From assembly GCF_008365385.1 (NCBI RefSeq), contig NZ_QOVF01000001.1:248001-312000 (forward strand): a stretch of 64,000 nt of DNA. Direction: 5' to 3'. Source of the stretch: Halopseudomonas laoshanensis. GTDB lineage: Bacteria > Pseudomonadota > Gammaproteobacteria > Pseudomonadales > Pseudomonadaceae. How positions within the stretch are numbered: the first letter of the stretch is position 1; each line of letters starts with the position of its first letter. The translations under genes were made by a program, and so were the position numbers. Shown one piece after another: positions 1-64,000 of the stretch. The notes under the pieces were generated by a model. That model was not told where the DNA came from and did not search any database. It worked only from the letters and a program-made list of their open reading frames with translations.

Positions 1-1
1 C

Positions 2-649
2 ACCGGCTTCCGGCGTGATTTCGAGCAGGCTCGTTCGATGCCGGTCTACGGTGAAAGCCTGCCCACCCGCGCCTATGCCATGACGGAGCGGCCAGGTACG
101 GATATGTCGTCCGGTAGCCTGCAGGAAACCGGTCGCGATATGGATCTTGCGGTTGAAGGTGATGGCTGGATTGCGGTTCAGGCGCCGGATGGCACAGAAG
201 CTTATACCCGTGCAGGCAGCCTGAATATTGACGCTTTCGGGCTATTGCGCACCTCCAGCGGCTTGCCGGTACTCGGCAACGCCGGCCCCATCGCTTTGCC
301 GCCGGCAGACAAGGTCGAAATTGGTCAGGACGGCACTATCACCATCCGCGCCCTGGGCGAAGCGCCCAACGTGCTGGCGGATGTGGACCGGATCAAGCTG
401 GTCAACCCGGATCCTGCGACATTGCGCAAGGGCGAGGACGGACTGATGCGGGTCGAAGGCGCTCTTGAACAACCCGCCGACGGCGCGGTACGCGTAGCCA
501 CCGGATTTCTCGAAGGCAGCAACGTCAATGCCGTGGAAGAGATGACCGCGATGCTGTCGCTCGCTCGGCAGTTCGAGTTGCATATCAAGATGATGCGCAC
601 CGCCGAAGAAAACAGCAGCACGACCAACCGACTTTTGCAGATGAGCTAA
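2..649 (+). CDS. flgF: Flagellar basal-body rod protein FlgF, 5' truncated
   Basis: Proximal rod subunit of the flagellum, secreted through the flagellar type III export system and polymerised in the periplasm. The reading frame is open from base 2 (TGFRRDFEQARSMP...), so the N-terminal rod motif and start codon lie upstream of the window; the first in-window ATG at 38 is internal. The visible 216 residues hold the typical central D1 region (DMDLAVEGDGWIAVQ, EAYTRAGSLN) and end in the amphipathic FlgBCFG C-terminal helix (SNVNAVEEMTAMLSLARQFELH). It is followed at 705 by flgG in the same direction, the standard flgFGHIJKL order. The promoter is not in the window. Identity is confident from the paralogous similarity to FlgG and the position. 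Confidence 0.95.
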   Translation, partial: TGFRRDFEQARSMPVYGESLPTRAYAMTERPGTDMSSGSLQETGRDMDLAVEGDGWIAVQAPDGTEAYTRAGSLNIDAFGLLRTSSGLPVLGNAGPIALPPADKVEIGQDGTITIRALGEAPNVLADVDRIKLVNPDPATLRKGEDGLMRVEGALEQPADGAVRVATGFLEGSNVNAVEEMTAMLSLARQFELHIKMMRTAEENSSTTNRLLQMS

Positions 650-704
650 CGCTAGTTAGCCCTGATCAGGCGCGTCAGTGAACTGACGCGCAAGGAGATA
701 CACC

Positions 705-1490
705 ATGCACGCAGCACTTTGGGTCAGCAAGACCGGGTTGTCCGCCCAGGACACCATGCTCACGACCATTTCCAACAACCTGGCCAACGTGGCGACCACA
801 GGTTTCAAGCGCGATCGGCCAGAGTTTGAGGATCTGTTGTATCAGATCAAGCGCCAGCCGGGCGCCCAGAGCACCCAGGACACCCAGTTGCCCTCGGGTT
901 TGCAATTGGGTACCGGTGTGCGCGTAGCCGGCACGCAGAAGATCTTTACCCAGGGTTCGCTGCAAACGACCGAACAGCCTCTGGATCTGGCAGTAAACGG
1001 ACGCGGCTTTTTTCAGATTCTGATGCCCGACGGCAACATCGGCTATACCCGTGACGGTAGCTTTCACCTGGATGCTGATGGCCAGATCGTGACCTCCAGT
1101 GGCTTTCCGCTGGAGCCTGGCATTGTACTGCCGGAAGATACCCAGACCTTCACCGTGGGCGAGGACGGGACCGTCAGCGTCGCGGTGTTCGGCGACCCTG
1201 CACCACAGCAGTTGGGCATCGTGCAGACCGCCGATTTCATCAACCCGGCCGGGTTGCAGTCGATCGGTAACAACCTGTTCCTGGAAACCGCCGCCAGCGG
1301 CGCGCCGCAGGCCGGCAATCCCGGTCAGAACGGCCTGGGTACGGTGCTGCAGAACACGCTGGAGAATTCCAACGTCAGCGTGGTGGAAGAACTGGTCAAT
1401 ATGATCACCACCCAGCGCGCCTACGAAATGAATTCCAAGGTTATCTCCACTGCAGATCAAATGCTGCAATACATCAGTCAGAACCTCTGA
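705..1490 (+). CDS. flgG: Flagellar distal rod protein FlgG
   Basis: Forms the distal rod that passes through the P and L rings; exported without a cleaved signal. The 261-aa product has the full family length and begins MHAALWVSKTGLSAQD, with the rod-family N-terminal motif NNLANVATTGFKRDRPEFEDL at about residues 24-44 (beginning TTISNNLANV). The core repeats the LDLAVNGRGFFQI / YTRDGSFHLD pattern also seen in FlgF, and the C-terminus carries SNVSVVEELVNMITTQRAYE, the conserved helix used in axial-protein packing. An AAGGAGA Shine-Dalgarno lies about 7 nt before the ATG. It is 55 nt downstream of flgF and 15 nt upstream of flgH, so cotranscription is expected. Confidence 0.97.
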   Translation: MHAALWVSKTGLSAQDTMLTTISNNLANVATTGFKRDRPEFEDLLYQIKRQPGAQSTQDTQLPSGLQLGTGVRVAGTQKIFTQGSLQTTEQPLDLAVNGRGFFQILMPDGNIGYTRDGSFHLDADGQIVTSSGFPLEPGIVLPEDTQTFTVGEDGTVSVAVFGDPAPQQLGIVQTADFINPAGLQSIGNNLFLETAASGAPQAGNPGQNGLGTVLQNTLENSNVSVVEELVNMITTQRAYEMNSKVISTADQMLQYISQNL

Positions 1491-1505
1491 CCGGAGTGAT
1501 GTGAA

Positions 1506-2183
1506 ATGAAAACGCTGCGTTGCTCTGTGCTGCTTTGCGTTCTGGCGCTGCTGACCGCTTGCGTTCAGGTGCCCCCGCGTCCTGATGACCCGGCTTACGC
1601 GCCGGTGTTGCCGCGCACGCCAATTCCACAAGCATTGAATAACGGCGCTATCTATCAGGCCGGTTTTCATCAGAATCTGTTCGATGACCGCAAGGCTCAC
1701 CGGGTAGGTGACATCATTACCATCACGCTGCAGGAGCGCATGGCGGCAAGTAAAAGCGCTGACAACGAAATCAGCAAGAACAGCTCGACGCAAATCGCCA
1801 ACCCTGTCCTTTTTGGCAACGTGGTCGGTGCCAAGGGATTGGATCTCGGGGTGAACATGAGCGGAGACCGCACTTTTGCCGGTGACTCCGAAGCCAACCA
1901 GACCAATAGCTTGACCGGTTCAATCACCGTTACCGTGGCCGAGGTACTGCCCAATGGCATCTTGCGCGTTCGCGGCGAGAAGTGGATTACGCTGAATAAT
2001 GGTAACGAACTGATCCGCATTTCCGGTCTTGTTCGCAGTGACGACGTATCCACAGACAACACTGTCCCCTCTACCCGGGTAGCGGACGCGCGTATCGCCT
2101 ATTCCGGTACCGGTGCTTTTGCCAATGCCAGTCAACCTGGTTGGCTGAGCCAATTCTTTCTTAGCCCCCTTTGGCCCTTCTAG
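1506..2183 (+). CDS. flgH: Flagellar L-ring lipoprotein FlgH
   Basis: Outer-membrane L-ring subunit that acts as a bushing for the rod. The 225-aa protein has a lipoprotein signal peptide with lipobox LLTAC (Cys around residue 19), so it is predicted to be processed by signal peptidase II and lipidated. The family signatures [13 protein letters not shown] and the later [25 protein letters not shown] stretch, which precedes the glycine-rich [11 protein letters not shown] segment, are present. The C-terminus ends [12 protein letters not shown], typical of FlgH. The next gene, flgI, starts 11 nt after the stop, with its Shine-Dalgarno overlapping the flgH stop codon, so translational coupling is likely. 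Confidence 0.97.
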
Positions 2184-2194
2184 GAGTCATGAGC

Positions 2195-3295
2195 ATGCGA
2201 AGCCTGCTGTTATGCCTGTGTGTTCTGCTCATCAGCCCTTTGGCGCAAGCCGAGCGGCTGAAGGATATTGCCAGCATTGCCGGCGTGCGGAGCAACCAGT
2301 TGATTGGTTATGGCCTGGTCGTGGGGCTGGATGGTTCGGGTGACCAGACCAGCCAGACGCCCTTTACCGTACAAACCTTCAACAACATGTTGACCCAGTT
2401 CGGTATTACCGTGCCGCCAGGTACGCGCATCCAGATGCGCAACGTAGCTGCTGTGGCTATCCACGCTGACCTGCCGCCTTTTGCTCGTCCGGGGCAGAAT
2501 ATCGACATTACCGTGTCCTCAATTGGTAACTCGAAAAGCCTGCGCGGCGGTAGTCTGTTGATGACTCCCCTTAAAGGTATCGATGGCGAAATTTACGCGA
2601 TTGCCCAGGGCAACCTGGTAGTCGGTGGCTTTGGTGCGGAAGGTGCCGACGGTTCACGAATTACCGTCAATGTACCGAGTGTCGGGCGCATTCCAGGCGG
2701 CGCTACGGTCGAGCGGGCAGTGGAGAGCCCGTTTGCTACCGGCAGCCATCTGGTGTTCAACCTGAACCGCCCGGATTTCACTACCGCCAAGCGGGTAGTG
2801 GATCAGATCAACAACACTTTCGGCCCGGATGTGGCACAGGCTCAGGATGGCGGCTCGATCAGCGTGCGCGCGCCGCTGGACCCCAACCAGCGGGTTGATT
2901 ACATGTCGATGGTCGAGAACCTGCAGATTGAGCAGGGCAACGCTGCCGCCAAGGTGATCATCAACTCGCGTACCGGCACCATCGTGATCGGTCAGGACGT
3001 ACGTGTTCAGCCCGCTGCGGTAACCCACGGCGGCCTGACGGTGACTATTTCCGAAAATATTCAGGTCAATCAGCCCAACGCACCCTTTACCGATGGTGTG
3101 ACCACTATTACGCCCAGCTCACAGATCAATATTGAAGAAGGTGACAGCCGGATGTTCGTTTTCAATCCGGGTGTGTCGCTGGATGAGATCGTGCGCGCGG
3201 TCAACCAGGTGGGTGCAGCGCCCGGCGATCTGATGGCGATTCTTGAAGCATTGAAACAGGCCGGTGCGTTGAATGCCGACCTGGTTGTGATCTGA
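2195..3295 (+). CDS. flgI: Flagellar P-ring protein FlgI
   Basis: Periplasmic P-ring subunit assembled around the rod in the peptidoglycan layer. I chose the ATG at 2195 because AGGAG at 2182-2186 sits 8 nt upstream and the product then begins with a clean Sec signal peptide ([19 protein letters not shown]). An ATG at 2189 and a TTG at 2171 are in frame but badly spaced. The 366-aa length is normal. Family motifs seen are [21 protein letters not shown] after the signal, [29 protein letters not shown], and [17 protein letters not shown] near the C-terminus. It lies between flgH and flgJ in the operon. Confidence 0.97.
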
Positions 3296-3309
3296 GCGAG
3301 GAACCGATC

Positions 3310-4527
3310 ATGAGCCCGAACAGCGTCAGCTATACCGACCTCAACTCGATGAACGAGATGAAGGTCGGCTCAAAGGCCAACAGCCCGGACAACATCAAGC
3401 GTGTTGCCGAGCAGTTCGAATCGCTGTTCATGAACATGATGATCAAGAGCATGCGTGATGCGAATGCGGTATTTGCCGAAGGCAATCCGTTGAACACGCC
3501 GCAGACACGTTTCTATCAGGACATGCATGACAATCAGATGTCGGTTCACCTGGCGGAAAAGCAAGGGGTCGGCCTGGCCGACGTGATGATGCGTCAGCTC
3601 TCCCCACAGACCGCCGCCGCACCAGCTGCGACCACCTTGGACCGGGCGCCGGCGGTCTCTCCGGCTTCGGACGCACGTGCTGCGGCGCCCGCTTCCGCTG
3701 GTGCCGATCATTCGGCGCTGCTGGCCCGCAGGCGCCTGGCCTTTTCATTGGGGCATAGTGGCATGCAGGCAGCTCAGCTCAGCGCTCAGGTGGCCAGCGC
3801 TGCTGCGAGTGGCAAATCTGAAGTCGCTGATACCTGGCAACCACTCCGCGGACTGCAGTCCAGCGCACGGCAACATCCAGCGACCGCTGAAGTGCGTCAG
3901 TACGCTGCCGTGAGTAATTCTGCGTCAGTGGGCCAGTCGCGCTTCAACAGCCCGGCGGAATTTGTCAGCACCATGCTGCCAATGGCGGAGAAGGCCGCAG
4001 AGCGTCTGGGTGTTGATCCACATTATCTGGTCGCCCAGGCCGCATTGGAAACCGGTTGGGGCAAGTCCATCATCAAGCAGGCAGATGGCAGTACCAGCCA
4101 CAACCTTTTTGGTATCAAGTCCCACGGGGGCTGGCAGGGTGAGTCGGCCAATGTAGTGACCCACGAATATCGCAATGGGGTGAAGGCTCAGGAGCGCGCT
4201 GATTTCCGTAGTTACGCCTCCTTCGAGCAGAGCTTCGATGATTATGTCGATTTTCTGCACGACAACGGCCGTTACCAGCAGGCACTGACCACCACAGCGA
4301 ACCCGGATAGCTTCTTCCGCGAGTTGCAACAGGCCGGTTATGCCACCGACCCGCAATATGCCAATAAAGTGTCGCAGATCGCCCGCAAGCTGATCAGCCA
4401 GCAGCAGGTGGCTGATACAACGCCCGCTACTGCTCCGGCAGCCGATATTGCGTTTGCTGGCAATGAGGCGGTAGATACTCCGGTGGCCGGCCTGGCTGAC
4501 CATCTCACTAGCCAGGGCAGGGCGTAA
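3310..4527 (+). CDS. flgJ: Flagellar rod-cap / peptidoglycan hydrolase FlgJ
   Basis: Dual-function protein that scaffolds rod assembly and locally opens peptidoglycan. Residues about 25-105 form the rod-binding domain (VAEQFESLFMNMMIKSMRDAN ... QMSVHLAEKQGVGLADVM). After an Ala-rich linker of roughly 110 residues comes a glucosaminidase domain, about 215-360, with the YLVAQAALETGWGKS stretch containing the probable catalytic Glu and the following LFGIKSHGGW. At 405 aa it is longer than the enterobacterial protein, because of the linker and an Ala/Pro-rich tail. The start has a GAGGAA Shine-Dalgarno. flgK begins 2 nt after the stop, consistent with coupled translation. Confidence 0.95.
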   Translation: MSPNSVSYTDLNSMNEMKVGSKANSPDNIKRVAEQFESLFMNMMIKSMRDANAVFAEGNPLNTPQTRFYQDMHDNQMSVHLAEKQGVGLADVMMRQLSPQTAAAPAATTLDRAPAVSPASDARAAAPASAGADHSALLARRRLAFSLGHSGMQAAQLSAQVASAAASGKSEVADTWQPLRGLQSSARQHPATAEVRQYAAVSNSASVGQSRFNSPAEFVSTMLPMAEKAAERLGVDPHYLVAQAALETGWGKSIIKQADGSTSHNLFGIKSHGGWQGESANVVTHEYRNGVKAQERADFRSYASFEQSFDDYVDFLHDNGRYQQALTTTANPDSFFRELQQAGYATDPQYANKVSQIARKLISQQQVADTTPATAPAADIAFAGNEAVDTPVAGLADHLTSQGRA

Positions 4528-4529
4528 AC

Positions 4530-6506
4530 ATGGCTGATCTGTTCAATATCGGGCTCAGCGGTCTACGCGCCAGCCAGACAAATCTGTCGGTCACAGGGCA
4601 GAACATTACCAACGTCAACACCCCTGGCTACAGCCGTCAGGCTGCAGTGCAGGCAGCACGTGAGCCGTCATTCAGTGGCGTCGGCTATATCGGTAACGGT
4701 ACCAATATCACCGATGTGAAACGCATTTATAATGAGTTTCTGACCAACCAGGTGCGTACCAGCACCTCTATCAACTCTGAAGTGACTGCGTTCCGTGGGC
4801 AGATGGAGGAGCTCAATACGCTGCTCTCCAGTACAGCGACCGGTATCACCCCTGGCTTGCAGAATTTCTTCGATGCGCTGCAGACGTCGATTGAAGATCC
4901 AGCCAGTCTGGCTGGCCGTCAGCTGTTCCTGTCGGAGGCCGAAGGTCTGGCTTCGCGGTTCAATACGGTGCAGGAGCGACTCTCGACCCAGACGCAGTTT
5001 ATTGGTGAACAGATGAGCTCGCTGACCGATCAGATCAGCCGTTTGTCGACCTCTATTGCGGGCTACAATGATGCTATTGAAAAAGCAGCGGCTAATGGCT
5101 CGCAACCCAACGACCTGCTTGATTCCCGTGATGAGGCGGTGCGGCAGCTCAGCGAGTTGGTTGGCGTTACGGTCGTCAAGCAAGATAGTAACAGCATCAA
5201 TATCTTTATTGGCTCGGGCCAGCCCCTGGTCGTGGGCAAGGAAGCTTCGCGTCTTGAAGTGGTGCAGGGTCGCTCGGACCCCAGCCGTGCCGAAGTGGTG
5301 CTGGTTACCGGTGGCAGTCAGCAGGAAATCACTAACCTGGTCAGCGGCGGAGAACTGGGCGGCCTGATTCGCTACCGGCGCGATGTGCTGGACCAGGCGA
5401 TGAATTCGGTTGGCCGGCTGGCCTTGTCGATCGCCAGTGAAGTCAACGATCAGTTGGGCAAGGGTCTGGATATCAATGGTCAGGCCGGCGGGCAGTTGTT
5501 CAAGGATATCAATAGTCCGGATCAAGTCGACTCGCGCAGTCGCGCCCGACCGACCAACACTGACCCCAATACCAGCCTGGATATTCTGATCACCGATACG
5601 GCGCAGTTGAGCACCTCGGATTACGAAGTATTGTTCAGCAGCGCCACCGAGTTCAGTGTGCGTCGCGTATCGGATGACAAGGTCAGTGGCCCCTTCGATA
5701 TCAATAGCGTGCCGCCGCCGGAGCTGGATGGCTTCAGTATCAACCTGGGCGGTGCCGGCGCCCTGGGGGCGGGGGACCGCTTTCTGCTGACGCCCACGCG
5801 CAGTGGAGCAGGGGCCATGGACGCGGTCATGAACCAGCCAGAGGAGTTGGGATTTGCCGCACCGGCCAAGGTCGACGCGAGTCTGGAAAATCGCGGCAAC
5901 GCCAAGGTAACCCAGCCGACACTGGTAGCTGGGCCCCAGCCAATCGATCCAGCGGTCATGCAGGGCTTCATGCCTATCACGCTTACCTACGATGAAGCCA
6001 ATTCGCAGTTTTTGCTCAGCAGCCCCGCCGGCCCGGTGGATCCCGCGACGATCAGCGTCACGCCCGGCCAAGGCAATGAGCTGGAGTACGAGATCGAAGG
6101 CTATCGCTTCAGCATGAACATGACCGGCACTCCTTTGAATGAAGACAGCTTCGAGGTTGGGTTCAATACGGGTAAATCCGACAACCGCAATGCGTTGATT
6201 CTGTCCGATCTGCAGACCGATGCGGTGCTGGGTCAGGCCGGTGGTGCGGCGGGGTATTCGTTCTCTGACGGCTATGGAGATCTGGTGCAGCGGGTGGCGA
6301 CTTTTACCGCGCAATCTCGGTCTGACAGCGAGGCCAGCGGGGCAGTTTTGAAACAGACGCAAAACAACCGCGATTCGGTTTCAGCAGTGAACCTGGACGA
6401 AGAGGCTGCCAATCTGATCAAGTTCGAACAGTATTACAACGCCTCGGCGCAGGTAATTCAGATTGCTCGCTCGGTATTCGATACACTCATTAGCAGTATT
6501 CGCTGA
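4530..6506 (+). CDS. flgK: Flagellar hook-filament junction protein FlgK (HAP1)
   Basis: First hook-associated protein, joining hook and filament; exported by the flagellar type III system. The 658-aa protein starts with the axial-protein motif FNIGLSGLRASQTNLSVTGQ and NITNVNTPGYSRQ, and ends with SAVNLDEEAANLIKFEQYYNA followed by QVIQIARSVFDTLI, the paired N- and C-terminal helices of the D0 domain. The variable middle (about residues 320-560) is the exposed D2/D3 region. It sits directly between flgJ and flgL. A 564-codon open frame on the opposite strand is an artefact of codon bias. Confidence 0.96.
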   Translation: MADLFNIGLSGLRASQTNLSVTGQNITNVNTPGYSRQAAVQAAREPSFSGVGYIGNGTNITDVKRIYNEFLTNQVRTSTSINSEVTAFRGQMEELNTLLSSTATGITPGLQNFFDALQTSIEDPASLAGRQLFLSEAEGLASRFNTVQERLSTQTQFIGEQMSSLTDQISRLSTSIAGYNDAIEKAAANGSQPNDLLDSRDEAVRQLSELVGVTVVKQDSNSINIFIGSGQPLVVGKEASRLEVVQGRSDPSRAEVVLVTGGSQQEITNLVSGGELGGLIRYRRDVLDQAMNSVGRLALSIASEVNDQLGKGLDINGQAGGQLFKDINSPDQVDSRSRARPTNTDPNTSLDILITDTAQLSTSDYEVLFSSATEFSVRRVSDDKVSGPFDINSVPPPELDGFSINLGGAGALGAGDRFLLTPTRSGAGAMDAVMNQPEELGFAAPAKVDASLENRGNAKVTQPTLVAGPQPIDPAVMQGFMPITLTYDEANSQFLLSSPAGPVDPATISVTPGQGNELEYEIEGYRFSMNMTGTPLNEDSFEVGFNTGKSDNRNALILSDLQTDAVLGQAGGAAGYSFSDGYGDLVQRVATFTAQSRSDSEASGAVLKQTQNNRDSVSAVNLDEEAANLIKFEQYYNASAQVIQIARSVFDTLISSIR

Positions 6507-6519
6507 CAGGTAAACGGCC

Positions 6520-7770
6520 ATGCGTATTTCCACGATTCAGGCTTTCAATACCGGCGTGCAGGGCGTGCAGGATAACTACTCCAGGGTCACGCGCACGCAG
6601 GAGCAGGTCAGCTCCGGCAAGCGAATACTGTCACCAGCGGATGATCCGGTTGCTAGCGTGCGTTTACTGCAGCTGGATCAGCAAGCCAATAAACTGGACC
6701 AGTATGATGCCAACCTGACCGCAGCGACGAACAGCCTTTCGCAGGAAGAGGCGATCATCAATTCGATCAACAACAACTTGCAGCGAGTGCGGGAAATCGC
6801 TCTGCAGGCAGGTAACGGCGCCTTGGATCAGGGCGCTCGCGAGGCGTTGGGGCAGGAGCTGGTAGAGCGTGAGGAGGAGCTGGTGGCATTGTTTAACAGC
6901 CGCAATGCCCGGGGCGAGTATCTTTTTGGCGGCTTTCAGAGCCAAAACCCACCCTTCGTCAAGGAGCCGAATGGGACTTATACCTACCAGGGAGATGAAG
7001 GCCAGCGCTCGATCCAGATTGCCGGCTCCAAGCAGGTGGCAATCAATGACAATGGCAAGAACCTCTTCGTTGACGTGCCCAACGTCAACCGGGTAACCAC
7101 CGAAACGCTGACCGGCAGTGCGCGGATATCTCTGGGCGTGGTTGAGGACAAGAGCGCCTACGACACCCAGTTTTACCCCAACGACAGTGTCACCATCCGC
7201 ATTGGCGCAGATGGTGAAAGTTACGAAATTCTGGATCAGAACAGTGATCCGCTGACGCCGCCGGTTACGGGTGTGATAGAGCCCAATGAAGATCAGAGCT
7301 ATCAGGTTCGATTCGGCGGGGTGGTTGTCACACTGGATGGTGAGTTGGCCGAGAACGACGAATTCCAGATTACCCGTGGCGCCGTCGACGGCGGCGCAGA
7401 AGTTCAGGAACGCCGCAGTATTCTGCAGACCGTTGCGGAGTTGCGTAACACGCTGGAAACCACAGGTGACAGCACGGAAGACAAGCTGCTACGCCGCGAC
7501 CAGTTGGGGATAGCGGTAGAGAATCTGGACAATGCAATGAATCAGGTCCTGAGCGTGCAAACCAGTATCGGGGCGAGGATGAACGTAATTGACTCGACCC
7601 TCGAAGAGAATGCCGAAATCAAGCTCATCAATAAGGAGATGACCGCCGATCTTTCCGAGCTGGATTATGCCGAGGCGCTAAGTCGCCTCAGCTTCGAAAC
7701 AGTTGTTCTACAGGCCGCACAGCAGAGCTTTGTCAAGGTCAGTGGCCTGAGTCTGTTCAATCTGATTTGA
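6520..7770 (+). CDS. flgL: Flagellar hook-filament junction protein FlgL (HAP3)
   Basis: Second hook-filament junction protein, flagellin-like at both ends. The 416-aa product has the N-terminal flagellin helix (RISTIQAFNTGVQGVQDNYSR, then QVSSGKRILSPADDPVASVRL) and the C-terminal SRLSFETVVLQAAQQSFVKV helix preceded by DLSELDYAEA. The central region is larger than in enterobacterial FlgL, as usual in pseudomonads. It is the last gene of the operon visible here; no strong intrinsic terminator was seen in the 29 nt before the convergent cueR gene. Confidence 0.95.
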   Translation: MRISTIQAFNTGVQGVQDNYSRVTRTQEQVSSGKRILSPADDPVASVRLLQLDQQANKLDQYDANLTAATNSLSQEEAIINSINNNLQRVREIALQAGNGALDQGAREALGQELVEREEELVALFNSRNARGEYLFGGFQSQNPPFVKEPNGTYTYQGDEGQRSIQIAGSKQVAINDNGKNLFVDVPNVNRVTTETLTGSARISLGVVEDKSAYDTQFYPNDSVTIRIGADGESYEILDQNSDPLTPPVTGVIEPNEDQSYQVRFGGVVVTLDGELAENDEFQITRGAVDGGAEVQERRSILQTVAELRNTLETTGDSTEDKLLRRDQLGIAVENLDNAMNQVLSVQTSIGARMNVIDSTLEENAEIKLINKEMTADLSELDYAEALSRLSFETVVLQAAQQSFVKVSGLSLFNLI

Positions 7771-7799
7771 ACCGCGTGAGGTCTTTACGGCCGAGGCTG

Positions 7800-8189
7800 T
7801 CAGGAATTAGCCAGCCCCTCCAGAATCGGACAGTCCGGCCGCGCATCGCCATGACAGCATTCAGCCAGGTTACTCAGAGCGCTATGCATGGACTGCAGGC
7901 CGGCAATCTTTTCCTCCAATTCCTGCAAATGCATCTGCGCCAGCGCCTTGACCTCGGCGCTGCTGCGTTCCTGGTTCTGCCAGAGCGCGAGTAGCTGGCT
8001 GATCTGCTCAATGCTAAAACCCAGGCTACGCCCGCGATGGATAAACCGCAGGCTGTGCAGATCCCGTTCACTATAACGCCGATAGCCCGCCGGGCTGCGC
8101 TCGGCAGCGCCGAGCAAACCGATGCTCTCGTAGTGACGAATCATGCGCGGTGTCAGTTGACTGATCTTGGCGGCCTGGCTGATATTCAT
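7800..8189 (-). CDS. cueR: MerR-family copper-responsive activator CueR
   Basis: Cytoplasmic Cu(I)-sensing transcription activator. The 129-aa product has the MerR winged-helix domain at residues 1-70 (MNISQAAKISQLTPRMIRHY, YESIGLL, SPAGYRRYSERDL), a dimerisation helix, and a C-terminal loop with the two metal-binding cysteines in CCHGDARPDCPI, matching the CueR pattern of two Cys about eight residues apart. Its ATG overlaps the copA stop codon as ATGA (8186-8189), so it is the second gene of a copA-cueR operon and should be translated by coupling. Because the only clear CueR-type operator is in front of copA, CueR probably controls its own synthesis. Confidence 0.9.
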   Translation of the reverse strand: MNISQAAKISQLTPRMIRHYESIGLLGAAERSPAGYRRYSERDLHSLRFIHRGRSLGFSIEQISQLLALWQNQERSSAEVKALAQMHLQELEEKIAGLQSMHSALSNLAECCHGDARPDCPILEGLANS

Positions 8190-10603
8190 ACGCGCTCCGC
8201 TATTCGGGGCTGAGGTTTCCAGCGCTTGAGCAACAGTGCGTTAGATACCACGCTGACGCTACTCAGCGCCATTAATGCGCCTGCCAGCATCGGGCTGAGC
8301 AAGCCCATAGCTGCCAAGGGTATGCCCAGACTGTTGTAAACAAAGGCCCAGAACAGATTCTGGCGGATCTTGCGCCAAGTATGCCGCGAGATGTCCAGCG
8401 CTGCCGGTACCAGCTGTGGGTCGCCACGCATCAATGTAATGCCGGCGCTGTGCATGGCCACGTCGGTGCCGGTAGACATGGCCATGCCGACATCGGCGGC
8501 GCTGAGCGCGGGAGCGTCATTGATCCCGTCGCCGATCATCGCCACCACCTGGCCCTGGTCGCGCAGGTTTTGTATATGCCGCGCTTTGTCTTCTGGCAGC
8601 ACCTGCGCTTCGATATGCGTGATGCCCAGTTGCTCGCCGACAGCCTGGGCGGCGGCCTGGCTATCCCCGCTGATTAACCAGCTGTCGATATTCAGTTCGC
8701 GCAGCTGATTGATGGTGCGCAGCGCTTCGGGCTTCAAGGTGTCAGCAAATGCCATCAGCGCAATCGGTTCAGATGCACCCTCAACTGCCAGCCAGGACAC
8801 CGTATGGCCTTGGTTCTCATGCTGTTGAGTCAACCGGGCCGAGCTTTCCAGGCTTACCTTCAGGTCAGCCATAAGCCGCCGGTTTCCCAGCCATATGCGC
8901 TGCCCTTCGATCAGCCCGCTGGCGCCTAGCCCGGAATGAACACGAAAGTCCGTGGCGGCTGGAGCATTCACCTGCTGCGCATTGGCATAATCCAACAGCG
9001 CCCGGGCGAGCGGATGTTCGGCGTTGCGTTGTAACGCGACCGCCAGCATCAGTGCCGAGCCTTGTTCCTCTTCCCGAGTTTGTGCGAGGGCGCCCAGCGC
9101 GGCAAAGGTCACCAGACTGGGTTTGCCTAATGTCAGCGTGCCGGTTTTGTCGAATACCACAGTGTTGACCTTGTGAGCCAGTTCCAGCGCCTGGGCATCG
9201 CGGATCAGTATGCCATGGCGTGCAGCGACGCCCGTGCCGACCATAATCGCGGTCGGCGTTGCCAGACCCAGTGCACAGGGGCAGGCAATCACCAGCACGG
9301 CTATCGCGTTCAGCAGCGCCTGTTCGCCGCCAAACCAGAGGCTGCCGAGTCCCCAGGTCAATGCCGCTATCAGCAATACAATGGGCACAAAGACCGCACT
9401 GACTCTATCCACCAGGCGCTGGATCGGGGCTTTGGAGGCCTGTGCGCTTTCCACCAGGCGGACGATTCTCGCGAGCATGGTGTCATGCCCGACGGCGGTG
9501 GTTTCAACCACCAGCATGCCATCCTGATTCATCGCGCCGGCGCTGACGGAGTCACCGGGCTGACGGCTGACAGGCAGGCTTTCGCCGGTGAGCATGGACT
9601 CGTCCACATGGCTGCCACCCTCGCGAATGATCCCATCTACAGGAATGCGTTCGCCGGGCTGAATCAGCACGTGATCCCCCAGATTGATCTGCTCGAGCGG
9701 CACCAGTTGCTCACCGTCAGCCGTTCGCAGCCGGGCCATGTCCGGGCGCAGGGCAGTAAGAGCGCGGATGGCATCCAGCGTTTGGCGCTTGGCGCGACTT
9801 TCAAGGTATTTACCCAGTAGTACGAAGCTGACGATCACTGCAGAGGCTTCGTAATACAGTTCAGGCATCACGCCGGCCGGACTGGTAAAGACATGCCAGC
9901 TACTTAACGCCCATCCTGCCGACGTACCCAGGGCCACCAGCAGATCCATGTTGCCGGTGCGGTTGCGCAGCGCATGCCAGGCACCGCGGTAAAAGCGTGC
10001 ACCGAAATAGAATTGCACGATTGACGCCAGCAGCAGCTGCAGTAGCGGTGGCAGCATGAACTGGTGATAGCCGAAGAGGGCGGGGAACATGCCTAAGGCC
10101 AAGGGGGCGCTCAGCAAGGCGGCAAAAATGACGTGGCGCCGCTCGCTTTTCAGTTTGACGGCTTGTACGTCTTGCTCTTCAGCCGTCGCGGGCGTGACCC
10201 AGCGCCCAGGGTAGCCGGCCTTTTTCAAAGCGCTGAATAGCTCGTCGGTCGGCATACCTGCCAGGTACATGACCCGCGCTTGCTGACTGGCCAGGTTGAC
10301 CTCGGCGCCGAGCACGCCAGGTACTGCCAGCAGCGCCGTTTCTACGCGGCGGACGCAGCCGGCGCAGCTCATGCCTTCGATGCTCAGTTGCTTGGCTTCG
10401 GTCGCCAGCTGATAACCGGCCTGGTCGAGCGCGGTGCTGACGGCGCTGAGCTGGCTGGTGGCGTCAAGCTCCAGGTAGGCAGTATCGGAAGCAAGATTGA
10501 CTTGCACCTTGGAAGCGCCGGGCACTGCGGTGAGCGCGCGCTCGACCCTGCTGACGCAGGAAGCACAAGTCATACCGTTAATAGGAAGGGTGATGGCAGT
10601 CAT
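8186..10603 (-). CDS. copA: Cu(I)-exporting P1B-type ATPase CopA
   Basis: Inner-membrane ATPase that pumps Cu(I) out of the cytoplasm. The 805-aa protein has two N-terminal heavy-metal-binding domains with GMTCASC (residues 10-16) and GMSCAGC (77-83), eight predicted membrane segments, the actuator loop TGES (339-342), the transport-site CPC (441-443) in the sixth segment, the phosphorylated Asp of DKTGT (485-489), the nucleotide-binding EHPL motif (about 529), and GDGINDAP (691-698). All catalytic residues are intact. It is transcribed leftward from a CueR-type promoter at 10633-10663, with cueR overlapping its 3' end. Confidence 0.96.
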   Translation of the reverse strand: MTAITLPINGMTCASCVSRVERALTAVPGASKVQVNLASDTAYLELDATSQLSAVSTALDQAGYQLATEAKQLSIEGMSCAGCVRRVETALLAVPGVLGAEVNLASQQARVMYLAGMPTDELFSALKKAGYPGRWVTPATAEEQDVQAVKLKSERRHVIFAALLSAPLALGMFPALFGYHQFMLPPLLQLLLASIVQFYFGARFYRGAWHALRNRTGNMDLLVALGTSAGWALSSWHVFTSPAGVMPELYYEASAVIVSFVLLGKYLESRAKRQTLDAIRALTALRPDMARLRTADGEQLVPLEQINLGDHVLIQPGERIPVDGIIREGGSHVDESMLTGESLPVSRQPGDSVSAGAMNQDGMLVVETTAVGHDTMLARIVRLVESAQASKAPIQRLVDRVSAVFVPIVLLIAALTWGLGSLWFGGEQALLNAIAVLVIACPCALGLATPTAIMVGTGVAARHGILIRDAQALELAHKVNTVVFDKTGTLTLGKPSLVTFAALGALAQTREEEQGSALMLAVALQRNAEHPLARALLDYANAQQVNAPAATDFRVHSGLGASGLIEGQRIWLGNRRLMADLKVSLESSARLTQQHENQGHTVSWLAVEGASEPIALMAFADTLKPEALRTINQLRELNIDSWLISGDSQAAAQAVGEQLGITHIEAQVLPEDKARHIQNLRDQGQVVAMIGDGINDAPALSAADVGMAMSTGTDVAMHSAGITLMRGDPQLVPAALDISRHTWRKIRQNLFWAFVYNSLGIPLAAMGLLSPMLAGALMALSSVSVVSNALLLKRWKPQPRIAERV

Positions 10604-10632
10604 GGTGGTTACTCGAAGCTGAACCAGCGTGA

Positions 10633-10663
10633 ACTGTGCACCTTGACATCATGTCAAGGTCAA
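10633..10663 (-). promoter_or_regulatory. CueR-type operator/promoter of copA-cueR
   Basis: Positions 10640-10660 form a perfect 21-bp dyad (arms ACCTTGACAT / ATGTCAAGGT around one central base), the size and end sequence expected of a CueR box. On the reverse strand TTGACC (10663-10658) is a good -35 and CACAGT (10638-10633) a plausible -10, separated by exactly 19 bp. That long spacer is characteristic of MerR-family promoters and is normally corrected by the metal-bound activator. The copA start codon is 30 nt downstream of the -10. Confidence 0.8.
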
Positions 10664-10694
10664 GCAAAAGCGTACATAAGGATTTACCGCCGAC

Positions 10695-12443
10695 CTAGAT
10701 GAAACCCATCGGCGGCTTGCCTGAGCCACTGCCAAGCTTCAACCCGACCTTGAGAATCAGGTCATTATCCAGCGCAGCAACGACCCAGGTATGACCTTCC
10801 CACTCTACCCGGTCGCCCACCACCGGGTGTCCACCAAACTGCTTGCTGAAGAAAGCCGCCAGGGTCAGTTCACCCAATTCAGGCGGCACCTCGAACCCAT
10901 AGAAGTTTCCCACCGCGCTAAGCTGCGCGTCGCCTTCGAGGATGAAGTCGCCGAAGAACTTGCGGTTCTCCAGGTAGCTGGGTGTATGTGCCTTACTGAA
11001 CAGTCGGGATAATGCTGGCAGATCCCTGGGGCTACCGATAATGCATAGCACATCGTTCAACGCCAGCCGTGTGCTGCCGGAGGGATGCAACAGGTGGCTA
11101 CCGCGAAACACTGCGGCTATGCGCGATTCCGCGGGCATGGTGAGTTGCTTCAACTGCACCCCGACACACCAGTTGGCATTATCCAGCTGGTAGATCATGA
11201 CTTCGTAATCGCCGTCGATCGCGATATCCAGGCTGGTGCGCTGCATCGGCTCTGGCTGTGGCGGGATTTCCACTTTGCACAGGCGAGCGGCCAGTGGCAG
11301 CGAGGAGCCTTGCAACAGCAACGATACCAGCACCACCACAAAGGCGACGTTGAACAGCAATTGCGCCTGCTCAAGCCCGGCGAGTAGCGGGAAGATCGCC
11401 AGAATAATCGGCACTGCACCGCGCAGCCCCACCCAGGCAATAAACAGGCGTTCGCGCCAGGAGAACACGAAGGGCGCCAGACATATCAGTACCGCCACCG
11501 GGCGCGCCACCAGAATCAGAAAAAGCGCAATGCCGACAGCCGGCCCAGCGATGATGATCATTTCACTGGGGGTCACCAACAGGCCGAGCATAAGGAACAT
11601 GCCGATCTGGCTCAGCCAGGCCATTCCATCCTGCACATGCAGTATGTTCTGCAAGTTGCGTACGCGCCGATTGCCCAGCACCAGGCCCGTCAGGTAGATG
11701 GCCAGAAAACCGCTACCGCCGATGCTATTGGCAAAAGCGAATACCAGAATCGCGCCGCTGGTGATCAGCAAGGGGTAGAGACCTGTCGCCAGGTGCACAC
11801 GATTGACCAGCCAGGCCAGCAGCATGCCGCCAGCCAAGCCGCAGAGACCGCCTATGCCAAACTGCTGAACCAGCAGCAGCAGAAAGTTCCAGCTGAAGCT
11901 CTCCTGTCCAGAGGACAACATCTCCACCAAAGTAATGGTCAGGAAGATCGCCATCGGATCGTTCGAGCCTGATTCGATCTCCAGCGTTGCGCCTACGCGC
12001 TGCTTGAGATTCAGCCCCTTGCCCTGCAGCAGCGAAAATACCGCCGCGGCGTCGGTAGAGCCAACAATGGCCCCCAGCAGCAAGCCTTGTAGCCAGTGGA
12101 TGTTCAGCAGCCAGGCAGTCAGCATGCCCGTCAATCCGGCGCTTATCACCACACCAATACTCGCCAGTGACATCGCGGGCCACAGCCCGACGCGGAAATT
12201 CTCCACCCGGGTGCGCATACCACCATCCAGCAGGATAATGGCCAGCGCCAGGCTGCCGATCATGAAGGCAGTAGAGGTATTGTCGAAAGCAATGCCGCCA
12301 AATCCATCCACACCGGCGAGCATGCCGATAATCAAGAATATCAACAGTAAGGGAATGCCCAGCCGGGATGAAAGTGAACTGGCCAGAATGCTGGCGCACA
12401 GCAGCATGGCGCCGATGAGAAAAAGCGTGTTTATATAATCCAT
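10695..12443 (-). CDS. cvrA: CPA1-family K+(or Na+)/H+ antiporter, CvrA/NhaP2 type
   Basis: Inner-membrane cation/proton antiporter. The first 390 or so residues form a Na/H-exchanger domain of about 12-13 membrane segments, with family motifs LLIFLIIGMLAGVDG, IILLDGGMRT, the GSTDAAAVFSLL segment carrying the conserved transport Asp, and LRGAVPIILAIFPLL. The rest is cytoplasmic: an RCK_C/TrkA_C-like domain (about 400-485) and a C-terminal CorC/HlyC-associated domain (about 500-575; LILKVGLKLGSG). This three-part architecture and the 582-aa length fit K+/H+ antiporter NhaP2/CvrA; the ion specificity cannot be read from sequence. It diverges from the tpm gene. Confidence 0.88.
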   Translation of the reverse strand: MDYINTLFLIGAMLLCASILASSLSSRLGIPLLLIFLIIGMLAGVDGFGGIAFDNTSTAFMIGSLALAIILLDGGMRTRVENFRVGLWPAMSLASIGVVISAGLTGMLTAWLLNIHWLQGLLLGAIVGSTDAAAVFSLLQGKGLNLKQRVGATLEIESGSNDPMAIFLTITLVEMLSSGQESFSWNFLLLLVQQFGIGGLCGLAGGMLLAWLVNRVHLATGLYPLLITSGAILVFAFANSIGGSGFLAIYLTGLVLGNRRVRNLQNILHVQDGMAWLSQIGMFLMLGLLVTPSEMIIIAGPAVGIALFLILVARPVAVLICLAPFVFSWRERLFIAWVGLRGAVPIILAIFPLLAGLEQAQLLFNVAFVVVLVSLLLQGSSLPLAARLCKVEIPPQPEPMQRTSLDIAIDGDYEVMIYQLDNANWCVGVQLKQLTMPAESRIAAVFRGSHLLHPSGSTRLALNDVLCIIGSPRDLPALSRLFSKAHTPSYLENRKFFGDFILEGDAQLSAVGNFYGFEVPPELGELTLAAFFSKQFGGHPVVGDRVEWEGHTWVVAALDNDLILKVGLKLGSGSGKPPMGFI

Positions 12444-12555
12444 ACGGGTGGCTGGTCCGTCCTGATGGTGAATCAGCCCATACTATATCCTGAACAGCCG
12501 GACGAGTTTAAAAATTGCTGTATAGTCAATCGATTGCAACCCGAAGGTGAATGAA

Positions 12556-13218
12556 ATGGACGCCCGTTTCTGGCACGAGCGCTGGCAGCGCGGTGAGATT
12601 GGTTTTCACAAATCCAGGGCCAACCCACTGTTGGTCCGCTGGTGGCCGCAGCTGGGGTTGCCCTCAGGGAGTGCGGTATGTGTGCCGTTGTGTGGCAAAA
12701 GTCTCGACCTGCTCTGGCTACGTGATCATGGTCACTCGGTGACGGGGATCGAACTGTCGCGTAGCGCGCTGGAAGACTTTGCCCAGGAAAATCAGTTGGC
12801 CTTGCACTGGCGCCGTGAAGAATCATTTGATGTGGCCGAAGGGCAGGGCCTGCAGCTCTTTGCGGGCGATTTCTTTGCCGTGCAGCCAGAGCATATCGAG
12901 CAGGTCGCCGCAGTCTATGACCGCGCTGCGCTGATCGCGCTCCCGCCAGACATGCGCGCTCGCTACGTCACTCACATGCTCACAATCCTTCCTGCGAGCT
13001 GGCAGATGTTGCTGGTGACCCTGGATTACCCGCAAGCCGAGCGACCCGGCCCGCCTTTCAGTGTGCCTGACGCTGAGGTGCGAGCCCTGTTTGCCGGTTG
13101 CGAGGTGACTCAGCTGGATGATCAGGACGTTTTGAAGGATCACGCCTTGTTTCGCCAACAGGGGATGACGCAGTTGCGTGAGCGGGTGTATCACATCATC
13201 AGGACACCCGCGGCCTGA
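12556..13218 (+). CDS. tpm: Thiopurine/selenium S-methyltransferase (TPMT family)
   Basis: SAM-dependent methyltransferase; bacterial members methylate thiopurines and are linked to selenite/tellurite detoxification. From ATG 12556 the 220-aa product starts MDARFWHERWQRGEIGFH, the typical family N-terminus, and continues with the SAM-binding CVPLCGKSLDLLWL and GHSVTGIELS segments and AVYDRAALIALPPDMRARYV. A GTG at 12547 is in frame, but AGGTGA at 12545-12550 is correctly spaced for 12556. The stop overlaps the next start as TGATG, so it forms an operon with the AEC transporter. A TATAGT hexamer at 12521-12526 is a possible -10. Confidence 0.92.
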   Translation: MDARFWHERWQRGEIGFHKSRANPLLVRWWPQLGLPSGSAVCVPLCGKSLDLLWLRDHGHSVTGIELSRSALEDFAQENQLALHWRREESFDVAEGQGLQLFAGDFFAVQPEHIEQVAAVYDRAALIALPPDMRARYVTHMLTILPASWQMLLVTLDYPQAERPGPPFSVPDAEVRALFAGCEVTQLDDQDVLKDHALFRQQGMTQLRERVYHIIRTPAA

Positions 13219-14141
13219 TGAGCGCCGCGCTGATTCTGCTCTACAAGCTTTTGCCTTTGTATATAACCGTGGGGCTTGGTTGGCTGGCGGGACGCTATTT
13301 GCAAGCCAGCGGTAGCCATATCGCTGGCATCATGCTGTATATCGTCACGCCGTCGGTGATCTTTGCAGGGGTCATGGCCGCGCCGCTCTCCCTCAGTGTG
13401 ATCATGCTGCCGTTTCTGGTCTTTGCATTTTGCACGATGCTGGCGCTGGCCCATCTGGTAGTCGCCCGGCGCTGGCTCAAGGATCCGGTCGCCAACCTGA
13501 TCCCACTGTCTGTAGGGACCGGTAATACCGGCTACTTTGGCATTCCGGTGGCGTTGCTGCTGTTCGGCGAGCAGGGTTTAAGCATTTATATTGTTTGCAT
13601 GCTTGGCACCACGCTGTTTGAAAACTCGGTGGGCTTCTATCTCGCTGCACGTGGGCGGTTTGGCGTTCGCGACTGTCTGCTGAAAGTCGCCCGCCTACCC
13701 GCGATTTATGCTTTCGCCCTGGCAGTAGCGCTCAATCTGTCACAGATTGGCATGCCGGAGGTGCTGGTACCGTTGTTTGACAACCTGCGTGGCGCTTACA
13801 GTATTTTGGGCATGATGATTATTGGCATGAGTATTCTCAGCATGCGCGGCCTGGCCGGTGACCTGCGCTTCACAGCCTTGGCATTTTTTGGCAAATTCAT
13901 CTCCTGGCCGCTGCTAGCCCTGGCGTTCTGGTGGGTAGATAGCCGTTTTCTCCAGCTGTATGAGCTGCCGGTCTACAGAGCGGTGTTTCTGATCTCGATC
14001 ACTCCTATCGCCGCCAATACCGTCGTTATTGCCACTTTGCTCAACACTTCTCCGCGGCAAGTTGCAGGCACCACTCTGCTGAGCACATTGGTCGCGCTCA
14101 TCTATATCCCGTTTATGGTTTCATGGGTTCTGAGTAACTGA
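13218..14141 (+). CDS. AEC-family (auxin efflux carrier-like) permease
   Basis: Inner-membrane permease of 307 aa with about 10 hydrophobic segments spread over the whole length. The pattern LPLYITVGLGWLAGRYL, then a segment around NLIPLSVGTGNTGYFGIPVALLL, and a C-terminal TPIAANTVVIATL matches the AEC/membrane-transport-protein family. The conserved Asn/Gly-rich GNTGYFG in the first half and PIAAN in the second half are the usual crossover motifs. The start ATG overlaps the tpm TGA by one base, so the two are co-translated. The substrate is unknown; export of organic acids or amino-acid-like compounds is known for relatives. Confidence 0.82.
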   Translation: MSAALILLYKLLPLYITVGLGWLAGRYLQASGSHIAGIMLYIVTPSVIFAGVMAAPLSLSVIMLPFLVFAFCTMLALAHLVVARRWLKDPVANLIPLSVGTGNTGYFGIPVALLLFGEQGLSIYIVCMLGTTLFENSVGFYLAARGRFGVRDCLLKVARLPAIYAFALAVALNLSQIGMPEVLVPLFDNLRGAYSILGMMIIGMSILSMRGLAGDLRFTALAFFGKFISWPLLALAFWWVDSRFLQLYELPVYRAVFLISITPIAANTVVIATLLNTSPRQVAGTTLLSTLVALIYIPFMVSWVLSN

Positions 14142-14164
14142 ACTAAATTCGCTTCCCTCTGTCG

Positions 14165-14181
14165 GGCGCGAGCTTCGCGCC
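14165..14181. repeat. Short GC-rich hairpin after the AEC gene
   Basis: A perfect 7-bp stem (GGCGCGA / TCGCGCC) with a 3-nt loop lies 24 nt after the AEC stop codon. It lacks a T-tract, so it is only a weak terminator candidate; it might stabilise the transcript 3' end. Confidence 0.4.
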
Positions 14182-14214
14182 TGGCTATCCCACCTCGATC
14201 CACCCCTCGATATA

Positions 14215-14259
14215 TCGTGCAAAATGCAATCCACCAAATCGGCACGTCGTGCATGATGC
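14215..14259 (+). promoter_or_regulatory. Paired upstream direct repeats (putative enhancer sites)
   Basis: Two copies of TCGTGCANNATGC occur at 14215-14227 and 14247-14259, exactly 32 bp apart, or about three helical turns. Each copy contains a partial dyad of the form TGCA-N3-TGC. They lie 68-112 bp upstream of a sigma-54-type -24 element, the usual position for activator binding sites. Which enhancer-binding protein would use them is unknown. Confidence 0.5.
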
Positions 14260-14285
14260 CTATTCGGGTGGCTGGGCGTGGTTTT

Positions 14286-14298
14286 TAAGTTATTGATT
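14286..14298 (-). promoter_or_regulatory. Integration host factor (IHF) consensus site
   Basis: The sequence TAAGTTATTGATT matches the reverse of the IHF consensus WATCAANNNNTTR at every defined position, and is followed by an A/T-rich tract to 14322. It lies between the upstream repeats and the -24/-12 promoter, exactly where IHF bends DNA in sigma-54 systems. Confidence 0.55.
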
Positions 14299-14325
14299 TA
14301 AATAAATATTTTAATAAATAAAGAC

Positions 14326-14341
14326 TGGCACGCAGCGTGCA
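14326..14341 (+). promoter_or_regulatory. Sigma-54 (RpoN) -24/-12 promoter
   Basis: TGGCACG-CAGC-GTGCA has the invariant GG and GC dinucleotides separated by exactly 10 bp. It matches the consensus TGGCACG-N4-TTGCW at all but one position, and the five bases before it (aagac) also fit the extended consensus. The predicted start near 14352 leaves a leader of about 63 nt before the ATG at 14415, which contains a small CTGGTT/AACCAG hairpin just before the Shine-Dalgarno. Confidence 0.7.
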
Positions 14342-14414
14342 CTCCTCTATGTACGTAACAGAACTATTGGCGGCCACAAGCAGCCGATGCTGGTTAGAAC
14401 CAGGGGAGAACAAG

Positions 14415-14645
14415 ATGAAGTACAAGGATCTCGGGCAAGGCGTTTTCGCAACAATGTTATTGACTGGGGCAACAGTCATGCTGCTGGTTAGTGGCGGCAA
14501 CAGCCCCGAACAGAAGCGTACCTATCCGGTTCAATCCAGCCTGCCAGCCGAAATCCGTCAGCAGGCGAGCGATCAGCTGCAAAGAACGAGCGTCGAGCAG
14601 GGCCTCCGTCCGTTCGGCAGTGAAAAATCAAGCTGGGTGTTTTGA
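14415..14645 (+). CDS. Small single-span membrane protein, unknown function
   Basis: A 76-aa product that I do not recognise. The ATG at 14415 follows a strong GGGGAGAA Shine-Dalgarno; the open frame extends back to 14337 but has no ribosome site there. Residues about 8-27 (GQGVFATMLLTGATVMLLVS) form one hydrophobic segment, possibly an uncleaved signal anchor. It is followed by a polar, Gln-rich tail (residues 28-76) with predicted helical character that ends SSWVF. Lys residues before the hydrophobic segment suggest the tail is periplasmic. Its transcription appears driven by the sigma-54 promoter at 14326. A DUF1328 gene follows 129 nt downstream. Confidence 0.7.
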   Translation: MKYKDLGQGVFATMLLTGATVMLLVSGGNSPEQKRTYPVQSSLPAEIRQQASDQLQRTSVEQGLRPFGSEKSSWVF

Positions 14646-14774
14646 GACAAGCTGGGTTTCAAGAGAAGTAACTCTATCAGGAAGATTTGATCCAGAAGGT
14701 TTGCGGTAAATCATTGTGATCGTCAGAGCCTTTGAGACGGTCCATCAAACTGAGAGTGTTGGGAGGGTAGAACG

Positions 14775-14987
14775 ATGATTGTATGGGCTATTGCTTTTCT
14801 GATTGTGGCTATTGCTGCAGCGATTGTAGGTTTTGGCGGAGCGGCTATAGGCGTTGTAGCGGCTGCCGGTAAATTTCTATTTGTTGTCTTCATGTTGATG
14901 TTCGTGCTGTCGTTCATCCTCGGGATGGGTCGACGCATTCGCATGCAGCGCACCAGTCTGCCGCGTGCCACCTCGGTTAACTGGTAA
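14775..14987 (+). CDS. DUF1328-family small membrane protein (YtjA-like)
   Basis: A 70-aa integral membrane protein with two hydrophobic segments (residues about 2-32 and 33-53) linked by a Gly-rich FGGAAIGVVAAAGK turn, followed by a basic tail (GRRIRMQRTS). This is the layout of DUF1328/UPF0391 proteins, whose function is unknown. The start is supported by GGGAGGGT a few bases upstream. It may share the transcript of the preceding 76-aa gene, as no terminator is evident in the 129-nt gap. Both being small inner-membrane proteins suggests an envelope-stress role, but this is inference only. Confidence 0.82.
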   Translation: MIVWAIAFLIVAIAAAIVGFGGAAIGVVAAAGKFLFVVFMLMFVLSFILGMGRRIRMQRTSLPRATSVNW

Positions 14988-15013
14988 TTGCTGTTACAAG
15001 GTACGTTTAGACT

Positions 15014-15108
15014 GGATAGCTGCAACCGCACCTATCTGGTCTAGCTATCCGATCTAATTATCCAGCCGAACTGTCTAGTAGAACTATCTAGTTAGCCGAA
15101 CTATCCAG
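15014..15108. repeat. Inverted and direct repeats between convergent genes
   Basis: This A/T-rich spacer holds a dyad GGATAGCT (15014-15021) / AGCTATCC (15043-15050) and three copies of GAACTRTCYAG at 15068, 15081 and 15098. It lies between the 3' ends of the DUF1328 gene and the glycosyltransferase gene. It could fold as a transcript-end structure, but no T-tract follows. Confidence 0.5.
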
Positions 15109-15121
15109 CGGACTTTGATAA

Positions 15122-17332
15122 CTATCGATCAGGCTGCTGGGCAAGTATTTCGGCATAGATGCTCTTGATCTCCATCGCGAACTGATCAACTGAATGCGCT
15201 CTGGCAGAATTCCGAGCGTTGCTGCCCATTTGCTGGCGCAGATCAGCGTCGCATATCAGCTTTGCCACTTCCGCCTGCCATAGGCGCTGATTCTCCGGCG
15301 TTTTGAAGCCGTTTACCCCCTGCGCGATCACATCATCAATACCACTTGAGCGTATGGCGACCACTGGCATTCCGGCGGCCATGGCTTCCAGGATGACCAT
15401 GCCCTGGGTTTCTGATTTGGAAGCGAATACAAACAAGTCTCCCAGGCGGTAGTAAGAGGCCATCTGCGCCGGATCGACCGCGCCGACCAACGAAAACCAG
15501 GCCCCCAACTGCAACTCGTCGATGCGCTTCTGCAGCCGTTGCCGCTGATGCCCATCGCCGATCATCAATAGCCTGAAAGGCTGGGCGATCTCCAGGCGCA
15601 ACTGCTGCACGGCATCGATCATGAAGTCGATGTTTTTCTCGTTCGACAGCCGCGCCACACTGATCAGTATGATTTCCCGCCCGATCCCCAACTCTCTGCG
15701 CAGGGCGGATAGGTCGCTTTCATCAACTGACTGAAAACGCTGAAAATCTATCCCGGTAGGCTGGACGAAGGTCGGCGCCTTGACGCCGATCATGCGCAAA
15801 TATTCTTCGGCAGAATACGTCGGGACCACAATGCCGTCACATTTATTGGCGAACCGCTTGATCAGCGAGTGTGAAATCAGGTTGCGGAACAGATTGCCGG
15901 GCAGCGGTACAAAGTGAGCGTAATGCTCCAGGCGCGTGTGGTAGGTGTAGACCACGGGCACGCCTAGGCGCCGACCGATAAACAACCCCAGCGATCCAAT
16001 CCAGATCGGGTGATGCAGATGAATAATATCCGGACGAAATTGTTTGATTTGCCGATGAATGCCAGGGGAGAAAATATTGGCAAGTCTGAACTCCTGTCGA
16101 GAACCCAGTGATAACAGCGATGGCAGGCGGATTACTCCAGGCTCGTCGTCGCGTTGATTGGTGTAGCGTGGCGCGACGATCAGGGTTTCATTGCTGCGCG
16201 CTCGCAAGCCTGTGCACAGGCGCTGGATAGACAGCGGCACGCCGCCAATAAAGGGCAAATAGTTGTTGGTGAACATCGCCACCCGGACGGGCTTTTCGAT
16301 CCAGGGCGCGGGATTGATGTCAAAGTTGCGATAATAGTCGCGGCCAACAAAGACCAGAGTGTACAGGCGCATCGCCAGCAGACTCATCAATCCCAATATC
16401 AGCAGGAAATTGACGAACCCTACATAGAACAACGAGTAGATAAAAAACCACAGGCTTTCCAGCTTTTTGAATAGAGGGTGCTGGCCAATCTCTACCGGCA
16501 CCAGTTCTGTGGTGACGCCTGTGGCGCTGACCTGCACGCGTACATAGTGATAGAAGCTGGTGTCATCATTGAGTATCAGGCCGCCGGCGCCGCCGGTGGT
16601 GATAAAACGAGTCCCGGCGATCTCCCGCTCTGAATACATGGGTAGGTTGGCCGAAAATACCAGATCGATATGATGTTGTTTAACCAGCCTCATCAGGCGA
16701 TCGACAAATTCGGCAGGTGCCAGAAAGTCTTCGTCCTCAATCAGCAGGCTGTTGTCCTCGACGTGCAGGGGTGGGTAGCCGATAAACAAGAAGGTATGCG
16801 CGGCATCGTCACTGCCCAATAGGTCGGTGAGCCATTCCAGCTGCCAGCGGAAATGGGTTTTGCCGGTGCCATCGAGAAAAATAAGCCGGCTGTCTCCGAG
16901 CGTTACCGAGAAGAAATGCGGGCCGAAGTGCTCATAAAAGCGAAAGCTGCCGAAATTGGCGTATTCATTGGAGCCAAAGGTCAGCAGATAGGGGATCTGC
17001 AGGTGGCTTAAAGTACCGTAGAGCGCGCGGTACTTATCTTCACCGCCAGCACTTACGGCGTTGCCGGCTGAGACCAGAAAATCGGTGCTCCCCTCATTCA
17101 GCAAAGGAATGAAAGTTCGCTCGAATACACCGACCGAGTTGTTGATATTGCCGACCACGGCGAAACTGAATTGCTCGGCATCTCCCAGTTTGCTTTGCAG
17201 CTCCAGCAGTTGCTGAGTATGCACGGCGGAAAATTCGGGTTTTGACAGGTTCAAATAGCCTTTATAGCCGATCAGCGCCATGACTAATGCGATGTTCAGA
17301 TAGAACAACGCCTTGAAGGGACGTTTTCGCAT
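15122..17332 (-). CDS. Membrane fusion protein: degenerate calcineurin-like phosphatase domain plus GT4 glycosyltransferase
   Basis: A 736-aa two-domain protein. After an N-terminal membrane anchor (residues 8-25), residues about 55-275 follow the metallophosphatase fold order, but every metal-ligand motif is altered: VVGNINN (59-65, usually GDxH), SAGNAV (usually GD), FGSNEY (118-124, usually GNHE), IGYPPL (usually a His before PP) and SANLPMY (227-233, usually GHxH). Membrane helices at about 293-330 lead to a GT4 domain (350-736) with NNYLPFIGGV, HLHHP, VARLSNEKN and the EX7E pair E641/E649. Topology suggests an extracytoplasmic pseudo-phosphatase and a cytoplasmic sugar transferase. The ATG (17332) overlaps the upstream flippase stop as TGATG. 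Longer in-frame starts (to 17419) lie inside that gene and were rejected. Confidence 0.85.
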   Translation of the reverse strand: MRKRPFKALFYLNIALVMALIGYKGYLNLSKPEFSAVHTQQLLELQSKLGDAEQFSFAVVGNINNSVGVFERTFIPLLNEGSTDFLVSAGNAVSAGGEDKYRALYGTLSHLQIPYLLTFGSNEYANFGSFRFYEHFGPHFFSVTLGDSRLIFLDGTGKTHFRWQLEWLTDLLGSDDAAHTFLFIGYPPLHVEDNSLLIEDEDFLAPAEFVDRLMRLVKQHHIDLVFSANLPMYSEREIAGTRFITTGGAGGLILNDDTSFYHYVRVQVSATGVTTELVPVEIGQHPLFKKLESLWFFIYSLFYVGFVNFLLILGLMSLLAMRLYTLVFVGRDYYRNFDINPAPWIEKPVRVAMFTNNYLPFIGGVPLSIQRLCTGLRARSNETLIVAPRYTNQRDDEPGVIRLPSLLSLGSRQEFRLANIFSPGIHRQIKQFRPDIIHLHHPIWIGSLGLFIGRRLGVPVVYTYHTRLEHYAHFVPLPGNLFRNLISHSLIKRFANKCDGIVVPTYSAEEYLRMIGVKAPTFVQPTGIDFQRFQSVDESDLSALRRELGIGREIILISVARLSNEKNIDFMIDAVQQLRLEIAQPFRLLMIGDGHQRQRLQKRIDELQLGAWFSLVGAVDPAQMASYYRLGDLFVFASKSETQGMVILEAMAAGMPVVAIRSSGIDDVIAQGVNGFKTPENQRLWQAEVAKLICDADLRQQMGSNARNSARAHSVDQFAMEIKSIYAEILAQQPDR

Positions 17333-18390
17333 CACTGCGTGTCCCGCTGGCGGCCAAATTCGACCTGCATCATGATCAACCCAACCACCATGCCCAGATA
17401 AATAGTCAGCACCCGCCAACTGATAGTGACCAACACCAGATGCTCGACCCCTAGTAGCGTGCTGAAGAAACTACCGAATACGCCCTCGGAAATACCCGAA
17501 GCGCCTGGGGTAGGCGAGAAATACATGATGAAGGTCGTGACCACCAGCAACCCAACGCTGATCAGGTAGTCGATATCGTAATCCAGGCTGGCAATCAGCA
17601 GCGCTGGAAAACTGAACAGCGCAAGCAGGAAGATACAGGTGAAGGCGATCGATAAAAGCACATCTGTGCGATTGCCGCCGATGTAGTGCTTGAAGCTGCG
17701 GGCAAATCGCAGCATCTCGCGACGCAGTTTGAATTGCCACCGTCGATGCCTTGCACTGCCGATCAGATGCAGCTTGCGAGCGGCATTGAAGAGGGCGGAC
17801 AGCGGGATGATCAACCAGCGTGTGCGCAGCAGTACCAGTGCAAAAAAGCCCAGGTAAAGCACAATCAAGAGCGCCAGCCAGCCGCCTATGGCGCCAATTA
17901 CCGCCTGGTCGCGAAGCACTTCCGAGGTCAGCAGAAAGATTGGGGTCAGGGTGAAAATAAAGATCACGGCAAGCAATGTCCGGATGGTAGTCGCGGCACC
18001 CGCGACGCCAAGGCTGACACCGTGGCGTTGCAGGTACCACATCTGAGCAAACCCGCCGCCAGTAGCCATAGGAGTAATGTTGGAAAAAAAGATGTTGATA
18101 AAAACCAGACTGAATATCCGCTTTAACGGCAGGCACTCGCCTAAAGCGCGCAGGGTAAAGTGTAGCCGTAGCCCGTCTGCGGCGAAGTAGATTATCAGCA
18201 ATACAGCAATGGGTAGCAGGGCGGACCAATGCAGCAGGCGCATATCAAAGCTGAGACTCTGGCCGGCGAACTGGTCATAGACTGCCCAGGTACCTAAAGC
18301 GGCAAAACCCACGAACAGGCAGGCGAGGGCGAACAGCCGACCCACCGATGTAACAGGTTGAAGTGGTGCGGGCTTGGAGCTACGGGGCAT
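17332..18390 (-). CDS. Lysylphosphatidylglycerol synthase TM-region (UPF0104/YbhN-type) flippase homologue
   Basis: A 352-aa polytopic inner-membrane protein with about 8-9 hydrophobic segments and no C-terminal synthetase domain. The motif NIFFSNITPMATGGGFAQMWYLQRHG (about residues 98-123) and the late FIMYFSPTPGASGISEGVFGSFF segment are diagnostic of the LPG_synthase_TM family, whose stand-alone members are thought to move lipid-linked molecules across membranes. It is translationally coupled (TGATG) to the GT4 fusion protein, so the pair probably makes and translocates or displays a glycolipid. The ATG at 18390 is the first gene of the unit; the 200-nt gap to the SRP RNA should hold its promoter. 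Confidence 0.82.
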   Translation of the reverse strand: MPRSSKPAPLQPVTSVGRLFALACLFVGFAALGTWAVYDQFAGQSLSFDMRLLHWSALLPIAVLLIIYFAADGLRLHFTLRALGECLPLKRIFSLVFINIFFSNITPMATGGGFAQMWYLQRHGVSLGVAGAATTIRTLLAVIFIFTLTPIFLLTSEVLRDQAVIGAIGGWLALLIVLYLGFFALVLLRTRWLIIPLSALFNAARKLHLIGSARHRRWQFKLRREMLRFARSFKHYIGGNRTDVLLSIAFTCIFLLALFSFPALLIASLDYDIDYLISVGLLVVTTFIMYFSPTPGASGISEGVFGSFFSTLLGVEHLVLVTISWRVLTIYLGMVVGLIMMQVEFGRQRDTQ

Positions 18391-18534
18391 GGGTCGTTCA
18401 CTTTACCAGGGCAAAAGGCAGTCTAACGTGAATTCCCATGGGCTCGAATACTAAAAGGCGATTTTCTTGCATCCAGTTCACAGGCGTTTTCACGATGCGG
18501 GCAGTGCGTTGAAGCTGTTGGCGACAGCAACGGC

Positions 18535-18562
18535 TTGTAAGTTCTCGCCAAGCCGTTACAAT
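18535..18562 (+). promoter_or_regulatory. Sigma-70 promoter of the SRP RNA gene
   Basis: TTGTAA (18535-18540) and TACAAT (18557-18562) form a -35/-10 pair with 16-bp spacing. Initiation near 18569 would leave a leader of about 24 nt before the mature RNA, similar to the RNase P-processed leader of E. coli 4.5S RNA. Confidence 0.55.
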
Positions 18563-18592
18563 AGCGCGGCCCGTCCAGTACGGGTTTGTTAT

Positions 18593-18705
18593 GGTGGCCC
18601 TGTCGGTCCCCTCGCAATGATTCGCCGTTAACCTGGTCAGGCCCGGAAGGGAGCAGCCACAGCGGTTATATCGTGTGCCGGGGTGTGGCTGGCGGGGCTG
18701 CCACC
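18593..18705 (+). ncRNA. ffs: Signal recognition particle 4.5S RNA
   Basis: The conserved SRP domain IV apical loop is present (GGTCAGGCCCGGAAGG followed by GAGCAGCC), which binds Ffh. The ends GGTGGC (18593) and GCCACC (18700-18705) pair, enclosing a long imperfect rod of about 113 nt, the normal size and shape of bacterial 4.5S RNA. Position immediately upstream of dnaX is common in gammaproteobacteria. The open frame running through this region into dnaX is not a real N-terminal extension. Confidence 0.95.
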
Positions 18706-18831
18706 CAATATTTCCCGCTTTTATTTCTCGCTTTTACTCTCCTATTTCTCGCCGTCGTGCATCTCGCAATGTCGCCCCGCTTTGGGTACAGTAGCGCTTG
18801 CCTTCAGATCAGACCGGACTACAGACATCCA

Positions 18832-20907
18832 ATGAGTTATCAGGTACTTGCCCGTAAATGGCGTCCGCGCCTGTTCCGTGAAATGGTCGGCCAGACCCAC
18901 GTTTTGCAGGCCCTGATCAATGCCCTGGATCATGACCGGCTGCATCACGCCTACCTGTTCACCGGTACTCGCGGTGTGGGTAAGACCACCATCGCGCGTA
19001 TTCTGGCTAAATGCCTCAACTGCGAAACCGGCGTCAGCTCCGAACCTTGTGGAGTGTGTTCCGCGTGCAAGGAGATCGACGAGGGCCGTTTTGTCGACCT
19101 GATTGAAGTCGACGCGGCCAGCCGGACCAAGGTCGAAGACACCCGTGAACTGCTCGACAACGTGCAATATGCGCCGTCCAGAGGCCGTTACAAGGTCTAC
19201 CTGATTGACGAAGTGCACATGCTCTCCAGCCACAGTTTCAATGCGTTGCTGAAGACGCTGGAAGAGCCGCCGGAACACGTCAAGTTTCTATTGGCGACTA
19301 CCGACCCGCAAAAACTCCCGGTAACCGTGTTGTCCCGTTGCTTGCAGTTCTCGCTGAAGAACATGCTGCCGGAGAAGATTGTCGATCACCTCAAACACGT
19401 GCTGGGCGAGGAGATGATCCGCTTTGACGAGGAGTCGTTATGGCTACTCGGCCGCGCCGCCGATGGTTCCATGCGCGACGCCTTGAGTCTGACTGACCAG
19501 GCCATAGCCTTCGGTAACGGTGCTTTGCAGATTGCCGATGTGCGCTCGATGCTCGGTACTATCGATCACGGCCAGGTATTCGGTCTGCTCGACGCGCTTG
19601 CGGCCCATGATGCGCCCGGCGTATTGGCTGCCGTGGCTCAGCTAGCCGAGCAAGGTGTGGATTTTGCTGGTGTATTGGCAGAACTGATCTCTACCCTGCA
19701 ACGCGTTGCCATCGCCCAGGTATTGCCCGCTGCGGCCGACAACAGCCTGGGTGACCAGGAGCGCATTCTGGATCTGGCAGGCCGCTTGAGTGGCGAAGAT
19801 GTGCAGTTGTTCTATCAACTCGGGCTGCATGGCCGGCGCGATCTGCCGCTTGCGCCCGACCCGCGTGGCGGCTTCGAGATGGCCTTGCTGCGCATGCTGG
19901 CGTTTCGGCCGGGCAGTCTGTCACAGGACTCGGCCGCGCCCTCTTCGGCGCCGCCGGGAAAGTCCTCGGGGCTCAGCCAGGCCAAGGCTGAATCCCCGCT
20001 CCCCGTACCGGCCGTCGGTAGGGATGTTGCCAAGACCCATCCCACGGCCGCTGCTGATGATCCCCAAGTCCGGCATGAACCGACTGAGCGCCCTGAGCCC
20101 AAGGTAAGCGCGTCGCCGGACACCAGTGAGCCAACCCCTGCTGTCGCGGCCACTGCGGCTGCTAACTCGTCTCCTGCAGTAGAACCGGTTACAGATGCTG
20201 GACAGGCTGACGGCTCTGCTGCGCCGCAGTTGACTGCGGCTTCGGCAGACACCAGTACGCGCATGCACTCCGGGCAGCCGTTGAAGGCAGGGGTGCCAGT
20301 GAAGCCGCCACTGGAAGAGCCCCCGGCGGAATGGCTGCAGGCTATCCCGGACGATGGTGCGGCTGACGATAATATTGATGTGGATGCTGATGAAGCGCTG
20401 GATATCAGCCAATATCTGGGCGACTGGCAGGCTGAAGCGGAGGCTGCCGAGACCCTGGCCGAAGAGGTGGTCCAGGCGCAGGACACTATCAGCGATCTAC
20501 CGCCTGCCAGCGGCCTGGCTGCTGAATGGTTGGAGATCTTTCTGGGGCTGGGCCTCAGTGGTCTGACGCAGAGCATCGCCGCGCATTGCGAGCTGGTGGA
20601 GCGATCTGCCGATGCCTGGACGTTGCATCTGGATCCCGGACACAGCGCGCTGTATAACGAGAACCATCGCCTGCGGCTGCAGCAGGCAATCAATGAGCAT
20701 TTGAACCTGAGCATCACGCTGGAGGTCAAAACCACAGCGCCAGAGCAGGAAACGCCAGCGATCGCGGCTGCCAGGCGCAAGTTCAAGCGTCAGCAGGAGG
20801 CGGAATCGAGCATTCGTCAGGATCCGCTGGTCATGAGCTTGATGCAGACGTTTTCTGCAGAAATATGCGCTGAGAGTATTCGTCCGATTGACGCGGCGAA
20901 ACCCTGA
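18832..20907 (+). CDS. dnaX: DNA polymerase III subunit tau/gamma
   Basis: Clamp-loader ATPase and organiser of the replisome. From ATG 18832 (MSYQVLARKWRPRLFREMVGQ) the product is 691 aa. Walker A is GTRGVGKTT, a zinc module has four cysteines in CETGVSSEPCGVCSAC, Walker B is YLIDEVHML, and sensor 1 follows as LLATTDPQKLP. After residue 370 comes an Ala/Pro-rich linker of about 170 residues, then the C-terminal tau domain that binds DnaB and PolC. I saw no A_AAA_AAG slippery heptamer, so a frameshifted gamma form is not evident. ORF starts upstream overlap the SRP RNA and were rejected. Confidence 0.96.
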   Translation: MSYQVLARKWRPRLFREMVGQTHVLQALINALDHDRLHHAYLFTGTRGVGKTTIARILAKCLNCETGVSSEPCGVCSACKEIDEGRFVDLIEVDAASRTKVEDTRELLDNVQYAPSRGRYKVYLIDEVHMLSSHSFNALLKTLEEPPEHVKFLLATTDPQKLPVTVLSRCLQFSLKNMLPEKIVDHLKHVLGEEMIRFDEESLWLLGRAADGSMRDALSLTDQAIAFGNGALQIADVRSMLGTIDHGQVFGLLDALAAHDAPGVLAAVAQLAEQGVDFAGVLAELISTLQRVAIAQVLPAAADNSLGDQERILDLAGRLSGEDVQLFYQLGLHGRRDLPLAPDPRGGFEMALLRMLAFRPGSLSQDSAAPSSAPPGKSSGLSQAKAESPLPVPAVGRDVAKTHPTAAADDPQVRHEPTERPEPKVSASPDTSEPTPAVAATAAANSSPAVEPVTDAGQADGSAAPQLTAASADTSTRMHSGQPLKAGVPVKPPLEEPPAEWLQAIPDDGAADDNIDVDADEALDISQYLGDWQAEAEAAETLAEEVVQAQDTISDLPPASGLAAEWLEIFLGLGLSGLTQSIAAHCELVERSADAWTLHLDPGHSALYNENHRLRLQQAINEHLNLSITLEVKTTAPEQETPAIAAARRKFKRQQEAESSIRQDPLVMSLMQTFSAEICAESIRPIDAAKP

Positions 20908-20943
20908 ATTTAATTACCTTACCTTTGAAACGAGGACAGCATC

Positions 20944-21270
20944 ATGATGAAAGGCGGCATGGCCGGGCTGATGAAGCAGGCGCAGGAAATGCAGGAAAAG
21001 ATGCAGAAAATGCAAGAAGAGCTGGCTAATGCCGAAGTGACCGGGCAATCAGGTGCTGGTCTGGTGTCGGTGATGATGAATGGTCGGCATGACGTCAAAC
21101 GGGTGAGTCTGGATGACAGCCTCATGAGCGAAGACAAGGAGATCCTTGAGGATCTGGTGGCGGCTGCTTTCAACGACGCAGTGCGCAAGCTGGAAACCAA
21201 CAACAAGGAAAAGATGGCCGGCCTGACCCAGGGTATGAACCTGCCTGACGGCTTCAAGATGCCTTTCTGA
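20944..21270 (+). CDS. ybaB: YbaB/EbfC nucleoid-associated protein
   Basis: Small dimeric DNA-binding protein, 108 aa, of the YbaB/EbfC family. The N-terminal Met/Gln-rich helix ([20 protein letters not shown]) leads to the beta-sheet core with [26 protein letters not shown] and the C-terminal LPDGFKMPF. It is 36 nt downstream of dnaX, preceded by an ACGAGGAC Shine-Dalgarno, and 29 nt upstream of recR, the conserved dnaX-ybaB-recR order. Roles in nucleoid organisation or replication restart have been suggested for relatives. Confidence 0.95.
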
Positions 21271-21299
21271 TCTATCCACTATTTGTGCAAGGCTGCTAA

Positions 21300-21914
21300 A
21301 TGAGTTTCAGCCCTTTGATTCGCCGTTTGATTGATGGCCTGCGTGGCTTGCCGGGAGTCGGTCCAAAGACCGCCCAGCGTATGGCGCTGCATTTGCTTGA
21401 ACGTGACCGTGATGTGGCTCGGCATCTGGCCGACGCTTTGCACGCCGCAATGGATGGTGTCGGCTATTGCAGCCGTTGCCGCACCCTGAGCGAGCACGAC
21501 GTTTGCGCCATCTGCAGTGATCCACGCCGTGACAGCAGCTTGCTGTGTATTCTGCAGAGCCCTGCGGACGTTTGGGCGGTTGAGCAGGCCGGAGGGTTTC
21601 ACGGGCGCTATTTCGTGCTCAAGGGTCAGCTGTCGCCGATTGACGGGTTGGGTCCTGAAGAGATCGGTATTCCTGCGCTGCTCGAAGCCGTGGAGAGATC
21701 TGCTATCGAGGAAAGCGCGGTAGCCGAGGTGATTCTGGCTACCAACCCGACGGTCGAGGGCGAAGCGACCGCGCATTATATTGCCAACCTGCTCAAGCCC
21801 CGAGGTATCAAGGTGTCGCGCATTGCGCACGGTGTGCCGCTGGGAGGCGAGTTGGAATATATTGATGGCGGCACGCTGGCCCATGCGCTGGCAGGGCGAA
21901 CGCCAATCCTCTGA
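21300..21914 (+). CDS. recR: Recombination mediator protein RecR
   Basis: RecR works with RecF/RecO to load RecA on gapped DNA. The 204-aa protein has an N-terminal helix-hairpin-helix ([20 protein letters not shown]), a four-Cys zinc finger ([17 protein letters not shown]), a Toprim domain (about residues 80-175; [15 protein letters not shown]) and a C-terminal Walker-B-like strand region ([21 protein letters not shown]). The length is standard. It is the last gene of the dnaX unit and converges on the pirin gene, with 22 nt between stop codons and no clear terminator. Confidence 0.96.
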
Positions 21915-21936
21915 CGTTGGCCCTGTGCAGCCTGCT

Positions 21937-22806
21937 TCAACTGGCCAGGCGTCCGTCGCGATAATCGCGCAGCGCCTGTTCGATCTCGTCTCTGCTGTTC
22001 ATCACGAACGGGCCGTACTGCACTATGGGTTCGCCCAGCGGCTTGCCGGCAATCACCAGCACTTTCGCGCCCTCGTTTTCAGCCGATAGCGCTATCCGGT
22101 TGCCGGGCCCCAGCCGACCCAGACGGCTCTTGTCCAATAGCTGATCCTGTTCCCGGCCGTGGTGGGTGACCTGCCCCTCATAGACATAGAGCATGGCATT
22201 CAGGTGCATGGACAGCGGCAGCTCAACGCGCTCGCCCGGCAGCAGGTGTAGATCCAGGTACAGCGGCTCGGTACTTTTGCCGGTGATGGGGCCGGATATG
22301 GAGCCCTTGCCCAGGTCGATTTCGCCCGCTATGACTCTGACCAAGCCTCCACCGGAAAGCCGTTGCTCGGCGATGGCGGAAGAGGGCAGGTCGGTATAGG
22401 ACGCAGGCTGCATTTTTTCCGCGCCAGGCAGATTTACCCAGAGTTGAAAGCCGCGCATCCGACCGGAGGCCTGCTGCGGCATTTCCGAATGGATAATGCC
22501 TTTGCCTGCGGTCATCCACTGGACTCCACCTGGTTCGAGCAAGCCGCGGTTGCCCAGGTGGTCCTCGTGCAGCATTCGACCTTCAAGCATGTAGGTGACG
22601 GTTTCGAAGCCCCGGTGCGGATGCGATGGGAAGCCGCCAACATAGTCGGCCGCTTCATCGGAGCCAAATTCATCGAGCATCAGAAACGGGTCAAAGCGTT
22701 CGGCACCACTGCCACCGAACACGCGTTTGAGCTTGACGCCATCACCATCGGACGCGGCTTGGCCCAGCAGCACTTCAACCAGATCGCGATTAACTGAGGT
22801 AGACAT
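21937..22806 (-). CDS. Pirin-family cupin protein
   Basis: Iron-binding bicupin; bacterial members include quercetinases and regulators of pyruvate metabolism. From ATG 22806 the product is 289 aa. The N-terminal cupin keeps the metal-ligand histidines of FPSHPHRGFETVTYMLEG and MTAGKGIIHSEMP, and the first ligands are followed by LHEDHLGNRGLL. The C-terminal cupin is degenerate, as is usual. AGGAG lies 8 nt before this ATG; an in-frame start at 22833 lacks one. The ribosome site sits in the loop of a TGACATA/TATGTCA hairpin, and two 12-bp palindromes lie further upstream. It is monocistronic as far as can be seen. Confidence 0.88.
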   Translation of the reverse strand: MSTSVNRDLVEVLLGQAASDGDGVKLKRVFGGSGAERFDPFLMLDEFGSDEAADYVGGFPSHPHRGFETVTYMLEGRMLHEDHLGNRGLLEPGGVQWMTAGKGIIHSEMPQQASGRMRGFQLWVNLPGAEKMQPASYTDLPSSAIAEQRLSGGGLVRVIAGEIDLGKGSISGPITGKSTEPLYLDLHLLPGERVELPLSMHLNAMLYVYEGQVTHHGREQDQLLDKSRLGRLGPGNRIALSAENEGAKVLVIAGKPLGEPIVQYGPFVMNSRDEIEQALRDYRDGRLAS

Positions 22807-22832
22807 GACATATCTCCTATTGAGGTATGTCA
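22806..22832 (-). promoter_or_regulatory. Leader hairpin enclosing the pirin ribosome-binding site
   Basis: On the pirin mRNA the arms TGACATA and TATGTCA (7 bp, perfect) flank a 13-nt loop that contains the AGGAG Shine-Dalgarno, with CCT in the loop able to pair with AGG. Such a fold would mask ribosome access. The same dyad might instead be a protein operator. Confidence 0.4.
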
Positions 22833-22848
22833 TTAGTCTAGAGAGGGA

Positions 22849-22894
22849 TTAATCGATTAAATAGCGCAAAAAATGCCCGCTTTAAATCGATTTA
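22849..22894. promoter_or_regulatory. Two ATCGAT-centred palindromes upstream of pirin
   Basis: TTAATCGATTAA (22849-22860) and TAAATCGATTTA (22883-22894) are perfect 12-bp palindromes differing at symmetric positions, with centres 34 bp apart. They lie 43-88 bp upstream of the pirin ATG, in an AT-rich segment likely to contain its promoter. A repressor or activator binding as two dimers is the simplest reading. Confidence 0.45.
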
Positions 22895-22909
22895 TTTGAT
22901 GTGAAGCGC

Positions 22910-23179
22910 TTATTCGCCGGCTTTCTCTTTCAGTTCCTTGTTAATACGGTCATAGGCTTCGCAGGCGCCATGATCACTGCGTGTAGGGTCACGCAATTGT
23001 AATCCCAATAGCTGCTTATGCAGCTCGTTGGCTTTGGCCTGGTCACCGTCGGCGAGCCGATGGATGGTTTCAGCCACTTCCTCAGCCTTGGCTTGGGCTT
23101 CTTCGGGCGTGCAGGCATAGGCTGGCAAAGCGGCCATGCCGAAGAGGGCGGTAAGTACCAGACCCGTTAGTATTTTCAT
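22910..23179 (-). CDS. Small exported protein, unknown function
   Basis: An 89-aa product that I do not assign to a named family. From ATG 23179 (GAGGT upstream at suitable spacing) residues 1-22 form a Sec signal peptide ending LPAYA, so the mature protein of about 67 residues is periplasmic. It is rich in Ala, Glu and Lys and should be mostly helical. Two cysteines (CTPEEAQ at the mature N-terminus and HGACEAYD near the end) could form a disulfide holding a helical hairpin. It is in the same direction as pirin but separated by about 100 nt that contain the palindromic operators, so it is probably a separate unit. Confidence 0.75.
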   Translation of the reverse strand: MKILTGLVLTALFGMAALPAYACTPEEAQAKAEEVAETIHRLADGDQAKANELHKQLLGLQLRDPTRSDHGACEAYDRINKELKEKAGE

Positions 23180-23382
23180 CAAGTAACCTCGTTGACTGCT
23201 CTTGTTAACGGCTTGCTAAACGCAAACGTTATCGTAACGACAATACTACTTCGCACCAAGCGCTGGCTTGTCCCGGCGCTGCGGAGAATAAATTGAAACA
23301 GCTAATGCCTTGCTATAGTGAATGACAGGAGTAGCTTACGCACGACAATTAATGTTCCTGCGACATTCTTTCGCACTTACTA

Positions 23383-24129
23383 ATGAGAGTCAGCATGCTG
23401 ATTTCAGTTCCCCGACTAGCTATCCTGCTGTTGTGTCTCGGAGCCGCGCCAGCGCTGGGCGAGAGCTTCAAGGTCGGATTTGGTACGCACAAACCGCCGT
23501 ACATTTTCGAAGGTGAAGCACGCGGGCTGGAATACGATATTGTGCTTGCCGCATTTGCCCAGCAGCAGCGCGAAGTGCAGCCCTATCACGCGCCGCTGGA
23601 GCGTCTGCATCGTATGCTCGAACGCGGCGAGCTGGACGCCATCACCTCTACCAATACCACCAGCGGGGTGCCCGCGCACTATTCCGCCATCTATATCGAA
23701 TACCAGAACGTGGCTGTGTCACTCGCCGCACGCAATGTGCAGCTCACGGGTATCGAGGATCTCAGCCTGTACTCGGTCAGCGCTTTCCAGCGTGCTCGGT
23801 TTCTACTCGGCGACGAGTTTCGCAGTATGGCGCTGAACAACCGCCGCTATCGGGAGGAAGCCCGCCAGGTGACTCGCAACATGCTGCTGTATGCCGGCCG
23901 AGTAGATGTCATGATTGGCGACCGGCGGATTTTTCGCGCTTTTGATCCGGTAGTGGCCGACCGTGTAGATATTCATCAGCCGGTGATTGAACACGGCCTG
24001 TTTCCTCCCACCGGATACCGGGTAGGCTTTGTCCGGGATGCGGATCGTGACTTGTTTGACCAGGGGCTTGCAGCGATCATCGACAGCGGTGAGTACCAGC
24101 GTATTGAAGCGCGATATGCAGAGTATTGA
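23383..24129 (+). CDS. Periplasmic solute-binding protein family 3 (orphan)
   Basis: A 248-aa exported protein with a signal peptide (RLAILLLCLGAAPALG) followed by a family-3 solute-binding fold: SFKVGFGTHKPPYIFEGEARGLEYDIVLAAF at the start and LERGELDAITSTNTTS at about residues 85-100, patterns typical of amino-acid-type binding proteins. No ABC permease or ATPase gene lies nearby, so it is an orphan, perhaps a sensor input or a dispensable relic. The start could be ATG 23383 or 23395; neither has a strong ribosome site. The ligand cannot be predicted. Confidence 0.8.
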   Translation: MRVSMLISVPRLAILLLCLGAAPALGESFKVGFGTHKPPYIFEGEARGLEYDIVLAAFAQQQREVQPYHAPLERLHRMLERGELDAITSTNTTSGVPAHYSAIYIEYQNVAVSLAARNVQLTGIEDLSLYSVSAFQRARFLLGDEFRSMALNNRRYREEARQVTRNMLLYAGRVDVMIGDRRIFRAFDPVVADRVDIHQPVIEHGLFPPTGYRVGFVRDADRDLFDQGLAAIIDSGEYQRIEARYAEY

Positions 24130-24243
24130 ATGCCGACTGATTCGGTGACTGAATAAACGCTGATTGCGCCCCAAACTGAGCTGATTTGTTGCGTCGCATT
24201 GGTTAGTCTTTGAGCTGACAACAACAAAAAGATCGGACATATC

Positions 24244-25575
24244 ATGCTCATTCAACGACCGCGCCTCACCGCGTATCTCCCCCCGCTGATTCTGGTAACA
24301 CTGATGGCTACTCACACTCCTTCACTGGCGCAGGATAAAGCCCCAGCCTTGCCGACTCCCGATAGCGTACGCCTGGATAAACTGCAATTGATGCAAGGTT
24401 TTCCACCCGCCGCGGACAAACAGGTGACGGCCGCTAATTTCTTGAGCGAATACCCAAAACTGCGCTGGGCATTTCACCATATGCGTGAACTGCTGCCTTC
24501 CCGCAACGTCGCCAGGGGCCCCGGCGCGGCTGTTCCGTTGCCAGCCGGAGATGATCGGCGGGCGGAGATTGATGCGCTGACCTTTACCGGCCCGGACGGT
24601 AACACCCTGAGTTTTGCCGACTACCTGACGGCGTCTTTCGCGGACGCGACCTTGATCATGCTCGATGGCAAAGTCATCTATCAGGCCTATCACGAGGGAA
24701 TGCCGGAACAGAATCCGCACATGATGTGGTCGATGACCAAGTCTTTCGCTGGTTTGCTCGCGACTCAGCTGATGGAGGAGGGCGTCCTTGATGGCCAGAC
24801 GTTGGTCACTGAATATGTGCCGGAATTGAAAGGCAGCGGCTGGGAGGGCGCCACCCTCCAGCAGTTGCTGAATATGACGGCAGATATCGACTACAGCGAA
24901 GTCTATGCCGATGCGGATTCCGACGTCATCAAGTACGCCTTCGCGGCGGGCATGCTGCCGGTCCCTGCGGACTTTGCCGGACAGCGCGAGCTGTACAGCT
25001 ACCTACCGACCATCGGCGCCGACGGTGAGCACGGCGAGCGCTTCATGTATCGCACGGTGCATACCGAAGTGCTCGGCTGGGTACTGCGCAAGGCTACCGG
25101 CAAACACCTGGCGGAGCTGATCAGTGAGCGCATCTGGACCAAGCTGGGGACCGAGCATGACGCCTTTCTGCTGGTGGACCGCCATGGTGCCGAGTGGGCC
25201 GGCGCCGGTATGAATGCCAGCCTGCGCGATCTGGCGCGGTTCGGCGAGATGATGCGGCTTGAGGGCCGTTTTAATGGTGAGCAGATCGTCAGCGCCAAGG
25301 CGGTCAAGGCGATACGCGAGGGAGCCGATAGAGAGGCTTTCAAGGCTTCAGGTCGGGATTTTCAGCCAGGCTATTCCTACCGTAACCAATGGTGGATCAG
25401 CCATAACGCCGATGGTGCTTTTGAGGCTTTGGGGGTCCATGGTCAGATGATCCACGTCAACCCGGCAGTTGGCCTGGTGGTGGTGCGGTTGTCATCGCAC
25501 CCAGTAGCGAGCTCAGCCTTTACGTTCCCGACCACGCTCCCGGCGATGCAGGCGCTGGCTGACCTGCTGCGCTAA
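24244..25575 (+). CDS. Exported SxxK serine hydrolase (class C beta-lactamase / NylB-like)
   Basis: A 443-aa protein with an N-terminal signal peptide (cleavage near SLAQ, residue 29). The beta-lactamase-superfamily serine motif is SMTK (MMWSMTKSFAGLL, around residue 163). A Tyr motif occurs as DYSEVYADADSD, closely resembling the Tyr region of 6-aminohexanoate-dimer hydrolase/EstB-type enzymes, and HGQMIHVNP near the C-terminus supplies the third-motif region (HxG). The natural substrate is probably an ester or amide rather than a beta-lactam. It stands alone, converging on yheU. Confidence 0.82.
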   Translation: MLIQRPRLTAYLPPLILVTLMATHTPSLAQDKAPALPTPDSVRLDKLQLMQGFPPAADKQVTAANFLSEYPKLRWAFHHMRELLPSRNVARGPGAAVPLPAGDDRRAEIDALTFTGPDGNTLSFADYLTASFADATLIMLDGKVIYQAYHEGMPEQNPHMMWSMTKSFAGLLATQLMEEGVLDGQTLVTEYVPELKGSGWEGATLQQLLNMTADIDYSEVYADADSDVIKYAFAAGMLPVPADFAGQRELYSYLPTIGADGEHGERFMYRTVHTEVLGWVLRKATGKHLAELISERIWTKLGTEHDAFLLVDRHGAEWAGAGMNASLRDLARFGEMMRLEGRFNGEQIVSAKAVKAIREGADREAFKASGRDFQPGYSYRNQWWISHNADGAFEALGVHGQMIHVNPAVGLVVVRLSSHPVASSAFTFPTTLPAMQALADLLR

Positions 25576-25642
25576 CAGGCCGGCGCGACTCTCGATAGCA
25601 GACAGGGCCTATTCTCGACAGGAAGTACTGCTGCGTGGGTGT

Positions 25643-25870
25643 TTAGTTGAACATCTCTGCCGGCACGTCGCGGCGGTGCGCCAGACTGGTGTCACCGCTG
25701 TCGGCGTGATAGACGATGACCACATCGCCCTTGATGATCTGCTTGCGCAGTCGCTCAACGCGCTGGTCGAGGCTGGCATCGTAGCCGTTGTCGGTGCCGT
25801 CACGGGTAACAAAATCCTCAAGCATGCGCTCAAGGGTGGCGGGGTCCAGAAGGTCGTGGGGTATCAGCAC
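25643..25870 (-). CDS. yheU: YheU family protein (UPF0270)
   Basis: A 75-aa cytoplasmic protein whose start MLIPHDLLDPATLERMLEDFVTRDGTDNG matches the UPF0270/YheU family almost throughout; function unknown. The start is GTG at 25870, with GAGGAAG about 8 nt upstream. The central segment LRKQIIKGDVVIVYHADSG is also typical. It is divergent from the TauE-type gene at 25942 and convergent with the serine hydrolase. Confidence 0.88.
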   Translation of the reverse strand: MLIPHDLLDPATLERMLEDFVTRDGTDNGYDASLDQRVERLRKQIIKGDVVIVYHADSGDTSLAHRRDVPAEMFN

Positions 25871-25941
25871 AGTGTCTACTTCCTCGATGACATGAGCGCA
25901 GATGATACACTGCGCGGCTTGTCGATAACGTCTGGCTTGCG

Positions 25942-26700
25942 ATGATTACAGATCCTCTGTTTTATCTTTGTGCGATTCCTGCGGTGCTGTTCTACGGTAT
26001 AGCCAAAGGTGGCTTTGGTGGCAATATTGCCATTCTCTCGGTGCCGCTAATGGCACTGGTGGTCTCGCCGCAGAAAGCGGCAGCAATACTCCTGCCGATT
26101 CTTATCGTGATGGATATCACGGCGCTAAGGACCTTCCGCGGCCGCTGGGACAAGCCGAACCTTCGTATCATCATTCCGGCAGCGCTGATCGGCGTGCTGA
26201 TTGGCGGTCTGACCTTTCGCCTGCTGGACGATGCACATATACAGCTGATGATTGGCGCCATCGCGTTGGTCTTCGTACTGAACATCTGGCTCCGGGGTGA
26301 AGAGCCACCAGTGCGCGGGGCGGGAATAGTGCGCGGCGGATTCTGGGGCATCATCTCCGGCTTTACCAGCTTCGGCATCCATGCTGGCGGGCCGCCAATC
26401 AATGTCTATCTATTACCGCAGAAAATGGACAAGACACTGCTGATGGGCACTATTGCCGTGTTCTTTGCTGTGGTCAATCTGGCCAAGCTGCCGGCCTATA
26501 TTTACCTGGATCAGTTCAATACCAGCAATCTTCTGACCTCGCTGGCGCTCCTGCCACTGGCCCCAATAGGGGTATGGCTGGGTTTCTGGATGCTCCAGCG
26601 CAGCAATGAGAAACTCATATATCAGCTGTGTTACGTCTTCCTGTTTCTAACCGGGTGCAAGCTCTTGTATGACGGATTCAACGGGCTTTATCCCGGTTGA
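25942..26700 (+). CDS. TauE/SafE-family sulfite/organosulfur exporter
   Basis: Inner-membrane protein of 252 aa with about eight hydrophobic segments and the family start pattern FYGIAKGGFGGNIAILSVPLMAL, followed by LLPILIVMDITALRTF and a second-half repeat FTSFGIHAGGPPINVYLLPQKMD. This two-fold pattern (GGFxG and GGPP) is characteristic of TauE/SafE permeases, which export sulfite, sulfoacetate or related anions. No taurine or sulfonate genes are nearby, so the substrate is open. Its 3' end overlaps the convergent sensor-kinase gene by 23 nt. Confidence 0.88.
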   Translation: MITDPLFYLCAIPAVLFYGIAKGGFGGNIAILSVPLMALVVSPQKAAAILLPILIVMDITALRTFRGRWDKPNLRIIIPAALIGVLIGGLTFRLLDDAHIQLMIGAIALVFVLNIWLRGEEPPVRGAGIVRGGFWGIISGFTSFGIHAGGPPINVYLLPQKMDKTLLMGTIAVFFAVVNLAKLPAYIYLDQFNTSNLLTSLALLPLAPIGVWLGFWMLQRSNEKLIYQLCYVFLFLTGCKLLYDGFNGLYPG

Positions 26701-29446
26701 GTAGAGCGTCGATCACCGCATAGAGCGCATCACGCTGGACCGGCTTGGCCAGATAATCGTTCATGCCCGCTTCGACGCCAGCTTGTCGGTGGCTCTCGAG
26801 AATATGCGCGGTCAACGCGACTATGGTCACCGCGGGGAGCCGATGCTGACGCTCGAATGCGCGTATTTGCCGGGTAGCCTCAAAACCGTCCATGACCGGC
26901 ATTTCGCCATCCATGAGAATCAGCTGGAATTGCTCCGGACTGGCGCGATACACCGCCAACGCTTCGGCCCCATTGGTCACGAGCTTGACCATGCAGCCGC
27001 GCTTCCCCAGCAAGCCGCGCACCACCATCTGGTTGACCGGATTGTCTTCGGCGACCAGCACGCTGAGTGAGCGGCCGAGCGGATTGGGGAAAACATCCAG
27101 GTCATATTCGGTCGACGTGGCGTGGTTATTGCTGACCATATCCAGTTCAGCCAAAGCCTTATGCATCTGCACTGGCGTAATGGGTGCATTGCATAGCCTG
27201 CAATGGCTTGTAGCGCAGGCCGATAGCACCTGCCGCAGATGCACGGAACAGACCACCAGTGCCGTTCCGCGGTGCGCCTGCAAAGCCTGGTTTAGACTGG
27301 CGAGCTGCGTCTGATCCAGCTCGGCGGTACTGGCAAGCAGCAGCCCAGATCGCTGGCTGCTGTTCAGTTGATCGAGGGTAAGCGGCTGCGGGTCATAGCC
27401 GAAGCGCATCAGCAGCAGGCGATAACTGGCGGACTCAGCGGGGTTCTGGCTGACTAGCCAGGCGGGGCGCAGCTCAGTGGTTCCTCGGCTTGCCTCTGCG
27501 GCGATGTCGGCTGTTGCCGCAACCAGCTCAAAATCCAGCGTGAAGCTGAAACACGAGCCCGTCCCCGGCTGGCTCTCTACTCTGATATGGCCGCCCATCA
27601 GCTTGGCCAGCTCCTGGCTGATGGTCAGCCCCAGGCCGCTGCCGCCGTAGCGGCGGGTGGTACTGCTATCGGCCTGAGCGAAGGACATGAATAGTTGATG
27701 TCGAGCGTCCGCGCTGATGCCAATGCCGGTATCGCTGATGTCAAACTGCAGCCGCACAGCATTATCCTGCGCGACTGCAAGGCGGCTGACATGCACCGCG
27801 ATATGTCCCTGTTCAGTAAATTTGACCGCGTTACTCATCAGATTGAGTAGCACCTGTTTCAGCCGGGTAGGGTCGCCGATCAGTAAGCGAGGGGCTTCCG
27901 GATCCAGACTGCAATAGATCTCCAGGTTCTTTTTCAGGGCTTCGGCGGTAAACAGGCTGCAGCTATCGGACAGGAGTTGCTCGATATCGAACTCGATACG
28001 CTCCAGACGAACCTGGCCGGACTCGATACGAGCATAATCCAGGATGTCATTGATCACCGAGATCAATGCATTGCCGGAACTGTTTATGGTTTCCACGTAG
28101 AAGCGCTGGTTGCTGTCCAGCCGTGTATCGCGCAGCAGTTGCAACATGCCAAGCACGCCGTTCAACGGAGTGCGGATCTCGTGGCTCATTTTGGCCAGAA
28201 AGCGACCCTGGGCGACGGCCTCAAGACGCGCTTGTTGAGCCTGTTCGTCCGCTTTGTAGCGCGCTTCCTTGAGTGCATTTATTCGGTCAGCCAGCCCCAG
28301 CGAGAGGATGAACAGCTCGACGCAAATCCCTAGTTTTACCCAGTCAGTGCCATAGGAAATCGCCAGCTCGATGCCCAGCGAGCCGGCTGTCGAGAGCATC
28401 AGTGAACACAATAACAAGCCCCAGGCCAGCGTGTAGTAGGAGCCGTAGCGAAAGCCCTTGCGCCAGACGTAAAGGCCGGTGGCGAGCAGTATCGCTGAAC
28501 TGACCAGTACGTACAGGCTGGCCGCCAGATTGTAGAGATTGAGCCCGATCAGCGGCAGGCTGATCAATGTCAGGCCAACGATGATGATGACGCAGCGCAG
28601 CAGCCAGTCGATCCTGGGAAATCGCTCCCGCGTATGCAGAAAGTGCCGGCTGAATTGGCTGGCAACGATGCAATGCAGGAACATCAGGCTGTAGATCGAG
28701 ATCGACTGGAAACTGATGCCCATGGGTAGCCACTTCCACAGCAGCCCATCGAACGCCGCCATGAACAGCAACATGTTCATGTTGTAAATCAGGTACCAGA
28801 GATAGCTGCGCTCGCGCAGTGCCATGTACAAGAACAGGTTGTAGGCAAACAGGCCGAGCAATACGCCGTAGAACAGGCCGTTGGCGAGCATGCTGACTTC
28901 CAGATTGGCCGCGGCGGCGGGCCAGGTGGAAAAGTACAGGGGTACAAACACAGTACTGCTGGTTTCCACCCGCAGGTAGAAGTCGTTACGACCGGGCACC
29001 AGCTCCACCGGCATCCAGGGGTTGCGCACCTGCATCGGCCGCTCACCGAGCAATAGATGATCGCCACTGTGTTGTTCGCGGATCGGCTTGTCCGCGGCGA
29101 ATTGAAACAACTTCAGGTTGTCGAGAATCGGATAGTTGATCTCGATTACGCCGCTGACGCTGGTACTGGAAGGGTTGTCGATGGTGAAGCGCAGCCACCA
29201 GGCGGAGCCCGTTTTGCCCATGTTGGGGTATTTCCCCGTCACCGGCTGCCAACTGCGTCCCGGGTTATCATGGATCTGATCGACACTGAACCCTGCCTCT
29301 GGGTCTTCCAGCAACAACACGTGGGAGGACAGATTGACGCGCAGATCGGTCTGCTCGATCAACAGGGGTTCGACCGTCTGCGCATGCGATGGGAATGCCA
29401 GCAGAAAGGAGCAGCAAAGTAACAACAGCCTTAGCGACAGGGCCAT
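26678..29446 (-). CDS. 7TMR-DISM hybrid sensor histidine kinase / response regulator
   Basis: A 922-aa membrane sensor of the RetS/LadS-type architecture. After a signal peptide (about 1-23) comes an extracytoplasmic 7TMR-DISMED2 domain (about 30-165), seven membrane segments (about 185-385), a coiled-coil linker, HisKA with phospho-acceptor His422 (KMSHEIRTPLNGVLG), HATPase_c (DTGIGIS, GGSGLGL), a degenerate receiver-like segment without the Asp motif, and a C-terminal receiver (VAEDNPVNQ ... LMDGEMPVMDG ... KPVQ). ATG 29446 is preferred: AGAGG lies 10 nt upstream and the TTG at 29455 is too close to it. No cognate regulator is adjacent; carbohydrate-like ligands are known for the sensor domain. 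Confidence 0.9.
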   Translation of the reverse strand: MALSLRLLLLCCSFLLAFPSHAQTVEPLLIEQTDLRVNLSSHVLLLEDPEAGFSVDQIHDNPGRSWQPVTGKYPNMGKTGSAWWLRFTIDNPSSTSVSGVIEINYPILDNLKLFQFAADKPIREQHSGDHLLLGERPMQVRNPWMPVELVPGRNDFYLRVETSSTVFVPLYFSTWPAAAANLEVSMLANGLFYGVLLGLFAYNLFLYMALRERSYLWYLIYNMNMLLFMAAFDGLLWKWLPMGISFQSISIYSLMFLHCIVASQFSRHFLHTRERFPRIDWLLRCVIIIVGLTLISLPLIGLNLYNLAASLYVLVSSAILLATGLYVWRKGFRYGSYYTLAWGLLLCSLMLSTAGSLGIELAISYGTDWVKLGICVELFILSLGLADRINALKEARYKADEQAQQARLEAVAQGRFLAKMSHEIRTPLNGVLGMLQLLRDTRLDSNQRFYVETINSSGNALISVINDILDYARIESGQVRLERIEFDIEQLLSDSCSLFTAEALKKNLEIYCSLDPEAPRLLIGDPTRLKQVLLNLMSNAVKFTEQGHIAVHVSRLAVAQDNAVRLQFDISDTGIGISADARHQLFMSFAQADSSTTRRYGGSGLGLTISQELAKLMGGHIRVESQPGTGSCFSFTLDFELVAATADIAAEASRGTTELRPAWLVSQNPAESASYRLLLMRFGYDPQPLTLDQLNSSQRSGLLLASTAELDQTQLASLNQALQAHRGTALVVCSVHLRQVLSACATSHCRLCNAPITPVQMHKALAELDMVSNNHATSTEYDLDVFPNPLGRSLSVLVAEDNPVNQMVVRGLLGKRGCMVKLVTNGAEALAVYRASPEQFQLILMDGEMPVMDGFEATRQIRAFERQHRLPAVTIVALTAHILESHRQAGVEAGMNDYLAKPVQRDALYAVIDALLNRDKAR

Positions 29447-29560
29447 CCGATGCAAACCTCTGGGTGCCTGTCGATTATTGGAATGTTATTGAGACAAGGC
29501 TTGCTTGAATGTAGCACAGGCGCGGGTTCTGTGGGCATGCCCGGGACAGCTAAGCGCGCT

Positions 29561-31549
29561 TCAGGGTGTCAGTTGACCCCGAATGAGTTGGCGCAGCAGA
29601 AAGCGGCTGGGATGCACGGCCTGGAAGAGATCGCTGGGTAGCGGCAGCGCTTCGCCGGTGACCAGCGCAGCAATCAACTCGCCGCTTAGCGGGCAACTGA
29701 TCAGCCCACGCGAGCCGTGGGCCGCGTTGATAAACAGTCCAGGGAGCCAGGGCGAGTCTGTGGATGGCTGCTTGGATGCGTCCTTGCCCAACACCGCATA
29801 CGCGCGCTGGAAGCTGGCGGCATCGACTAACGGCCCAACCAGGGGCAGATAGTCTGGGGTGGTGCACCGCATGGCCGCGCGGGCCTTCAGGGTAGCCGGG
29901 TTCAGCTGTTCTCGCTGCAGTGCGTGGGCCAGGGCGGGTGACAGACTATCGAGCAAGGCCAGGTTGCTGTGGTTTTCCTCGGCACTGGGCTGCGTATCAT
30001 CACGGTCAAAACGAAAGCTTGCGCCCAGATGATGCTCGCCCTGACGCGCCGGGGAGATATAACCTTCGGCGCAGATCACGCTACGCAGCTGCGCACTGTG
30101 CTCGGTAGCTGGGAGATGGGTAATCTGCCCGCGTATGGCTTTGAGCGGCAGGTGTTTGGTCTGGACAAATTTCTGACTGTCCGCCGCGCTGCAGATAACC
30201 GCCACATGCGCCTGGGTAAGTAGGCGCCCATCGGCATCCAGCGCCTGCCATTGGCCTGCTTGATATGCCAGGTCCAGCGCTTCGCTGTGGGTTTTCAAGG
30301 TGATGGCCGGATGCCGCAACAGCGCCTGGCACAGGGCCGGTGGATTGACCCAACCGCCTTCCGGAAAAAACAGACCAGAGTGATCAATGGCAACGCCAGC
30401 TATTTCGCTTGCCTGTTGCGCATCCACACCGTGCAGGAAGCGTTGTGGATAGCCGGCCGCCGCCAGCTTTTGCAGGCGTGCGGATTCCTTGCCGTTGGCG
30501 CCCAGCTGCAGCACGCCGCAGGGCTCCCAGTGCTCTCCATCGCGCGGAAGTACCTCGTGCAATAGCCGCAGGCTGTAGGCATAACTACTCTGGATAAAGC
30601 GTGAAAGCGGTGTCTGATGCGGCGACAGTTTGCAATAGAGTATGCCCTGCGGGTTGCCGGAAGCTTCCTGTGCAGCGGCTGGATGGCGCTCGATAACAGT
30701 TACCTGCCAGCCGCGCCGGGCCAGGGCGTAGGCACTGCAGCAGCCAGCCAGCCCGGCACCGATGATGATTGCAGTTCGCTCGCCTTGGGCTGGCTGGGGC
30801 CGGGCATACCAGGGCGCGGCCCAAGGCGTTGAGCCGCTGCGTTGCAGGCTTCCGGCGAGCATATGGCGTTTGTGCCTGTGCCCCGGAACTCTGTGCATGT
30901 CAAAGCCGGCGGCGATAAGCCCGCGCCGTACCTCGCCGACGCTGGTAAAGGTGGCGACCGTTGTGCCCGGCTGCGAGAGCCGCGCCATCTGTTGATACAA
31001 CGCGGGTTGCCACATGGCCGGATTCTTCGCCGGGGCAAAGCCATCCAGAAACCAGGCATCTACACGCGCGTCGAGGTGCGGCAGGGTGTCGAGCATATCG
31101 CCAACCAACAGCGTCAGGGTCACCCGCCCTTGGGCCAGAACAAACTGTTGCCAGCCGGGAGCCAGATCCGTGTATTGCGCTTCAAGAGTCTCGGCCCAGG
31201 GCTGCAGCTCTGGCCACAGGCGCTGCGCACGCTTAAGGTCGCAGGCAGATAGCGGGTATTTTTCGCAGCTGACGAAGTGCAGAAAGGCCGAGGCTGGCGC
31301 GCATTGATCCCACAGCTGCCAGGCGGCAAGGAAGCTTCTGCCAGTACCGAAGCCGGTTTCGCCTATGCAGAAATGGCCGCCCTCAGGCAAGGCCGCCCAG
31401 CGCTGAGCCAATTGGTTGTGGAGCAGAAACACATGCCGTGCTTCGTCCAGGCCGGATTCACTGGAGAAATACACATCGTCAAACTGTTCTGAGAACGGTT
31501 GCCCGTCGGCTGACCAGCTTAAGGTGGCAAAGGGTGATGGCGAGTTCAC
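29561..31549 (-). CDS. mnmC: Bifunctional tRNA mnm5s2U34 biosynthesis protein MnmC
   Basis: Completes the mnm5s2U34 wobble modification of tRNA. The 662-aa fusion has an N-terminal SAM methyltransferase (about residues 1-240; GETGFGTGRSFLAAW, DAWFLDGFAPAKNPAMW) and a C-terminal FAD-dependent oxidoreductase (about 255-650; IIGAGLAGCCSAYALARRGWQVTVIER, then the late NAAHGSRGL). Translation starts at GTG 31549 with AGGAG upstream. Both active regions look intact. It is monocistronic, running leftward and ending about 115 nt before the sensor-kinase start. Confidence 0.95.
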   Translation of the reverse strand: MNSPSPFATLSWSADGQPFSEQFDDVYFSSESGLDEARHVFLLHNQLAQRWAALPEGGHFCIGETGFGTGRSFLAAWQLWDQCAPASAFLHFVSCEKYPLSACDLKRAQRLWPELQPWAETLEAQYTDLAPGWQQFVLAQGRVTLTLLVGDMLDTLPHLDARVDAWFLDGFAPAKNPAMWQPALYQQMARLSQPGTTVATFTSVGEVRRGLIAAGFDMHRVPGHRHKRHMLAGSLQRSGSTPWAAPWYARPQPAQGERTAIIIGAGLAGCCSAYALARRGWQVTVIERHPAAAQEASGNPQGILYCKLSPHQTPLSRFIQSSYAYSLRLLHEVLPRDGEHWEPCGVLQLGANGKESARLQKLAAAGYPQRFLHGVDAQQASEIAGVAIDHSGLFFPEGGWVNPPALCQALLRHPAITLKTHSEALDLAYQAGQWQALDADGRLLTQAHVAVICSAADSQKFVQTKHLPLKAIRGQITHLPATEHSAQLRSVICAEGYISPARQGEHHLGASFRFDRDDTQPSAEENHSNLALLDSLSPALAHALQREQLNPATLKARAAMRCTTPDYLPLVGPLVDAASFQRAYAVLGKDASKQPSTDSPWLPGLFINAAHGSRGLISCPLSGELIAALVTGEALPLPSDLFQAVHPSRFLLRQLIRGQLTP

Positions 31550-31667
31550 GACGGCTCCTGCGGTGTATCCGCAGGCATTGTAACCGCGAACGCGGCATAT
31601 TAAATGCGCTGTTGTCTAGCTGGAGCAGGAGCCGCCCGGTGCAATCGATGCTCGATTAGCTCGGGGC

Positions 31668-31757
31668 TCAATTGATGTTGGGCAATATCAGCAATACCCA
31701 AGTAGCAACAAACACCAGGGCAACGGAAGAACATCTGCCTTTGATTCGCTGTTTCAT
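31668..31757 (-). CDS. Probable 29-aa single-span membrane peptide
   Basis: A short frame that reads MKQRIKGRCSSVALV followed by FVATWVLLILPNIN. Five basic residues at the N-terminus precede a stretch of about 17 hydrophobic residues, the layout of small inner-membrane peptides with the N-terminus inside. A good Shine-Dalgarno (AAGGTGG) lies 6 nt before the ATG, and the surrounding 590-nt gap holds no other gene. It would be read leftward, ending 119 nt before the mnmC start. I know no named family for it. The call rests on the ribosome site and composition only. Confidence 0.5.
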   Translation of the reverse strand: MKQRIKGRCSSVALVFVATWVLLILPNIN

Positions 31758-32139
31758 AATGACCACCTTTTATTATTGTTGGCAGTTGCCTGGGTAAGGC
31801 CTGCGGCGCCAGCCGGGTTGTGGCTTGTGCGCTAATGTACGTTGACCTATAAGGCCGTTATGCAAAGTCTGACTGCAACGAGGGTTACCCGTTCAACACT
31901 TGGTGCTGCAACTACAGGGTAGATGTTTTCATCTTCGAGCGTTAGATGAATTGGCTACTTTAAAGAGTCACATTGTCGCCAACTAGAATGACGTTGTCAT
32001 GACAATGTCATCATTAATGTTGTCATTTTTGCCGACGGCGATAGAGCGCCGCTTTTGTCAGCGGGATTGAGCGTTTTGGTCATTGTCGCGCTCGCTGTCA
32101 GGAGTAGGGTAACTGTCAGTCGTTATTACGGAGAGTCCC
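31758..32139. other. Long intergenic region upstream of the beta-oxidation operon
   Basis: About 380 nt without a convincing gene. It holds a perfect palindrome TTGTCATGACAA (31994-32005) and further TGTCAT copies to 32026, then a GC-rich segment before the thiolase Shine-Dalgarno (ACGGAGAG). It should contain the promoters of the small peptide gene (leftward) and of the thiolase operon (rightward). No RNA gene was recognised. Confidence 0.5.
31994..32026. promoter_or_regulatory. TGTCAT repeat cluster / palindromic operator
   Basis: A 12-bp perfect palindrome TTGTCATGACAA is followed by AATGTCAT (32004-32011) and GTTGTCAT (32019-32026), giving three TGTCAT half-sites in one orientation and one in the other within 33 bp. 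The cluster is about 115-145 bp upstream of the thiolase start and may be the operator of the fatty-acid oxidation operon. Confidence 0.4.
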
Positions 32140-33345
32140 ATGACCGAAGCATTTATTTTCGACGCCGTGCGCACCCCGCGCGGCAAAGGCAAAAAGGACG
32201 GATCGCTTTATAGCGTCAAGCCGGTGAACCTGATCGCAGGCCTGTTGCGCAGCCTGCAACAACGCCAGGACCTGGATACCAGTCAAGTGGATGACATTGT
32301 GCTCGGCTGCGTGACGCCGGTGGGCGATCAGGGCGCAGATATCGCCAAGACCGCAGCGCTGGTGGCCGAATGGGATGATCGGGTCTCCGGAGTGCAGATC
32401 AATCGCTTTTGCGCTTCGGGTCTCGAGGCGGTGAATCTGGGCGCGATGAAAGTACGCTCCGGATTCGAGGATCTGGTGGTCGTGGGTGGGGTCGAATCCA
32501 TGTCACGGGTGCCCATGGGCTCGGACGGCGGTGCGTGGGCGATGGACCCGGAAACCAATCTAAGGGCGCATTTTGTGCCGCAAGGCATTGGTGCTGACTT
32601 GATCGCTACCCTGGAGGGCTTCAGCCGCGAGGATGTTGACGCTTTCGCGCTGCGCTCCCAGCAAAAGGCGGCCAGCGCACGCAGCCGCAATGCCTTCGCT
32701 CGCACGCTGGTGCCGGTCACCGACCAGAACGGCATTGTACTGCTGGATAACGATGAATTTATTCGCGCGGATACCACGCTGGCGGGTCTGGGTGCGTTGA
32801 AGCCGAGTTTCGAGATGATGGGGCAGATGGGCTTTGATGCCGCAGCGCTGTCCCGGTATCCGCAGGTGGAGCGTATTCAGCACGTACACACCCCCGGCAA
32901 CAGCTCGGGGATTGTAGATGGCGCCGTGGCAATGCTGATTGGCTCCCAGGACAAAGGGCGCGCTTTGGGGCTCACCCCCCGGGCCCGCGTAGTAGCGACC
33001 GCCGTGACCAGTACCGATCCCACCATCATGCTCACCGGCCCGGCTCCGGCAACCCGCAAGGTCCTGGCCCGCGCCGGGTTGAGCATCAATGACATTGACC
33101 TGTTCGAGGTCAACGAAGCGTTCGCCTCCGTGGTCATGCGCTTTATGAAAGAAATGCAGGTGCCGGAAGAGAAGGTCAACGTCAATGGCGGCTCCATCGC
33201 CATGGGCCATCCACTCGGCGCGACCGGCTGCATCATTCTGGCAACGCTGCTCGATGAGCTGGAGGCCCGGCAGCTGCGCTACGGCCTGGCCACGCTCTGT
33301 GTCGGCGGCGGCATGGGTATCGCGACTATTATCGAGCGACTTTGA
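32140..33345 (+). CDS. Acetyl-CoA C-acyltransferase (thiolase, beta-oxidation)
   Basis: Thiolase that cleaves 3-ketoacyl-CoA in the last step of fatty-acid beta-oxidation. The 401-aa protein has the nucleophilic Cys in [16 protein letters not shown] (around residue 90), the second motif [17 protein letters not shown] with its catalytic His, and the third Cys in [15 protein letters not shown]. All catalytic residues are intact. It lies 22 nt upstream of a FadB-type gene, so the two form a fadAB-like operon with the order thiolase first. Resemblance to the P. aeruginosa PA1736 type is from memory. Expression is probably controlled from the TGTCAT cluster upstream. Confidence 0.92.
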
Positions 33346-33367
33346 TGTGAGCAGACAGGAATCGACC

Positions 33368-35512
33368 ATGACAGATGCTATTGAGTACCGGAAAAGCGCT
33401 GATGACATCGTTACGCTGACGCTGGATATGCCCGGTCAGAGCGCCAACACCATGAACGCGGTCTACCGCGAGGCCATGGCGACGACCATTGTGCGTCTGG
33501 AAGCCGAGCGCGAGCAGATTGCCGGGGTGATTGTGACCTCGGCAAAGAAGACCTTTTTCGCTGGCGGAGATCTTAACGAGCTGATCAAGGTGACTCCGGC
33601 CGACGCCGAGAACTTTTATCACATGGTGTTAGGTCTGAAGGCTCAGTTGCGGCGCCTGGAAACCCTCGGCAAACCGGTGGTCGCGGCGATCAATGGCGCG
33701 GCATTGGGCGGCGGCTGGGAACTGGCGCTGGCGTGCCATTATCGTATTGCGCTGGACCAGCCGCATGTGCAATTGGGACTGCCGGAAGTAACTCTGGGCT
33801 TGCTGCCTGGCGGCGGCGGTGTCGTGCGCATGGTGCGCCTGCTTGGCGTAGAGAAAGCGCTGCCGTATCTTGCCGAAGGCAAGCAGTTGCGACCAGCTCA
33901 GGCGCTGGCGGCGGGCCTGATTCATGAGCTGGCAGACAGCCCTGAAGACATGCTGGCGAAAGCGCGAGCCTGGATACTGGCCAACCCGGCGGCGGTTCAG
34001 CCCTGGGATAGCAAAGGCTACAAGTTGCCCGGCGGCACGCCGAGCCATCCGGCGCTGGCGCAGATGTTACCGATTGCACCTGCACTGCTGCGCAGCACGA
34101 CCCAGGGCTGTTTCCCGGCACCGGAGAAGATTTTGTGTGCCGCGGTGGAAGGTGCTCAGGTGGATTTCGACACCGCGCAGCTGATCGAGACCCGCTACTT
34201 TACCGAGCTCGCCACCGGCCAGGTGGCCAAGAACATGATCGGCACTTTCTGGTTTCAGCTGAACCAGATCAAGGCCGGCGGATCGCGACCCGCCGGGTTC
34301 GACAAGGTGCTTACGCGCAAGCTGGGCGTGCTGGGTGCCGGCATGATGGGCGCAGGAATAGCCTATGTGGCGGCATCAGCGGGCATTGAGGTGGTCCTCA
34401 AGGATGTCTCCACCGAGGCGGCAGACAAGGGCAAGGCCTATTCCGCCGGATTACTCGACAAGAAGCTGTCACGCGGTCAGACCACTGAGCAGAAGCGCGA
34501 GGCGATACTCGCACGTATCCATCCCACTATTGATGAGGCAGATTTTGCCGGTTGCGACCTGATTATTGAAGCGGTATTCGAGGATCGAGAACTCAAGGCC
34601 AAGGTCACCCAGGCGGCTGAGCAGCATGCTCTGGCAGACGCGGTTATTGCCTCCAATACCTCCACGCTGCCGATTACCGGCCTGGCCTCGGCCATCAAAC
34701 AGCAGGACAGATTTATCGGCCTGCATTTCTTCAGCCCGGTCGACAAGATGCCGTTGGTGGAGATTATTCGCGGTCAGCACACCAGTGATGAAACGCTCGC
34801 GCGTGGGTTTGATTTCGTCATGCAGATCAACAAAACGCCGATTGTGGTCAATGACAGCCGTGGGTTCTTCACCTCCCGGGTATTCAGCACCTTTACCAGT
34901 GAAGGTATCGCGATGCTTGGCGAGGGCGTGCCAGCCGCGTTGATCGAGAATATCGCGCGTCAGGCGGGGATGCCGGTGGGTCCGCTGGCGGTATCGGATG
35001 AAGTGTCCATGAGTTTGATGAGCCATATCCGCGAGCAGACCCGACGAGATCTGATTGCCGAAGGCCAAAGCCTGCCCGAGCACCCGGCGTTCAACGTTAT
35101 CCAGCAGATGGTGGAAACCTTCAAGCGCCCCGGTAAAGCGGCGGGGGCGGGGTTTTATGAGTACCCCAAAGATGCCCGCAAGCATTTATGGTCAGGCCTG
35201 AAAGCGCAGTTTGAAAAACCCGAGGCCATGATTCCGCAGCAGGATGTTCGCGACCGGCTGCTATTTATCCAGGCAATTGAAACAGTTCGCTGTGTCGAGG
35301 AGAAAGTGTTGTTGTCCACGGCGGATGCCAACATCGGCTCGATCTTCGGTATCGGTTTTGCCGCCTGGACAGGTGGCGCGCTGCAATTCATTAATCAATA
35401 TGGTTTGCAGGCTTTTGTCGCGCGGGCGCGCTATCTGGCGGAGCAATATGGCGAGCGGTTCGAGCCACCGGCATTGTTATTGGAGAAGGCTGCCAGCGGC
35501 TCGACTTTTTGA
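33368..35512 (+). CDS. Multifunctional enoyl-CoA hydratase / 3-hydroxyacyl-CoA dehydrogenase (FadB/FadJ type)
   Basis: Catalyses hydration and NAD-dependent oxidation in beta-oxidation, partnering the adjacent thiolase. From ATG 33368 (AGGAA upstream) the product is 714 aa. The N-terminal crotonase domain (about 1-190) has FFAGGDLNEL and the oxyanion-hole region AAINGAALGGGWELALACHYRIA. The dehydrogenase begins near residue 315 with the Rossmann motif KLGVLGAGMMGAGIAYVAA, then LIIEAVFEDRELK, ASNTSTLPI, and LHFFSPVDKMPLVEII with the catalytic His. Starts upstream to 33185 overlap the thiolase and were rejected. It ends 2 nt before the convergent dehydratase gene. Confidence 0.92.
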   Translation: MTDAIEYRKSADDIVTLTLDMPGQSANTMNAVYREAMATTIVRLEAEREQIAGVIVTSAKKTFFAGGDLNELIKVTPADAENFYHMVLGLKAQLRRLETLGKPVVAAINGAALGGGWELALACHYRIALDQPHVQLGLPEVTLGLLPGGGGVVRMVRLLGVEKALPYLAEGKQLRPAQALAAGLIHELADSPEDMLAKARAWILANPAAVQPWDSKGYKLPGGTPSHPALAQMLPIAPALLRSTTQGCFPAPEKILCAAVEGAQVDFDTAQLIETRYFTELATGQVAKNMIGTFWFQLNQIKAGGSRPAGFDKVLTRKLGVLGAGMMGAGIAYVAASAGIEVVLKDVSTEAADKGKAYSAGLLDKKLSRGQTTEQKREAILARIHPTIDEADFAGCDLIIEAVFEDRELKAKVTQAAEQHALADAVIASNTSTLPITGLASAIKQQDRFIGLHFFSPVDKMPLVEIIRGQHTSDETLARGFDFVMQINKTPIVVNDSRGFFTSRVFSTFTSEGIAMLGEGVPAALIENIARQAGMPVGPLAVSDEVSMSLMSHIREQTRRDLIAEGQSLPEHPAFNVIQQMVETFKRPGKAAGAGFYEYPKDARKHLWSGLKAQFEKPEAMIPQQDVRDRLLFIQAIETVRCVEEKVLLSTADANIGSIFGIGFAAWTGGALQFINQYGLQAFVARARYLAEQYGERFEPPALLLEKAASGSTF

Positions 35513-35514
35513 GG

Positions 35515-35850
35515 TCAGAGTAATTGATCGGTTCGTGCCGCCATGATCAGATCATTGCGGTGCACACCGCCCAGCGAATGACTCCACCAGCTGACCGTCA
35601 CCTTGCCCCATTCCGTTAGCAGGGCAGGGTGATGGCCGGCCTTTTCTGCCAACTCGCCGACCTTGTTGGTGAAGTGCAAAGCTTGGGCAAAGTCATTGAA
35701 ATGGTAGCGCTTTTCGACCCGAGATATGCCATCGACGTGTTTTAAAGTCCATTCCTGCAATTCGTCCAGCAATTCCTCTATAGCCTCTTCATCCATCGCG
35801 GTAGCGGCTGAATCGCTGGTATTCAAGGATTCGTGGGGCAACGTACTCAT
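35515..35850 (-). CDS. phhB: Pterin-4a-carbinolamine dehydratase
   Basis: Recycles the tetrahydropterin cofactor of phenylalanine hydroxylase. From ATG 35850 (AGGAG 7 nt upstream) the protein is 111 aa. It carries the family core [21 protein letters not shown], the active-site motif [21 protein letters not shown] and the trailing [14 protein letters not shown]. An N-terminal acidic extension of about 25 residues ([20 protein letters not shown]) is somewhat longer than in the smallest members. No phhA or phhR gene is nearby, so it is away from its usual cluster. Stop codons of this gene and the FadB-type gene are 2 nt apart. Confidence 0.88.
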
Positions 35851-35967
35851 GCTCTTTCTCCTATTGCCTGTGGGTGATTTGAGCATAGCAGTCAAGCTGC
35901 TGTCCTAGGATTCAGTTTGTGCCAAGGCGTATCATGGGCGGCTTGCTAGGACATCAGAGGAAGAGGC

Positions 35968-36915
35968 ATGCATCAACGTTGGCTGAGCGAGAGCTTGCGC
36001 TTTATCGGTTGGAGGCCAGACAGCACCAGTCACCAGGAAAAGCTGATTTCCGCGCTGGGAGCGACCCTGTCGCTACTGGTTGTGTACTGGGTCACGCATA
36101 TAGGTCTGGATGGTGACGGCGCGCTCTGGGTCACCGGCTCCATGGGCGCCAGCGCCGTGCTGGTGTTTGCCATGCCGCATGGCGCGCTTTCGCAGCCCTG
36201 GTCGGTGGTCGGCGGGCAGGTCATTTCCGCCAGCTTCGGCGTGGCCTGCATGCAATGGTTGCCCGCCGGCCCCTGGGTGGCGGCCTTGGCGGTGGGAGGC
36301 AGTATTTTCCTGATGATGTATCTGCGTTGCTTGCACCCGCCTGGCGGGGCGACCGCGATGATTGTGGTCCTCGGCGGGCCTGCGGTGGAAAGCGCCGGAT
36401 TTCATTTTGTGCTTTATCCGATTCTGCTGGATGCCCTGGTGATCGTCGCCGCGGCGTTGTTGTTTAATAACCTGTTTGAATGGCGTAGGTATCCGTTGTC
36501 GTTATCCCATCATCAGGTGGCGCGCCCACCGGGCATCGCACCGGAAGATTTTCACCACGCCTTGCGGCAGATGAATTCCTACGTCGATATTGAATTTGAC
36601 GATCTGCTCAAGCTGGTCGAGTTGGCCAATAAACATGCCAAGACGGAAGGCGTTGCTGAGAACGACCTGGTGGCGGGAGCTTTTTACAGCAACGGTTTGC
36701 CGGGCAGCAACTGGTCAGTGCGTGAGGTGCTGCAGGTCGAGGCAAGGCGCCCGGGGCGCTATGGCCGGGTGCGCTATAAAACCATCAAAGGCCAGGGCGA
36801 GGGCAGCGGCGGCATGTGCAGGCTATCGACCTTTATCACCTGGGCGCGTTACCCGGTGGAGCAGGATGAGACCGGTTGGCACCGGGTGCGCTCTGTGGAT
36901 AAGCCGAAGGTCTAA
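35968..36915 (+). CDS. HPP-family integral membrane protein
   Basis: A 315-aa protein whose first 170 residues form four to five membrane segments with the family signature MYLRCLHPPGGATAMIVVLGG, the HPP motif that names the family. Some relatives transport nitrite in chloroplasts, but the bacterial role is unsettled. The C-terminal cytoplasmic half (about 180-315) is soluble, with a helical DDLLKLVELANKHAK segment and a Gly/Arg-rich end; no CBS domain was recognised. Start ATG 35968 has GAGGAAGAGG directly upstream. A strong terminator follows at 37022. Confidence 0.82.
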   Translation: MHQRWLSESLRFIGWRPDSTSHQEKLISALGATLSLLVVYWVTHIGLDGDGALWVTGSMGASAVLVFAMPHGALSQPWSVVGGQVISASFGVACMQWLPAGPWVAALAVGGSIFLMMYLRCLHPPGGATAMIVVLGGPAVESAGFHFVLYPILLDALVIVAAALLFNNLFEWRRYPLSLSHHQVARPPGIAPEDFHHALRQMNSYVDIEFDDLLKLVELANKHAKTEGVAENDLVAGAFYSNGLPGSNWSVREVLQVEARRPGRYGRVRYKTIKGQGEGSGGMCRLSTFITWARYPVEQDETGWHRVRSVDKPKV

Positions 36916-37021
36916 GCCCATTACGACGTTGGTCGAATGGCTTGACCGGTTGTTCATAAGGAGACTGGTCCTATGTTTTGGTGACCTTATCTACCCCGAT
37001 GTAGATGTGCTGCTCTCCTTA

Positions 37022-37054
37022 GGCTGCTACCCGCAAGGGCGCAGCCATTTTTTT
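37022..37054 (+). terminator. Rho-independent terminator with GNRA-type loop
   Basis: The stem GGCTGC (37022-37027) / GCAGCC (37041-37046) encloses an inner CCC/GGG stem with a GCAA loop and is followed by ATTTTTTT. It is 107 nt after the HPP stop codon and 139 nt before the EamA start, so it either ends HPP transcription or acts as an attenuator for the EamA gene. Confidence 0.75.
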
Positions 37055-37130
37055 GCTACAGATGCGCCCAGATCGGTTATTACCCGGTGGAGCGGAACAG
37101 TTGCTGAGGCAACCTGAGCCCATCTGTAGC
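37055..37130 (+). promoter_or_regulatory. Candidate structured leader upstream of the EamA permease
   Basis: GCTACAGATG (37055-37064) and CATCTGTAGC (37121-37130) form a perfect 10-bp closing stem around 56 nt. Inside is a perfect GTTGC-TGAG-GCAAC hairpin (37100-37113). The segment TGCGCCC (37063-37069) is also complementary to GGGCGCA in the preceding terminator stem, so alternative folds are possible. It could be a riboregulator or a palindromic repeat element; I do not recognise a known riboswitch class. Confidence 0.4.
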
Positions 37131-37192
37131 TATGGTGCTGGCTGGCGCGAGCCTACAATACCGCGTCCCTTCGCAAGCTTAGAGTTCCCACC

Positions 37193-38173
37193 ATGCACGT
37201 CTCTTCTGGTCGCTGGTTATACGGTTTCGTTCTGGCCATGATCACCACCGTGCTATGGGCCGTGCTGCCGATCATGCTCAAGGAAGTGCTCAAGGGCATG
37301 GATCCCTACACCGTGACCTGGTATCGGCTGTTCAGCGCCGGGCTGGTGTTGTTTATCTGGTTGGCGGTGCAGCGGCGCTTGCCGTCGATTCGCGCGCTGT
37401 CGAACACCAATCGCTGGTTGTTGGTCGTGGCGATTGTCGGGTTGGCCTGCAACTACGTGTTTTATCTGATGGGCCTGAGCCGACTGACTCCAGGCACCAT
37501 GCAACTGATGATTCAGACGGCGCCGATCATGCTGATGTTCGGCAGCATGCTGGTATTCCGCGAGCGTTTTGGCCTGGGCCAGGTGTTGGGCGTATTGGTA
37601 CTGCTGCCGGGCTTCGTATTGTTCTTCAACCAGAGGCTGGTGGAGCTGTTCACGCAGATGAGCAGTTATACCCTGGGTATTCTGATCACCCTGGCTGCGG
37701 CGTTGACCTGGGCGCTGTATGGGCTGGCGCAGAAGCAGCTGCTGACCATCTGGTCTTCGGTCACTGTCATGATGGTGATTTACCTGGCCTGTTCGGTATT
37801 GTTATTGCCGTTGACCAATCCCTTATCGGTACTGGATCTGACCGGGCTGCAATTCTGGCTATTGGTTGCCTGCTGCCTGAATACCTTGATCGCCTATGGC
37901 GCCTTCGCAGAAGCGCTGGTGCACTGGGAGGCGTCACGGGTGAGTGCGACCATCGCGACTACGCCGCTGTTTACCTTCAGCATGGTGGCCCTGGGCTCCA
38001 TGCTCTGGCCGACCATCGTCCAGCCGGAGCTGCTCAATAGCCTGGCCTATCTGGGCGCGTTGATGGTGGTGGTGGGCTCGGCGCTGGTGGCGCTGGCGCC
38101 GAGCCTGATCCAGAACCTGAAGAATCGCCGTCTGCGTCGGCTGGCGGTGACACCGCCGCCGGCAGGATCCTGA
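37193..38173 (+). CDS. EamA/DMT-superfamily permease
   Basis: A 326-aa inner-membrane transporter with ten hydrophobic segments arranged as two EamA repeats (about residues 10-145 and 160-300). The first repeat shows VLWAVLPIMLKEVLKGMDPYTVTWYRLFSAG and the end of repeat one has GLSRLTPGTMQLMIQTAPIMLMFGSMLVF; the second repeat ends SATIATTPLFTFSMVALGSML. Members export metabolites or amino acids, but the substrate cannot be predicted. The ATG at 37193 has only a weak ribosome site. The 5' region carries a terminator and an unusual stem-loop region that may regulate it. Confidence 0.88.
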   Translation: MHVSSGRWLYGFVLAMITTVLWAVLPIMLKEVLKGMDPYTVTWYRLFSAGLVLFIWLAVQRRLPSIRALSNTNRWLLVVAIVGLACNYVFYLMGLSRLTPGTMQLMIQTAPIMLMFGSMLVFRERFGLGQVLGVLVLLPGFVLFFNQRLVELFTQMSSYTLGILITLAAALTWALYGLAQKQLLTIWSSVTVMMVIYLACSVLLLPLTNPLSVLDLTGLQFWLLVACCLNTLIAYGAFAEALVHWEASRVSATIATTPLFTFSMVALGSMLWPTIVQPELLNSLAYLGALMVVVGSALVALAPSLIQNLKNRRLRRLAVTPPPAGS

Positions 38174-38186
38174 TTTAACCCTTTCA

Positions 38187-38221
38187 CGGTCAGGTGGCCG
38201 CGCTTGCAGGCCGCCTGACCG
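38187..38221. terminator. Bidirectional hairpin between EamA and fumC genes
   Basis: A 13-bp stem (CGGTCAGGTGGCC at 38187-38199 with its near-perfect complement at 38209-38221, one G-T pair) and a 9-nt loop lies between the convergent stop codons. It has no T-tract on either strand, but its position and stability suggest it ends both transcripts. Confidence 0.6.
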
Positions 38222-38231
38222 CGAAACCAGG

Positions 38232-39623
<1,392 letters not shown>

Positions 39624-39708
39624 GCTGACTCTCCGCGTTGGTGTATGGTGTCTCGGGCTGTCAGTATAGGCCCTTGACCCTTATGACCCACGAAAGCGGG
39701 AAAAGTCC

Positions 39709-40245
39709 ATGCGAAGCTCGATCCTGCCAACGGCTTGTTGGCCAATGTTCTCGGCACTGTTTATCTCAATGCTGCTTATCGCACCACTGGCGCAAGCGGA
39801 TGAAGCTTCGCACCGGGCGAGTGCCGAGCGCTTTCTGAAGCTGGCCAATGCCGACGAGATGACCGCGCCGGTGTACCAGCAGGTAGCGCGCATGCTTACC
39901 GCGCAGTTCTCGCAGATGGGCGGCTCGATGCAGTACGAGTCGATACTGCGCAAGTACCAGCAGCGCGCGCGGGCCGAGCTGGATAAAACCCTGGCGTGGG
40001 ACGCGATGCGCGACGAGTTGATTGATCTCTACCTGCCGCTGTTCAGTGAGCAGGAATTCGAGCAATTGGCAGCGTTTTACCAGTCCGACGTTGGACGCAA
40101 GTTGATGACGCATTTGCCGGAGCTGACCCGAGAATCCATGGCGATCAGCAGTGGCCGCGTCGAGGAAAAAGTCGGCCCGCAGATTCAGGCGTTGATCGAA
40201 GAGATGGGCGCAGAGATCGAAGAGCAGCAAGCCGATCTGCGCTGA
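39709..40245 (+). CDS. Exported DUF2059 protein
   Basis: A 178-aa protein with a signal peptide (hydrophobic FSALFISMLLIAPLAQA, cleavage near residue 30) and a helical DUF2059 domain. The DUF2059 hallmark is the C-terminal LIDLYLPLFSEQEFEQLAAFYQSDVGRKLMTHLPEL segment (about 105-140), seen in small periplasmic proteins of unknown function. The last 40 residues are a charged helix. It is separated from the BolA gene by 59 nt and could be in its operon. Confidence 0.82.
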   Translation: MRSSILPTACWPMFSALFISMLLIAPLAQADEASHRASAERFLKLANADEMTAPVYQQVARMLTAQFSQMGGSMQYESILRKYQQRARAELDKTLAWDAMRDELIDLYLPLFSEQEFEQLAAFYQSDVGRKLMTHLPELTRESMAISSGRVEEKVGPQIQALIEEMGAEIEEQQADLR

Positions 40246-40304
40246 CATATCGCGCCGGGTTACACTTGGGGCATGAGTATTGAGTAACTGGATTGTGGAG
40301 AAAC

Positions 40305-40634
40305 ATGATGACTAGCAGCACAGGGCCAACCCAAAACGCACTTCAGCAAGCCATGCAGAACTTGGCGCCGGAGCATCTGGAACTGGTCAATGAAAGTCAT
40401 ATGCACAGCGTACCGCCGGGATCGGAATCGCACTTCAAAGCGGTGGTAGTCAGCCAGCAGTTTGTCGGCCTGAACGCGGTCAAGCGGCATCAGGCGGTCT
40501 ATCGTTCGCTGGGTGATCTGATGGCGAGCATCCATGCACTGGCGCTGCATACCTACACCCCTGAGGAATGGGCGGCCCGGCAGCAGGCGCCTGCATCACC
40601 CAATTGCCTGGGCGGCAGCAAAGCGGACGCCTGA
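40305..40634 (+). CDS. BolA-family protein
   Basis: A 109-aa member of the BolA family, small proteins that pair with monothiol glutaredoxins in iron-sulfur cluster trafficking and can bind DNA. The family core is NESHMHSVPPGSESHFKAVVVSQQF, with the conserved His residues, followed by KRHQAVYRSLGDLM and HALALHTYTPEEW. ATG 40305 or 40308 is the start; GGAGA lies just upstream, and a TTG at 40293 is improbable. The C-terminal 20 residues are a variable tail ending in CLGGSKADA. Confidence 0.9.
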   Translation: MMTSSTGPTQNALQQAMQNLAPEHLELVNESHMHSVPPGSESHFKAVVVSQQFVGLNAVKRHQAVYRSLGDLMASIHALALHTYTPEEWAARQQAPASPNCLGGSKADA

Positions 40635-40660
40635 CTTGGATCCTGCGCTCTGCTAGAATT
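40632..40660 (+). promoter_or_regulatory. Candidate sigma-70 promoter of trhO
   Basis: CTGACT (40632-40637) and TAGAAT (40655-40660) are separated by 17 bp, with 4/6 and 5/6 matches to consensus. The leader before the ATG at 40718 contains a CGCCC/GGGCG hairpin. Confidence 0.45.
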
Positions 40661-40717
40661 CGCGCCTCAATGGGTGCGCCCTTTACGGGGGCGATAACTG
40701 TATTGCCGAGGTAATTC

Positions 40718-41671
40718 ATGTCGCAGATTGTTGTAGTAGCGCTGTACAAGTTCGTCACGCTGGAAGATTTCGAAGCCAAACGCCAACCGCTGCTGGATGT
40801 GCTGACCCGTTACGGCGTCAAAGGCACGTTATTGCTGGCGCGTGAGGGGATCAACGGCACCATCGCCGGCCCGCGCGAGGGGATGGATCGAGTGCTCGAT
40901 TGGCTGCGCGCCGATCCGCGTTTGAGCGACCTGGATCATAAGGAGTCGCTGTGTGACGAGATGCCGTTCTACCGGACCAAGGTCAAGCTGAAAAAAGAGA
41001 TCGTCACCATTGGTGTGCCGGATGTAAGCCCCAACGAGACTGTGGGTACATACGTCGAGCCGGGTGACTGGAATGCGCTGATCAGTGATCCAGAGGTGCT
41101 GCTGATCGACACTCGCAATGACTACGAGGTGTCGATCGGTACCTTTGAAGGCGCAGTCGATCCGCAGACCAAAAGCTTCCGCGAATTTCCCGAGTACATC
41201 AAAGCCCATTACGATCCCGAGAAGCACAAAAAGGTGGCGATGTTCTGCACCGGCGGCATCCGCTGTGAAAAAGCCTCCAGCTATATGCTGCAACAGGGCT
41301 TTGACGAGGTGTATCACCTCAAGGGCGGCATCCTGAAGTACTTCGAAGAAGTGCCCGCCGAGCAAAGCAAGTGGAATGGCGAGTGCTTCGTCTTTGATAA
41401 CCGCGTGACCGTGCGTCATGACCTGGCACCCGGGTCGTTCGACCAGTGCCATGCCTGTCGGCACCCGATTTCGGCTGAAGAAAAGGCCGCTCCGCAGTAT
41501 GAGGAAGGCGTCAGTTGCCCGCGTTGCTATGCCAGTCTGCCGGAAAAGACCCGGCGCCGGGCTGAAGAACGGCAGAAGCAGGTACGCCTGGCCAAGCTGC
41601 GCAATCAACCGCATCCAATTGGTCAACCTCAGGCCATGGCATCCCCGGGCGGAGCCCCCAACAAACCCTGA
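40718..41671 (+). CDS. trhO: tRNA uridine(34) hydroxylase TrhO (YceA family)
   Basis: Oxygen-dependent enzyme that hydroxylates wobble uridine to 5-hydroxyuridine in tRNA. The 317-aa protein has the N-terminal acylphosphatase-like domain ([17 protein letters not shown]) and a rhodanese domain (about 120-215) whose active-site loop is [11 protein letters not shown], with the catalytic Cys preserved. A Cys-rich segment follows (CHACRHPIS ... CPRCYASL), probably a zinc site. The C-terminal 30 residues are a basic, low-complexity tail. It runs forward with the DsbA-family gene 12 nt downstream, suggesting cotranscription. Confidence 0.94.
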
Positions 41672-41683
41672 CGGAGTAAGGCC

Positions 41684-42325
41684 ATGACTCAGCGCCTGTT
41701 GTATGTAATGGATCCCCTGTGTTCCTGGTGCTGGGGTTTTGCGCCGGTGATCGACGCGATTCAGGCTGCATACCCTGAGCTTGCCATCCATATGGTCGCC
41801 GGCGGATTGCGGCCGGGGCAGCGGGACCCGCTTGATGCAGCCAGTCGCGAGGCGCTGGGCGAGCATTGGGAGGCGGTCGAGATTGCCTCGGGTCAACCCT
41901 TTTTGAGTCCGGATGACCTGCCTGGCGGCTTTGTCTATAACACTGAGCCGCCGTGCCGCGCGCTGGTGGTAGGTCGCGAGCTGGAAGCCAGCAACGTCTG
42001 GGCTCTGGTCAAGGCCATTCAACATGCATTTTACGCGCAGGCGCTGGATGTAACGCAGACGGCGCTATTGGTCGATCTCGCCGAGCAGGTTGGTTACGAC
42101 CGGCGTTCGTTCAGCGAAAGCTTCGACGCTGAAATTACCCGGGCGGCGATTGCGGCTGATTTTTCCTGGACACGCGACCTGGGTATTGCCGGCTTTCCCA
42201 CCCTGTTGGCCCAGCGTGATGGGCAGTTGGCGCTGCTTACCAACGGCTATCAGTCGGTTGATGAGGTAATGCCGTTGCTGGATCGTTGGGTGGCAGCGGG
42301 AGAGGCCCGGCAGCCAGCATGCTGA
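41684..42325 (+). CDS. DsbA-family thiol-disulfide protein (cytoplasmic, FrnE-like)
   Basis: A 213-aa thioredoxin-fold protein without a signal peptide. The redox motif CSWCWG lies at about residues 13-18 (MDPLCSWCWGFAPV), the arrangement found in cytosolic DsbA/FrnE-type oxidoreductases. The helical insertion follows, and the cis-Pro loop is GIAGFPTLLAQRDG (about 168-181). Function in bacteria is mostly unassigned. It starts 12 nt after trhO with a CGGAGTAAG ribosome site, and its last 7 bases overlap the DUF6122 gene. Confidence 0.87.
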   Translation: MTQRLLYVMDPLCSWCWGFAPVIDAIQAAYPELAIHMVAGGLRPGQRDPLDAASREALGEHWEAVEIASGQPFLSPDDLPGGFVYNTEPPCRALVVGRELEASNVWALVKAIQHAFYAQALDVTQTALLVDLAEQVGYDRRSFSESFDAEITRAAIAADFSWTRDLGIAGFPTLLAQRDGQLALLTNGYQSVDEVMPLLDRWVAAGEARQPAC

Positions 42326-42645
42326 GCACTGCGCTGCACCTGGCTTTGCATGCGCTGGTTCCATTGGCGGTGGCCCTGCTGTTTTTCCGGGGCCAATGGA
42401 AAAAAGCCTGGTTGATCATGCTCCTGACCATGCTGGTTGATCTCGACCACCTGGTCGCTGATCCTATTTTCGACCCGGGTCGCTGCTCAATCGGCTTTCA
42501 TTTTCTGCACAGCTATTCCGCCATCGGCGCTTATCTGTTGATGACGCTCTGGCAGCCGCTTAGATTGGTGGGCCTGGGACTGCTGATTCATATGCTGGTG
42601 GATGCCAGCGACTGCTGGCGAATGGCGGGGTTTCCACTTTTGTAG
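42319..42645 (+). CDS. DUF6122-family membrane protein
   Basis: A 108-aa inner-membrane protein with three to four hydrophobic segments. The sequence HLVADPIFDPGRCSIGFHFLHSY in the middle and GLGLLIHMLVDASDC near the end are the family hallmarks; the conserved His and Asp residues resemble a membrane-embedded metal site, as in YdjM-like hydrolases, but the role is unknown. Start ATG 42319 overlaps the DsbA-family gene by 7 nt, so translation is coupled. A strong terminator follows 7 nt after the stop. Confidence 0.8.
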   Translation: MLSTALHLALHALVPLAVALLFFRGQWKKAWLIMLLTMLVDLDHLVADPIFDPGRCSIGFHFLHSYSAIGAYLLMTLWQPLRLVGLGLLIHMLVDASDCWRMAGFPLL

Positions 42646-42651
42646 GCAATA

Positions 42652-42680
42652 AAAAAGGCCGGGTAATTCCCGGCCTTTTT
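42652..42680. terminator. Bidirectional rho-independent terminator
   Basis: A 12-bp stem AAAAAGGCCGGG / CCCGGCCTTTTT with a 5-nt loop gives a T-tract in both orientations. It separates the trhO-dsbA-DUF6122 operon from the convergent UPF0149 gene. Confidence 0.9.
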
Positions 42681-42727
42681 ATCTGCGCTGAACGAGCGCG
42701 GTGACTGTCGAGTCAATGGCACCCGAT

Positions 42728-43315
42728 TCAGTGGCGTGAGAGCAGAGCCGGCTTGGGCTTGTCTTCAGGGGCGTGGAACAAGAGGAAGAGTTGGGTGAGG
42801 ATTTCGGGGATGTGCTGCATCATGTCCTCGACCATATCCTCATCCTGAGCGATTTCTGCAAACTCGGGCTGATCATCGAACAGTCCAGAGCCGACCATGA
42901 TCGGCAACAACAGCTCGCTGACGGTCTCTTCGTCCTGGCTGAACCAGTCCTCTTCACGCAGGAATACACCTTCCAAAAAACCAACGCACCAGCTGCGCAG
43001 GTCGGACAGGTCCGGCTCGTCGCCGAGCGTCAGATCGCACGGTGGCTCAAGCTCTTCATCACTGGACAGGTCGCGGGCGATTTCCGCCTTGAGTTCGCGC
43101 AGTGAGCCTTCGATGTCGGCTTTCTGAGCTTCATCCTGGTAGTTGGGTTCTTCAGCAAAAAGCTCCGCGATCCATTCTTCTTCAGGTACTTCAACGGGGC
43201 TGATGCACAGCGCGGTGAGATAACCATGGCCGGCAAGATAATCAAGCGCTTCATCGTGCAGGTCATCGGCATCGAGAAACTGCTGCAAGCGCTCGAGTTG
43301 GTCGGCAAAGGACAT
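42728..43315 (-). CDS. UPF0149 family protein (YgfB/YecA type)
   Basis: A 195-aa acidic cytoplasmic protein of the UPF0149 family. From ATG 43315 (GAGGTG upstream) it begins MSFADQLERLQQFLDADDL. Typical segments are the helical DEALDYLAGHGYLTALCISP, the central LRSWCVGFLEGVFL and the LLPIMVGSGLFDD segment. No C-terminal SEC-C zinc motif is present, so it resembles YgfB-like members rather than full YecA. The function is unclear in this lineage. A longer in-frame start (to 43411) lacks a ribosome site. Confidence 0.85.
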   Translation of the reverse strand: MSFADQLERLQQFLDADDLHDEALDYLAGHGYLTALCISPVEVPEEEWIAELFAEEPNYQDEAQKADIEGSLRELKAEIARDLSSDEELEPPCDLTLGDEPDLSDLRSWCVGFLEGVFLREEDWFSQDEETVSELLLPIMVGSGLFDDQPEFAEIAQDEDMVEDMMQHIPEILTQLFLLFHAPEDKPKPALLSRH

Positions 43316-43421
43316 GGGACACCTCATAATCAGAATTGTTAACCATTGTACGCGCGCACCGGTTTTTTTGCCAAAAGCGCGGTGTATTTGTGCGCAGAAA
43401 CACGGATGCAATCCCGAGGGC

Positions 43422-43430
43422 TGTTATAAT
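43422..43430 (+). promoter_or_regulatory. Extended -10 promoter of recQ
   Basis: TGTTATAAT is a perfect TATAAT hexamer (43425-43430) with the extended TGn element. No good -35 lies 16-18 bp upstream, as expected for an extended -10 promoter. The recQ ATG is 45 nt downstream. Confidence 0.5.
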
Positions 43431-43474
43431 TTGCCGCCTGTAAAAGGCCAGTCCACTTCGATCAAGGGAGACTC

Positions 43475-45604
43475 ATGCGCGAGCAAGCTCTGGAACGGCT
43501 CAAGGAAATCTTCGGCTACGCCGAGTTCCGTGGTCAGCAGGCAGACATTATCGACGAGGTGGCGCAAGGCCGCGACGCGTTGGTACTGATGCCCACTGGC
43601 GGCGGTAAATCATTGTGCTACCAGATCCCTGGGTTGCTGCGTGATGGCCTGACGGTGGTGGTCTCGCCGCTCATCGCGCTGATGGACGATCAAGTCGCTA
43701 CGCTTAACGAGCTCGGCCTCAAGGCCGCGGCGCTGAACTCCACCTTGACTGATCAGGCGCAACGCGAGATCGCCGAGCAGATGCGCGCCGGCGATCTGGA
43801 TTTTCTCTATCTGGCTCCGGAGCGCCTGCTTAAACCGCGCACGCTGCATTTTCTGCAGAGTTTGAAAATCAGTTTGTTCGCGATTGACGAGGCTCACTGC
43901 GTATCCCAATGGGGGCATGATTTCCGTCCGGAATATCTTCAGCTAGGCCAGCTCGCGGAGCTGTTCCCCGATGTGCCGCGCATGGCCTTGACGGCTACCG
44001 CCGATGAGCGCACCCAGGGCGACATCACCCAGCGCTTGAAACTGGAAGCCGCGCGCTGCTTCATCTCCGGCTTTGATCGGCCGAATATCTTTTATCGGAT
44101 TGTGCCCAAGGACAAACCGCGCCAGCAGTTGTTGAACATGCTTGCCCGGCACAAGGGCAACGCCGGAATCGTCTATTGCCTGTCGCGCAAGAAGGTCGAT
44201 GAAACCGCGGCTTGGCTGAGTGCGCAGGGCTGGCCGGCTTTGCCTTATCACGCCGGGCTGCCGTCGGAATTGCGGGCCACGCATCAGAAGCGCTTTCTCA
44301 ATGAGGAAGGCCTGATCATGGTCGCCACCATTGCCTTCGGCATGGGCATCGATAAGTCCAACGTGCGCTTTGTCGCGCATATGGATTTGCCGAAAAGCGT
44401 TGAGGCCTATTATCAGGAGACCGGGCGTGCAGGGCGCGATGGGTTGCCAGCCGATGCCTGGATGGCCTACGGGCTGCAGGACGTGCTGATGCTGAATCAG
44501 ATCATGGCCAACTCCGAGGGCGACGAACGACACAAGCGCATTGAACGGCACAAGCTGGATGCGATGCTCGGGCTCTGTGAAATCACCACCTGCCGCCGGC
44601 AGATGCTGCTCGATTACTTTGGCGAAACCATGCCCGAGCCGTGCGGCCATTGTGACAACTGCGTGGAACCCGCAGCCACTTGGGACGGCAGCGAGGCGGC
44701 CAAGATGGCTTTATCTTCTGCCTACCGCAGCGGCCAGCGATATGGCGTAGGGCATCTGATTGATATTCTGCTCGGCCGCGATAATGAAAAGATTCGCAGT
44801 GCTGGCCACCAGCATCTGTCCACCTATGGTATCGGCAAGCAGCTGTCAGAACAGGAGTGGCGCTCGGTATTTCGCCAGTTGATCGCCCGTGGTCTGGCTG
44901 AGATTGACCTGGATGGCTATGGCAGCCTGCGCCTTTCGGACAGCTGTCGGCCGCTATTGCGCGGGGAAGAAACCCTGGCGCTGCGCAAGGATGTCAGCCG
45001 CTCGGCGGCGCTACCCTCGCGCTCGGAAAAGGCCGTGGTGGCCGAAGCCGACAAGCCGCTGTGGGAAGCCTTGCGGGCGTTGCGCAAGCAATTGGCCGAA
45101 TCGCATGGGGTGCCGCCCTATGTCATTTTCCCAGACTCCACGCTGGTCGACATGCTGCGTCAGCGCCCGGCCAACTTGCAGGATATGGGGCTGGTCAGTG
45201 GTATTGGCGCGCACAAGCTGGAGCGCTACGGTGCTGATTTCTTGCAGGTCATGCTCGGGGACGCGGGGGCGGTACAGGACGCGCCACTGGATATTGCCCA
45301 GGAGGCCCAGGCGTTGGCGATGGCCGGAATGGGCGCCGAACAGATTGCCCGGCAGCTGGATATGCCCGTCAAACAGGTTTACATGCAGCTGGCCCAGGCC
45401 GTGGGGCTGGGTAAGTTACCGTTGAACCGGGCGATTGACTTGCCACCCGGCCAGCTCGAGCGTATTCAGGATGCCTTCCTGAATCTGGCGGAGGAAGATT
45501 TGCCAGGGGTGCGCACGTTGGCCAAGGAGCTGGATGAACCGGTGGAGGAGGGCGTACTGCATTGCATACGTGCTGCCCTGATCCACGAGATTTCCGGGGC
45601 CTGA
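43475..45604 (+). CDS. recQ: ATP-dependent DNA helicase RecQ
   Basis: 3'-5' DNA helicase in recombination and fork repair. The 709-aa protein contains the helicase core with Walker A MPTGGGKS, the DEAH box in [20 protein letters not shown] (about 136-155), motif III ALTATAD, motif [11 protein letters not shown], the zinc-binding domain (CEITTCRRQ, then CGHCDNC), a winged-helix RQC domain and an HRDC domain (about 525-600). A C-terminal segment of about 90 residues holds a helix-turn-helix-like repeat ([21 protein letters not shown]), making it longer than E. coli RecQ but normal for pseudomonads. Start ATG 43475 has AAGGGAG upstream. Confidence 0.96.
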
Positions 45605-45620
45605 TTAAACATAGGAAGCC

Positions 45621-45644
45621 GGGCAAGCCTTAGAAGGTTTGCCC
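45621..45644. terminator. Weak hairpin between recQ and the patatin gene
   Basis: GGGCAAGCCTT (45621-45631) pairs with AAGGTTTGCCC (45634-45644) with one G-T pair. It overlaps the patatin-gene stop codon and has no T-tract, so terminator function is only possible. Confidence 0.3.
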
Positions 45645-47810
45645 TAGCTTCATATATAGCGCGCGCTCGCCTTCCTCGTTGGCGCCGAGGCCGAAGAACA
45701 ACGGGCCGAGGAAGGTGTCCAGGCCGAGCAACAGGCTGCCGGCGGTAATATAGCCAGTGTCGAAGCCGCTTTCTTCCTTGTTATAGACCCGCCCGTACTC
45801 GAAGCTGGCGCCCAGATAGACCGGAATGCCAACCGGCACATAGTTGCCTGGGTTCAGCCGACGGTAATACACCACCCTTCCCAGATTGTAGTTCTGCCCT
45901 GCCAGCCCGTTCTGACGAAAACCGGAGAACTGACCGGGGCCGCCCAGCAGAAAGCTGCTCTGCGCGACACCTACATCGCCATCGGTGCGACCAAGGAAAG
46001 CGCCTAACTGGAAGCTGTTGGCGCCCCTGGAAAAGGCCTTGTTCGCGCGCAATTCGACTTGCTCGTAGCGCTCATCCGCGCCGAGATCAGGCTCGGACTG
46101 ACGCCAGACGGCCCGGGCTTCGTCCCCGGAGCGCGGGAAGTTCACATTATCCAGCGTGTCGCGGTCGACTTGCAGGGTATAGAAGGCCTCTTCGAAGCTG
46201 AACGACGGCAACTCGGGGTCGCCCACGCGCACCCGGGATTCACCCTTGTAGCGTGACAAGCCGAAGCGTACTTCGCCATTATTGGCGATCTGTCGACCCA
46301 GGTTGAAACCGGTGCCGTAGCGGGTCTGGCGGTAGTCGACGATGGGATCGTTATCGATAATGACTTCCACGTTCCGGGATTCGGCATCGATAAAGGGCGC
46401 GACGAAGTAGCGCGAGCCGAAATCCAGCGGTTGGTAGAATTCGCTGTAAAACACCTGATTCTCGCCTAGCTGCAGCCGCGTCAGCCATTCTGCGCCCAGC
46501 GGGTTGACGCCATTGACGCGGAAACTGGCGCCGATGTTGAACTGACTGCCGCCCTTGAAATCATCCACCAGGTTCAAACCCAGGCGCAGATAGTCGGTAC
46601 CGGTTTCGCGGCCACTGGTGCGTACCAGCAGGGTATTGGATTCGTCACCATGGACAATCTCGTAGCTTACCCGGCTGAAATAATCGGTACCGTAAATAGT
46701 GCCCATATCCTCTTCCAGGCGCTCCAGATTGAGCGGCTCACCCAAGGGCTGGCGTAGCATGCTACGCACTACCTTGTCGGATACCTTGCCACTGTTCTCC
46801 ACCTCTATGGCGTCAATCACGGGCTGCCGCAGCGGGCGAGTGCGGGCCAAATTGCCGCCCGGCTCAGTACGCAGGTATCGTTCAGAGAACGTCCTGGCCT
46901 GCGGCGAAGCGCTGAGGCTGGCGGCACCGGCGCGGACGGCCATGGCGGTCTGGTCAAAGCTGCTGAAACCCATGGCGCCCAGTTCCGGTTGCAGTAGCAG
47001 ATCATTCGGGCCCAGGGTATCGAGCTGTTCCTGAGTGTTGGTGCGGGTCAGCAGGCTGGTGGTCTGGTCCATGATGTCGATAATCGAGGTCAATTGTTCC
47101 GCCGACTTCAATGGTGTGCCACTGTCCACCACAATCACGCGATCCACGCCCATGCTGCGGGCGATATCCACCGGCACGTTCTTCACCAGGACGCCGTCGA
47201 CCAGCATGCGGCCGTCGACGTTAACCGGGGCAAAAAAGCCGGGCAGGGCGATACTGGCCCGGATGGCCAGAGGCAGATGGCCGTGGTCGAAAACCACCGC
47301 TTCGCCGGTAGCAATATCGGTTGCCACTGCGCGGAACGGAATCGGCAAATGGTCAAAATTGTCTATATCGTTGGTGTGCACCAGCAGCGCTTCCAATGCC
47401 AGGCCCAGATTCTGGCCCTGCAGCAGGCCAAGCGGCAGATTCAACCGGCCGCGGTCGAAACTCAGGCGCTGTTTAACCAGAAAGTCGCGATCGTCCTGCT
47501 TGCGGCGAAAGGGAATATCTTCGCGCAGCGGGGTATCACTCAGAATGGTCTGCCAATCCAGTTCCAGTGCAATCTTTTCGATCTCATCAGCATTGTAGCC
47601 CGCCGCGTAAAGGCCACCGATGACTGCACCCATGCTGGTACCGGCAATTGCGTGAATGGGGATGTTCATTTCTTCCAGTTGCTTGAGCACACCGATGTGC
47701 GCCAGGCCCCGGGCGCCACCGCCGGACAGCACCAGGCCGGTGCGCAGTTCTTCAGCGCTGGCATAGGGTATGAGACTGACAAGCAGCAACAGCAGAAAGC
47801 GTTTGAACAT
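45630..47810 (-). CDS. Patatin-like phospholipase with C-terminal outer-membrane barrel (PlpD type)
   Basis: A 726-aa type Vd autotransporter-like lipase. A signal peptide (1-19) precedes the patatin domain (about 24-310) with oxyanion GGGARG, the nucleophile elbow GTSMG (around residue 60) and the catalytic Asp of VDGVLVKNVPVD; the Ser-Asp dyad is intact. A POTRA-like domain follows (about 330-410), then a 16-strand-type barrel with alternating hydrophobic strands and a C-terminal Phe (ALYMKLGQTF), the signal for Bam insertion. In P. aeruginosa PlpD is a phospholipase A1; whether this one is released or stays surface-bound is unknown. It converges on recQ. Confidence 0.9.
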   Translation of the reverse strand: MFKRFLLLLLVSLIPYASAEELRTGLVLSGGGARGLAHIGVLKQLEEMNIPIHAIAGTSMGAVIGGLYAAGYNADEIEKIALELDWQTILSDTPLREDIPFRRKQDDRDFLVKQRLSFDRGRLNLPLGLLQGQNLGLALEALLVHTNDIDNFDHLPIPFRAVATDIATGEAVVFDHGHLPLAIRASIALPGFFAPVNVDGRMLVDGVLVKNVPVDIARSMGVDRVIVVDSGTPLKSAEQLTSIIDIMDQTTSLLTRTNTQEQLDTLGPNDLLLQPELGAMGFSSFDQTAMAVRAGAASLSASPQARTFSERYLRTEPGGNLARTRPLRQPVIDAIEVENSGKVSDKVVRSMLRQPLGEPLNLERLEEDMGTIYGTDYFSRVSYEIVHGDESNTLLVRTSGRETGTDYLRLGLNLVDDFKGGSQFNIGASFRVNGVNPLGAEWLTRLQLGENQVFYSEFYQPLDFGSRYFVAPFIDAESRNVEVIIDNDPIVDYRQTRYGTGFNLGRQIANNGEVRFGLSRYKGESRVRVGDPELPSFSFEEAFYTLQVDRDTLDNVNFPRSGDEARAVWRQSEPDLGADERYEQVELRANKAFSRGANSFQLGAFLGRTDGDVGVAQSSFLLGGPGQFSGFRQNGLAGQNYNLGRVVYYRRLNPGNYVPVGIPVYLGASFEYGRVYNKEESGFDTGYITAGSLLLGLDTFLGPLFFGLGANEEGERALYMKLGQTF

Positions 47811-47997
47811 GGTGTTGGCTCGGGTACGCGATGATCATGGAAGTCAGGCGGATATTGTATACGACGCAGCACATAAATAATGAGCCTGGTGTGGACTTTG
47901 ATACGCGCTTTGGCTGTCACGTGATGGTCATGAGAGTGTCATCTAGCCGTCAAGCCGCAGACCTAAGGTGGAATCTATACTCCAGGGAGATGCGACC

Positions 47998-48810
47998 ATG
48001 ACCAGTGCTGAAGCTCATTCACCGGGTAGCAAGCAGCGGGTACGTACACTGTGGATTTCCGACGTTCACTTGGGCACACGCGGTTGTCAGGCTGACAAGC
48101 TTACCGCCTTCCTCAAGGAGTATGAGTGCGATCACCTGTATCTGGTCGGGGATATCATCGACGGCTGGCGCTTGCGCAAGAGCATGTATTGGCCCCAGGC
48201 ACATACCAACGTGGTGCGTCGGGTCCTGACGATGAGCAAGCGCGGCACCCGCGTGACCTATGTCACCGGCAATCACGATGAGTTTCTGCGCCGTTACGCC
48301 AGCCTTGAGTTAGGTAATATTCACCTGGTGGACGAAGCCGAGCACCAGACCCTCGACGGCCGTCGGCTGCTGGTTATTCACGGTGACCAGTTCGATGTGA
48401 TTACCCGTTGTCACCGCTGGCTAGCGTTTCTGGGTGACCATGCCTACGAGTTCAGTCTGACGCTCAACCGCTGGCTCAATCATTGGCGCGCGCGCTATGG
48501 TTACGGTTATTGGTCACTGTCGTCCTACCTCAAGCACAAGGTAAAAAAGGCGGTCAACTTCATCAGTGATTTTGAAGATGCGGTGGCCCATGAGTGCGTC
48601 AAACGGGACTATCAAGGCGTTGTGTGTGGGCATATTCATCACGCCGAAATCCGCCAGGTCAATGGCATCACCTATCACAACTGTGGTGATTGGGTGGAGT
48701 CCTGCACTGCATTGATCGAGCACCTGGACGGCTGTATCGAGCTCTACAGCTGGGTCGACCCCCTCACCAATGTGGTGCCGGCCACGCCGGTTGCAGCCGC
48801 TGCGGTCTAG
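47998..48810 (+). CDS. UDP-2,3-diacylglucosamine diphosphatase-like metallophosphoesterase
   Basis: A 270-aa cytoplasmic calcineurin-type phosphoesterase. All five motifs are intact: ISDVHLG (DxH), LVGDIIDGWR (GDxxD), VTGNHDEFLR (GNHD), VIHGDQFD (H), and VCGHIHHAEI (GHxH). The HGDQFD and long helical insert YEFSLTLNRWLNHWRARYG match the LpxH-related family; stand-alone members in pseudomonads are annotated as UDP-2,3-diacylglucosamine pyrophosphatase, but assignment to lipid A synthesis is inference because genomes often carry a separate LpxH. ATG 47998 follows GGGAGATG. Its stop shares a CTAG with cyaB. Confidence 0.85.
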   Translation: MTSAEAHSPGSKQRVRTLWISDVHLGTRGCQADKLTAFLKEYECDHLYLVGDIIDGWRLRKSMYWPQAHTNVVRRVLTMSKRGTRVTYVTGNHDEFLRRYASLELGNIHLVDEAEHQTLDGRRLLVIHGDQFDVITRCHRWLAFLGDHAYEFSLTLNRWLNHWRARYGYGYWSLSSYLKHKVKKAVNFISDFEDAVAHECVKRDYQGVVCGHIHHAEIRQVNGITYHNCGDWVESCTALIEHLDGCIELYSWVDPLTNVVPATPVAAAAV

Positions 48811-50186
48811 ATGATGACCTTGTCGCGCAGCTTGCGTGCGGCCAGCTCCAGCGACTTGATGATCTCGTCCTTGTCGTAGTTACGAATGCCGTTGGTGTCC
48901 AGATACATGGAGAATCCCGGCTTCTCATGCTCGACGAAGGTCGGGGCCGCGCCCAAGTCGCTGCGGAGTCCGGCCACCTGATAGATCTGTACCGGACGGG
49001 AAAAGCCCTTGACTGATACCTGCCCTTTGTCCCGGCACATGACCAGATCCTTGACCAGCGAAAAGGTCTCGTGGGGAATCAGGATCTCACCCGGATCAGC
49101 CAAGCTTTCCAGGCGGCTGGCCAGATTCACTTCGCGCCCGATGATGGTGTAATCCATCCGCGTATTAGCGCCAAAATTGCCAACCGTACAGTAGCCGGTG
49201 CTCAGCCCCATGCGGATTTCCAGCGGCCGGGTAATGCCTTTACTACGCCACTGTTGCCGCAAGACTTTCATATGTTTGCGCATGGCTACAGCCATTGCCA
49301 CCGCGGCTTGGGCATCCTGTTTGGCGCCCTGGCTGACGGGGTCGCCGAAGAAAATCATCACACAGTCGCCGATAAATTTGTCGATGGTGCCGCCGTACTG
49401 CAACGCGATACGCGACATCTCATCCAGATAGTTATTCAGCAGATCGGTGAGCGCCTCGGCTTCCATCTCCTCGGCCAGTTCGGTAAAGCCGCGAATATCC
49501 GAGAAAAATACCGTGAGCTTCTTGCGTTTGGTTTCCAGCTGCACACTTTGAGTACCGGAAAAAATCGATTCCCAGACCTGTGGCGACAGGTATTTAGACA
49601 AATTGGTGGCCAACCGCGCGGTTTTTTCCTGTTCGGCGCTGATGACCTTCTGTGCCTGTTCCAGGCTGCGGCCCTGGCGGTAGACAAAGGCGGCCATGAT
49701 CAGCATGAAAGTTCCGCCGCTGAGCAGGGCACTGACTGCGACCAGGGTAGAGCTGGCAAGAACGATCTGAGGGGTTATCAACGCGGCAGAGAGCATCAGG
49801 CCCAATAGCGCCAGGAGCCAGCCAGTCAGCATGAACAGGGGGCCGCCGATAATGATGCTGGCGAAGCTGATCAACAGGGTAAAGACAATACTGGCGACCG
49901 CATTGAACTGACACAGGGTAATGAACAAGCCCGTGTGCAGGCCGTCAAGCGCAAGCAAGGCCAGCCTGCTGTGCAATGGCCTTAGATTGTTCAAGCGAGC
50001 GACGGCCATGCGAACGATATGCGGATAGATCAGTGCGTAGCTGATAACGCCGAAATACAGCAGGGAGATACCGTTTTCCACGGCGAGGGAGGTAAAGGTA
50101 ATGGCTACGCACAGGTAGGCTAGAACCCGGGAATGATAGCCTTCCAAGGGTGGTTTGACCGGTTTTACGCGGTTGTTGAACTTCAT
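48807..50186 (-). CDS. cyaB: Membrane class III adenylate cyclase CyaB-like (MASE2 domain)
   Basis: Makes cAMP from ATP at the inner membrane. From ATG 50186 the protein is 459 aa. The MASE2 sensor region (about 20-195) has six or so membrane segments, starting with PPLEGYHSRVLAYLCVAITF. The cyclase homology domain (about 225-405) has the metal-binding Asp of VFFSDIRGFTELAEEM, the second Asp in DKFIGDCVMIFFGDP, and transition-state residues in TIIGREVNLASRLE. Domain order and length fit P. aeruginosa CyaB, which feeds Vfr-dependent regulation. An in-frame GTG/ATG to 50264 would add 26 residues, but no ribosome site supports it. Confidence 0.9.
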   Translation of the reverse strand: MKFNNRVKPVKPPLEGYHSRVLAYLCVAITFTSLAVENGISLLYFGVISYALIYPHIVRMAVARLNNLRPLHSRLALLALDGLHTGLFITLCQFNAVASIVFTLLISFASIIIGGPLFMLTGWLLALLGLMLSAALITPQIVLASSTLVAVSALLSGGTFMLIMAAFVYRQGRSLEQAQKVISAEQEKTARLATNLSKYLSPQVWESIFSGTQSVQLETKRKKLTVFFSDIRGFTELAEEMEAEALTDLLNNYLDEMSRIALQYGGTIDKFIGDCVMIFFGDPVSQGAKQDAQAAVAMAVAMRKHMKVLRQQWRSKGITRPLEIRMGLSTGYCTVGNFGANTRMDYTIIGREVNLASRLESLADPGEILIPHETFSLVKDLVMCRDKGQVSVKGFSRPVQIYQVAGLRSDLGAAPTFVEHEKPGFSMYLDTNGIRNYDKDEIIKSLELAARKLRDKVII

Positions 50187-50331
50187 GATCAGTCGTTCCC
50201 TGGCCTGATGGCGGGCTACAGCTGATCTGCCTTGGACAACCGGCGCTGGCAATGCCTGTCGCATTGCTGTGGATCAGCCGAGCGATTACCGGCTGATCAT
50301 AAACTGCATCAACAGTCAGGGAAACCGAAAA

Positions 50332-50351
50332 CGCGGGAGATTTATCCCGCG
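50332..50351 (-). terminator. Rho-independent terminator after the HD-domain gene
   Basis: On the reverse strand CGCGGGA / TCCCGCG forms a 7-bp stem followed by TTTT. It lies 45 nt past the stop codon of the HD-domain gene and before cyaB. A second GC-rich dyad CCCGGCC/GGCCGGG (50362-50380) lies just upstream of it. Confidence 0.55.
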
Positions 50352-50395
50352 AGCCGCGTTACCCGGCCGGGGAGGCCGGGCGGCAAGGGAAAACC

Positions 50396-50995
50396 TCAGG
50401 CTTCGCTGACGGCTTTGTAGATCGACTGCTTGGGACGGGCAAAGACCCGGCGCAGCATCGGCTCGAAGAACGACAGCGGCTCTGCTTCGTAGTCCACATC
50501 GAAGGCAGTGGCGTCGTAGAGCGCACAGAATTCAGCCGTGCGCTGGTACAAGGGATGATCCTTGAACTGGTCGCGTAGGTGACGATCCATGCCCAGGTGG
50601 TGGAAAAAATAATATCCCTGGAACACGCCGTGCTTCTCCACCATCCACAGATTCTCCGGGGAGACGAACGGCTTGAGAATGGCCGCAGCAATGTCCGGGT
50701 GGTTGAAGGAACCGAGCGTGTCGCCAATATCATGCAGCAACGCGCACACGACATACTCTTCATCCCGGCCATCGCGGTGCGCACGTGTAGCGGTTTGCAG
50801 CGAATGCTGCAGGCGGTCAATCGGGAATCCGCCGTAATCGCCGTCGAGCAGCTTGAGATGGGTAAGAATCCGGTCAGGCAAACCGTGGGAGAATTCCTTG
50901 AAATGGCCGGAGATGGCAGCCCAATCTTCAGGGGTGCCTTCCTGCATGGCTCGGAATGTGGCTTGTTGCTGACCCTCTTGTAATGGCTGGCCCAT
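50396..50995 (-). CDS. HD-domain protein resembling PhnZ/MIOX-type diiron oxygenases
   Basis: A 199-aa cytoplasmic protein with an HD fold. The metal-binding pattern is HSLQTATRAHRDGRD (His), CALLHDIGDTL (His-Asp), VEKHGVFQGYYFFHH (two His), and a late Asp in ALYDATAFD. The KHGVFQGYYFF segment and the HSLQTA / HDIGD combination look closer to mixed-valence diiron oxygenases of the PhnZ/myo-inositol oxygenase group than to typical HD phosphohydrolases, but this is judged by eye. No phosphonate or inositol genes are adjacent. Substrate unknown. A terminator follows, so it is probably monocistronic. Confidence 0.72.
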   Translation of the reverse strand: MGQPLQEGQQQATFRAMQEGTPEDWAAISGHFKEFSHGLPDRILTHLKLLDGDYGGFPIDRLQHSLQTATRAHRDGRDEEYVVCALLHDIGDTLGSFNHPDIAAAILKPFVSPENLWMVEKHGVFQGYYFFHHLGMDRHLRDQFKDHPLYQRTAEFCALYDATAFDVDYEAEPLSFFEPMLRRVFARPKQSIYKAVSEA

Positions 50996-51101
50996 GGGCT
51001 GGCTCTCCTCTTGTTCAGGTGTGTGAGGAATCTTAACCGGCTGTCAGGGCGGTGACTGTCGCATGCCTGACAATCGCCTCAGCCCTGTTGGGCGGTTACA
51101 G

Positions 51102-51437
51102 CTAGAATCGGATGCGGCCGGTCAGTGCGTCCTTGAGCATGACCCAGTCGCCCATGAAGCTATACAGTGGGTACTTGAAGGTGGCGGGCTTATTCTTTTC
51201 GAAAAAGAAATGGCCGACCCAGGCAAAGCCGTATCCGGCAACCGGAAGTGCTAACAACCACCACCAGCTCTGGGTGAACAGGACTAGGGCGAGCAGGCTG
51301 AGGACCAGCAGGCTGCCGATATAATGCAGACGTCGGCTGGTATCATTGACGTGCTCGCTCAAGTAATACGGATAGAACTCGGCAAATGAATGAAAGGTGG
51401 GTATGGGCGCCTGAGCAGAGGCATTCTGCTGGGTCAT
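51102..51437 (-). CDS. Mpo1-like (DUF962) membrane protein
   Basis: A 111-aa protein from ATG 51437 (GGGAGA upstream). It has FAEFYPYYLSEHVNDTSRRLHYIG at its start, two close hydrophobic helices (about 40-76), and the late GHFFFEKNKPATFKYPLYSF, all typical of DUF962/Mpo1-like proteins. The yeast Mpo1 relative is a dioxygenase for 2-hydroxy fatty acids, with His residues binding Fe; the conserved His residues in SEHVND, RLHYIG and VGHFFFEKN are present here. A bacterial role is not established. It is divergent from the AraC-type regulator. Confidence 0.85.
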   Translation of the reverse strand: MTQQNASAQAPIPTFHSFAEFYPYYLSEHVNDTSRRLHYIGSLLVLSLLALVLFTQSWWWLLALPVAGYGFAWVGHFFFEKNKPATFKYPLYSFMGDWVMLKDALTGRIRF

Positions 51438-51600
51438 GATGTTCTCCCGTGACTGGGTTATTATCTGAGTATAGAGTAGCCAGCAAAGGTGCACCCACCT
51501 ATGACCGGGTGTGCCAAAGCGATAGTTTTTTGCGGGAAAGTGTTATGGGGAAAGGAGATGCGGGGAGGAGTAACGTCTACCGAATGGACTCACATCCCTT

Positions 51601-51647
51601 AGTGATTAGTAAGTTAGTTGATTAATAAGTCAGTGGATTGATAACCC
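51601..51647. repeat. Three tandem 15-16 bp repeats upstream of the AraC-type gene
   Basis: Imperfect direct repeats begin at 51601, 51616 and 51632 with the shared pattern AGTKGATTRRTAA. They lie about 50-95 nt upstream of the regulator start codon and may be its own operator, since AraC-type proteins bind direct repeats. Confidence 0.45.
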
Positions 51648-51695
51648 ACATTATAAATAACAGAGAGCAGCACTCGCTGACTGCCCGAGAGGTTT

Positions 51696-52733
51696 ATGTC
51701 TTATCCTGAACGCACTACCTCATCCAGCTGGGCTATGGCGATAGTCCAGGCGTTGGAGTTGGAAGGCCTGAGCGGTGCAGATCTGTTTGCGGATCTGGGG
51801 ATGGACTATTCGCTGCTATCCGACCCCGACGCGCGCATTCCCCAGGATCAGATGACACGTCTTTGGCAGCGGGCCGTGAGCCTTTCGGGCAATCCAGCAA
51901 TCGGTCTGGGTATGGGCAAGGTCATAAGGCCCGCGCACTTCAATGTGGTCGGTTTTTCTTTGTTGTCGAGCAAGACACTCAAGGACAGTCTGGCCCGGTT
52001 GGTACGTTACCAGCGAATCATCGGCGAAGCCTCGGATATGGCGCTGCTGCAAACGCCGGACAGCTATGTGCTGGAGTTGCAGATCCATGGCGACAGCTTG
52101 CCCGCGCCGACCCAGAGCCACGATGCTGCCCTGGCTTATTTACTGGCCTTCTTCCGCTGGATGACCGGAGATCGGATTACCCCGCAGCGCGTTGGCTTTG
52201 CCTACCCGGCACCGGCGGACTTGAGTGCATATGAGGCCTTGTTTGAATGTCCGTTGGCATTTTCCCGACCACGCTACAGTATTGAATTCTCCCGTCAGGT
52301 CATGGAAGCTCCTCTGGCCACTGGCAACGAGACGTTGGCGCAATTGCATGACCAGTTCGCCGGGGAATATCTGGCGCGTTTCGAGCAGACACGCGTCACC
52401 CATCAGGCTCGTCAGGTGCTTTGCCGGCTGCTGCCCCAAGGTGAGCCGAAACGGCAGGCGGTTGCCAGCGCCCTGCGAATGAGCACGCGAACGCTGCAAC
52501 GACGTTTGCAGGATGAAAATACCAGCTTCCAGCAATTGCTCGACGAAACGCGGCGGGAGCTGGCGATGCAGTTTTTGCGTCAGAAGCGCATGACGCTGCT
52601 GGAAATTGCCTATCTGCTCGGGTTTGCTGATCCAAGTAACTTCTTCCGGGCGTTCAAGCGTTGGTTTGGTATGCCGCCGGGGCAATATCGTGAGCAACTG
52701 CAGGAATCGCAATCGATGACGGAGGACAGCTGA
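51696..52733 (+). CDS. AraC-family transcriptional regulator (Arabinose_bd-like N-terminal domain)
   Basis: A 345-aa regulator. Residues about 15-205 form the Arabinose_bd-like/OruR-type sensor domain (GLGMGKVIRPAHFNVVGFSLLSSKTLKDSL). Residues 240-335 form the AraC DNA-binding domain with two helix-turn-helix units; the second has the family signature MTLLEIAYLLGFADPSNFFRAFKRWFGMPPGQYR. The start follows GAGAGG with rather short spacing. The stop overlaps the nitroreductase start as TGATG, so the two are co-translated and the regulator may control its partner. The inducer is unknown. Confidence 0.88.
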   Translation: MSYPERTTSSSWAMAIVQALELEGLSGADLFADLGMDYSLLSDPDARIPQDQMTRLWQRAVSLSGNPAIGLGMGKVIRPAHFNVVGFSLLSSKTLKDSLARLVRYQRIIGEASDMALLQTPDSYVLELQIHGDSLPAPTQSHDAALAYLLAFFRWMTGDRITPQRVGFAYPAPADLSAYEALFECPLAFSRPRYSIEFSRQVMEAPLATGNETLAQLHDQFAGEYLARFEQTRVTHQARQVLCRLLPQGEPKRQAVASALRMSTRTLQRRLQDENTSFQQLLDETRRELAMQFLRQKRMTLLEIAYLLGFADPSNFFRAFKRWFGMPPGQYREQLQESQSMTEDS

Positions 52734-53296
52734 TGGATGCTTTGGAAGCGTTGCACAGTCGCGTATCCGTTCCGCGGCTGGTTGCGCCCGCCCCCACTCA
52801 AGAGCAACAACAAGCGCTGTTCAACGCAGCATTGCGCGCCCCGGACCACGCATGGTTGAGGCCCTGGCGCTTTCTGGTGGTAGAGGGGGAGGGCTTGCAG
52901 GCGCTGGGTCGGGTTTACACCCAGGCGGCCCTGGCCGATACCCCCGATCTTGACCAGGAGGCGCTGGAACGGATTCAGGCGTTGCCACTGCGGGCGCCGA
53001 TGATCATCGTCGCAATCAGTTGTCACCAGATGCATGAAAAAGTCCCCAGCATTGAGCAGGACCTATCCTGTGCAGCGGCGGTCAGCAATATGCTGGTAGC
53101 GGCGCATGCCATGGGTATCGGCGCCGTGTGGCGCACTGGCTGGTTGGCTTACCACAAGACAGTGCGCGAAGGGCTGGGTTTGACCGAGCAGGAGCGTTTG
53201 ATCGCGTTTCTGTATCTGGGTCAGCCGGCGGGCGCTCTCAAAGCCGTTCCCGAGTTGACGCCCGGCGACTTCTTTCAGGTTTGGCCGGGTAACTGA
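52733..53296 (+). CDS. YdjA-type nitroreductase family protein
   Basis: A 187-aa FMN-dependent oxidoreductase of the minimal YdjA group. It starts MDALEALHSRVSVPRLVAPAPT and carries ALRAPDHAWLRPWRFLVVEGEG, the FMN phosphate-binding segment, and later LSCAAAVSNMLVAAHAMGIGAVWRTGWLA, the core helix. The natural substrate is not known; relatives reduce nitro compounds or tellurite/chromate in vitro. It is translationally coupled to the AraC-type gene. Its 3' end overlaps the convergent cpxA-like gene by 22 nt. Confidence 0.88.
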   Translation: MDALEALHSRVSVPRLVAPAPTQEQQQALFNAALRAPDHAWLRPWRFLVVEGEGLQALGRVYTQAALADTPDLDQEALERIQALPLRAPMIIVAISCHQMHEKVPSIEQDLSCAAAVSNMLVAAHAMGIGAVWRTGWLAYHKTVREGLGLTEQERLIAFLYLGQPAGALKAVPELTPGDFFQVWPGN

Positions 53297-54594
53297 ATCA
53301 ACGCTTTCAGTCCGCCCATGGTGCTGAGGCTGAAGGTCAAGCTGCCGCCATGCATGGCTATCGCGCGCCTGGCGATGGCCAACCCCAATCCATGACCGCT
53401 AGCGCCAGTCTGCCCCGGCAGGCGCAGGAACGGCTCGCCAAGACGCGGAAGCCACTGGTCATCCACGCCAGGCCCCTGGTCCTCGACGCTGATCTGGCAC
53501 TGGCCGCGGCTGGTGGCCAGGCTGACCCGTATAACCCCGTGGGCTGGGGAAAAGCGCAGGGCGTTGCGCAGCAGGTTGTCCAGAGCGCTGCGCAATTGTT
53601 CTGGCCAGCCTTCGAGGGTTATCAGAGTGCTGCCAACCAACTCGAACTCTTGCGTATCCGCGACGAACTGGTTGTCCTCGATCACCTCTGCAACCAGGGT
53701 ATCCAATGCAAACTGGCACGGCGGATGGTCCTGAATATCCTGGCGACTCAGTGTCAGAATGTCTTCAATCAGCAGATCAAGACGGGTGCATTCCCGGTCC
53801 AGGCGGGACCAAAGCGGGTCTTCGGTAGCCGCCCCTTGCTTGCTGCCCAGTGCCAGGCCCACGCGCAAGCGTGCCAGTGGTGATCGCAGTTCGTGAGAGA
53901 TGTCGCGCATCAGCTGGCGTTGGCTATCAAGCAGGTCTTGCACGCGCTGCGCCATATGGCTGAAATGCCGGGAGAGATCTCCAATTTCGTCGCTTCGCCG
54001 ACCTATACGCTCGAGTTTTTCGGCCTCAAAACGGCCCTTGGCCAGGGACTGCGAGGCCAGGCCGAGCTGGCGTAAAGGGCCAGTCAGGTAGCGGCTCAAC
54101 AGCAAACTGATGATGCCCAGTAAGGCCATGGCCAGGAATATGTTGAGGATCAACGCTACGGGCGTGCGTCGCCAGTTGAACAGTTCATCCCGGGGTACAA
54201 AGAGACTCAGATGGTAATCGCCCTGGGCGCTCAGCCAGTCAAGCTGGAACAGGCGGCCATGCCAGATTTCTCTGGATTCGACATTCGGGGGCGTGCTTTG
54301 CTGAAAAATGGGTCTGCGTGGCAGGGTGCCAGGTAACAGGCTCTGGCCTTCGGTATCAAAGAGCTGTGCGCGCAAGCGATACTCGTCGCGCTGGGCATCC
54401 AGCCACCGTTGGGCAGCAGACGGCCCATCGGTTTCATAACGGGTAACCAGCTCTTCGGCGAAATCCTTGAGCTGGGGGTGGAATTGCAGCAGGAGCCAGT
54501 CCTGCTGCAATGCCCGGCTAACCAGAAAGCCCGAGCCGCCCACCATCAGCGTGGCGAGCCAGAGTATGGCAAAGACTTTCCAGAATAGCCGCAT
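53275..54594 (-). CDS. cpxA: Sensor histidine kinase CpxA-like
   Basis: A 439-aa inner-membrane kinase. Transmembrane segments at about 6-28 and 145-167 flank a periplasmic domain of about 115 residues. A HAMP domain follows (RYLTGPLRQLGLASQSLAKG), then HisKA with the phospho-acceptor His in RDISHELRSPLARLRVG (about 240), and HATPase_c with N-box LDNLLRNALRFSP, G1 VEDQGPGVDD and G2 GHGLGLAIARRA. All boxes are intact. It is the distal gene of a cpxR / spy-like / cpxA cluster matching the P. aeruginosa PA3204-3206 order as I recall it. It starts 5 nt after the spy-like stop. Confidence 0.88.
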   Translation of the reverse strand: MRLFWKVFAILWLATLMVGGSGFLVSRALQQDWLLLQFHPQLKDFAEELVTRYETDGPSAAQRWLDAQRDEYRLRAQLFDTEGQSLLPGTLPRRPIFQQSTPPNVESREIWHGRLFQLDWLSAQGDYHLSLFVPRDELFNWRRTPVALILNIFLAMALLGIISLLLSRYLTGPLRQLGLASQSLAKGRFEAEKLERIGRRSDEIGDLSRHFSHMAQRVQDLLDSQRQLMRDISHELRSPLARLRVGLALGSKQGAATEDPLWSRLDRECTRLDLLIEDILTLSRQDIQDHPPCQFALDTLVAEVIEDNQFVADTQEFELVGSTLITLEGWPEQLRSALDNLLRNALRFSPAHGVIRVSLATSRGQCQISVEDQGPGVDDQWLPRLGEPFLRLPGQTGASGHGLGLAIARRAIAMHGGSLTFSLSTMGGLKALIQLPGQT

Positions 54595-54599
54595 GGCGA

Positions 54600-54953
54600 T
54601 TAGTTACTGTCTTTATCGTCATGGGCGTGGTTTTTCTTGCCTTCTTCCCAGTGCTTTTTCATCTTTTCACGCTTTTCTTCACGCATCTCCGCCATTTTGG
54701 CTTGTTGCTCCTGGGTCAGAATCGCATTCACTTCGGCTTGGTGTGTTTCACGCAGGGCGCGCTGTTGCTCTCTGTGCTTCTCATGCAGGCCTTTCAGTTG
54801 ACCTTGCTGTTCGCTGCTCAGTTCGAGTTTCTCGGTCATGTACTGCATGTGCTTCTCATAACGGTCGCCACTCTTGCCGTGCGAGTCGGCCAGCAGTGCG
54901 CCAGAGAAGCCGGTGGCAAGTACCATCACGGTAGCGAGTAGGGTCTTTTTCAT
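54600..54953 (-). CDS. Spy/CpxP-family periplasmic chaperone-like protein
   Basis: A 117-aa exported protein from ATG 54953 (AGGAGT upstream). The signal peptide (KKTLLATVMVLATGFSGALLA) is followed by an entirely helical, highly charged domain with two LTxxQ-like motifs (LELSSEQQGQ and ILTQEQQAKM), the hallmark of Spy/CpxP. CpxP-type proteins hold the sensor CpxA off and act as periplasmic chaperones. The acidic/His-rich tail (HAHDDKD) might bind metal. Placement between the response regulator and kinase, with TTTAC boxes in front, suggests a built-in feedback loop. Confidence 0.85.
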   Translation of the reverse strand: MKKTLLATVMVLATGFSGALLADSHGKSGDRYEKHMQYMTEKLELSSEQQGQLKGLHEKHREQQRALRETHQAEVNAILTQEQQAKMAEMREEKREKMKKHWEEGKKNHAHDDKDSN

Positions 54954-55022
54954 GGGTAACTCCTGTTGGTTCATGGCAGGCCTGAGTGTCAGGCCGTTGA
55001 TGAAGAGTCTAGGGCTTGTCAC

Positions 55023-55059
55023 GTAAATTGGGGCTGGTACTGGGTAAAGGCTGTGTAAA
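55023..55059 (-). promoter_or_regulatory. CpxR-type direct-repeat operator upstream of the spy-like gene
   Basis: GTAAA occurs at 55023-55027, 55044-55048 and 55055-55059 (TTTAC on the coding strand). The last two are separated by 6 nt (11-bp period) and the first is 21 bp away, so all lie on one helix face. The E. coli CpxR box is GTAAA-N5-GTAAA. Position is 70-106 bp upstream of the spy-like ATG, between it and cpxR. Confidence 0.55.
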
Positions 55060-55101
55060 GGTGGCGGGGCTGTGTGTTTCAGCTAAGCCGCGGTTGATGG
55101 C

Positions 55102-55791
55102 TCAGCTGCTGTACAGGTAGCCCCGGCCCCTCAGCGCCTGAATCCGGCTGCGACCATCAGGATGTGGACCCAACTTGCGTCGCAGGTTGCTCAAGTGCAT
55201 GTCGAGACTTCGATCATAGGGCCCCAGCGCCTTGCCGAGCGCCTGACGGGAGAGGCTTTGGCGCTCTACCAATTGGCCCGGTTTTTCCAGCAAGGCGCGA
55301 AGGATCAAGGCTTCACTTTGGGTCAACGCCAGCAGCGTCTCATCTTGCCAGGCCATCAAGCTATCCATATCCAGACGAATATCGCCTACCTGCAGGCTAT
55401 TGCCAGTCGATTGCCCCTGGCTGCGGCGCAGCAGAGCGCGAAGCCGGGCCACCAGCTCGCGCGGATCGCAGGGTTTGGGCAGGTAGTCGTCGGCGCCCAA
55501 TTCGAGACCGAGGATGCGGTCGATTGGCTCGCCCCGGGCACTGAGCATCAATAGCGGCGTGTTGCAGCTCTGGCGTAAATTGCGCAGCACATCCAGACCA
55601 TTCATGCCCGGCAGCATGACATCCAGAATGATGACCTGAAACTGGCCGCCAATAGCCGCTTCCAGCCCGCTGGTGCCGTCATGGGCGCAGGTCAGCGCAA
55701 AGCCTTCAGCGGCCAGCCAGTCAACCAGCAACGCGCACAGCTCCTGGTCATCATCAATTATCAGGATCGCGTTGTCAGTCAATTGAGCCAC
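55102..55791 (-). CDS. cpxR: OmpR-family response regulator CpxR-like
   Basis: A 229-aa two-domain regulator. The receiver has the acidic pair in LIIDDDQELC, the phospho-acceptor Asp in VIILDVMLPGMNG (around residue 55), and the Lys in DDYLPKPCDP. The C-terminal winged helix (about 130-228) has RSLDMHLSNLRRKLGP and RIQALRGRGYLYSS. The start is GTG 55791 or TTG 55782; the latter overlaps the preceding stop as TTGA and gives MTDNAILIIDDD. In P. aeruginosa CpxR activates mexAB-oprM and envelope genes; the same is likely here but not shown by this window. Confidence 0.88.
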   Translation of the reverse strand: MAQLTDNAILIIDDDQELCALLVDWLAAEGFALTCAHDGTSGLEAAIGGQFQVIILDVMLPGMNGLDVLRNLRQSCNTPLLMLSARGEPIDRILGLELGADDYLPKPCDPRELVARLRALLRRSQGQSTGNSLQVGDIRLDMDSLMAWQDETLLALTQSEALILRALLEKPGQLVERQSLSRQALGKALGPYDRSLDMHLSNLRRKLGPHPDGRSRIQALRGRGYLYSS

Positions 55792-56183
55792 TCGTTACGT
55801 TTGCCGCGGCGGCCCATATTAGCCAGCAGGAAGCCGATGACCAGACTCGCCAGCACAGTCGCTCCCCCTATCATGAACCACTCCTGGCGCTGCGCTTCCA
55901 GTAGCGCGTCGGCTTGCATGTCGGTTTGTGCGCGCGCATCAAGCAGTTCGCGATTCTGCTCTTGCAGGCGTTCCAGCAACTCGGCATCCGTGCCCGTTTC
56001 CAGCTGTTCAGCCAACCGCTGACGTTCTGCCTCCACCTGCGCCAGCTGTGCTTGCAGCGTGCCAATATCCGTACTGACATCCTCGGGCTCTGGCACTGAC
56101 GTGGTCGGAGGTTCTTGTGCCAGGCTCAGACTGGGTGAGCTGAGGCACCCCAGTAGCAATAGAGCTAGTATGGGTCTGGACAT
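55779..56183 (-). CDS. Coiled-coil, C-terminally anchored membrane protein
   Basis: A 134-aa protein without a named family that I can assign. From ATG 56183 (AAGGAG upstream) it has a signal peptide (PILALLLLGCLSSPSLSLA), then a long Gln/Glu/Leu-rich coiled coil (about 40-100), and a C-terminal membrane helix (FMIGGATVLASLVIGFLLANM) ending in a basic GRRGKRNEW tail. This resembles TIGR04211/YgiM proteins without their SH3 domain. The coiled coil would be periplasmic. Its 3' end overlaps the cpxR-like start by 13 nt, so it belongs to the envelope-stress cluster. Confidence 0.72.
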   Translation of the reverse strand: MSRPILALLLLGCLSSPSLSLAQEPPTTSVPEPEDVSTDIGTLQAQLAQVEAERQRLAEQLETGTDAELLERLQEQNRELLDARAQTDMQADALLEAQRQEWFMIGGATVLASLVIGFLLANMGRRGKRNEWLN

Positions 56184-56197
56184 CCCGTGCTCCTTGT

Positions 56198-56500
56198 TTA
56201 AGCTGGAAAAACGCGCTTGAACGGCTTGACCAGCACTTGGGCATAGACGCCTGCCGCGACATAGGGGTCGGCATCTGCCCACGCCTGCGCTTCGGTTTGG
56301 GAGGCAAATTCGGCCACGATCAGGCTACCAGTAAAGCCCGCGGCGCCCGGGTCAGGCGATTCAATGGCGGGGTGAGGGCCGGCCAGGACCAGCCTGCCCG
56401 CGTTTTGCAGAGCCTGCAGTCGTTCAATGTGCGCCGGGCGTGCAGTGATGCGCGCCTGCAGTGAGTCGGGTGCATCGGTGGCCATGATTGCAAATAGCAT
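56198..56500 (-). CDS. yciI: YciI-family protein
   Basis: A 100-aa dimeric ferredoxin-fold protein with the YciI pattern: [29 protein letters not shown], with the conserved catalytic-type His of RPAHIERL, then [10 protein letters not shown] and [20 protein letters not shown]. Distant relatives such as chlorodienelactone dehydrochlorinase use this His, but the physiological role of YciI is not known. It is 14 nt upstream of the coiled-coil gene and is the first gene of the reverse cluster leading into cpxR. Confidence 0.88.
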
Positions 56501-56650
56501 GTTGAGTCCTTGATCCGTTTCAAAGTGTTTGTAATAACAGTAAGTTATGCCATTGCACTAGGTGTTGTCAGCGTCGGGGCGGCATAATAGTGAAAATTCT
56601 TTTTGCTCGGGCACTGTTCCGATGCCACTGCCACGTTACACGGAGACCTT

Positions 56651-57505
56651 TTGATAGCTGATCTGCACATGCACAGCACCGCCTCGGACGGCTCGCTTGA
56701 TCCGCAGGAGCTGATGCAGCGCGCGTCTGTTGCCGGTGTCGATTTGATTGCGCTGACCGACCATGATTGCCTGGACGGATTAGCCTTGGCCGAGCAAACC
56801 GCGCGGCAGCTGGGCATGCGCTGGATTAGCGGCGTGGAGTTGTCGGCGCAGTGGCAGGGGCACACAATTCACGTCCTGGGCTACGGTTTTGATCCGGCTT
56901 CGGCGGAATTTGTCAGCGCTATGCAGGCGGTCAAAGCCGGGCGCTGGCAGCGTGCCGAGCAGATCGACAAACGTCTGGAGGGGAAAAAGATGCCTGGCGC
57001 ACTGGCCGGGGCGATGGCGGTGCAAAAGGCTGCCGGCAGTGCGGCAGAGAGTCCGCCAGCGCGCCCGCACTTTGCCGACTGGATGGTTGCCGAAGGTTAC
57101 GTGCGCGATCGCGCAGAGGCGTTTCGAAAATGGCTTGGCTCGGGCAAGCTCGGTGATATCAAGCAGCATTGGCCAGAGCTGCCAGAGGCGGTCGAACAGA
57201 TACGTTCGGCAGGCGGCATGGCGGTGATGGCGCATCCCTGGCACTACGGCTTTACCCGCGCCCGGATGCGCCGTCTGTTGAAGGATTTTGCCCAGGCCGG
57301 TGGGCGCGGTATGGAAGTGGTCAACGGCCAGCAGCCGGTAGAGCAGGTGGCGTACCTGGGCAAGGTCAGCCAGGAAATGGGCTTTCTCGCCAGTTGTGGC
57401 AGTGATTTTCATCATCCTGACTCGCCGTGGATGGCGCTGGGGAAAATGACCGCGTTACCCGCCGATTGCGCTCCGGTCTGGAATGACCCGCTGTTTAATC
57501 GCTAG
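56651..57505 (+). CDS. rnm: PHP-domain ribonuclease/phosphoesterase (RNase AM, YciV)
   Basis: A 284-aa PHP-fold enzyme; the E. coli orthologue is a 5'-3' ribonuclease that trims 5' ends of rRNA and degrades 3'-phosphoadenosine 5'-phosphate. Metal motifs present are ADLHMHSTASDG (HxH), LTDHDCLDGL, SGVELSAQ, then MAHPWHYG and SCGSDFHHPDSPW. The chosen start is TTG 56651, with GGAG 5 nt upstream, giving MIADLHMHS; an open frame to 56603 lacks a good ribosome site. It heads a forward run including yciO and trpS, the common order in gammaproteobacteria. Confidence 0.9.
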   Translation: MIADLHMHSTASDGSLDPQELMQRASVAGVDLIALTDHDCLDGLALAEQTARQLGMRWISGVELSAQWQGHTIHVLGYGFDPASAEFVSAMQAVKAGRWQRAEQIDKRLEGKKMPGALAGAMAVQKAAGSAAESPPARPHFADWMVAEGYVRDRAEAFRKWLGSGKLGDIKQHWPELPEAVEQIRSAGGMAVMAHPWHYGFTRARMRRLLKDFAQAGGRGMEVVNGQQPVEQVAYLGKVSQEMGFLASCGSDFHHPDSPWMALGKMTALPADCAPVWNDPLFNR

Positions 57506-57535
57506 AATGCAGCCACCAAAACAAGAGAGTTCAGT

Positions 57536-58174
57536 GTGAGCCAATATTTTCATATCCACCCGGAAAACCCTCAGGCGCGTCTGATCCGCCAGGCCGTCGA
57601 GATCATCCGCCAGGGTGGGGTGATCGCCTATCCGACTGATTCCGCCTACGCACTGGGCTGTCACTTGGGCGACAAGGATGCGTTGGAGCGTATTCGCCGG
57701 CTGCGTCAACTGGATGACAAGCACAACTTCACTTTGATCTGTCGAGACCTGTCGGAGCTGGGTGTATACGCCAAGGTCGATAACCCGACCTTCCGCCTGC
57801 TGAAAGCCAATACGCCTGGCCCTTACACTTTTATTCTGCACGCCACCGGTGAAGTGCCGCGCAGATTGCTGCATCCCAAGCGCCGCACCATAGGCATACG
57901 CATTCCTCAGCACCAGATCACGCTGGCGCTGCTTGAGGCGCTCGGCGAGCCGTTGATGAGCGTGACTCTGATGATGCCTGAGGACAATTTGCCTCTCACC
58001 GATCCGGAGATGATCCGTGATCGCATCGGCAAACAGCTGGATCTGATCATCGATGGCGGTGCCTGCAATGTCGAGCCGACTACCGTTGTCAGCCTGCTTG
58101 AACAGCAGCCTGAAGTGCAGCGCGTAGGCCTGGGTGATCCGGCGCCTTTTGGCGGCGCTCCCGGCACAGACTGA
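57536..58174 (+). CDS. yciO: L-threonylcarbamoyladenylate synthase-type protein (YciO/Sua5/YrdC family)
   Basis: A 212-aa YrdC-fold protein. The start is GTG 57536 with AAGAGAG upstream. Characteristic stretches are GGVIAYPTDSAYALGCHLGDKDALERI, KHNFTLICRDLSELG, NTPGPYTFILHAT, and KRRTIGIRIPQHQ, the Lys/Arg binding residues for threonylcarbamoyl-AMP. Full-length YciO members are related to TsaC/Sua5 that make the t6A precursor, although YciO activity is debated. It lies 30 nt after rnm. Confidence 0.9.
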   Translation: MSQYFHIHPENPQARLIRQAVEIIRQGGVIAYPTDSAYALGCHLGDKDALERIRRLRQLDDKHNFTLICRDLSELGVYAKVDNPTFRLLKANTPGPYTFILHATGEVPRRLLHPKRRTIGIRIPQHQITLALLEALGEPLMSVTLMMPEDNLPLTDPEMIRDRIGKQLDLIIDGGACNVEPTTVVSLLEQQPEVQRVGLGDPAPFGGAPGTD

Positions 58175-58204
58175 TCGGGCAGGAGTCTTTGCCCAAAGCA
58201 TGCG

Positions 58205-58210
58205 TATAAT
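58205..58210 (+). promoter_or_regulatory. Candidate -10 element of trpS
   Basis: A perfect TATAAT lies 46 nt before the trpS start. No convincing -35 was seen 16-18 bp upstream, so activity is uncertain. Confidence 0.4.
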
Positions 58211-58255
58211 GCGCCCATTCATTTCCCTATTACCTAGTAAATTCAGGAGTCCCCT

Positions 58256-59473
58256 TTGAGTTCCGTCGATTCACAGCGTCGCGTATTGTCAGGCATGCGT
58301 CCCACAGGGCGTTTGCACCTGGGGCATTACCACGGGGTGCTGAAGAACTGGGTCAAGTTGCAGCACGAATACGAGTGCTTTTTCTTCGCCGCAGACTGGC
58401 ATGCACTGACGACCCATTACGAGACGCCGGAAAATATCGAGCAGAACGTTTGGGACATGCTGATCGACTGGCTCGCCGCCGGCGTCAGCAGCGGCTCTTC
58501 AACGCTGTTTATCCAGTCCCAAGTGCCCGAGCATGCCGAGCTGCACCTGCTGCTGTCGATGGTCACGCCGGTCAGCTGGCTGGAGCGCGTGCCGACCTAC
58601 AAGGATCAGCAGGAAAAGCTGCGTGATCTGGACCTGGCGACTTACGGCTTCTTGGGCTATCCGTTGCTGCAAAGTGCGGACATCCTGATGTATCGCGCCG
58701 GTCTGGTGCCTGTGGGTGCCGACCAGGTGGCTCACGTGGAGATTACCCGCGAAGTGGCCCGCCGCTTCAATCACCTGTACGGCAAGGAGGCGGGCTTCGA
58801 GGAGCGTGCCGAAGCGGCTGTGCACAAGATGGGCAAGAAAGCCGCCAAGCTTTACAGCAAACTGCGCAAGGCCTATCAGGAGCAGGGCGACAGTGAAGCG
58901 CTGGATACCGCTCGCGCGCTGCTGAAGGAACAGCAGAACATCACGCTCGGGGACAAGGAGCGGCTGTTCGGTTATCTGGAGGGCGGTGGCAAGGTTATCC
59001 TGCCCGAGCCGCAAGCGCTGCTGACCCCGGATTCGAAGATGCCGGGTCTTGACGGGCAGAAGATGTCCAAGTCGTACGGCAATACCATCACCCTGCGCGA
59101 TACCACCGAGCAGATCGACGAGAAGATCCGTCGTATGCCCACCGATCCCGCGCGCGTGCGTCGAACCGATCCGGGCGAACCGGCCAAGTGCCCGGTCTAT
59201 CAACTGCACAAGGTTTATACCGACCAGGCCACCCATGAATGGGTGCAGCAGGGTTGCCGTAGCGCCGGCATTGGTTGCCTGGAGTGCAAGCAGCCAATTA
59301 TCGAGGCAGTGACCGCTGAACTGGCGCCGATTCAGGAGCGCGCTGCTGATTTTGAAAGCAATCCGGATGCGGTGCGCCTGATTCTCAATGAAGGTACCGA
59401 GCGCGCCCGCGAAGCTGCGCGCGATACCCTGATCGAAGTCCGCCAGGCCATGGGCCTGCAGTACCGCCAATAA
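58256..59473 (+). CDS. trpS: Tryptophan-tRNA ligase
   Basis: Class Ic aminoacyl-tRNA synthetase that charges tRNA-Trp. The protein is 405 aa, with HLGHYHG (HIGH motif, residues 21-27), TYGFLGYPLLQSADILMYRAGLVPVGADQVAHVE for tryptophan/ATP binding, and GQKMSKSYGN (KMSKS, about residue 265). It has the longer middle and C-terminal parts typical of the pseudomonad-type enzyme rather than the 334-aa E. coli form. Translation starts at TTG 58256, with AGGAG 6 nt upstream. scpA follows 17 nt later. Confidence 0.95.
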   Translation: MSSVDSQRRVLSGMRPTGRLHLGHYHGVLKNWVKLQHEYECFFFAADWHALTTHYETPENIEQNVWDMLIDWLAAGVSSGSSTLFIQSQVPEHAELHLLLSMVTPVSWLERVPTYKDQQEKLRDLDLATYGFLGYPLLQSADILMYRAGLVPVGADQVAHVEITREVARRFNHLYGKEAGFEERAEAAVHKMGKKAAKLYSKLRKAYQEQGDSEALDTARALLKEQQNITLGDKERLFGYLEGGGKVILPEPQALLTPDSKMPGLDGQKMSKSYGNTITLRDTTEQIDEKIRRMPTDPARVRRTDPGEPAKCPVYQLHKVYTDQATHEWVQQGCRSAGIGCLECKQPIIEAVTAELAPIQERAADFESNPDAVRLILNEGTERAREAARDTLIEVRQAMGLQYRQ

Positions 59474-59490
59474 CCCATGGGCAGCCGCGC

Positions 59491-60381
59491 ATGAGCAATC
59501 AGCCGCCGCCCGCCGACTCCGCTCGCGCGGAGCAGTTGGTTGCTCCGGCGGTTGCTGCGGCAATGACTCCCATGGGCTCAGGCCAGCAGGAAATGCCTTT
59601 TGCCATGGTCTATGGCAAAGCCGTCACGCAGATCCCGCAAGATTTGTATATTCCCCCCGAAGCGCTCGAGGTCTTCCTCGAAGCGTTTGAAGGCCCGCTC
59701 GACCTGTTGCTCTATCTGATCCGCAAACAGAATATCGATATTCTCGACATACCCGTGGCTGACATTACCAAGCAGTACATGGGCTATATCGAGTTGATGA
59801 CGGTAGTGCGCCTGGAATTGGCGGCCGAGTATCTGGTGATGGCGGCCATGCTCGCCGAAATCAAATCCCGCCTGTTGCTGCCCCGGCATCAGGAAGACGA
59901 GGATGAAGAGCACGACCCGCGTGCGGAACTGATTCGTCGGCTGCAGGAATACGAGCGTTTCAAGCAGGCCGCAGAGGAAATTGACGGGTTGTCGCGGGTC
60001 GGACGTGACCTGTCGCTGGCCAGCGCGGAGGCCCCTGAGTTTCAAAGCCGGCGGGCGCATCCGGAGGTGGACATGCAGGAGCTGATGCTCGCACTCAGTG
60101 ACGTGCTGCGGCGCGCCGATATGTTCGAGAGTCATCAGGTCACCCGGGAAATCCTCTCCACCCGCGAGCGTATGGCCGATGTGCTGGAGCGTTTGCGCGG
60201 ACAGCCATTTGTGCCTTTTGTCAGTCTGTTCAGTGTCAGCGAGGGTAAGCTGGGGGTGGTAGTCACCTTTATGGCGGTGCTTGAGCTGGTCAAGGAACAG
60301 TTGGTGGATCTGGTGCAAAGCGAAGCCTTCGCGCCTATTCACGTCAAAGTACGAGGTGAAGATGTCCCAGCCGAAACTTGA
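59491..60381 (+). CDS. scpA: Segregation and condensation protein A (kleisin)
   Basis: Kleisin subunit that links the two SMC heads with ScpB in chromosome condensation. The 296-aa protein has a 50-residue low-complexity extension, then EVFLEAFEGPLDLLLYLIRKQNIDILDIPVADITKQYMGYIE, the N-terminal SMC-neck-binding helices, and EYLVMAAMLAEIKSRLLLP. The C-terminal winged helix ends VVTFMAVLELVKEQLVDLVQ. The ATG at 59491 has only a weak ribosome site; internal ATG 59563 would remove the extension. It overlaps scpB by 20 nt. Confidence 0.94.
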   Translation: MSNQPPPADSARAEQLVAPAVAAAMTPMGSGQQEMPFAMVYGKAVTQIPQDLYIPPEALEVFLEAFEGPLDLLLYLIRKQNIDILDIPVADITKQYMGYIELMTVVRLELAAEYLVMAAMLAEIKSRLLLPRHQEDEDEEHDPRAELIRRLQEYERFKQAAEEIDGLSRVGRDLSLASAEAPEFQSRRAHPEVDMQELMLALSDVLRRADMFESHQVTREILSTRERMADVLERLRGQPFVPFVSLFSVSEGKLGVVVTFMAVLELVKEQLVDLVQSEAFAPIHVKVRGEDVPAET

Positions 60382-61141
60382 GCATATTATTGAGGCTGCG
60401 TTGCTGGCCGCCGGCAAACCCTTGTCACTGGATCGCTTGCGCGACCTGTTTGATGAGGGCCAGGCGCCAGGTCTGGATGCGCTGCGTGAAGCGCTCGGGC
60501 GGCTAGCGGAATACTACAACGGCCGCGCCATCGAACTGCGTGAAGTTGCCAGTGGGTGGCGGCTGCAGGTGCGTGAAGAGTTTTCGCCCTGGGTCAGCCG
60601 GCTGTGGGAAGAGCGGCCGCAACGCTACTCGCGGGCGATGCTGGAAACCCTGGCGCTGATCGCCTACCGTCAGCCGATTACCCGTGGCGAGATCGAAGAT
60701 GTGCGCGGCGTGGCAGTCAGCAGCCAGATCATCAAAACACTGCTCGAGCGCGAGTGGGTAAGGGTGGTCGGGCATCGCGACGTGCCAGGTCGACCTTCCA
60801 TGTACGCCACCACCCGTCAGTTCCTTGACCACTTCAATCTGCGCAGCCTCAGCGAGTTACCGCCGCTGGCGGCGATTCGTGACCTGGATCAGGAACCGGA
60901 GCTGGCGCTGCAGGATGAGGGTGCGGTGGATGACGTTGATACTCCCTGGATGCCGGTAGAGCCGTTGAAGGCCTTGGATGCTGCGGGCGCGGAAACCGGC
61001 TTTCACGCATTGCTGGACGAGCTGGGGGAAATGGAATTCAACCTGAAAACCGATTTTGATGATTATCAACCGCAGCGGTCGACCTCAGACCCAGATCAGG
61101 ACGATGACCCTGAAGCTAGCGCGGATCCTGACCAGCGCTGA
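60362..61141 (+). CDS. scpB: Segregation and condensation protein B
   Basis: Partner of ScpA, with tandem winged-helix domains. From ATG 60362 (GAGGTGAAG upstream, inside scpA) the protein is 259 aa. Signatures are HIIEAALLAAGKPLSLDRL, the conserved YSRAMLETLALIAYRQPITRGEIEDVRGV and RPSMYATTRQFLDHF. An acidic tail of about 70 residues follows the second domain and is longer than in the Bacillus protein. The 20-nt overlap with scpA implies coupled translation. Longer starts within scpA were rejected. Confidence 0.94.
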   Translation: MSQPKLEHIIEAALLAAGKPLSLDRLRDLFDEGQAPGLDALREALGRLAEYYNGRAIELREVASGWRLQVREEFSPWVSRLWEERPQRYSRAMLETLALIAYRQPITRGEIEDVRGVAVSSQIIKTLLEREWVRVVGHRDVPGRPSMYATTRQFLDHFNLRSLSELPPLAAIRDLDQEPELALQDEGAVDDVDTPWMPVEPLKALDAAGAETGFHALLDELGEMEFNLKTDFDDYQPQRSTSDPDQDDDPEASADPDQR

Positions 61142-61187
61142 GTTTATCTGGCTGGTCGACGGCCTTGGTGGTAATCTAGTCGGTCAT

Positions 61188-61229
61188 TATTTTCTACATC
61201 GTCTTCTCTACACTGTCTTTTCTACACCG
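61188..61229 (+). repeat. Three exact-length 14-bp tandem repeats in the rluB leader
   Basis: TATTTTCTACATCG, TCTTCTCTACACTG and TCTTTTCTACACCG follow one another without gaps, ending directly at the rluB Shine-Dalgarno (GGGAGG). The shared core is TYTTYTCTACAYYG. Only three copies and a uniform length point to a duplicated protein- or RNA-binding site rather than slippage. Confidence 0.6.
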
Positions 61230-61242
61230 GGAGGTGCCACGC

Positions 61243-62139
61243 ATGACCGATCATCCTACCAATTCTGACTCAACCTCTGTCAGCGGCGAAAAGCTGCAAA
61301 AGGTGCTTGCCCGCGTCGGGCTTGGTTCGCGCCGTGAGGTTGAGGCCTGGATCGAAGCCGGACGCATCAGCGTCAACGGCAAGCTCGCTACCCTGGGTTG
61401 CCGGGTCGACAGCCTGGACCAGATTCTGGTCGATGGTCGTCCGGTCAAGCGCGATATCGAAAATGAAGAAGCCCGCCGAGTCATGCTCTACAACAAGCCG
61501 GAAGGCGAAGTCTGTACCCGTGACGATCCCGAAGGTCGGCCTACCGTTTTTGATCGTTTGCCGCGGCTCAAGCATGGCCGCTGGATCAACATCGGCCGCC
61601 TCGATATCAACACTTCAGGCCTGTTGCTGTTCACCACCGACGGCGAACTGGCTAACCGCTTGATGCATCCGTCCTATCAGATGGACCGCGAGTACGCTGT
61701 GCGGGTCATGGGCGAAGTGGACGAGGAAATGATCGAGCGACTCAAGACCGGCGTTATGCTTGATGATGGTCCTGCGCGCTTCACCGACGTTGTGACCGCC
61801 GGTGGCGAGGGTATCAACCGCTGGTACCACGTGTGTCTGATGGAAGGCCGCAACCGTGAAGTGCGCCGCCTGTGGGAATCCCAGGGTATGCGCGTCAACC
61901 GCCTCAAGCGTGTACGTTTCGGGCCGGTGTTCCTTGGGCCAGAGTTGCCGGTGGGTCGCTGGCGCGAAATGAAGCAGAACGAAATCGATGCGTTGAGTCA
62001 GGAGGTCGGGCTCACTCCGATATCATTGCCAGCCATGAAGACTGCTGACCGGGAGAAGGCTCAGCGGCTTGCGCGCAAGCCTTCCATGCATCAGCCGCGT
62101 GCGGTTCGGCGTACCAAGGTGCCGCACAAGTCGCGTTGA
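61243..62139 (+). CDS. rluB: 23S rRNA pseudouridine(2605) synthase RluB
   Basis: Isomerises U2605 of 23S rRNA. From ATG 61243 the product is 298 aa; the S4 RNA-binding domain (about 15-75) is [22 protein letters not shown], and the RsuA/RluB-family catalytic segment is [26 protein letters not shown], with the catalytic Asp in GRLDINTSG. The closing [24 protein letters not shown] is also diagnostic. The GTG at 61234 is in frame but overlaps the ribosome site. A basic tail of about 50 residues ends TKVPHKSR. It may be transcribed with scpAB, 101 nt away. Confidence 0.94.
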
Positions 62140-62165
62140 AACGCCTGTAGCTGCAGAGCTGGTCG

Positions 62166-63101
62166 TCAGCAGGCAATCCTGTTGCGACCAGCGCGCTTGG
62201 CGACATACATCAGCTTGTCACCGCGCTCCAGTAGACCCTCGTTGTTCTCTTCCGCTTTCAATGTTGCAACCCCCAGGCTTGCCGTCATCGGGATGGGGTC
62301 GCCATCAATTTCGAACTGCATCTGCGCAATGCTGCAACGAATCCGTTCAGCGACGAAGCGCGCGGCATGATTGTCGGTATTGCTCAGTACCACGACAAAC
62401 TCCTCACCACCCATACGGAATAGCTCGTCTACATCGCGCAGGCAACTGCGTGCACAGTTGACCACGGCTTTAAGCGCCGCGTCACCGTAGGCGTGCCCGT
62501 ACTTGTCGTTGATCTGCTTGAAATGGTCTATATCCAGCACCAGCAACGATAGAGGTGTGTGGTGGCGTGAGGAGAACTTCACTTCACGGGTCAGTGCCTG
62601 ATCAAGACCCAGGCGATTGCCGATGCCCGTCAGACTATCGTTCAAGGCTGAGTGCAGGGCAGCCCGGTACATCAGCGCGTTGCGCAAGGGATACAGCAGA
62701 TTGCCGAGCAATGTCTCCAGACTCTGTAGCTGTACTTCGCTGAAGCGTTTGTCACGAGTGAACTGAATCTCGCCCAGAAAGTCACCGGCATGCGTCATGC
62801 GGTAGTTGCAGCGGTGCATGCTTGGCACGCCCTTGCTTACTTTCACGGCGTGGGCGTCGTGGTGAAACTCAAGGCTGTTGAGGCCCATGAATTCCTGCAC
62901 GGCGGTGAAGAAAAGATCCAGTACCCGCTCAAGCTCCAGCGAGGTTTGCAGTTGCTGGGTGAGCCGCTGCTGCAGACCTAACACGGTCATGTGCTTGACT
63001 GCTTTTTCACGCTGGATAGCGACTGACGAAAGCTTTTTTTCACTGATGAGCTTCAGGCGCGCCGAGTCGAAGTCAATGGTGTTGCTGGTCGATAACGTCA
63101 T
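62166..63101 (-). CDS. Diguanylate cyclase (GGDEF domain)
   Basis: Makes cyclic di-GMP. From ATG 63101 the product is 311 aa. Residues about 20-145 are a helical and GAF-like sensory region (LERVLDLFFTAVQEFMGLNSLEFHHDA). Residues 148-308 are the GGDEF domain: DSLTGIGNRLGLDQAL, LDIDHFKQINDKYGHAYGDAAL, and the active site RMGGEEFVVVL, where GGEEF is a fully active variant. No I-site RxxD is evident five residues before the motif (DVDELFRM), so product inhibition may be absent. No membrane segment, so it is cytoplasmic. A TTG 30 nt upstream is less likely. Confidence 0.88.
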   Translation of the reverse strand: MTLSTSNTIDFDSARLKLISEKKLSSVAIQREKAVKHMTVLGLQQRLTQQLQTSLELERVLDLFFTAVQEFMGLNSLEFHHDAHAVKVSKGVPSMHRCNYRMTHAGDFLGEIQFTRDKRFSEVQLQSLETLLGNLLYPLRNALMYRAALHSALNDSLTGIGNRLGLDQALTREVKFSSRHHTPLSLLVLDIDHFKQINDKYGHAYGDAALKAVVNCARSCLRDVDELFRMGGEEFVVVLSNTDNHAARFVAERIRCSIAQMQFEIDGDPIPMTASLGVATLKAEENNEGLLERGDKLMYVAKRAGRNRIAC

Positions 63102-63209
63102 GGCTGCGCCTGCAGTAGAGTGTGATATCAATACACCATGCAGGGTTTGTGCCTATTATATTAAATTGTTATTAATCAAAGATTTGATTCGGATTGATCG
63201 GCAAAAAAA

Positions 63210-63241
63210 GGAAAAAGCGGCAAAAAGTTGCCGCTTTTTCC
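63210..63241. terminator. Rho-independent terminator after yciK
   Basis: A perfect 12-bp stem (GGAAAAAGCGGC / GCCGCTTTTTCC) with an 8-nt loop, followed on the reverse strand by TTTTTTT. It ends the leftward yciK transcript before the GGDEF gene. Confidence 0.9.
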
Positions 63242-63282
63242 AAAACGCGCGCGCTGGTCGAAAAGGGGTGACAAAAAACCGC

Positions 63283-64000
63283 CTACTGGGCGTCGAGGGC
63301 CTGGCCGTTGACGGTTTTGCTGTCGGGCCCCAGCAGATAGAGAAAGGCTGGCATTATTTGCGCAGGCTCTGGGTTCGTCTCGGGTGCCTCTCCTGGGTAG
63401 GCCGCAGCGCGCATGCTGGTCCGGGTGGCCCCGGGATTCAGGCTGTTGAAACGTATGGCGCTGGTACCTTCCTGTTCGTCGGCGAACACCTGCATCATGC
63501 CCTCCAGGGCAAACTTGCTCACCGCATAGGGTCCCCAGAAAGCCTTGCCTTTGCGGCCGACGCTGGAAGACACGCAGACCACGGATGCATCGGGAGCGGC
63601 GCGTAATAGCGGCATCATCGACTTGCTCAGCAGGAAAGGCGCGTTGACGTTGACCTGCATCAGTTGCAACCAGGCTTCAGCCTTGACGTTGTCGAGCATG
63701 GTGCGCGGGCCGAGCAGGGCGGCGTTGTGTACGAGGCCGTCGAGCTTGCCAAAGGTGTCGAACAGCTGATCAGCCAGATCCAGATAGTCTTTCTCCAGCG
63801 CAGTTTCCAGGTTTAGCGGGCAGAGCGCCGGCTGCGGAAAGCCGGAGGCTTCAATCTCATCGTAGACCGCTTCAAGTTTCGACGGCGTGCGGCCGATCAG
63901 TACCACGGTTGCCCCATGGCCAGCACAGCTCAGCGCGCAAGCACGGCCGATTCCGTCGCCGGCACCGGTGATCAATATCACACGATCCTTGAGCAGGTTC
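63283..64000 (-). CDS. yciK: YciK-type short-chain dehydrogenase, N-terminus beyond window
   Basis: An NAD(P)-dependent SDR oxidoreductase. The frame stays open to the window edge (NLLKDRVILITGAGDGIG), so the start codon lies outside; the GTG at 63981 is internal. The Rossmann motif is TGAGDGIGRA, the NAG-like motif HNAALLGPR, the catalytic Ser in VCVSSSVGRKG, and YxxxK in GPYAVSKFALEG, all intact. The sequence pattern around GPRTMLDNVKAEAWLQLMQVNVNAPFLL matches the YciK subgroup. The substrate is unknown. In related genomes yciK follows ubiG/gph, which would be upstream of it. Confidence 0.9.
   Translation of the reverse strand, partial: NLLKDRVILITGAGDGIGRACALSCAGHGATVVLIGRTPSKLEAVYDEIEASGFPQPALCPLNLETALEKDYLDLADQLFDTFGKLDGLVHNAALLGPRTMLDNVKAEAWLQLMQVNVNAPFLLSKSMMPLLRAAPDASVVCVSSSVGRKGKAFWGPYAVSKFALEGMMQVFADEQEGTSAIRFNSLNPGATRTSMRAAAYPGEAPETNPEPAQIMPAFLYLLGPDSKTVNGQALDAQ

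Follow-up and report, generated by a model that had tools for sequence, protein, structure and literature searches.

A predicted pseudo-metallophosphatase fused through the membrane with a GT4 glycosyltransferase and encoded beside a flippase-like gene in Halopseudomonas laoshanensis

The window (the whole stretch of DNA that was analysed, 64,000 nucleotides of Halopseudomonas laoshanensis) encodes a 736-residue fusion protein in which a membrane helix leads into a periplasmic domain, and a further membrane segment connects this to a cytosolic GT4 glycosyltransferase domain (Table 1). This architecture, the family-wide loss of metal ligands from the periplasmic domain, purifying selection on that domain and close linkage to a flippase-type gene are evident at the level of sequence. 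By these comparisons the periplasmic domain is a conserved pseudophosphatase family, and the sugar transferase probably makes a membrane glycolipid. We propose a two-gene glycolipid synthase-flippase system, in which the metal-free periplasmic domain would bind the product or dock to the flippase and thereby regulate the enzyme; the case for this reading is, in our judgement, evenly balanced.

Table 1. Position of the fusion gene, its domains and motifs, and the partner gene in the window.
Feature	Position	Strand	Residues	Remarks
Fusion CDS	15122..17332	-	736 aa + stop	ATG start
First membrane helix	17249..17305	-	10-28	family-mean hydropathy >1.4 at centres 12-23
Predicted periplasmic pseudo-metallophosphatase domain	16469..17176	-	53-288	profile and alignment comparisons
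Motif I, VVGNINN	17138..17158	-	59-65	N62 replaces metal-ligand Asp
Motif II, SAGNAV	17054..17071	-	88-93	N91 replaces ligand Asp
Motif III, FGSNEY	16961..16978	-	119-124	S121 replaces ligand Asn
Motif IV, IGYPPL	16766..16783	-	184-189	G185, followed by Y186, replaces ligand His
Motif V, SANLPMY	16634..16654	-	227-233	N229 and P231 replace both ligand His
Second hydrophobic segment	16343..16456	-	293-330	family-mean hydropathy >1.4 at centres 302-322
Cytosolic GT4 glycosyltransferase domain	15125..16285	-	350-736	Pfam/NCBIfam models
EX7E motif	15386..15412	-		E641 and E649
Partner gene, UPF0104/LPG_synthase_TM flippase-like membrane protein	17332..18390	-	352 aa	

Coordinates and reading frame agreed on re-checking with those of the preliminary description, which had also placed a pseudophosphatase and a GT4 domain on opposite sides of the membrane; ligand loss, hydropathy, charge and selection all support this arrangement. 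The N-terminus ahead of the first helix is positively charged (mean net charge +2.67, residues 1-9), as for a cytosolic segment, and residues 29-52 after the helix have a family-mean net charge of -2.43. The homologue set was restricted to proteins of more than 700 aa, and GT-only matches among loci L090-L110 were set aside; 4 identical rows were removed, leaving 85 of 89. Two alignments (A1, A2) hold 44 rows (the window protein, 42 loci less than 82% identical to each other, and L089), and the tree holds 39 of the 98 fusions. Both domains are spanned by all 9 genus matches of at least 46% identity and by the 80 loci kept, which are the best 80 of 144 relatives; such two-domain matches extend to 44-46% identity. 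Strong matches (E<1e-80) were found in 7/369 genomes of the class and 7/398 of the phylum, with two genomes (G000 and G422) in both samples. All of these sit within open reading frames 744-880 codons long, and no free-standing copy of the pseudophosphatase was found in these samples. The fusion was also found on plasmids.

The relation to metallophosphatases is weak for the window protein alone (PF00149: E 0.042, 14.7 bits, below the cut-off of 21.5) and supported, on profile comparison, for the family. PF00149 is matched at E<=1 by 36 of the 44 aligned members (best 8.8e-7); among PDB entries, purple acid phosphatases match the family profile at 1.2e-4, over profile positions 82-201, which cover no more than the domain's second half; and hhalign against 13 canonical metallophosphatases, a set recruited with the same family profile, gave 99.6% over 208 columns with identical motif order. 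PF00149 was found in all 13 canonical relatives; the active set (A3) represents 13 of 18 weak-match loci, from which L123, L126, L128, L130 and L132 were omitted as long frames. Profile similarity and five motifs in order thus place the domain among homologues of the PF00149 superfamily, in keeping with the earlier suggestion of a metallophosphatase-like domain with the motif order of the calcineurin fold.

The five motifs had been quoted correctly, and the claim that all of them are changed holds across the family. Six ligands were scored (Asp of motif I, Asp of II, Asn of III, His of IV and two His of V); the motif I His of DxH type (residue 64) was left out, as the alignment has no resolution there. 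None of the six is present in the window protein or in 92/98 distinct fusions, and one is kept in 6/98; the canonical relatives have 6/6 in 13/13, so the ligand set of active calcineurin-like enzymes (PF00149) is absent here. Position 62 is N in 95/98, E in 3/98 and D in 0/98 fusions; N91 is found in 98/98 and Asn229 in 92/98, and these three replacement residues are, in the alignment, nearly fixed. The original ligands, each present in 13/13 active enzymes, are seen among the fusions in 3/98 (N at 121), 0/98 (H at 185), 0/98 (H at 229) and 3/98 (H at 231). The register of motif IV is ambiguous: the 13 canonical enzymes set its ligand against residue 185, and purple acid phosphatase, as aligned by HMMER, against residue 186, which is H in 81/98 fusions and Y in 2/98, namely the window protein and its 96% relative L082. 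Register 185 was preferred because the Pro after the ligand His then lines up; with 186, none of the ligands is kept in 17/98, one in 75/98 and two in 6/98. In either register the window protein lacks the motif IV ligand, and the Asp ligands of motifs I and II and the first motif V His occur in 0/98 fusions. Ligand loss appears to predate the spread of the family, which extends to several bacterial families and to plasmids.

The periplasmic domain is under purifying selection, as judged from coding sequences: dN/dS is 0.097 against the 96% relative, and over 375 pairs the median is 0.228 (GT domain, 0.145) with a maximum for the domain of 0.383. Across the 83 coding sequences examined, the codons of Asn62 and Asn91 show only synonymous changes (AAC/AAT). 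Invariant columns are enriched near the old active-site motifs, with 14 of 29 lying within 5 residues of motif positions (61 of 236 columns; p=0.006); this conservation could come partly from fold constraints. Since the ligands are lost and the domain is nevertheless under selection, it looks less like an enzyme than like a metal-free module for binding or control, and the 'sensor or binding module' of the preliminary description is a plausible role for it.

Assignment of the C-terminal part to GT4 is unambiguous on sequence models: PF00534 (1.5e-36) and PF13439 (8.7e-30) score above cut-off, and the glutamates of the EX7E motif, already noted as intact, are each found in 98/98 homologues. The closest curated model, alpha-monoglucosyldiacylglycerol synthase (NF049988), gives 197-200 bits over the whole GT domain; its cut-off of 400 bits is not reached, and donor and acceptor are therefore not fixed. 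By this model the fusion stands out in its genome, with 199.8 bits vs 71.6 for the next GT4. The GlcNAc-PG synthase model (GpgS, NF053787) gives 128.8 bits vs a cut-off of 480, and a GpgS-like specificity was dropped, as the model gives the fusion 131 bits and another GT4 of the genome 126. Matches at E<=0.1 come from 47 NCBIfam models in total, and among the best 25 of these none reaches its cut-off. From these scores we infer the substrate class, with a membrane glycolipid as the probable product.

The gene directly upstream of the fusion has a TGA that overlaps the fusion ATG by one base in the window, and its product belongs to UPF0104 (PF03706: 124.4 bits, cut-off 33.4; TIGR00374: 89.6 bits, cut-off 43.2); the model for the GlcN-PG flippase GpgF (NF053789) gives 32.3 bits vs 320. 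A flippase gene adjoins 84/96 assessable fusions and lies within the fetched stretch of 84/98 distinct fusions; among the best 80 of the 144 relatives it is directly upstream on the same strand in 72/80, with an overlap of four bases in 61/72 and of one base in 6/72, for start codons of our choosing. Within the genus, 8/37 genomes carry the fusion and 6/37 the flippase gene, all within those 8, and the two genes are annotated side by side on Roseobacteraceae plasmids. In one clade the flippase gene is missing and a VTT/DedA-type gene adjoins the fusion instead (PF09335, cut-off 33.9: 84.7-86.9 bits in L134, L135, L136 and L154; in a fifth, L146, a tblastn match only). These VTT neighbours are convergent with the fusion, are not co-transcribed with it and are confined to this clade; a VTT-type gene also lies near a stand-alone GT4 in L151 (82.4 bits). 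Neither neighbour is present at 7/96 assessable fusions, and no flippase homologue was found at E<=0.001 in the seven genomes concerned, so the partner is not strictly needed.

Neighbour families seen in at least 3 of 26 loci compared were the flippase (F1), the VTT gene (F2), a family present in L001, L152 and the window (F3), which from its sequence is presumably a P-type ATPase, and four families (F4-F7) common to three Halomonas-type loci only; besides flippase and VTT, no family at this threshold recurs in unrelated contexts. The ORF picking of this comparison skipped the flippase of L137, L148 and L149, where it is present by annotation or tblastn. Genes for calcium/sodium antiporters lie near two plasmid copies of the fusion, and a gene annotated 'exopolysaccharide biosynthesis protein' lies 2.4 kb downstream of one plasmid copy. 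A purple acid phosphatase gene (L001:3656-5530) adjoins the fusion of Halopseudomonas pelagia, where the flippase is missing; it was rejected as a partner, being present in 7/37 genus genomes of which only 2 have the fusion. Phosphate control of the pair was likewise rejected: no match to the Pho box consensus at <=3 mismatches was found between the flippase gene and a dnaX-like ORF in the window, and Pho box scores in 80 stretches upstream (one each from 79 loci plus that of the window, positioned by distance) are hardly different from those of shuffled sequences (best score 11/14 in 5 stretches vs 1 shuffled, and 10/14 in 24 vs 18).

In the proposed system, the fusion would be the synthase, its cytosolic GT4 domain using a nucleotide sugar to glycosylate a diacylglycerol-type lipid at the inner leaflet, and the resulting glycolipid would be brought to the outer leaflet by the MprF-like (UPF0104) partner. 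The periplasmic domain would descend from a metallophosphatase whose metal ligands went before the sampled family spread, and its old active-site cleft, where Asn now occupies most of the former ligand sites in motifs I, II and V, would be kept as a metal-free binding site. Most likely it would bind the headgroup of the flipped glycolipid or dock on the flippase, and synthesis would thereby be coupled to, or down-regulated by, what has reached the outer leaflet; flipping by the partner and the binding or regulatory role of the domain are both inferred. A narrower version, which we put forward as tentative, is a transmembrane product sensor in one protein, whose Asn-lined site would bind the glycolipid delivered by the flippase and slow the GT domain via the membrane segment; lipid synthesis would then be set by outer-leaflet content. 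We know of no pseudophosphatase that regulates lipid glycosylation, and a search of open-licence papers found none. Among the titles and opening lines of abstracts of that literature, neither a description of such a fusion nor anything on point for the glycolipids of these genera was found.

It is possible, if doubtful, that the dead phosphatase domain binds no small ligand and is a pure scaffold, tethering the synthase to the flippase or to some other protein of the envelope. The close gene linkage agrees with this, and the B-subunits of eukaryotic DNA polymerases, with an inactive phosphodiesterase fold for which a scaffold role is proposed, are a published precedent (PMC4996933); the enrichment of invariant columns at the old active-site motifs argues against it, as does retention of the domain in the seven fusions with neither a flippase nor a VTT neighbour. 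We consider it unlikely that the GT4 domain makes exopolysaccharide, LPS or a protein-linked sugar, the flippase moving that product or being unrelated. GT4 is broad, as the many matching NCBIfam models illustrate, no sequence model fixes the donor or the acceptor, and the exopolysaccharide gene near one plasmid copy would fit; against this stand the diacylglycerol glucosyltransferase model, which is the best and stands out in the genome, a partner of the MprF/GpgF/HexF kind, and the lack, besides VTT, of any other neighbour family recurring in unrelated contexts among the 26 loci.

It is improbable that the domain is still a hydrolase, able to trim a lipid or sugar phosphate in the periplasm either without metal or at a rebuilt site. 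Much of the fold pattern is retained (among others D154, Q164, W167 and the glycine-rich loop of residues 247-251), the motif III His is kept in 44/98 fusions, and the frequent His at 186 is set against the motif IV ligand by one alignment; however, the two Asp and the first motif V His are missing throughout in either register. The alignment of the 98 fusions also lends no support to a metal site rebuilt from other residues, because only E123, D154 and H262 are fully invariant among charged residues and His, and acids at 123 (13/13) and mostly at 154 (10/13) are common to active enzymes; a His stands opposite 262 in 6/13 of these, where the alignment is unsure. That the domain is decaying baggage is very improbable, for although residues 121, 122, 186 and 231 vary between family members and its dN/dS is somewhat above that of the GT domain, this ratio is far below 1, its mean identity to the window protein (0.607) compares with 0.688 and 0.580 for the GT halves, and both domains are spanned by all the genus matches and kept loci mentioned above.

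It is an open issue how Gram-negative bacteria keep the two inner-membrane leaflets in balance while making glycolipids, and a conserved two-gene cassette, whose synthase reaches the periplasm with a predicted dead enzyme domain, offers a test of control over inner-leaflet synthesis by an outer-leaflet product. The pseudo-metallophosphatases would also gain an uncharacterised family.

Of the systems already described, GpgSDF of Pseudomonas aeruginosa, which comprises a GlcNAc-PG synthase, a deacetylase and a predicted flippase, likewise encodes a GT4 with a UPF0104 (AglD2/YbhN) flippase-like protein and yields a membrane lipid; unlike the fusion, GpgS is predicted in that account to be cytoplasmic and without membrane helices (PMC12713373), and in the window no deacetylase gene was seen beside the pair, which also falls below the GpgS and GpgF cut-offs. 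HexSDF of Clostridioides difficile similarly encodes a lipid glycosyltransferase with an MprF-like flippase, but HexS is annotated as monogalactosyldiacylglycerol synthase and a deacetylase is included; a pseudophosphatase domain is not mentioned in the part of the HexSDF account consulted (PMC10128005). Compared with alpha-monoglucosyldiacylglycerol synthase, the fusion reaches half of the 400-bit equivalog cut-off and adds the N-terminal membrane and periplasmic parts. With purple acid phosphatases and bacterial calcineurin-like phosphatases (PF00149) the domain shares detectable homology and motif order, unlike them having lost all six metal ligands in nearly every fusion. The B-subunits of eukaryotic DNA polymerases also contain a metallophosphatase fold, devoid of its former catalytic motifs and retained in a non-catalytic role (PMC4996933), but they are nuclear replication subunits that neither span a membrane nor carry a glycosyltransferase. 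In MprF, as here proposed, modification of a lipid headgroup at the inner leaflet is coupled to translocation by a membrane domain; MprF transfers aminoacyl rather than glycosyl groups and is a single protein that acts as both synthase and lipid translocator (PMC11980842), whereas the present system would divide them between two linked genes, with a putative dead phosphatase as the extra fused module.

The preliminary description had called all five metal motifs of the phosphatase-like domain degraded and proposed a search of homologues for remaining ligands; the degradation holds, as the window protein lacks all six metal ligands in either register of motif IV. For the search, 98 distinct full-length fusions were compared with 13 active enzymes, in which each of the six ligands is present (13/13). 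Among the fusions, the motif I Asp, the motif II Asp, the motif IV His and the first motif V His are found in 0/98, and the motif III Asn and the second motif V His in 3/98 each; by these per-motif counts, 92 of the 98 fusions keep none of the six ligands and six keep one. With motif IV shifted one residue later (HMMER alignment to purple acid phosphatase), 17 fusions keep none, 75 keep one, and six keep two. The motif III His is present in 44/98 fusions versus 12/13 active enzymes. The ligand replacements are non-random (Asn62 in 95/98, Asn64 in 94/98, Asn91 in 98/98, and Asn229 in 92/98 fusions); at residue 186, His is present in 81/98 fusions, while the window protein has Tyr, as does its 96% relative, L082.

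The window protein by itself scores under the gathering threshold of PF00149; at the family level, the sequence comparisons make a relation to metallophosphatases clear. PF00149 matched 36 of 44 family members at E<=1 (best 8.8e-7), and a PDB search with the family profile retrieved plant purple acid phosphatases (1.2e-4; profile positions 82-201). Alignment of the family to the same 13 active enzymes, which are canonical metallophosphatases (PF00149 in 13/13), with hhalign gave 99.6% over 208 columns with the motifs in register; these 13 enzymes were recruited with the same family profile, hence this result is not independent of them, and the PF00149 scan and the PDB search are independent of that recruitment.

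The phosphatase-like domain is not decaying. Its dN/dS is 0.097 for the window protein versus L082, and its median over 375 pairs is 0.228 (maximum 0.383), with 0.145 for the glycosyltransferase (GT) domain; the codons of Asn62 and Asn91 show silent changes only among 83 coding sequences. The motif neighbourhoods (61/236 columns) hold 14 of the 29 invariant columns (odds ratio 3.2, p=0.006). All strong matches (E<1e-80) lie inside long fused frames (7/369 genomes in the class sample, 7/398 in the phylum sample), and each protein encoded at the best 80 of 144 loci of the genome-collection scan exceeds 700 aa.

By family-mean hydropathy, a first helix (centres at residues 12-23) and a long second hydrophobic stretch of 38 residues (centres 302-322) are predicted; the latter may include a re-entrant or tilted part. 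The family-mean net charge is +2.67 at the N-terminus and -2.43 past the first helix, and by the positive-inside rule the N-terminus and the GT4 domain are predicted to be cytosolic and residues about 30-290 periplasmic. The predicted GT4 placement matches the requirement of a nucleotide-sugar enzyme.

Features of the window and of homologous loci
Feature	Coordinates	Strand	Length	Remarks
Fusion ORF	17332-15122	minus	736 aa	
UPF0104/LPG_synthase_TM membrane protein (putative flippase, 'flippase' below)	18390-17332	minus	352 aa	upstream of fusion; PF03706, TIGR00374
Bacterial small SRP RNA	18601-18697			between flippase gene and dnaX-like ORF
Purple acid phosphatase-like protein	L001:3656-5530			Halopseudomonas pelagia; at site of missing flippase gene
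Calcium/sodium antiporter genes	L147:3338-6765; L149:3383-4348			near the pair; two different Roseobacteraceae plasmids
Stand-alone GT4 relative and overlapping frame	L151:2482-9183			

In the window, the fusion and flippase genes overlap by one base, and the flippase protein exceeds the cut-offs of both profiles (124.4 and 89.6 bits). This cassette adjoins the small SRP RNA locus, beyond which lies an ORF on the opposite strand that, recognised by its sequence, we take to be dnaX. Among the best 80 of 144 loci, the flippase gene is directly upstream of the fusion in 72, with an overlap of four bases in 61 and of one base in six; one of the other eight loci (L055) is cut off. In the stretches fetched for the 98 fusions, the neighbour is the flippase in 84, a VTT/DedA-type gene in five, neither in seven, and not assessable in two; for L115 and L141, the assignment was made on the extended stretches L135 and L154. 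Six of 37 genomes of the genus carry a flippase homologue, each together with the fusion, and the remaining two fusion genomes (G011, G029) carry none. Where neither neighbour is present (seven fusions), the whole genome also gave no flippase homologue at E<=0.001, which argues against a strict need of the fusion for the flippase.

In a tree of 39 of the 98 fusions, those with a VTT neighbour, which is oriented convergently, form one clade (support 100/100; three families) that includes L142, whose neighbour was not assessable. DedA proteins are reported to flip lipid carriers in bacteria (PMC12893004); both kinds of neighbour therefore point to translocation of lipids.

At L151, too, a VTT-domain gene is found, here close to a stand-alone GT4 relative (33% identity). 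This relative overlaps a frame that encodes phosphodiesterase and endonuclease/exonuclease/phosphatase domains, and the group is possibly another lipid-modifying set. On one of the two antiporter-bearing plasmids, corA and a gene for alkaline phosphatase D are also present. The phosphatase of H. pelagia (PF00149 2.7e-10, Pur_ac_phosph_N 1.1e-5) occurs in 7/37 genomes of the genus and shows no tie to the fusion.

The hosts, chiefly marine or halophilic taxa, are in their majority Marinobacter among the best 80 of 144 loci, supplemented by Idiomarina, Pseudidiomarina, Halopseudomonas, a few Pseudomonas species, Marinospirillum, Fodinicurvata, an Oleiphilaceae MAG, one Azoarcus MAG and two Desulfobacterales MAGs; the MAGs may contain contamination. 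Plasmid records add 33 fusions (30 Pseudosulfitobacter, and one each in Sulfitobacter, Alloyangia and Halomonas); on one Pseudosulfitobacter plasmid, insertion-sequence genes flank the fusion-flippase pair. Within the genus of the window the fusion is patchy (8/37 genomes), and the copy of G029 belongs to a different clade of the tree, which speaks for horizontal transfer. The fusions of the two Desulfobacterales MAG contigs (L061, L071) nest within the Marinobacter/Idiomarina group, reflecting either transfer or misbinned contigs.

The GT domain remained under the cut-off of every characterised subfamily tested. It probably acts like a lipid glycosyltransferase, since its best curated model is alpha-monoglucosyldiacylglycerol synthase (197 bits; cut-off 400), for which the fusion stands out within its genome (199.8 versus 71.6 bits). 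The GlcNAc-PG synthase model is unspecific for it. Known synthase-flippase systems and dead metallophosphatase folds lead us to propose three steps: the GT domain would synthesise the product at the inner leaflet, with moderate support; the flippase, as the gene association suggests, would flip it; and the vestigial phosphatase cleft might capture or sense it.

A prior description of a pseudophosphatase-GT4 fusion was not found in the literature searched. For the fold, DNA polymerase B-subunits contain a dead metallophosphatase domain with a suggested scaffold role (PMC4996933). Like the fusion cassette, GpgSDF of P. aeruginosa (PMC12713373) and HexSDF of C. difficile (PMC10128005) each encode a glycosyltransferase together with a similar flippase-like protein. 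MprF unites a synthase and a translocator, the latter with demonstrated scrambling of many lipids (PMC11980842). The available text of these three papers mentions no phosphatase-like domain. The fusion is real and conserved; its chemistry is probably of a known kind, and its proposed control or docking module is new.
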